A stretch of 22,296 nucleotides of DNA from a virus, in IMG/VR virus record IMGVR_UViG_3300038558_000160, positions 1-22,296 of that record, one strand, 5' to 3'. The position numbers were made by a program, and so were the translations under genes. How positions within the stretch are numbered: the first letter of the stretch is position 1; every line of letters starts with the position of its first letter. Under the pieces are notes generated by a model. The model did not search any database and was not told the DNA's origin. It worked only from the letters and a program-made list of their open reading frames with translations. Positions 1 through 22,296 of this stretch are shown in pieces.

Positions 1-165
1 AGCTCTCCACTTCACTTCGGAAACCGCAACAACAACATCAACATCCGCAGTAGTCCGCGGAACACCATAAAAACTCACAGCCAAAGCACCAGTAAAAGCA
101 TAATCAACCCCAACACTTTCAAAACCCTTCACAAGACGCCTAACCAAACCATCATACACTGCCAA
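1..165 (-). CDS. Nucleotidyltransferase-fold protein (AbiEii/MNT-like), N-terminal part only
   Basis: Only the first 55 codons lie in the window; the gene runs off the left edge. The visible protein carries TGALAVSFYGVPRTTADVDV, which fits the nucleotidyltransferase signature of a G-A pair, then G-x-P-R-x-T-x-D-x-D, where the two aspartates would bind metal. Such proteins transfer a nucleotide to a target and often act as the toxin half of two-gene systems. I chose the TTG start because it follows the stop of the 59-residue partner by four bases and has GAGGGATGA just upstream; a GTG at 159 is possible. The nearby ATG at 173 is in another frame and stops after 14 codons. The fold is well supported; the biological role is inference because the C-terminal half is missing. 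Confidence 0.7.
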   Translation of the reverse strand, partial: MAVYDGLVRRLVKGFESVGVDYAFTGALAVSFYGVPRTTADVDVVVAVSEVKWRA

Positions 166-169
166 ACGC

Positions 170-349
170 TCATCCCTCGCGTTTCCGCCATCTCTTCGAC
201 CACTCCAACCGTTCTCTTAACTTTTCCATCAGCTCTTTTTCAGTAATGTCTGGATTCTGCAACTTGATCCCTTCCGCACAAACACGCACCATCGCCTCAG
301 TCATATCCATAGCCAGAACCACTCGCTCCTCAGGCTTCAGCCTCCTCAC
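170..349 (-). CDS. Small helical partner of the nucleotidyltransferase
   Basis: A 59-residue charged protein, almost entirely predicted helix, with the features EERVVLAMDMTEAMVRVCAEG and an arginine/lysine-rich end. I do not know a named family. Its gene stops four bases before the nucleotidyltransferase start, so the two are probably co-translated, as in toxin-antitoxin pairs where a small helical protein precedes the enzyme. The start is taken at GTG 349 because GAGGTG lies eight bases upstream; a GTG at 358 would leave no room for a ribosome site. A TATA-like GTGTATAAC lies about 30 bases further upstream. The pairing is seen in the sequence; an antitoxin role is inference. Confidence 0.6.
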   Translation of the reverse strand: MRRLKPEERVVLAMDMTEAMVRVCAEGIKLQNPDITEKELMEKLRERLEWSKRWRKREG

Positions 350-420
350 AGCCAGCACACCTCAAAACAATAGTTATACACGCAACAGCTTAAGAACCAT
401 TTCCCCGCACTGCAGTCTCC

Positions 421-1056
421 CTATCCAACCATCGACGCGCTGATCAGCGTAACATCCACGTCCGGCTTCTCATTAGTCGTCTTCACACTGCCAATCGCGT
501 CAACAACATCCATCCCCGCAACCACATACCCAAAAACAACATAATCCCCATCCAAACTCGCACTGTTATCCACCAAATTCACATAAAACTGACACGAAGC
601 AGAATTCGCAATAGCCCCACCAGTCGGACCACTAGACTTCGCCATAGCAACCGAACCACGCACGTTACTATGCTTATTCGGCAACTCATCAGCAATATTC
701 TCAGCATTAATGCCCTTACCACTCACATCCCCACCCTGAACCACAAAACCAGCAACCACCCTGTGAAAAATCGTCCCATCATAAGCACTACTATTCACCA
801 AACTCTCAAAATTCCCCACAGTAACAGGCATGTCACCATACAACTCAACAGTAAAATTACCCATACTCGTCACAACCAAAACACGCCCAGCAGCAGCCAC
901 AGGCCTACTACCGCCCGCAAAACGGTAAACAACAACCAAAGAAACAACAAACAAAACCACAGCAAACAACGCAACCAACTTCTTCCTCAAAGCCCTAGAC
1001 TTCCTAGCCTTCAACCGCAAATCACGCTTACTCTTAACACCCAAGCCCTTCCCCAC
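421..1056 (-). CDS. Membrane-anchored cyclophilin-type peptidyl-prolyl isomerase
   Basis: Cyclophilins catalyse cis-trans isomerisation of proline peptide bonds and help proteins fold. The 211-residue product has a strongly basic N-terminus, one membrane helix at about residues 27-47, and a cyclophilin domain from about residue 57. The signature FHRVVAGFVVQGGD is at 97-110, giving R99, F104 and Q107 in the places of human CypA R55, F60 and Q63; CQFYVNL follows at 155-161. The position of the human CypA tryptophan is not a tryptophan here, as in many prokaryotic members. The layout implies an enzyme anchored in the membrane with the catalytic domain outside the cell. The start is GTG 1056, with weak ribosome-site support. 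It is most likely a host gene. Like its flanks it is very poor in G on the plus strand. Confidence 0.88.
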   Translation of the reverse strand: MGKGLGVKSKRDLRLKARKSRALRKKLVALFAVVLFVVSLVVVYRFAGGSRPVAAAGRVLVVTSMGNFTVELYGDMPVTVGNFESLVNSSAYDGTIFHRVVAGFVVQGGDVSGKGINAENIADELPNKHSNVRGSVAMAKSSGPTGGAIANSASCQFYVNLVDNSASLDGDYVVFGYVVAGMDVVDAIGSVKTTNEKPDVDVTLISASMVG

Positions 1057-1114
1057 TCCCTATCCGCAACGTCTAAAGACAAAAAAACTGTGCACAAACC
1101 CAAATAAAAACCTG

Positions 1115-1303
1115 TCAGCCCCCGCGCAAAGCCCTCAAACGCCTAACCAAACCCCTAACACGCTCCTCATCCCTCAAACCATCCTCCAAAACCGCATTCA
1201 CCAACTCGTAAATCCGCAAATCATTCAACAAAGCCAACTTCCGCAACTCCCTATGCAAATCACAACGAACCTCAACAACCACACGCCGGACACTCTTATC
1301 CAA
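1115..1303 (-). CDS. Small ribbon-helix-helix-like DNA-binding protein
   Basis: A 62-residue basic protein. It opens with a beta-strand-like VRRVVVEVRCDLHREL, followed by two helices (LALLNDLRIYELVNAVLEDGL), the order expected of a CopG/Arc ribbon-helix-helix domain, and ends in a highly basic tail. I chose the TTG start at 1303 because a perfect GGTGAT lies six bases upstream. That ribosome site overlaps the TGA of the BNR-protein gene, so the two may be translationally coupled. A GTG at 1315 overlapping the stop is the alternative. Base composition matches the cyclophilin side rather than the virus side. DNA binding is inferred from fold pattern only; its target is unknown. Confidence 0.55.
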   Translation of the reverse strand: MDKSVRRVVVEVRCDLHRELRKLALLNDLRIYELVNAVLEDGLRDEERVRGLVRRLRALRGG

Positions 1304-1311
1304 ACCCCAAA

Positions 1312-3321
1312 TCACCCACAAAGCTGAACAGCCAAATCGCCCAAAAACAAGAAGAGCTTAGTCCTAACAACGCCAGCAACCCCTCTTTCCACAACCTCAA
1401 CCACAAAAACCCCATCCGAAACCGCCAAAACCTTACCCACACACGCACCATCAGCAGAACCCACACAATCCAAAACAAACAAAGCCCTATCCAGCCTAAT
1501 CCCTTCCACCAACCCAACCACATCACCAACGTACTTGACCACGGCGCCAACCACAACCTCAACCACCTCCGAAACACTCATCAAATCCGCAACAACAGGC
1601 GCCCAGCCCTTCAGCGGCGAATCAGCAAGCCCAACACCATCAGAAACACCAAACGCCTTGCTGCAGAGTGCAACTTCCCAACAACAAAGCGCATCCACAA
1701 CCTCCTTAACCGCCGCCGCTTCATAAAATTCATGAAAAATCGTGTATGGATCCGCAGTTCCATTCATCCACACAAAATCCACCCTGCCATTGACAACAGT
1801 CTTCGCCAAGTTTGGATAAGCATTGACGCCCGTTGAATAATCAGTCTGCTCAGAACTCCAACTCACCCCACCGTCCGTGCTCTCCTTGTAAAGCAAAGCG
1901 TTACCGTCACAATAGTAAACCCTCACCTTATTGTTGTCAACAACCATTAGCCCATGAGAATAACGCGCGTCAATCCCATCCTTAATGGCAACAGCGGAAC
2001 CCCAAGCCGAAACATCACTCGCGTTTGTGCTTTTCTGAAACCTCAAATCATAACTAGCGTTAATGCAGTACGTTACCACAAGTTTGTCGTTTGGCAGAAA
2101 GTGAGTGCAAGCCGGATAAGCATTGGCTGATGACACAGAGTAATACGTTCCAACAGTCCACGAGGTTCCCCCATTATAAGTAATCTTGACAGCCTTCAAA
2201 AGCGAATTCCTGTCGGTTCTCGCCCCAAAAACAAACAAGTTGCTGGACGAATCTTTAGCGACGCTCACGGCGCACAGGTTAGATGAAAATCCTGAAAGCT
2301 CAGTAACAGTCCAGGAATCGCCCGAGCCATCAGTGCACCTTGCCCAGCGCGGATAACTGTCACTTCTATAATATACAACGTGATAGTACCCGTTTCCATC
2401 AACCAAAATGTCAGGATAAGAAAAAGTCGTGAAAGCGCCGTCCACTGTCTTTTCGCTTCCCCAGCTCCAACTCCAAGTTCCGTTCTTGGTCACGGTTGCC
2501 TTCTTGAAAAAAACGTTAGAGTTCTCAGCCCTGGCCGCTACGAGATTGCCATCGCTATCCTTATCGATCGTGCAGGCTTGGCTAACAGACCACACGTCAG
2601 CGCTGTCCCAGCTAAAGCCATTATCGTGGCTGTGATAATGAGTTATGTAACCAGTTCGGCGAATCAACATGTGAATGGTTCCGTCGCTGGTTCTTAAGAT
2701 CTTCTTTTGAAAAGTATAATATGTGGCTGCACCGTTGGCGGAAACAACCGTGTTCGGATCAAGAGCAAAGGTTGCGGGCACGTCAACTTCGAGACACTTG
2801 CTTGCTGAATTCCACCTACAGGCGTCTCCCACCGCGTTCTTGATGTCGCCCCAGTCAAAGCCAACTCCTCTTTCGATAACACCCATTTCTTCGTTGTAAA
2901 CTCCGCTCCAGAAGCAGTTGCCGTGAACGAAGTGTGTTAAGGATCTGAACGGAATTTTCAACGTTAACGGAGTCGCAAGTGTGCCTTCAATCCTGATTTT
3001 CACTTTTCCCGGATCGACGCTGAAATAAAACGCGATTCTTACATCAGCCTTTGATGTGCCGTTTGTATCTTTGTACAGGTATCGGAAGGCCACTGAATCT
3101 TGTTCAGGGTCTTGCCACAGTTGCATTTCAAGCGTCAATCCCTTGATCGTTTCAGGAGGCGTAAAGCTGAAGGTGTCTCCCAGCTCGTTGGCAAGCTCAA
3201 CTTCGCCTGTGGCTATGTGAAAAATGTGGACAAATGGAGAGGTGTGAATCACTGTAGTCCCCAGAATAGTCTTCACTAGTTTGATCTTCGTGATATCTTC
3301 GTAGACTCTCTGGAGAACCAT
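1312..3321 (-). CDS. BNR (Asp-box) beta-propeller tail fibre / receptor-binding protein with repetitive C-terminus
   Basis: The 669-residue product is the last structural gene of the minus-strand virus block. Residues 1-200 form a beta-rich attachment region. Residues about 200-530 look like a sialidase-type propeller, with two exact Asp-boxes (S-x-D-x-G-x-x-W), SHDNGFSW at 231 and STDGGVSW at 481, and degenerate copies near 330 and 383. No sialidase arginine triad is evident, so glycan binding is more likely than hydrolysis. From about residue 534 the protein becomes V/G/A/D-rich with SDGVGLAD-type repeats and ends in KLFLFLGDLAVQL. This C-terminal part is encoded by DNA of sharply different base composition (1312 to about 1730). 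GGTGAGTCC precedes the ATG. Role: host-surface recognition at the tail tip, inferred from domain and position. Confidence 0.75.
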   Translation of the reverse strand: MVLQRVYEDITKIKLVKTILGTTVIHTSPFVHIFHIATGEVELANELGDTFSFTPPETIKGLTLEMQLWQDPEQDSVAFRYLYKDTNGTSKADVRIAFYFSVDPGKVKIRIEGTLATPLTLKIPFRSLTHFVHGNCFWSGVYNEEMGVIERGVGFDWGDIKNAVGDACRWNSASKCLEVDVPATFALDPNTVVSANGAATYYTFQKKILRTSDGTIHMLIRRTGYITHYHSHDNGFSWDSADVWSVSQACTIDKDSDGNLVAARAENSNVFFKKATVTKNGTWSWSWGSEKTVDGAFTTFSYPDILVDGNGYYHVVYYRSDSYPRWARCTDGSGDSWTVTELSGFSSNLCAVSVAKDSSSNLFVFGARTDRNSLLKAVKITYNGGTSWTVGTYYSVSSANAYPACTHFLPNDKLVVTYCINASYDLRFQKSTNASDVSAWGSAVAIKDGIDARYSHGLMVVDNNKVRVYYCDGNALLYKESTDGGVSWSSEQTDYSTGVNAYPNLAKTVVNGRVDFVWMNGTADPYTIFHEFYEAAAVKEVVDALCCWEVALCSKAFGVSDGVGLADSPLKGWAPVVADLMSVSEVVEVVVGAVVKYVGDVVGLVEGIRLDRALFVLDCVGSADGACVGKVLAVSDGVFVVEVVERGVAGVVRTKLFLFLGDLAVQLCG

Positions 3322-3333
3322 GGACTCACCAGC

Positions 3334-3873
3334 TTAACTGAACGTTATTTTCAGCGAAAGAACCCAAGTCTCACCAGAGCTTTTGGTGCCTTTATCGTCA
3401 ACTTTCCTGTTCAGATTCTTTCCAGAGTCGCTGTTGCTGTTTGAAACCGTGAACTCTTTCCATCCGTGGTTGCCGTCGCCTGAGCCGAACGTTGCTCGCC
3501 ACTCAGCGGTTTGCGTTGACCTTTGCGGGTAGCTTGTGTCCATCCCTTTGTACGTTTTGTTTGTCCCTAACAATCCCGTCTGTGTCGGATCAGCGGCGGT
3601 GCTTGAATCCCCAACGCCTAGAAACGCGTTTCCGCTGTCCCACTTCGTAGGCGTGCCTAAACCGCAGATTATATCAATGAGTTCAGCTAGCCCTTCATTT
3701 AAGCCTAGGTTTCCTTCAAAGACTTCAGAACCGAGAAAGTTTTCTCCAGCCAATGCTAATGCTTGTGGGAAGCTGATGCCTCTGCTGAGAGCTTCTACGA
3801 CTGAGTTGTGTGGGTCTTTGAACTTGTCTATTCTCCATTCCGTCTTGAACCCTATTCTCTCTTTCACCTTCAT
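3334..3873 (-). CDS. Tail fibre-like structural protein
   Basis: A 179-residue protein. Its N-terminal helical third is followed by a glycine-, serine- and threonine-rich region with NAFLGVGDSSTAADPTQTGL, KGMDTSYPQRS and EWRATFGSG, and it ends in LSLKITFS. This pattern (N-A-x-x-G-V-G-D, then G-M-D-x-x-Y-P, then A-x-F-G) is one I associate with fibre or surface proteins of siphoviruses, usually beside the receptor-binding gene, which is its position here. It sits 12 bases upstream of the BNR propeller gene. A ribosome site GAGGGAG lies about 20 bases before the ATG, which is long. Nothing catalytic is visible. It could be a fibre, an adaptor for the BNR protein or a minor virion protein. Confidence 0.6.
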   Translation of the reverse strand: MKVKERIGFKTEWRIDKFKDPHNSVVEALSRGISFPQALALAGENFLGSEVFEGNLGLNEGLAELIDIICGLGTPTKWDSGNAFLGVGDSSTAADPTQTGLLGTNKTYKGMDTSYPQRSTQTAEWRATFGSGDGNHGWKEFTVSNSNSDSGKNLNRKVDDKGTKSSGETWVLSLKITFS

Positions 3874-3905
3874 CTTTCATTTTTTTCTCCCTCGCTTACA
3901 ACCAG

Positions 3906-4118
3906 CTATGTTGAACGACCTGCAATTGCCGAAGGACAGCGGACAACCGCTATCCAACCGACCTCAACGTCAAAAAACACCCGAACCACAGCAACGTTTT
4001 CGTGAGTTTTGAAAAGTCTCTTACCCTCAGCCCTTGCGACAGCTAAAACATCGCCTACGTCTTTAAACTTGCCTTTGTCGTCTCTGATGACTAGAGCCTT
4101 GTCAGGCGTCGTTGCGGT
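3906..4118 (-). CDS. Small open frame with no canonical start codon, between two tail genes
   Basis: The reading frame is open from a TAA at 4119-4121 to a TAG at 3906-3908 and would encode about 70 residues, including DKALVIRDDKGKFKDVGDVL and KTHENVAVVRVFFDVEVGW. This looks like genuine, well-mixed protein rather than a shadow, and no other gene covers most of the region. There is no ATG, GTG or TTG in its first 40 codons. A strong AAGGAGGT (4122-4129) lies just ahead of two ACG codons at 4107-4112. It overlaps the end of the 77-residue gene in another frame. It may start at a non-standard codon, be reached by frameshift from the upstream gene, or have lost its start by mutation or assembly error. 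Function unknown. Confidence 0.45.
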   Translation of the reverse strand, partial: TATTPDKALVIRDDKGKFKDVGDVLAVARAEGKRLFKTHENVAVVRVFFDVEVGWIAVVRCPSAIAGRST

Positions 4119-4335
4119 TTACCTCCTTCAAAGTGCCGTCAGCATTCCAAGAGAAGTCAAGCGTGAAGAGAAGCGTTGTGCCTTCATAAGCCTTCAGAGT
4201 AGCCAAGGTGCCTCCAGCGTTCCAAGTGAACTCAACCTTTGTCAGTCTCCTACCTGAGGGAGGCGCCATAAGATCAGACAAGGCGCTGTGAATGGCTTTG
4301 AAAGATTCCTCATATCTTCCGTAAGGGACGCTCAT
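4102..4335 (-). CDS. Small virion-associated protein of unknown function
   Basis: A 77-residue protein starting MSVPYGRYEESFKAIHSAL, followed by two matching beta-hairpin motifs, VEFTWNAGGTLATLKAYEG and LFTLDFSWNADGTLKEV. The W-N-A-x-G-T-L repeat suggests a small beta-sheet domain behind an N-terminal helix. The ATG overlaps the stop of the tail hub gene (ATGA), with GAGGAG upstream, so it is translated with the hub. Its place between hub and fibre genes suggests a tail-tip or fibre-attachment part. The opening MSVPYG resembles MSMPYG in the tail tube protein; I read this as chance or a shared N-arm. Function not known. Confidence 0.6.
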   Translation of the reverse strand: MSVPYGRYEESFKAIHSALSDLMAPPSGRRLTKVEFTWNAGGTLATLKAYEGTTLLFTLDFSWNADGTLKEVNRNDA

Positions 4336-5924
4336 CAGAAACTCCTCGCTATTTTATGCCTGCTCAGATGGTCGGTTTTGCTGCGCAATGCCCATAGGTA
4401 ATCAGCCAACAGTGGCTTTTCACGCCCAAGTTCCAAACTGATTTCTAACGTTTGCGTCTTTGCGTCGACATGGTATTCAACGCTTAGAATGCGAAAATCT
4501 CCGTCTACATTTTCGTTTGGCAGTGTTACGTGAATTTTGTCGCCAGCTAAGAGAGGTGTGTTGCCATAGTCTATGACGGTGCTTCTTACCGTGAGATATT
4601 CTGCTGGATCCTTCAAACTGTTAAGGACTGCCTTAGCCCTCAAAAGGCACTCGTTGTCGCTATACAGCTCTTCGTCGACTTCGACAAGCTCTCTTAGGCC
4701 ATATGCTGATTGGCTTGCTAAGTCCTCTTGCGTGTTGCTGTATCTGCATCCGCCGAAGAATAGGCCGTCAACCCAGAAACTGCCTGTGCCAGTGCCTGTG
4801 AACCAACAGTCAAAGCGGACCTTCTTTATTTGCGCCCAGTCAAAGCCGCTTTGGACATCCCAAACGTAGGCGTTTTCAGTCCCAACCTTAACCTGTTTCT
4901 GGAACCATTCGTCTGCGCCCGCGTTGAAGAAGTTGGAAGCATTTTTGTCTGCTGTGTCAGACAATATTATGTTGATGTTTCCATTGAAACCGCTTTCTCG
5001 CCTAATGAAGAAGTTTAGGGCTGGATACAGGTTGGCGTTGACTTCTTTGCCGCTGTTCAGCGTTAGTATGCATGCCGCGTAATAGAGGTTTGAAGCGTAG
5101 GTTTTGATGCTTCCGCTGCCTTTTTTCTTCGTTGCGGTGTCGAGGCTTACGTTGCCTGAAACAGCGCTCCACGAGCCATCTGTCGGCGTCAGACTTTCGG
5201 TCCAAGTATCTTTGTCAGCTGGGACGCTCTTATCGGCAACTCCATAAACCGTAATTCTGTTTCGTATCCTGTGGATGTCCTTGCGGTATTCGCTGGACTC
5301 GATTTTCTCACTTAGGCTGACTTGTGAGGCTTTGCTGTTTTTTGGGAAAAACTCGAACTTGGCATCTGGCGCGACGCGGAAATCAAAACCTATCACTCCG
5401 GCCTTGTCTGCGCTCTCGGCAATGTTTTTGAGAATGTCAAAGACAGGCGTGTTATCATACTCCAGTTTTAGGTAGGTAGTGTCCGTGTTTTCCACAAGTT
5501 CCGTCGAACCTCGCGTGTGGCTTAAACCAGCAAAGCTGTCAAGCAAGTCCTTCACTATTTCTTCGCCCTTCTTGTTTTCGTAAGTTTTCGTCACAACTCT
5601 GCGAAAGAGGCGTTCTCCCCAACATCTACCGCTTACGAGAACGTAGTTTTCAGTCGGAGTGGATTCGCATTTGATGCTTTCAACATGGCAGATTATGACC
5701 GGCGGAACGTTTGAACCCCTGCCGATGTCTATGTGCCCATCCATGCCAACATTTATGGGATAAGTTCCGCCTGGGCTGTACTTCTCGTCCCAGTTCCGAA
5801 GCAAAGCGTCGAAACTGTTCACTTCCGCAGTGCAACCCAGATGCACCTGCAAATCCGTAACGTCGGTTTCGGGTGGAGTCACAGAACCAAAAGCAAGGGC
5901 AACTCTAGGAATCTCCAAGCTCAT
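4335..5924 (-). CDS. Tail hub / baseplate protein with inserted beta-sandwich domain
   Basis: The 529-residue product directly follows the tape measure gene, where the hub (gp27/gpD-like) of a long-tailed virus is expected. The N-terminal ~230 residues read as a hub-type beta-barrel, with phrases such as YPINVGMDGHIDIGRG and VFDILKNIAESADKAG. The C-terminal part (about 396-529) has VIDYGNTPLLAGDKIHVTLP and TLEISLELGREKP, typical of the closing hub domain. Between them, residues about 235-395 look like a galactose-binding-type jelly roll (GSGSIKTY, then FDWAQIKKVRFDCWF and SFWVDGLFFGG). The hub closes the tail tube and carries fibres; the insert would present a sugar-binding surface at the tail tip. 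Hub identity rests on position and pattern; the insert's binding role is inference. Confidence 0.7.
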   Translation of the reverse strand: MSLEIPRVALAFGSVTPPETDVTDLQVHLGCTAEVNSFDALLRNWDEKYSPGGTYPINVGMDGHIDIGRGSNVPPVIICHVESIKCESTPTENYVLVSGRCWGERLFRRVVTKTYENKKGEEIVKDLLDSFAGLSHTRGSTELVENTDTTYLKLEYDNTPVFDILKNIAESADKAGVIGFDFRVAPDAKFEFFPKNSKASQVSLSEKIESSEYRKDIHRIRNRITVYGVADKSVPADKDTWTESLTPTDGSWSAVSGNVSLDTATKKKGSGSIKTYASNLYYAACILTLNSGKEVNANLYPALNFFIRRESGFNGNINIILSDTADKNASNFFNAGADEWFQKQVKVGTENAYVWDVQSGFDWAQIKKVRFDCWFTGTGTGSFWVDGLFFGGCRYSNTQEDLASQSAYGLRELVEVDEELYSDNECLLRAKAVLNSLKDPAEYLTVRSTVIDYGNTPLLAGDKIHVTLPNENVDGDFRILSVEYHVDAKTQTLEISLELGREKPLLADYLWALRSKTDHLSRHKIARSF

Positions 5925-5927
5925 AGG

Positions 5928-6470
5928 CTATTCCACACCTCGTCTGAGATATTCCTCTTCTCCAGCTCGACGAATACTGCGAGTATACGTAGGCACCTCA
6001 GCAGCAGCCTCGTTGAAGCCCTGAACACTAGCTGTTGCAGCATTCATCTGCGAAGCAAAATACCACATTGCAGCGGCAGCCGCAACGACAACCGCGATGC
6101 CAACACCAGTCAAAGCCAGAAACGTCGCATAGCTAACGTTTAACGAGTTTTGAGCAGCCATGGCAATCCAACAAGCAGCAGCATAGACTTTCTGGGCTAC
6201 TGCAACTCCCCAGCTTGTCCGCATAAACATGCCCATTATCGTAACAACCATCATTGCAGAATTGAAAACCCGAGCCTGTTCGTCATTAAGCAAGCCGAAT
6301 TCATGTGCGATGTGCCCGATAGCAGTGCCAGTCGCCCCTAGACCAGCAATTGTCGCGCCCAAAGATTTTATCCGCACAGACAAACCTTCAGCGTCAGACT
6401 GAATCTTCGCAAACTCGTTGCTTGCACGATTGACGGCACGGATAGTTATGGCCACTTCCCGGAAACTCAC
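5928..6470 (-). CDS. Very short tail tape measure protein
   Basis: Tape measure proteins set tail length and are ejected with the DNA. This one has 180 residues. It starts MSFREVAITIRAVNRASNEF, an amphipathic helical start typical of the family, followed by Ala/Gly-rich helices. There are two strongly hydrophobic segments, at about 73-95 and 116-139 (FLALTGVGIAVVVAAAAAMW), as seen in membrane-penetrating parts of tape measures. It lies between the gp10-like gene (GTGA overlap, GGAGG upstream) and the hub gene three bases later. Most siphovirus tape measures are several hundred residues or more. The reading frame shows no sign of truncation, since both ends abut their neighbours. Confidence 0.75.
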   Translation of the reverse strand: MSFREVAITIRAVNRASNEFAKIQSDAEGLSVRIKSLGATIAGLGATGTAIGHIAHEFGLLNDEQARVFNSAMMVVTIMGMFMRTSWGVAVAQKVYAAACWIAMAAQNSLNVSYATFLALTGVGIAVVVAAAAAMWYFASQMNAATASVQGFNEAAAEVPTYTRSIRRAGEEEYLRRGVE

Positions 6471-6838
6471 GTCAAACCAGCCTCCAGTTTAGCCGCATCA
6501 ACAGCCTCGCAAACTATCTGCTCAAGCCTTGGAAGGTGCTCCTGAAACGCGGGAAAAAGGCAAGGCCTAGCCCTCATCCGTCTCGTTCCAAACTCCACAA
6601 ACAACGCATAAGGAGCTTCCGAGCCTATTTCGGCCACCCATTCACTGACCTTCGCGTAAATCGAGTCTCTTAAATGTCCACTTCTGACAGGAACAAGCTG
6701 TTTAGCCAAGGCTTTGACCAATTCCGCCCAGTCCTCCAACTGCCTCTCAACATAGCTTTGCAAACCGGAATCAAACCTTTCCACGGCAACTCTGAACTCT
6801 TCCACTCCCTCTACGTCAAGGTTAACTTCAACAGACAC
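6467..6838 (-). CDS. HK97-gp10-like head-tail / tail completion protein
   Basis: The 123-residue product matches the HK97 gp10 family: a helical N-terminal half, then LVPVRSGHLRDSIYAKV, a strand, then YALFVEFGTRRMRARPCLFP and a C-terminal helix. Members join head and tail or complete the tail. An ATG at 6898 gives a 20-residue longer frame. I prefer GTG 6838 because GGAGG lies nine bases upstream and the family domain starts right after it; the longer N-terminus (basic, KKGNGRR) is best explained as the shadow of the frameshifted chaperone coding region. The GTG start overlaps the stop of that frameshift product. The place after the tail chaperone is unusual, since gp10-like genes normally precede the tail tube gene. 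Confidence 0.82.
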   Translation of the reverse strand: MSVEVNLDVEGVEEFRVAVERFDSGLQSYVERQLEDWAELVKALAKQLVPVRSGHLRDSIYAKVSEWVAEIGSEAPYALFVEFGTRRMRARPCLFPAFQEHLPRLEQIVCEAVDAAKLEAGLT

Positions 6839-7363
6839 GCCGCTTCGCCTCCCGTTCCCCTTTTTTGCGTTCTTCCTCCGACTGCCTGTCCATTTCATTC
6901 AAGATTACGATGAAGTGTTGGATGGTTTTTGCTGGCTGCCCTGCAAGCTGGTTTGGTGTCCAGCCGAATTCTTTGCAGAGGCGGAAGTCTGTGAGAGCTG
7001 CGTTTGCCCTTTGTCTTCGGATAGTTCTGATAAAAAAGCAGACTCTTCCAAACTGACATTGTTCAGTCTGTTGGCGATTTGGCTGAAAAGCTCGCCTAAA
7101 CCTATTGGAACGCCATCGTCTTCGCTCAACAGTTTTTCAAGAGTCACTGGCTTATGTGCTGGTTGCTCTCTTAGGCTTGCCCAGATTGTTTCAGCTTGAA
7201 CGCCTATGAAGTCGCTGCTCGTGAAATGACCTGAAATCGGGTGGTATTTGGTGTACTTCTGAATTATTCGGCTCCGCTTAGCCCACGTTACAGCGCTAAA
7301 AACGTAGCGGCCAGCATACTCCTTCCCGAAGCGTTCATCAACTTCCAAAACCTCTGTCGGCAC
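6828..7363 (-). CDS. Tail assembly chaperone, long (gpGT-like) form by -1 ribosomal frameshift
   Basis: From the T TTT TTA heptamer the -1 frame is open for 67 codons to a TGA at 6828-6830. It encodes KEFGWTPNQLAGQPAKTIQH and a charged helix ending EEERKKGEREAKRR. The phrase around FGWTP, followed by a long helix, is what I expect of the T part of gpGT chaperones. There is no canonical start codon in this frame until its 44th codon, after the conserved part, so independent initiation is unlikely. The fusion would be 111 + 67 = 178 residues. In lambda-like viruses a fixed low ratio of long to short form is needed for tail assembly; that is known for bacteriophages and inferred here. A lost T in the homopolymer (sequencing error) is the main alternative. 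Confidence 0.72.
6905..7363 (-). CDS. Tail assembly chaperone, short (gpG-like) form
   Basis: Located between the tail tube and tape measure genes, where long-tailed viruses encode the chaperone that coats the tape measure during tail assembly. The frame-0 product has 152 residues from GTG 7363, chosen because GGAGG lies seven bases upstream; the TTG at 7369 would overlap it. The first ~110 residues are a mixed-fold acidic domain (VDERFGKEYAGRYVFSAVTW near the start). After the slippery site the frame-0 sequence becomes a low-complexity Ser/Gln-rich tail without family resemblance, as expected for a non-conserved terminus of the short form. A longer form is made by -1 frameshift (see 6828-7363). 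Confidence 0.75.
   Translation of the reverse strand: MPTEVLEVDERFGKEYAGRYVFSAVTWAKRSRIIQKYTKYHPISGHFTSSDFIGVQAETIWASLREQPAHKPVTLEKLLSEDDGVPIGLGELFSQIANRLNNVSLEESAFLSELSEDKGQTQLSQTSASAKNSAGHQTSLQGSQQKPSNTSS
7031..7037 (-). promoter_or_regulatory. -1 frameshift slippery heptamer T TTT TTA
   Basis: On the minus strand the frame-0 codons read GCT TTT TTA TCA, giving the X XXY YYZ heptamer U UUU UUA in the correct phase. It is the same heptamer as the HIV-1 gag-pol site. Both tRNAs can re-pair in the -1 frame (TTT TTT), after which reading continues as ATC AGA. It sits where the chaperone's conserved domain ends and the gpT-like extension begins. I did not find an obvious strong downstream hairpin by eye. 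Confidence 0.75.
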
Positions 7364-7376
7364 AATCAAGCCTCCA

Positions 7377-8231
7377 TTAGCTTATTACTGCGTCTCTGGC
7401 CACGAACGACGCTTTCAAACTGACTAGGTCTTCGACGCGTGTCGGCGTGGCGGCGTTTTCCCACTTGCAGTACTTGAATAGGGCGCTGTTTGTGCCGCCT
7501 AGGCCGAACTTTAAACTGAATTCGCTGTCGCTGATTATGTCGTCGTATTCTTGTTTGCTCTCAAACTCAAACACCAATTCGCCTGTTAAGTTGCGGTGGC
7601 GTGCTGCAAGGTATTTGAGCAGTTCTCCGCTGGTTGAGCGGATGACAGGCACCTGTTTAAGGTTGTTTTCAACTGCGAATTTCCAGTCTGTAGCCCTTTC
7701 CATTGCCGTTAAGCCTGAACCATCTGCTGCCCCGCGCTGAACGTAGCTTTGATGGAACGGAACTGCCCCAGCATAATCAGCATAGGTGGCTCCAGCTATC
7801 TTCGACGTACCCACGACAAGGTTCTGTCCAATCAAATCCACCGTGGCCTTAACAGCATCTTCGATGCCGCATTCCACAGTGACTTTGTCTATTCTGCAAC
7901 CCTTGCCGAGCAAATCGATGACTCCAACAGCTTTCTCATAAAAAACTTCAACGCTTAACGAATCCAATGTCGTAACGTGCTGCAGAAAGCCTATCGGGGC
8001 GTCGCTTGGCAGGGGATAAGCAACTCTTAAGCCTACGTCTCTGAGTCCTTTTTTGATGGTTTGCAGGTCTCGGCTTCCTATTCCGCGAAGTTTGATCAAG
8101 TTTGGATTCAGTGAAGGCTCAACGCTTTCTGCTTTGATGCCGAGCATTGACGGGTTAGGGGGTGTTTCTCCGTAGTTTGTTTCCTGCACATAGTAGATTT
8201 TTGCTTCGTGTGCTCCATATGGCATGCTCAT
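7377..8231 (-). CDS. Major tail tube protein
   Basis: The 284-residue product precedes the chaperone and tape measure genes, the standard place of the tail tube protein. It is beta-rich with the long loops typical of tube subunits. It starts MSMPYGAHEAKIYYVQE and includes VDLIGQNLVVGTSKIAG in the middle and SDSEFSLKFGLGGTNSALF plus a closing VSLKASFVARDAVIS. This matches the phage_tube style of polypeptide, an inner barrel with N- and C-terminal arms. GTAGGAGGAATG precedes the ATG, a strong ribosome site in keeping with high expression of a hexameric repeated subunit. No enzymatic motif. I am confident of the role from order, length and pattern, less so of the exact family. Confidence 0.8.
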   Translation of the reverse strand: MSMPYGAHEAKIYYVQETNYGETPPNPSMLGIKAESVEPSLNPNLIKLRGIGSRDLQTIKKGLRDVGLRVAYPLPSDAPIGFLQHVTTLDSLSVEVFYEKAVGVIDLLGKGCRIDKVTVECGIEDAVKATVDLIGQNLVVGTSKIAGATYADYAGAVPFHQSYVQRGAADGSGLTAMERATDWKFAVENNLKQVPVIRSTSGELLKYLAARHRNLTGELVFEFESKQEYDDIISDSEFSLKFGLGGTNSALFKYCKWENAATPTRVEDLVSLKASFVARDAVIS

Positions 8232-8246
8232 TTCTTTTCATTCCTC

Positions 8247-9227
8247 CTACGCGGTTTGAACGTTTTCAAACAACCATGATTTGACGGCGAATTCGGTTCG
8301 CCAGATGAAGGGTTTAACCTGCACATTGTCCAGGTCACGAAAGCTCACAATGTCTGCGTAGCTGATGCCATTAACCGTGAACGCCGTCTCAGTGTAATCG
8401 CAATGAAGAACAGCGGGCGTTTCGCCATCACTCGGGTTCGTGGTTCTGGCCAAGAAATAGACGTAGCCATCTGCGTCGACGTAGCTTGGCAGGCTAGAGG
8501 ATAAGGTTATGGTTAGGACTTCGTCGCTTCCGCCAGTGCCAAAGACCGCGTCTTGCCACGTCTCAGCAGAGTGGTTCCAAACCTTCATCGTGACGCCGTT
8601 TCCGGTTGGGGTCTCTCCGTAGGCTTCAAACTTCAAAACTGCCTTCTGCAGAACGCCTTCGCTGGCGCCCGTTTTGAAGCAGAAAAGCGCAAGGACATGT
8701 TTTCCGTTTTCGGCAGCGGATTTGGTGAAACGGTCGTCATCGCTGTACCAGATTTTTTGGTATTCAGCATCCGTCAGCTCGGTCCAGCCAGAATCATCTG
8801 GAGAGGGTTCATGATCCGCAGCTAAGTGAAAGGCCTTGTGTGTTGCTGACGAACGTCCAAGCCCTTGAAAATCGTAACCAACTTCATTTGGGTGATTCCG
8901 TTTCTCGCGGATGACCTTGTCAACTTCGGCTCTTATTCTGTCTCGCATGGTTCTTCCAACTAAGCCTTGCTCTGGCTTGTCTACAACCCAGACGTTAACG
9001 CGTACCAAGCTCAGTTGGCGTCTCAGAATCCCGTCAAAGCTGAGCTTGTTATCCTCGGTGCGGTCTAGGCCAACTGTTATTTGTCCATCATAGTTTTTGA
9101 GGAGTTCACGGTCATACCATTCTTGGCTAACGTGAATATTCGCAAGTGAGCCGTCGTCTTTCACGACCCGGAGGTAACGCTGGAGCAGTCGTATCAGCGT
9201 TGAAGCTGGGTCTTCGATCTGGCTCAT
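8247..9227 (-). CDS. Tail terminator / neck protein with inserted beta-sandwich domain
   Basis: The product has 326 residues from ATG 9227, which overlaps the stop of the neck-fusion gene (ATGA) and follows GGAGG by 11 bases; the TTG at 9248 is less likely. Residues 1-125 include RRQLSLVRVNVWVVDK and TMRDRIRAEVDKVIREKR, and the last ~35 (VKPFIWRTEFAVKSWLFENV) resume the same fold, as in tail terminator proteins that cap the tail tube beneath the neck. Residues about 126-285 form a separate beta-sandwich of carbohydrate-binding style (KAVLKFEAYGE, VTMKVWNHSAETW, YVDADGYVYFLARTTNPSDG). Position between neck and tube supports terminator. The insert probably decorates the outside of the particle; ligand unknown. 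Confidence 0.62.
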   Translation of the reverse strand: MSQIEDPASTLIRLLQRYLRVVKDDGSLANIHVSQEWYDRELLKNYDGQITVGLDRTEDNKLSFDGILRRQLSLVRVNVWVVDKPEQGLVGRTMRDRIRAEVDKVIREKRNHPNEVGYDFQGLGRSSATHKAFHLAADHEPSPDDSGWTELTDAEYQKIWYSDDDRFTKSAAENGKHVLALFCFKTGASEGVLQKAVLKFEAYGETPTGNGVTMKVWNHSAETWQDAVFGTGGSDEVLTITLSSSLPSYVDADGYVYFLARTTNPSDGETPAVLHCDYTETAFTVNGISYADIVSFRDLDNVQVKPFIWRTEFAVKSWLFENVQTA

Positions 9228-10615
9228 TGCCCGAGCAGCCTCCTGCAATTTGCCTTAAAATAGGCCGTTTCGCCGCCGAGATTGAAGGTTTGAACGCCTA
9301 AGGCCTCGTAATCCTCGCCTTTGCGGCGTATCTTGTCATGGTTTCTTAAGGGAGCAAAAGTGTAAATCGTTAGGTAATCGTTGACCAGATAGCCTGGCTC
9401 GATCTGGAATTCCTCAACACGGATGGGTGAAACGACGGCCAGAATGTCAACGGCTTCGCCGTAGGTTACCTGTTCAGAGGCCTCTCGCACGGAATGCATT
9501 TGTATGTTTTCGCCTCTGGCCCTTAGAAACCGTGTAAAAGGCGTCAGAGGCTCTTGATAATTGAGAAAGAACTGGGCAAGCCAGCAGACCGTAGCCATGG
9601 CCTGTTTGTTCTCAACATAACTGTAGTCCGTGTGTTTTGCGCCCCAGAACATGAACTCGCTTTGATGCCTATCCACAACTTCCATGCTGAAGGCAAAACT
9701 GGGTTTATCGTGGTCTCTTCGAATCTTCCACAAGATTCCCGCAGTGGCAGCATCATAATAATCGCATGCTGGAAAACGTGACACAAGATCTATGTAGCCT
9801 GCCCAGCAAACGGCTGGGTTATATGCAGGGTACTGCGCAGAAGCTCTAATACTGTTGATAAAATCGTAAGCCCTTCGGCAAGAAAGGCTCCAACTCTCAT
9901 AATCGCAGAGGCCCAAAAGTGCATAAGCAAACGGATCGTCGTAAACTTCGTTCTCGGATAAGCCTATGCGATGCCAGCTTGAATCCGCAGGGTCGTAATA
10001 CAGCCAAAGGTTTTCGAAGCCTTCACGTAGAAAAGCCACAGCTTTGGCCATCATGTTCAGGTAAGTCGCTGTATTGGCTGTGTCATACTTTTCAGCGAGC
10101 ATCTTCAACCCAGCAAGCCCATAAAGGCATTCGATGTCCATTTGAAGGGCGAAGACATCGCCGGTCGTGACGCTTCTGGCAAATCCGCCGAGAGTCTGCT
10201 CGTCTTGCATAGATTTGAGGAAAACGTTGCCAGCAAGCTTGGCTGCATTCAAATAATCAATTTGGCTTGTGAGTTCGTAGGCTTTTAGAAGTGAAGGAAT
10301 GACACGGCAAGCGTCCACGCTGTAATAATACGTGCTTGTTTCCGTGCTTTTGAATCCGCCATAAGCCTTCTTTTCTGAATCTAAGCACTGCTGCGTCAGA
10401 ATCCAATCAGCAAGTTCCACGATTTTGTCGTAGATAAGTGTCTTGCTGCTTTCAAACTGTTGGGCAAAATAGGCTTCGCATAAGAAGTCAATTGCGAAAG
10501 AGCCTGCCAAAACCGCTTTGCCAGTGGTCAAATCTGGTCCGGAATCAGGAATGACATACGCATACGGTGCATAATCCATGACAAACTGATAATAGGCGGA
10601 TGGAACGATACCCAA
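9224..10615 (-). CDS. Alpha-toroid (glycosidase-like) domain fused to a head-closure/neck domain
   Basis: 463 residues in two parts. Residues 1-355 are a run of paired helices with aromatic-rich loops (KIVELADWILTQQCLD, YYYSVDACRVIPSLLKAYEL, AKLAGNVFLKSMQDE, DDPFAYALLGLCDYE, PAYNPAVCWAGYIDLVSRFP), which reads as an (alpha/alpha) toroid like six-hairpin glycosidases. Acidic residues such as D225-D226 lie in loops, but I cannot name catalytic residues. Residues about 358-463 have TRFLRARGENIQMHSVRE, then VNDYLTIYTFAPLRNHDKI, RRKGEDYEALGVQTF and YFKANCRRL, the pattern of small head-closure (head-tail joining) proteins. The gene follows the connector gene by five bases, exactly where a closure protein belongs. 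Enzyme activity is inference; the two-domain architecture is clear. Confidence 0.68.
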   Translation of the reverse strand: MGIVPSAYYQFVMDYAPYAYVIPDSGPDLTTGKAVLAGSFAIDFLCEAYFAQQFESSKTLIYDKIVELADWILTQQCLDSEKKAYGGFKSTETSTYYYSVDACRVIPSLLKAYELTSQIDYLNAAKLAGNVFLKSMQDEQTLGGFARSVTTGDVFALQMDIECLYGLAGLKMLAEKYDTANTATYLNMMAKAVAFLREGFENLWLYYDPADSSWHRIGLSENEVYDDPFAYALLGLCDYESWSLSCRRAYDFINSIRASAQYPAYNPAVCWAGYIDLVSRFPACDYYDAATAGILWKIRRDHDKPSFAFSMEVVDRHQSEFMFWGAKHTDYSYVENKQAMATVCWLAQFFLNYQEPLTPFTRFLRARGENIQMHSVREASEQVTYGEAVDILAVVSPIRVEEFQIEPGYLVNDYLTIYTFAPLRNHDKIRRKGEDYEALGVQTFNLGGETAYFKANCRRLLGQ

Positions 10616-10620
10616 AACGG

Positions 10621-10974
10621 TTACACTCTCCCAACGTAAGGCGCTTTCAATCCGTCCAGAATCCGTTCAACCTCAGCCTGCAGAACGTCTAGGGGTGGAG
10701 CTTTGCCTGCCACGCTTACGTTTTGGTCTCCGACGCTGAAGTTTAGGCCAACAGCTGAGCCGCCTGTGAGATAGCAAATTGCATAGACAGCCGCCAAAAC
10801 GGTCACAAACTCCTTTTCAGCTTCTGTGCAATCGTTGCAGTCGATTTCCTTGCCAAGCTCAAGCTCAAGAGTCACCTCAGCGCGTTTGACCATCTTCAGA
10901 ATCCTATCATCTGGAATGTCCGCGGAACTAATGTTAATCACGTCGCGAACATCATCAACAAACACGCTTGCCAA
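10621..10974 (-). CDS. Head-tail connector (gp6/gp15-like adaptor)
   Basis: A small helical protein with DDVRDVINISSADIPDDRI, then MVKRAEVTLELELGKEIDC, then a hydrophobic helix (FVTVLAAVYAICYLTGG) and a closing helix (LDVLQAEVERILDGL). This is the layout of connector proteins that bind the portal and extend the DNA channel. It directly precedes the head-closure/toroid gene. The frame is open to 11022, but the N-terminal 16 residues there are unlike the family. I choose TTG 10974 (117 residues), with GAGGT nine bases upstream; GTG 10965 is possible. The AT-rich upstream region probably carries a promoter, because a divergent-origin cargo segment separates this gene from the portal. Confidence 0.7.
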   Translation of the reverse strand: MASVFVDDVRDVINISSADIPDDRILKMVKRAEVTLELELGKEIDCNDCTEAEKEFVTVLAAVYAICYLTGGSAVGLNFSVGDQNVSVAGKAPPLDVLQAEVERILDGLKAPYVGRV

Positions 10975-11042
10975 ACAGGTCAGACCTCGAACAGAAAAGG
11001 GAATTAGGCAGAATTTAAACAATTTTCATGATAAGAAAACAG

Positions 11043-11050
11043 AATTTAAG
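11043..11050 (-). promoter_or_regulatory. Candidate TATA box for the neck-tail operon
   Basis: On the minus strand CTTAAATT lies in an AT-rich stretch about 70 bases ahead of the connector start, with a second AT-rich patch (GCTAAATAG) a few bases further upstream. Either could be the TATA box. A promoter is expected here because the T-tract at 11156-11161 ends the upstream transcript. Sequence evidence alone is weak. Confidence 0.35.
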
Positions 11051-11153
11051 ACTATTTAGCATAAAATCCAATCATAAGTCGCCTTTTACAAAAATGAGTT
11101 CTGTTTCGCACTAATAGCTTATTTCACAAGGAACTCCGCAAAAGCTCCTGGAA

Positions 11154-11165
11154 ACAAAAAAGGGG
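11154..11165 (-). terminator. T-tract terminator after the phospholipase/peptidase gene
   Basis: On the minus strand CCCCTTTTTTG lies 15-25 bases after the stop of the 720-residue surface protein gene. Archaeal RNA polymerase terminates at such T-tracts without needing a hairpin. It isolates the cargo gene from the neck-tail operon that follows. Confidence 0.55.
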
Positions 11166-11180
11166 AAGCATGGCTTTGGA

Positions 11181-13343
11181 TTACGTTCTCGTTTTCTTCA
11201 GCGCTTTTTTCTTTGCACACAGAATTGCTGAAACAGACAGAGCCATAAGCAGTAACACGCTTAGGCTCGATTGGAATTCTGGCACCACCTGATAAACGAA
11301 GTAGGGCTCCGTTCCGTCGCTTGTCGCGTTGTTTCCCATGTTGTCATAGGCAACTATTCTGAACCTCACATACGTTCCATAGGGTTGCCCCGGAATCGTC
11401 GCGTTGCAAGCATTCGACGTATAATTATAGCTCATCAGCACGGGCGTCCAAGTCTGGCTGTCATTCAAATTGTAATACAGCGTCACATTTTTCACTCCAC
11501 TGTCCGCGTCGGTGACGTTCACAAAAACTTGTACCTGCTGATGTGGCTGCACGTTGCTATCTGGCACGCGAGAAGGTGTGTCTATGAACGGCCCATTGCT
11601 GTCTTCACCCATCTGCACTGTCACATTGACTCTTGCACCTATCCTGTCACTGTAATCGTAAGCGGTGTAGTTGTAGTGAGCCCCAACTGAGCCTGAGATC
11701 AATCCTTCAGCTTCTATAGTTATGTTGCACGATGTGGAAGAGGTTGCCACAAGCGTCCAACTAACTGTCGAGCTGGCTCCAGCCTGTAAAGAGCCCGTGC
11801 CCAACACTTTCTTTGAAGCTTCGCCTTCGGCTAACGTCAGATTAGCATTGGCAGGCAAGATCATAGTTGCGTTGCATGATGTCGCTGGATAGTTGTCAAA
11901 CGCATTTGGAAGCGGTTGTGGATACGTGATCGTGGCGTTCATTTGGAAAGGCGTTTCGGGTTTGACGTAGGTTGGTGCTGAAACGTTTACTGTCCAAGGC
12001 GAAGCGAAAAGCGTCCAGTTAAACCAGTACGACCAAAGGTCTAGGAAATACGTGTAGTTGAAAACCAATTTTGGACCGCCGTATCTTCCACCCCATGTTA
12101 CATTGTTCCACGGATCATGCAAGAAAACGTCAGTTTCATTGTAACCAGTCACAACACGGAAATGCGTTGAATGATGAAAACCACTGTACCACATCAACAG
12201 AACCAACGGTCTGTCCTGATCTATGTAACTCTTAAGCTGCTCTAAGCTCACGTGTTGCGCTTCAAAAGCAGCATAGCCAAGCTTGCGCAGAGCGTAACCC
12301 GTAATGTTTCTGTCTGGAATTTCTCCTCCACCCGAAGTACTGATGTTGCTAAAGTGTGCGGCTCTTCGCAACTCGTCAGTAAAAGTCCCATTGACAGGAT
12401 CGCCAAGGGTCCTGGCAACATCTGCAATCTCCGATTGGTTAATGTCTTCGCCATAGTAGTCAAAAACCATTTCAAGACACGCCGGTCCGCAATAATAGTC
12501 TATGTCTTGATAGTGAAAGGGAACGGTGATAAAATGCGCTACACCCTGCATCTCCAAGTAAAACGTGTGCAAAACATCGGCCACCAAGTTAACTGCCAAG
12601 TTAAGCGATTCTCCGCAGCGGTTTCTGAAAGCTGGATTACTCCAGTTGTAATTGTCATCCATCCAGACACAGGTGAACTCTCCATTCACGTCAAACGTCG
12701 TGTCGTAGGCAAGCTCCAGCGTGGCGTTGTAGGCGGAAATGCGGCTTAACAGGCCGTCGAAGGCCAGAAAACTGTTGAATTCGTCATTGTAGCTGTCTGT
12801 TCGTTCGTTCACGTAGTCTTCATAGTCGCTATGATGCGTTTCAGCACCCCATTCAGTGACGGCTCCCATTACATGTCCAAAAACCGCCATGTCGGCGACG
12901 TAGTGCGTCATAGCGCCAAGGGTCTTCGTTGCGTTAACCAAGTCGCCAGTCTTAAAAATGCTAGTTGCAGCATCGTACTCTTCTTGAGCCCTCACCGCCG
13001 AAGCATTATCCTGCAACAGACCATCAGCAAAATAATACACATGATGATTAGCCGTGTCCCCAATGCCATCTGGAGCCCCTCCATTGTCAGGCAGCTCAGT
13101 CCCATACAAGTAACTGGCAGCATAGTCAACGATGAACTGTTTTTCGTTCGAAGGCAACCAGTCCAAAGCGTGCTGCGCAATCCAATCATGTGTTCCATAA
13201 TCGGGGTTAGACGGATCGGCGCTGAAGCCGCCATTGCTCCAGCCAAAAACCTTGGCAGAATTAGCAATTGCGCCGAGTAACAAAGTCGACAAAATGATGA
13301 CAAAAAAAGACACGACAAGCTTTTTTGGCAATAAACTCACCAT
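11181..13343 (-). CDS. Secreted surface protein: zinc phospholipase C domain + C39 peptidase domain + Ig-like repeats + membrane anchor
   Basis: 720 residues. A signal peptide (about 1-30) precedes a zinc-dependent phospholipase C domain with a near-complete ligand set: W35, H52, D86, H100, H147, D151, H157, H171, E175. The spacings D86-H100 (14), H147-D151 (4), D151-H157 (6), H157-H171 (14) and H171-E175 (4) equal those of Bacillus cereus PC-PLC. A C39-type cysteine peptidase domain follows (about 274-415), with C285 in DYYCGPACLEM, H394 in THFRVVTGY and D410 in FLHDPW. Residues about 450-680 are Ig-like, rich in N-x-S/T sites, and share DADSGVKNVTLYY with the 14400-16046 protein. The end is VVPEF, a helix and KKKALKKTRT. 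It would act outside the membrane on lipid head groups and proteins. A weak TATA about 25 bases before the ATG suggests a near-leaderless transcript. Confidence 0.82.
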   Translation of the reverse strand: MVSLLPKKLVVSFFVIILSTLLLGAIANSAKVFGWSNGGFSADPSNPDYGTHDWIAQHALDWLPSNEKQFIVDYAASYLYGTELPDNGGAPDGIGDTANHHVYYFADGLLQDNASAVRAQEEYDAATSIFKTGDLVNATKTLGAMTHYVADMAVFGHVMGAVTEWGAETHHSDYEDYVNERTDSYNDEFNSFLAFDGLLSRISAYNATLELAYDTTFDVNGEFTCVWMDDNYNWSNPAFRNRCGESLNLAVNLVADVLHTFYLEMQGVAHFITVPFHYQDIDYYCGPACLEMVFDYYGEDINQSEIADVARTLGDPVNGTFTDELRRAAHFSNISTSGGGEIPDRNITGYALRKLGYAAFEAQHVSLEQLKSYIDQDRPLVLLMWYSGFHHSTHFRVVTGYNETDVFLHDPWNNVTWGGRYGGPKLVFNYTYFLDLWSYWFNWTLFASPWTVNVSAPTYVKPETPFQMNATITYPQPLPNAFDNYPATSCNATMILPANANLTLAEGEASKKVLGTGSLQAGASSTVSWTLVATSSTSCNITIEAEGLISGSVGAHYNYTAYDYSDRIGARVNVTVQMGEDSNGPFIDTPSRVPDSNVQPHQQVQVFVNVTDADSGVKNVTLYYNLNDSQTWTPVLMSYNYTSNACNATIPGQPYGTYVRFRIVAYDNMGNNATSDGTEPYFVYQVVPEFQSSLSVLLLMALSVSAILCAKKKALKKTRT

Positions 13344-13365
13344 GTCACCAATAGGTATCCCAGAA

Positions 13366-13373
13366 TCTTAAGG
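13366..13373 (-). promoter_or_regulatory. Candidate TATA box of the phospholipase/peptidase gene
   Basis: On the minus strand ACCTTAAGATT is centred about 26 bases before the ATG, so transcription would begin at or within a few bases of the start codon. It resembles the ACCTTAAATA boxes at 13471 and 21891 but is one step less A/T-rich. Confidence 0.4.
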
Positions 13374-13470
13374 TTTGCGGAAAACGCTATCTGTTTTCAT
13401 CCTGCAAAGAAATTTCCAAGTTTTGGACTCAATTGATAACTGAGCGTAACACAAACGTGAGATTGTAAAA

Positions 13471-13480
13471 CCTTAAATAA
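13471..13480 (+). promoter_or_regulatory. TATA box of the thioredoxin-fold gene
   Basis: The plus-strand CCTTAAATAA is preceded by an A-rich BRE-like GTAAAA. It is centred about 36 bases before the GTG start, giving a leader of roughly 10 bases that contains the GGGGG ribosome site. The same AACCTTAAATA core occurs before the gene at 21940. Confidence 0.65.
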
Positions 13481-13511
13481 GTTCGATTGACTTAATTTTA
13501 ATCGGGGGCTT

Positions 13512-13850
13512 GTGGTGGTTGGCAAGATTGAAGTTTACATCAAAAATGAAGAAGTAGTAACCGGGCGAAGCTACATTGGCCGACCTATAGCCGACCATTG
13601 GTGCACGTTTAAGGAGACTGTAAAAATGGAGAAAGTCCTGTCCGAAGCCGACAGGCAAACCCTAGAAATCGTAAAAGAAATTGCAGAGAAAGAAAATTTG
13701 AGCGTCACCGTCTACAACGTTTCCCGCTTCACGGCAAGAGTGAGAGGAAAGTCAAAGGGCGTAACGAAAACGCCCACTATCATAATAGGTGGCAAAAAAA
13801 TAGAAGGCGTGCCAGATAAGGAACAAATCTCAAACCTGCTTCAACAATAG
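13512..13850 (+). CDS. Thioredoxin-fold protein lacking the CxxC active site
   Basis: 112 residues on the plus strand, opposite to the virus operon. The second half, VTVYNVSRFTARVRGKSKGV followed by TKTPTIIIGGKKIEGVPDK, is the C-terminal half of a thioredoxin/glutaredoxin fold: a strand, the cis-proline T-P, a beta-hairpin and a last helix. The N-terminal half has a strand (KIEVYI) and a long helix. The only cysteine (HWCTFKE, C31) does not form CxxC and is not directly after the first strand, so ordinary disulphide exchange is unlikely. GTG start with GGGGG upstream. It lies between the two secreted surface proteins with its own promoter, so it is cargo or host DNA rather than a virion part. 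Function unknown. Confidence 0.65.
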   Translation: MVVGKIEVYIKNEEVVTGRSYIGRPIADHWCTFKETVKMEKVLSEADRQTLEIVKEIAEKENLSVTVYNVSRFTARVRGKSKGVTKTPTIIIGGKKIEGVPDKEQISNLLQQ

Positions 13851-13926
13851 CGCCTCGTCTAGCCCTGCTCACCATTTCGCGTCAGCCAAAAAAGTTAGAC
13901 CTGTTGTTAGATAGTCTGGCGAAAAC

Positions 13927-13942
13927 TTGCTTTTTGTTTTTC
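13927..13942 (+). terminator. T-tract terminator after the thioredoxin-fold gene
   Basis: The plus-strand TTGCTTTTTGTTTTTC lies about 80 bases after the TAG. Two adjacent T5 runs are typical of archaeal termination. A short AGAC/GTCT inverted repeat precedes it, but its loop is long and I give it little weight. Confidence 0.45.
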
Positions 13943-13992
13943 AGCCATCTTCTTTGCCACCACGTTTAACGAGTTTGACGCTTGAGACAAGC

Positions 13993-14002
13993 CTTATATA
14001 TT
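13993..14002 (+). promoter_or_regulatory. TATA box of the 65-residue gene
   Basis: The plus-strand CTTATATATT is a near-ideal archaeal TATA box, about 60 bases before the ATG at 14058. The implied leader is about 30 bases and contains GAGGTG eight bases ahead of the ATG. Confidence 0.65.
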
Positions 14003-14057
14003 ATCTGTGTCATTAGCCTAGTTCTAAAATGTGAAATTTAATCGAGGTGTATAATGC

Positions 14058-14255
14058 ATGGTTAACGAAGGAAGAGGGCGAATTTTCAGAAGGAAAGACG
14101 GTAAGTATCTGATCTATCTGCCACTAGACTTCGCCGAGGACAGTATGTTCCCGTTCAAAGGCTCAGACTCGATACTCGTGAAAGTCAGCTTCAAACTCGG
14201 AGACAACAAACTGCTGATTGAGAAGTGGAAAGAACCCGAAGAACCAAAAGAGTAA
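14058..14255 (+). CDS. Small basic AbrB-like protein of unknown function
   Basis: 65 residues, starting MVNEGRGRIFRRKDGKYLIY with LPLDFAEDSMFPFKG and then VKVSFKLGDNKLLIEKW. The order of strand, short helix, strand and strand, with the L-P-x-D-x-A-E-D phrase, resembles the swapped-hairpin AbrB DNA-binding domain found in many small archaeal regulators. I have the impression of a recurrent small family in Bathyarchaeia-like genomes but cannot confirm this. An upstream ATG at 14054 stops after three codons and is not the start. The gene has its own strong TATA box and a T-tract behind it, so it is a free-standing unit in the cargo segment. A regulator role is inference. Confidence 0.65.
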   Translation: MVNEGRGRIFRRKDGKYLIYLPLDFAEDSMFPFKGSDSILVKVSFKLGDNKLLIEKWKEPEEPKE

Positions 14256-14310
14256 CAACAGCAACACCCAGAAGTTGAAAATGCCTCAGTAAAGAATTAT
14301 TTCTAACACG

Positions 14311-14323
14311 CCCCTTTTATTTG
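14311..14323 (+). terminator. T-rich terminator after the 65-residue gene
   Basis: The plus-strand CCCCTTTTATTTG lies about 55 bases after the TAA, in the gap between convergent genes. It faces the minus-strand T-tract at 14363-14368. Confidence 0.4.
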
Positions 14324-14355
14324 ACAGTTTTGAACAAGCAAAACACTGTAGTCCC

Positions 14356-14384
14356 CGTGAAGAAAAAAGGACGTATATGCGTCT
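14356..14384 (-). terminator. Hairpin plus T-tract terminator after the propeller surface protein
   Basis: On the minus strand the near-palindrome GACGCATATACGTC is followed by CTTTTTTCTTC about 15-40 bases after the gene's stop. The hairpin is short, with GACG/CGTC arms; the T6 run is likely to be what matters in an archaeon. Confidence 0.5.
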
Positions 14385-14399
14385 TAATGTTCGTTCAAA

Positions 14400-16046
14400 C
14401 TATTGGCTTTTCTTGCTTTGCAGCCGAGTTCTCCTTTTGACAGCTATAGCCGTCAGCAATGTCGTGACGACGAATAATGGAAGAATGATCGGCGACGCAA
14501 ATTCCGGGACCACATGATACTTGAACAGAAGCTGCATTTCCTCAGTTGACACGGTGTTGTTGAGGTTGTCTTCTGCGATGATTACCCATGTCACGTTTGT
14601 GCAGTATGGAAACTGTGGGATTGTGCCGTTGTACAGGTTTCCTTCAAGATTTGTCATGTCAACAGCGATCCATGTTCCCGGGTCAGCTGTCGAAGTGTAG
14701 TTGAGAGTCACCCTTTTCACTCCACTTTCGTCATCAGTGACGTTGGCGTAAACCATAACTTCAGAGTCTGGATAGACGCTGTCGCTGGCTGGATCTTGGT
14801 GCGGGTTTTCTATCAAGGGCGGGGTTGAATCAATCATCATCCTGAACACGTAGAGGCTGTCCCAACCGGGACCTCCGATTGCTGCAACTAGACCGTTTCC
14901 TGACATCGAAACCAGGGGGCTGTATTGAAATAGGTCGAACTCGATTATGATGCTGCCGTCAGATTTCAGAAAACTTGCCTTGTGTTCAGAGAGTACCGTC
15001 TCTCCAGAAGCAGCTATGAGACCGCCGTCATCGCTTATGGCTACATCGAATATGCCCGTAGAGCTAAGTTTAACCCAGTCCTCAGTCTGTGCGCCGTGCC
15101 TGTCTGTGGCATTTGCCCAGAAGTGCAGGGAACTGGGAATGACGGCCACGCCGGCTACGACATCATTGCCGTCAACGTTCATATCAACGGAACTGAAGCC
15201 TCCAACATTTGTCCAAGTTGCATTAGGGTCTCCCGAGAGATTCGTGGCGTTTGCCCAGTAGAGCAGCTCAACATCATCTACGGCAACGACGGAGTAGCCA
15301 TCGTCAGACACTGCCAAATCCACTATGCTGCCATTTATTGAACTCCAAGAATCCCAAGTTGGTGCGTACGGCGACATCGCTCCGCTTGCGTTGTCATAGA
15401 AAACGACGAATCCGTTGGAGGAATTGGTTCCTCCCGCTGCTGCATATTTTCCGTCAGCGGACATGTCTACTGCCTTAACGTCCCATGCAGCTAGGTATCT
15501 GTACCAAGTGGCGGGTTCAGTGCTGCCTGATCTTGTCCTACACTGCGCAAAATAGTATACGCTTGTGCCTGTTCCACCCAGGAAAACATATTCTCCATCG
15601 TCTGACATGTCCAAAGTACGTCTCTCAATTGCCCCACCCATATACGTGCTCGTCCACGTTGGAGATAATCGTTCGCCAGTCATGGTCCTTGAATCATTAA
15701 AGTAATATAGGTATCCGTCGCTGCTGCCAGTAACCACGTATTCGCCGTCAGCTGACATCGCAACAGAAAGACTTGCAATCTGTGATGTATACCACCATTG
15801 TGGAGTTGAATTGCTTGAAGCGAAGTAATACAAACCTGTACCATTCACTGCGGCTAAGTAGTTGGCGTCTTTTGATACTGCCACATCGTTTACTGTTATG
15901 GAGCTGTTCCACAGCATTTGCACTCCGTATATTTTGGAGGTGTCTATAGGGTCAGAAGCATTCACTTGAGCCGTGTTAAATCTTAAGCTTATTGCGAAGG
16001 CCAATAGTGCAAGCAGACTTAAAACAAAAACGGATTTTCCTTTCAT
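14400..16046 (-). CDS. Secreted beta-propeller surface protein with Ig-like domain and membrane anchor
   Basis: 548 residues. A signal peptide (about 1-30) leads into seven or eight repeats of the type V-x-M-S-A-D-G-E-Y-V-x-x-G-x-x-D-G-x-L-Y-Y-F, recurring near residues 53, 95, 145, 192, 240, 285, 332 and 380: a WD40/PQQ-like propeller. Residues about 408-510 are an Ig-like domain (DDESGVKRVTLNY, then NGTIPQFPYCTNVTWVIIAE) closely resembling that of the phospholipase/peptidase protein. The C-terminus is VVPEF, a hydrophobic helix and KRRTRLQSKK. Many N-x-S/T sites fit a glycosylated surface protein. A TATA box and an inverted repeat lie just upstream, so it is transcribed on its own. Role: binding at the cell surface, partner unknown. 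It could be a host gene or virus-carried cargo. Confidence 0.75.
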   Translation of the reverse strand: MKGKSVFVLSLLALLAFAISLRFNTAQVNASDPIDTSKIYGVQMLWNSSITVNDVAVSKDANYLAAVNGTGLYYFASSNSTPQWWYTSQIASLSVAMSADGEYVVTGSSDGYLYYFNDSRTMTGERLSPTWTSTYMGGAIERRTLDMSDDGEYVFLGGTGTSVYYFAQCRTRSGSTEPATWYRYLAAWDVKAVDMSADGKYAAAGGTNSSNGFVVFYDNASGAMSPYAPTWDSWSSINGSIVDLAVSDDGYSVVAVDDVELLYWANATNLSGDPNATWTNVGGFSSVDMNVDGNDVVAGVAVIPSSLHFWANATDRHGAQTEDWVKLSSTGIFDVAISDDGGLIAASGETVLSEHKASFLKSDGSIIIEFDLFQYSPLVSMSGNGLVAAIGGPGWDSLYVFRMMIDSTPPLIENPHQDPASDSVYPDSEVMVYANVTDDESGVKRVTLNYTSTADPGTWIAVDMTNLEGNLYNGTIPQFPYCTNVTWVIIAEDNLNNTVSTEEMQLLFKYHVVPEFASPIILPLFVVTTLLTAIAVKRRTRLQSKKSQ

Positions 16047-16078
16047 GTCACATCGCCCATTATTTCTTTTGCTTAGTT

Positions 16079-16086
16079 CTTATAAC
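16079..16086 (-). promoter_or_regulatory. TATA box of the propeller surface protein gene
   Basis: On the minus strand GTTATAAG lies about 35 bases before the ATG at 16046. The leader contains GGGCGATGTGAC directly ahead of the start. The inverted repeat at 16089-16105 abuts this box on the upstream side. Confidence 0.5.
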
Positions 16087-16088
16087 TT

Positions 16089-16105
16089 GCGGAAAGCTCT
16101 TCCGC
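16089..16105. repeat. Inverted repeat GCGGAA-N5-TTCCGC beside the TATA box
   Basis: A perfect 6-base inverted repeat with a 5-base centre lies immediately upstream of the TATA box, where BRE recognition or a dimeric regulator would act. Together with the T-tract at 16120 it could instead be part of a transcript end, but on the minus strand the hairpin follows rather than precedes the T-run. I favour an operator. Confidence 0.4.
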
Positions 16106-16117
16106 TTCTGAAGAAGA

Positions 16118-16129
16118 ATAAAAAAAGGG
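16118..16129 (-). terminator. T-tract terminator after the holin-like gene
   Basis: On the minus strand CCCTTTTTTTATTC directly follows the holin-like stop codon within a few bases. It ends the head-gene operon before the propeller gene's own promoter. Confidence 0.6.
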
Positions 16130-16130
16130 A

Positions 16131-16370
16131 TTATGGCTTTGCGGTGTCGACGAGTTTTTGCAGCCAGACGGTTATGGCCGTTGGACCCACCAGAGCAGTG
16201 TAGATATCGAAAGTTATGCCAGCCATGTCTAAGCCTAACGCTGAGAACGCTCCAATGGCTACTGTTCGTACAAACTTTTTCCAGTTGAAAGCTTTGTCTT
16301 GTGCTGCGTAGCCCAAGAAAGCATAGACTAGTGCTGCACAGATCCCTAAACCAACGTTCAGCGGGTTCAT
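16131..16370 (-). CDS. Small membrane protein, holin-like
   Basis: 79 residues with hydrophobic segments at about 5-22 (NVGLGICAALVYAFLGYA), 33-50 (KKFVRTVAIGAFSALGLD) and 55-70 (DIYTALVGPTAITVWL), and a short charged loop between the first two. Size, three weak membrane helices and a place at the end of the head-gene run fit a holin, which would open the host membrane at the end of infection. Membrane proteins of this shape are also found among uncharacterised archaeal virus genes, so the lysis role is tentative. TTAGGAGGTG upstream of the ATG is the strongest ribosome site in the block. No endolysin gene neighbours it, although the secreted phospholipase/peptidase lies in the same segment. 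Confidence 0.55.
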   Translation of the reverse strand: MNPLNVGLGICAALVYAFLGYAAQDKAFNWKKFVRTVAIGAFSALGLDMAGITFDIYTALVGPTAITVWLQKLVDTAKP

Positions 16371-16467
16371 TTACTGTTTTCACCTCCTAACTGCGCATTT
16401 CCCGCCTCCATGAAAAGTGCACATCCTTTTGACGAGAGGAGAAAGGAGGAACCGAAAAACAGATGTG

Positions 16468-17691
16468 TCATTTTCCTGCACTTCCCATGGAGGTTTCGGG
16501 TTGCGGTTTCTCCCAAAGTTGCCAGCCAAACTTGACGGCATTCTTGCGGAATTCTTCTTGGCGGATTAAGCCCAGATCGGCGGCTTTCAGCATGTCAGCC
16601 ATGACGATTTCAGGGATTTTTTCGCTGCCCCAGTTTAGGCGAACCTGAGCCTCTGAGGGATTCAAGCCAGCTTGTGCCAAAACAACGTCGAAAACGTCGC
16701 GTTCAACGTGTCGTTTGATGCAACGCTGAATGGGCTTAATCAACATTGTCTGTAAGTCAAGCGCTGCCTTTGCAGAGGCTTCCGTGAATCCTGGTGTGCT
16801 GAATAATCGCGGCAATGGCGTTTCGCATCCGAGGTAAAACTGGTTTATTATGTGGTCAACGTAGTATTCGAAGCGAGCGCGTGGGTCAAGAACTATGGGT
16901 TTTATGTCTCCTTTTCCGCTGTAGAAAAGCCACGCGCCTTCTTCACTGCGGTTTTTGATGGCTCTTTCAAACTTTTGAATAGTGCCCTCATCTGCTTTCT
17001 CTAGTAAGGCCAAAACGTCCGGTCCAGCATACTTTTCGAAAATCTTTGGCATTATGCGCTCTATTTTGGCTTTCATCCACGCGTAGGCAGGCCGCTTGTC
17101 AGATTGAAAAGCGAGCGAGTGCAGCAGCACCTGCAAAACACCTGTTCCAAAGCCCGACAAGCCGAGACAGTTTGTTCGCCAGTGAATTATGGCTTCGGGC
17201 CTGAGGCTTTCGCCGCCATAGCTTTGTCCCAGCTTGTAGCTTTCAACGCTATACGGAATCTTCAAGGTGTTGTTTTGAACGCAGTTTTGCTCGATGCGCT
17301 CAATAGCATCTATTGGAAGCCTACGCAACTCCGTCAGCCTCTCAGGCGTGATTCTGAGCCAAAAATCATTCCCGCACGCTATCAGCGAACGTGCCATGTC
17401 GCAGAGCAAAGCATCAAGGTTAACGCCTTCATTGAATTCGTCTACGGCATTCTTTGCCCCTCTAGCCCTTCCATATCTTTCGTTGGCTGTCGTGTAAAAA
17501 CCCATGCCAACTGCTGAGGCCGCCAACAAATCAACGCTAGCCTTGCACGTTGGGTCCTTTTCATAGAGCCCTATTACGTCAGCGAGCGGAATGTTTGGAG
17601 CTTCATAGATCGTTGCTGGCTGCGGAGAGGCGTATCCGCTTCTGGTCTTAATCGAAAAGGCTTCGGTTAAGCGTTTCAGAATGCTGTTCAT
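16468..17691 (-). CDS. Portal protein (HK97 family)
   Basis: 407 residues. Portals form the dodecameric ring through which DNA enters and leaves the head. The protein starts MNSILKRLTEAFSIKTRSGY and continues with VIGLYEKDPTCKASVDLLAA, LIACGNDFWLRI, HWRTNCLGLSGFGTGVLQ and the late FYLGCETPLPRLFSTPGFTEAS region before a helical end. These phrases follow the HK97-type portal order: N-terminal clip helices, G-N-x-F-x-x-x strand, H-W-R with G-x-S-x-F-G, and the crown segment in which members contain P-x-x-L-F. The ATG overlaps the winged-helix gene's stop (ATGA). It lies downstream of the capsid gene, the reverse of the usual portal-protease-capsid order. High confidence. Confidence 0.88.
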   Translation of the reverse strand: MNSILKRLTEAFSIKTRSGYASPQPATIYEAPNIPLADVIGLYEKDPTCKASVDLLAASAVGMGFYTTANERYGRARGAKNAVDEFNEGVNLDALLCDMARSLIACGNDFWLRITPERLTELRRLPIDAIERIEQNCVQNNTLKIPYSVESYKLGQSYGGESLRPEAIIHWRTNCLGLSGFGTGVLQVLLHSLAFQSDKRPAYAWMKAKIERIMPKIFEKYAGPDVLALLEKADEGTIQKFERAIKNRSEEGAWLFYSGKGDIKPIVLDPRARFEYYVDHIINQFYLGCETPLPRLFSTPGFTEASAKAALDLQTMLIKPIQRCIKRHVERDVFDVVLAQAGLNPSEAQVRLNWGSEKIPEIVMADMLKAADLGLIRQEEFRKNAVKFGWQLWEKPQPETSMGSAGK

Positions 17692-17930
17692 CGCAGACCC
17701 TCCAGAAGTTTCCGACCCTTCTCGGTAATCACGTATGGAGCTCGGTGTTTCTGTTCACTTTTCTGGACGTAGCCATTCTGAACAAGATAGCTGAATATAC
17801 CTTCAAAAGTAGCGTGGGTGCCAAGTTTCTTCACAGTTCTTTTCTCAAGCTCTGTTCTGCAAATGGATTGTCTGCTAAGCTCGTGCAACACCGTTTTTGC
17901 AAGGTGCAATCTTTCGTTCAAACGTCTCAT
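17688..17930 (-). CDS. Winged-helix DNA-binding protein
   Basis: 80 residues with HLAKTVLHELSRQSICRTEL, a second helix (KLGTHATFEGIFSYLVQNGY) and a beta-wing (VQKSEQKHRAPYVITEKGRK), the common archaeal winged-helix layout ending in L-x-x-L. The ATG at 17930 overlaps the zinc-ribbon stop (ATGA) and has GAGGT nine bases upstream; an in-frame TTG at 17936 is less likely. It lies between capsid and portal genes, an odd place for a regulator. It may bind DNA during packaging (small-terminase-like role) or control virus transcription; neither is shown by the sequence. Confidence 0.65.
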   Translation of the reverse strand: MRRLNERLHLAKTVLHELSRQSICRTELEKRTVKKLGTHATFEGIFSYLVQNGYVQKSEQKHRAPYVITEKGRKLLEGLR

Positions 17931-18181
17931 GTACAAACTACCTCTACAGGTTTTTGAGTGCTAAAAAAAGAAGGAGAATGGTCCATGCACACCATCAGAA
18001 TTGCAAAGTCCCTTTTGCCATCAAGACCGTAGACAGTGAGAGCCAAGTCAGGCGTGTAAGGCGTCATCTCTGCGCCGCACAATGGACAGTAACACCAGCA
18101 ATCACAGATGACGATGTCCCCCTTCCGTCTTGAATAATGAACCTTTCCGCATTGGGGGCATTTGCCTTCATGCTCTGCCAT
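17927..18181 (-). CDS. Small zinc-ribbon protein
   Basis: 84 residues with two CPxC knuckles, C8-P-Q-C11 and C32-P-L-C35, plus C26, C28 and C30 in VICDCWCYCPLC. The knuckles would hold one zinc ion in a rubredoxin-like ribbon; the extra cysteines could bind a second metal. The C-terminal part (LALTVYGLDGKRDFAILMVC) is a beta-alpha unit without a family I recognise. The gene overlaps the winged-helix gene and follows the capsid gene, so the two small proteins are made together and may act together. Function unknown. Confidence 0.65.
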   Translation of the reverse strand: MAEHEGKCPQCGKVHYSRRKGDIVICDCWCYCPLCGAEMTPYTPDLALTVYGLDGKRDFAILMVCMDHSPSFFSTQKPVEVVCT

Positions 18182-18208
18182 GTTTGATCTGACCTAGAAA
18201 AGGTGTGT

Positions 18209-19162
18209 CTACAGCGATGTGCTTATGTTGGTCATCTTGGCAACGGCTTTGCTTCGCAGGATGCCTAGGCCGAATCTTGTTGTTGCTCTGACGCCGAATT
18301 CGCCACTTTTCGCATCTTCCCAGTCTTCAACCGTCACATCTCTCCGCAGAAGCATGACCGCAGCAACGCGAGTGTCCACAGCGTAAGCCGTTCCATTAGG
18401 CACCAGAGTGCTAGCCATAACTCTCATGCCAAGAACACTGCCGATAACACCACGCTCTAGGTCCACCTGTTCAGAGGGCAGATACTGCGCATGAATGAAC
18501 TTGTCGTCACTGAGAAGCTGATGCAACTGAACTTCATTAACAGCTAGAACCGTCGGACGCCAGTTTTCACCTCTGACAGCATTATGAAGTTTGAGCAACC
18601 CAGACCAGTTAACAGCGGTTCCCCCGTTGTCAATTGGGGCTCCGCCAGCCAAGTCTCCGTTTGCAATCGCCGCATATAAGGCCAGTATTTTGTTTGTTTC
18701 ATTCTCGCCTAGCGCTCTCCCAACTTTCTCCGTCATATTGTCCATGACGTTCCAAGTGGCATCCTCCAGAAACTCGCGTGTCCACTCTTCAGAGGCATCC
18801 GCGACTATGTTCGTGTATACGTCCACTGTGCTGATTTTCTTTCCACTTAATCTTGTGTAAGAACCTTCAGCATAGCGATAGGCAACAGCCTTTTCGTCAA
18901 GCGGAAACCTTTCCATAGTTTCAGTAGTCGGCCTCACTGTGTTGATGTCACGGCCTATCATCTCCGGGTTAGCGGCTTCCACAAGCGTATCATGCATTCG
19001 CCCTAAAGCGCCTGCCATGTCGCTGAACAAGCGTTCTTTAAGACCAGCTTCGCAGTAGCGCTTAAGGAACGGATGACCAATCGCCTTGTGCTTCAAATCT
19101 TCCATAAGCTGCCTAAACTCAACGTCCCGTTGCATGAGACTTTCAAAAAGCTTGGGCTTCAT
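18209..19162 (-). CDS. Major capsid protein, HK97 fold
   Basis: The protein has 317 residues from ATG 19162, chosen because GGTGAT lies five bases upstream and the GTG at 19171 would overlap that site. The N-terminal ~100 residues are helical (FRQLMEDLKHKAIGHPFLKR) and may be a scaffold-like delta domain or N-arm. The rest shows HK97-type features: an E-loop-like region near VAYRYAEGSYTRL, a long spine helix (ASEEWTREFLEDATWNVMDN), a P-domain with NWRPTVLAVNEVQLHQLLSD, VIGSVLGMRVMASTLVPNGT, and the closing A-domain strands (FGVRATTRFGLGILRSKAV). It sits next to the decoration protein and downstream of the protease. The role is well supported by order and fold pattern. Confidence 0.85.
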   Translation of the reverse strand: MKPKLFESLMQRDVEFRQLMEDLKHKAIGHPFLKRYCEAGLKERLFSDMAGALGRMHDTLVEAANPEMIGRDINTVRPTTETMERFPLDEKAVAYRYAEGSYTRLSGKKISTVDVYTNIVADASEEWTREFLEDATWNVMDNMTEKVGRALGENETNKILALYAAIANGDLAGGAPIDNGGTAVNWSGLLKLHNAVRGENWRPTVLAVNEVQLHQLLSDDKFIHAQYLPSEQVDLERGVIGSVLGMRVMASTLVPNGTAYAVDTRVAAVMLLRRDVTVEDWEDAKSGEFGVRATTRFGLGILRSKAVAKMTNISTSL

Positions 19163-19167
19163 ACAAA

Positions 19168-19599
19168 TCACCTTTCGACGCAGATGAAAATCAAGTCGTC
19201 TGCAGCTGAAGCAGATTCTAGGGCTATTCCAAGTTTGCGAGCATAATAAACCGTGTACTGAGCCGTGCCGCCTTCATTTACAGCCTGGTCAGACAACATA
19301 AGAACCCTTTTAGAGGCGTCTCCACTGTAGACCGCTTTGCCACGAGTTATGGCTCCGCCAGCTCTCACTTTCACATTTCCACGCACTAGAACTGGGCATG
19401 GATCAGCTTGCACTACGCTTTTGACCGCTATGCCTATGCAGTCTTGAGCAGAAGCAGCTGGGCTCACTTTGTCGTCTGCAGAGAGATATACGGGATCGCC
19501 TTTGGTGATAGCGGCGGCAGCTTCGAAAGTCTCGATGATGGCGTTCGGGTCATCTGTCTCGCCTATGCTCATCCAAGTTTTGCCTGTGTTGTCCGTCAT
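19168..19599 (-). CDS. Capsid decoration (cement) protein, DUF2190-like
   Basis: 143 residues from ATG 19599, which has GAGGAGTGAT upstream; the GTG at 19608 lies inside that site. The protein is beta-rich, with the phrase ITKGDPVYLSADDKVSPAAS, then CIGIAVKSVVQADPCPVLVR, then GAITRGKAVYSGD. That V-x-K-G-D-x-V (or T-K-G-D-P-V-Y), then G-I-A, then V-x-V-x-x-x-G-x-V pattern is typical of small cement proteins (DUF2190 style) that bind capsid trimers and stabilise heads. It lies immediately upstream of the major capsid gene, as is usual. Confidence 0.78.
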   Translation of the reverse strand: MTDNTGKTWMSIGETDDPNAIIETFEAAAAITKGDPVYLSADDKVSPAASAQDCIGIAVKSVVQADPCPVLVRGNVKVRAGGAITRGKAVYSGDASKRVLMLSDQAVNEGGTAQYTVYYARKLGIALESASAADDLIFICVER

Positions 19600-19604
19600 A
19601 AGAA

Positions 19605-19793
19605 TCACTCCTCATTTTCATTTTGAGTTTCAGCAAGCTCCGCCTTGCTTACTCCCAAATTCACGGAAAGCGACCATGAAGACTCAATTTTGCGAAGCCT
19701 TTCTTCCAAATCAATAAGCCATTTCGTTAGCATATCGTTTGAAAGAATCCCTTCCTTAGCCGAATCATAAGGATGCTTTCTTCGCGTGTCCAT
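19605..19793 (-). CDS. Small coiled-coil protein in the head operon
   Basis: 62 residues; the middle (MLTKWLIDLEERLRKIESSW) is a clear heptad-like amphipathic helix and the end is acidic (AETQNENEE). The gene starts one base after the protease stop, with GGTGA ahead, and runs into the decoration gene, so it belongs to the head operon. A scaffold or assembly role would fit but nothing proves it. I do not recognise a family. Confidence 0.55.
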   Translation of the reverse strand: MDTRRKHPYDSAKEGILSNDMLTKWLIDLEERLRKIESSWSLSVNLGVSKAELAETQNENEE

Positions 19794-19794
19794 T

Positions 19795-21456
19795 CTATTT
19801 CACCTTCTCCCGAAGCTTCAAGATGACGCCGCGAAGTTCTTGACAGAGCCGCTGAGGGCCAAAACCCCAGCTTCTCTCAACCATCGGGCTAGGGAGAACG
19901 TTCTGAATCATTTTTATCGCGTCTTCAGCGGGAATCGTAGGTTTCATGTTTTTCAGAAAACCTTCAACGATGCCACTTCCAGCCCCTGTTTTGACGCCAA
20001 AAGTTTTTTCAAGTCTATCAATGCGAGCTGTTAAAACGTTAATGGCGGTGTCAAATTGCTCCACAACGTTTTCGACGCTTGCGATGAGTTCATCTATTGT
20101 GGGATCTGGCGAAACGTCGAATTGGACAACGGCTATTTCGTCATCTCCTTCTTGTTCGAGAAGTCTAGCCTCTTCCGCAAAAGTGCCTATTCCAAGTTTC
20201 TTTTTATGCGTGGCCAAATGCTTCATCGCTTGCCGCTTGTATTCTTCTGGAATCTGACTTTGGGGCAACCGCGCATTTGCATTACGGAGATGTGGAACAT
20301 CTATGCTTCCGTCAGCTTGGTGATGCGGAAACTTTCTATTCACCAGATCGTTTTGTTTGTACACGACGGCGAAGGCTGAATCTGGAAGATCGTTAATGTA
20401 TTGGCGCGTCCAGACTCTTTCCCCGATTCTTGGCTTATCAGCCTTTATTTTCGGGCTCTCACCTGCCTTTCCACATTCTGTCACCGGTATCTGCGTTAAG
20501 GCAGAGACTCCTGTTGGAGTCATGTACTGCGAATGTAAAAGAAGCCAATCACGAATCTTGTTTTCATCCCACATCTTCTCTTTAGCGAAAAAGATGCTCT
20601 GAACTCTCTCCGTGTCAGGATCGGTCTGCAACTTCCCAACGATCGCGAGGATGCCGTTTTCTCTGTCAAGCCACATGGTGGCGAAGTGCTGGGGCAAAAA
20701 GGCGGAAGCGTCCTGATAGAAACCGAGCACGTACTCGCCGGCAATTATAGGCTGGAACGCCTGCTCTTTAACGTGCAACTTCTCCAAAACTTGGACGTTT
20801 GATTCCGGTATGCCAGGCACAGCTACGAGGCTCAACTCCGCGTTGTGCAGACCGTGCGGCACGTTTCCATCCAAAACATCGATTGTTTCGTAGTCTGCGC
20901 CGACGCTTACATGTTTAATCAAGCCGTTGCGGATTTTGTCAGCTGTCTCTTGATCGTAGATTTCGGCTTCGTACCAGAGATTTTGCCCATCATACCCGGT
21001 TTTAACTATTTTTCCTATAGCGTTTGGCACGGCAACGTGCTCAACATAGACTGGAGCCGAGACAAGTTTGTCTGCGAAAGACTGCAGCTCTTCAGGCGTG
21101 TAAATGTTGAAGTTCCGGCTTATGCCAGTTGTCAAAGCTATGCCGTGAATTCGCAAAGCCTTGTCAACAATTTTCTCCAACACTTTGAAGGGGAAGATGA
21201 CACAGAAATGCTCTCTTATTACTTCGTTTTTGGTGTGCTTGTCAAACCAAGCCTTAGCCTTGTCAAGCGTCCACTTCTTGGAAACGTCGAACAAATAGCT
21301 TTGAACTTCCATTGTCTCTTTGCCTTTAGGTTTGCCAACTGCGGCTTTGATGCCTTCGTCCTCGCTCAGAGTTATGGTCCGTAACGTTTTTTGCTGAAAC
21401 TCTTCCGGGCTGCGATGCCCGCTGCCGATATATTGATCAGTTATTTCCCAAGGCAA
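19795..21456 (-). CDS. Prohead protease with XkdF-like domains and C-terminal scaffold
   Basis: 553 residues from TTG 21456 (GGTGA upstream). Residues about 10-75 (GHRSPEEF through WTLDKAKAWFDKHT) form an N-terminal XkdF/protease-associated domain. The middle resembles herpes-type prohead proteases: VYVEHVAVPNAIGKI puts a candidate catalytic H140, and GLIKHVSVGADYE a candidate S184, followed by AELSLVAVPGIPESNV. A second W-x-x-x-K-x-x-x-W-L unit (KEKMWDENKIRDWLLLH) is at about 293-308. Residues about 352-425 (INDLPDSAFAVVYKQ, HHQADGSIDVPHLRNANARL) match a domain often attached to such proteases. A coiled coil at about 452-490 suggests scaffold function. The protein would organise and mature the prohead. 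It is the first gene of the virus operon. Confidence 0.8.
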   Translation of the reverse strand: MPWEITDQYIGSGHRSPEEFQQKTLRTITLSEDEGIKAAVGKPKGKETMEVQSYLFDVSKKWTLDKAKAWFDKHTKNEVIREHFCVIFPFKVLEKIVDKALRIHGIALTTGISRNFNIYTPEELQSFADKLVSAPVYVEHVAVPNAIGKIVKTGYDGQNLWYEAEIYDQETADKIRNGLIKHVSVGADYETIDVLDGNVPHGLHNAELSLVAVPGIPESNVQVLEKLHVKEQAFQPIIAGEYVLGFYQDASAFLPQHFATMWLDRENGILAIVGKLQTDPDTERVQSIFFAKEKMWDENKIRDWLLLHSQYMTPTGVSALTQIPVTECGKAGESPKIKADKPRIGERVWTRQYINDLPDSAFAVVYKQNDLVNRKFPHHQADGSIDVPHLRNANARLPQSQIPEEYKRQAMKHLATHKKKLGIGTFAEEARLLEQEGDDEIAVVQFDVSPDPTIDELIASVENVVEQFDTAINVLTARIDRLEKTFGVKTGAGSGIVEGFLKNMKPTIPAEDAIKMIQNVLPSPMVERSWGFGPQRLCQELRGVILKLREKVK

Positions 21457-21489
21457 GTTTTCACCAGCGTGACACTACTGACACCAAGC

Positions 21490-21498
21490 TAATATACG
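21490..21498 (-). promoter_or_regulatory. TATA box of the head-gene operon
   Basis: On the minus strand CGTATATTAG is centred about 38 bases before the TTG of the protease gene, leaving a leader of about 12 bases with GGTGA. It lies in the 137-base gap shared with the divergent regulator at 21594, so that regulator could control this promoter. Confidence 0.5.
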
Positions 21499-21593
21499 AA
21501 GAAAATGAAAAGGCGAATTGCACAACACGCTGGTCCGTCGGCAAGCCAATGCGTGGACTATCGGGTTGGGCCAATCCTAAAAAGTGACTCAAA

Positions 21594-21788
21594 ATGCCTA
21601 GAAAATGCATAGCAAAAGTGGTTCTCAGTAAGGAGCAAAAAGAGATTCTGGACGATTTAGCAAGGAGACTTGGAACCAGCGAAAGCGAAACGCTGCGGAT
21701 GGCTTTGATGGATTATGCAAAAGAACTGAGCCTGATAAAGGAAAGAGTCCAAAGAATAGGAAATCAACCTCTTGGGAGCAGACCATAA
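21594..21788 (+). CDS. Ribbon-helix-helix regulator
   Basis: 64 residues: a strand (CIAKVVLSKEQKE), helix 1 (ILDDLARRLG) and helix 2 (TSESETLRMALMDYAKEL), the classic Arc/CopG layout with the G-T-S-x-S-E turn. Such proteins bind operator DNA as dimers through the N-terminal strands. The gene diverges from the virus head operon and shares its 137-base upstream gap, so control of that operon is a natural hypothesis, not shown. The ATG has GTGA upstream; no strong TATA box is visible. A host regulator next to the junction is also possible. Confidence 0.72.
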   Translation: MPRKCIAKVVLSKEQKEILDDLARRLGTSESETLRMALMDYAKELSLIKERVQRIGNQPLGSRP

Positions 21789-21890
21789 TCTTGTGGTAAA
21801 GCTCAAACAGGATTCTGATTTGGAATTCCAGTCGAAATTAGGGTAATCAAGAATAAAATTTGAAAATTCGCAAATGATTTATCTGCACAA

Positions 21891-21900
21891 CCTTAAATAG
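21891..21900 (+). promoter_or_regulatory. TATA box of the right-flank gene
   Basis: The plus-strand CCTTAAATAG is preceded by CACAA and lies about 40 bases before the TTG at 21940. It is identical in its AACCTTAAATA core to the box at 13471. Confidence 0.6.
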
Positions 21901-21939
21901 CTATACTCCGAAATAGCTCCCCATGAAGGAATTCAGAGA

Positions 21940-22296
21940 TTGGCAAGAAAAACTAAGGACTTCGAGAAACTCTTAAATGAGGCCATAGATCAAGCCTTCG
22001 CTTCGCTGGGAGAATCAGCCAAGCAAGCAATCTACTTCCACCTAGAAAACAAATTCAAAATAGCCAAAAAAGACGTCCCATATCACCTCGAAGATTTCAT
22101 AAACGGGCTTGAGAAAATCTTTGGTCTAGGAGCACATTTCATAGAGATTCTAATCATGAAAAATCTGTTCGAAAAAACAGGACAGCCCCTTGAATGGAAT
22201 CAAAGCAAAGAACTTCTGTTCATTGAATACGTAGCAGCAGCCAAACAAAGCTTCCTAAGAAAAGAGAAAGATGAGACCAAAGCAATAGAGGCTTAA
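21940..22296 (+). CDS. Uncharacterised small helical protein, probably host
   Basis: 118 residues, nearly all helical: DFEKLLNEAIDQAFASLGES, AKQAIYFHLENKFKI, VPYHLEDFINGLEKIFGLGA and FIEILIMKNLFEKTG. The phrase S-L-G-E-S-A-K-Q-A-I-Y-F-H-L-E is one I associate with a recurrent unnamed family in Bathyarchaeia-like archaea, sometimes in several copies per genome; I cannot verify this here. The start is TTG 21940 with AAGGA nine bases upstream; the ATG at 21923 is in another frame and stops early. Its own promoter and non-viral style mark it as right-flank DNA. The gene ends exactly at the window edge. Function unknown. Confidence 0.65.
   Translation: MARKTKDFEKLLNEAIDQAFASLGESAKQAIYFHLENKFKIAKKDVPYHLEDFINGLEKIFGLGAHFIEILIMKNLFEKTGQPLEWNQSKELLFIEYVAAAKQSFLRKEKDETKAIEA

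Follow-up and report, generated by a model that had tools for sequence, protein, structure and literature searches.

Organization of the locus

The window, that is, the whole 22,296-base IMG/VR virus record that was analyzed, carries a gene, here called G, and a second reading frame that overlaps the end of G and extends it (Table 1). The heptamer TTTTTTA at 7037-7031 on the minus strand begins with the third base of a frame-0 codon, and the frame-0 codons across it read GCT TTT TTA (7039-7031, minus strand), which places it in the X_XXY_YYZ phase, just as the original prediction had it. The −1 frame on the same strand is open from 7136 to a stop at 6830-6828, and the 67 codons claimed for it follow the slip, opening with IRTIRR and including EFGWTPNQ. 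The fused G-T product (7363-6828, minus strand) would be 178 aa long. We regard the GTG at 7363, the boundary given in the original prediction, as a better start for G than the TTG at 7369, the longest-ORF alternative, because the Shine-Dalgarno-like GGAGG lies at 7375-7371 and because this GTG aligns with the ATG starts of relatives.

Table 1. Features of the chaperone locus and its neighbors (window coordinates)
Feature	Position	Strand	Basis
Gene G, frame-0 tail assembly chaperone, 152 aa, GTG start	6905..7363	(-)	Open frame, Shine-Dalgarno, predicted fold
Slippery heptamer T_TTT_TTA, X_XXY_YYZ phase	7031..7037	(-)	Sequence; T6 invariant in T-type relatives
−1 frame extension (T part), 67 codons past slip, stop included	6828..7031	(-)	PHROG 9001; −1 in 207/207 loci
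Frame-0 tail of G after heptamer, Ser/Gln-rich, 41 codons, overlaps extension	6905..7030	(-)	
Shine-Dalgarno-like GGAGG, 7 nt before GTG of G	7371..7375	(-)	Sequence
Tail tube protein gene, directly upstream of G	7377..8231	(-)	PF18906 Phage_tube_2, 8.6e-16
HK97-gp10-like tail completion/neck gene	6467..6838	(-)	PF04883, 5.6e-10; phrog_5, 9.8e-20
Hydrophobic 180-aa protein at tape measure place	5928..6470	(-)	Position; only sub-threshold tape measure PHROG matches
Tail protein, YqbQ-like	4335..5924	(-)	PF24032, 1.5e-7; phrog_400, 4.5e-9

The extension of the window scores against the tail assembly chaperone profile PHROG 9001 with E=7.5e-13, and all 15 extensions of a diverse set of 15 match this profile too. 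An AlphaFold model of G (pLDDT 90) has as its best PDB match in Foldseek the Bacillus subtilis protein YqbN (3klu; probability 0.95, TM 0.62, and E=0.2, which is not significant) and as its second the HK97 tail chaperone (2ob9); we treat this predicted YqbN/HK97-like fold as supportive only. A sequence-family search with G gave no significant match (PF08890 was weak, at 0.011), and a fold search with the extension gave no meaningful match. Based on the PHROG 9001 extension, the predicted fold of G, Bacillus homologues that are likewise in the −1 frame, and the neighboring tail tube gene, the proposal that the locus encodes a tail chaperone is upheld: sequence comparison and modeling support a predicted tail assembly chaperone pair of the lambda G/GT type with a programmed −1 frameshift.

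Downstream, the gp10-like gene probably starts at GTG 6838, 8 nt before the G-T stop and overlapping it, and this offset of −8 is also the commonest among relatives (82 loci). The overlap of start and stop suggests that the gp10-like gene is coupled to frameshifted ribosomes. In most relatives, too, the start of the gp10-like gene overlaps the G-T stop, at offsets of −8, −13, or −1. The tape-measure-like gene, assigned by position only, comes after the gp10-like gene and so does not directly adjoin G-T. The protein at the tape measure position is 180 aa long here and 152 to 254 aa long in relatives; should this be the tape measure, the tail would be expected to be very short, and a chaperone frameshift system next to so small a ruler is unusual.

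Two other genes on the minus strand deserve mention. Near the left end, 421-1056 encodes a cyclophilin-type peptidyl-prolyl isomerase with a membrane-like segment (PF00160, 1.5e-38), which could be host or cargo DNA. Amid the virion genes, 11181-13343 encodes a large, secreted-looking protein with a C39-like peptidase domain, a weak zinc phospholipase C-like domain, and a C-terminal membrane-like segment.

Relatives and host

Relatives were collected with the window's own sequences as queries in two viral-contig searches, which yielded 141 loci, and with a G-domain profile that stops before the slippery codons. Since loci were chosen by the upstream domain in one of the window-sequence searches, the G-profile search, and the class-genome search, the heptamer is not what recruited most of them. 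This first round comprised 275 loci, 207 of them distinct, from Bathyarchaeia genomes and IMG/VR contigs; the wider set, with more distant searches added, holds 265 archaeal-type loci, of which 3 are cut by contig ends.

The genome collection contributed 20 loci, and 19 of these sit in Bathyarchaeota assemblies. The assembly of the remaining one, L155, is labeled Candidatus Bipolaricaulis, a bacterium, a label that may reflect a binning error. Within the class Bathyarchaeia, the G profile matches 32 of 257 genomes; a search of 398 Thermoproteota genomes gave matches in 14, all of them already known from the class search. The archaeal origin suggested at the outset is thus borne out, and, judging by the assemblies in which its relatives are found, the window is a virus of uncultured sediment archaea of the class Bathyarchaeia.

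Conservation of the frame relation and the heptamer

At every one of the 207 distinct loci (and at all 275), the extension is in frame −1 with respect to G, and each of the 207 has an in-phase heptamer: T_TTT_TTA at 171, T_TTT_TTG at 12, A_AAA_AAC at 19, A_AAA_AAT at 3, and A_AAA_AAA at 2. The wider set of 265 is similar, with TTTTTTA at 189 loci, AAAAAAC at 46, TTTTTTG at 22, AAAAAAA at 3, and AAAAAAT at 2, the remaining 3 being those cut by contig ends. As background, among 21,514 other codon positions in these G genes, such motifs turn up in phase a single time. The alignment of homologues proposed with the original prediction thus finds the heptamer and both frames kept throughout, and the case named there as refuting it, a fused single-frame G-T gene that lacks a slippery site, does not occur among the 275 loci.

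These counts bear directly on sequencing or assembly error, in which a run of seven T's misread as six would have split one continuous gene. Homopolymers are indeed error-prone. Even so, the same frame relation recurs at all 207 distinct loci, which come from many metagenomes and genomes obtained independently, and the A-type and Bacillus relatives use other letters; homologues from independent assemblies refute the misread run, and we assign this explanation a negligible probability.

Might the extension instead be a separate protein, made from its own start codon or by reinitiation? At 89 of 262 loci, some ATG, GTG, or TTG does occur close to the site in the −1 frame, and A-type extensions contain an ATG (RAM) after their first few codons. 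At the other 173, none of these codons is present between the −1 stop on the upstream side and the twelfth codon after the heptamer, in agreement with the prediction that the extension has no start of its own, and an invariant heptamer would be needless for a protein begun separately. We consider this explanation highly improbable.

The pattern of substitution points to the same site. Among the 183 T-type relatives, the first six T's are invariant and the seventh base is A or G. Two of the invariant T's, the first and the fourth, fall at frame-0 third codon positions and are synonymous in frame 0, whereas phenylalanine elsewhere in G is encoded by TTC 483 times versus TTT 224 times. Across 25 clusters below 70% identity, the probability of finding only TTT by codon usage is near 10^-12.5, a rough figure that takes the clusters as independent and ignores the need for Phe in the −1 frame. 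Upstream of the heptamer, variability at the three codon positions of frame 0 is 0.79, 0.59, and 1.51 bits; downstream, in the −1 frame, it is 0.90, 0.43, and 1.08 and then 0.47, 0.29, and 1.13. The entropy maximum therefore moves from position 3 of frame 0 to position 3 of the −1 frame at the heptamer, which means that coding changes frame there. The frame-0 tail of G had been described as of low complexity, and it is rich in Ser and Gln; given that its variability tracks the −1 frame, this tail looks like a by-product of −1 coding.

A-type loci have their heptamer, likewise in phase, one codon upstream of where T-type loci have theirs, so the site has been replaced at least once; about two A/T changes are placed on a tree that is itself weakly supported. 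Among the archaeal relatives examined, no homopolymer site has given way to a non-homopolymer heptamer, and none of the 262 assigned sites is A_AAA_AAG.

A model for the production of two chaperones

In total, the comparative evidence indicates that this virus almost certainly makes two tail-building helper proteins from one gene through a −1 slip, an arrangement familiar from bacterial viruses and retained in more than 250 related archaeal viruses. We think it very probable that the window encodes the G and G-T chaperone pair of a Bathyarchaeia tailed virus or provirus and that the slip is made by the ribosome. In this model, the majority of ribosomes would stay in frame 0 and terminate at 6905, releasing G. 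A minority, with tRNA-Phe on TTT and tRNA-Leu on TTA, would shift back one base at T_TTT_TTA and continue in the −1 frame to 6828, producing G-T. By analogy with lambda, G would coat the tape measure, and the T part would recruit tail tube subunits and start their polymerization; with such roles, the ratio of G to G-T, set by slippage, would matter. The sequences themselves show the two frames, the phase of the heptamer, the conservation of both, and the family, and prediction supplies the fold. That the slippage is ribosomal, how frequent it would be, and how the chaperones would act are points that we infer.

The principal alternative is transcriptional slippage: if RNA polymerase gained or lost bases while copying the T6 or A6 run, part of the mRNA would encode G and T in a single frame. 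Each site is a homopolymer of T or A, 6 or 7 bases long, and in some bacteria slippage of this kind yields comparable protein pairs (PMC5009743). The bacterial runs, however, have 9 A or T (PMC5009743), and those here are short and barely drift in length, being exactly 6 in 200 of 207 loci. Moreover, a polymerase would be indifferent to phase and to the last base, yet the last base obeys codon rules: A or G follows U6, and C, A, or U, never G, follows A6, while the related Bacillus phages carry G or A after A6. We therefore judge transcriptional slippage unlikely.

Ribosomal slippage at these sites may operate without a strong RNA stimulator. Folding of 116 sequences in sliding 60-nt segments showed no conserved RNA structure downstream, where the mean z was only around −0.3 to −0.6, and RNAalifold found zero consensus pairs in 101 T-type sequences. 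Shine-Dalgarno-like sequences precede the heptamer at 91 of 207 loci, a weak excess over the expected 76.5 +/- 6.4, and the purine-rich Glu-Glu codons ahead of the heptamer are the source of this slight excess.

Does the host choose the heptamer?

We speculate, with more doubt than conviction, that homologous bacterial and archaeal chaperone genes keep the frameshift while the host ribosome and tRNAs choose the heptamer. In this reading, Bacillus phages would use A_AAA_AAG or A_AAA_AAA, and Bathyarchaeia viruses U_UUU_UUA, U_UUU_UUG, or A_AAA_AAC, with eukaryote-like A-site codons. The absence of A_AAA_AAG in the archaea and its use in the bacterial relatives fit tRNA-dependent slippage. The difference may also reflect descent rather than adaptation, because the comparison is between one archaeal lineage and one bacterial group. 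The archaeal heptamer is identical to that of HIV-1, as had been pointed out, a likeness that we attribute to convergence.

If the proposal is true, host-chosen heptamers amount to a natural experiment on the slipperiness of the archaeal ribosome, apparently without a strong RNA stimulator. The sites of this family could be used as they stand to test slippage by archaeal ribosomes, and the G-T protein would be overlooked if these Bathyarchaeia viruses were annotated by single open frames.

Comparison with known systems

As in lambda gpG/gpGT, two products would arise through a −1 slip close to where G ends, at a heptamer of the X_XXY_YYZ form, the locus adjoins the major tail protein gene, and the predicted function is tail assembly chaperone. 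In contrast to lambda, the archaeal family uses a different heptamer (U6A/G or A6C), and a gp10-like gene stands between G-T and the tape-measure-like gene. The likeness is one of gene arrangement and predicted function.

Also related are Geobacillus phage GBK1 and the Andromedavirus-type phages of Bacillus (PHROG 9001), which share a homologous −1 extension, a G of similar length, and a tail protein gene upstream. They differ in the heptamer, A_AAA_AAG (12 of 17) or A_AAA_AAA, and in having the tape measure gene directly after. Homology of the archaeal and Bacillus G domains was considered and not accepted (hhalign probability, 2.5%).

Among archaeal tailed viruses, a −1 frameshift in the tail chaperone has been proposed for HVTV-1 and HCTV-1, -2, and -5, along with a +1 frameshift in HSTV-2 (PMC5009743, PMC8211752), and a −1 frameshift has also been proposed for Hardycor1 (PMC7911831). 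The hosts of the −1 group are Halobacteria, unlike that of the window, and none of these −1 viruses was matched in a tblastn search of the phage collection. The original prediction held that proven archaeal cases are few. This is so, as a 2021 review lists a single −1 frameshift demonstrated in archaea, that in Saccharolobus fucA1, and viral cases by prediction (PMC8211752), with the qualification that haloarchaeal virus chaperones had been proposed earlier (PMC8211752, PMC5009743, PMC7911831). Frameshifting is absent from two papers on Bathyarchaeia viruses (PMC10848311, PMC11705971), and within a limited literature collection, Bathyarchaeia together with ribosomal frameshifting retrieved only a review and no earlier report for this host class. 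A −1 frameshifted archaeal tail chaperone is thus already known by prediction; what the Bathyarchaeia case adds is unusually strong comparative support for that prediction, since hundreds of sequences from this class carry the argument well past a single heptamer match.
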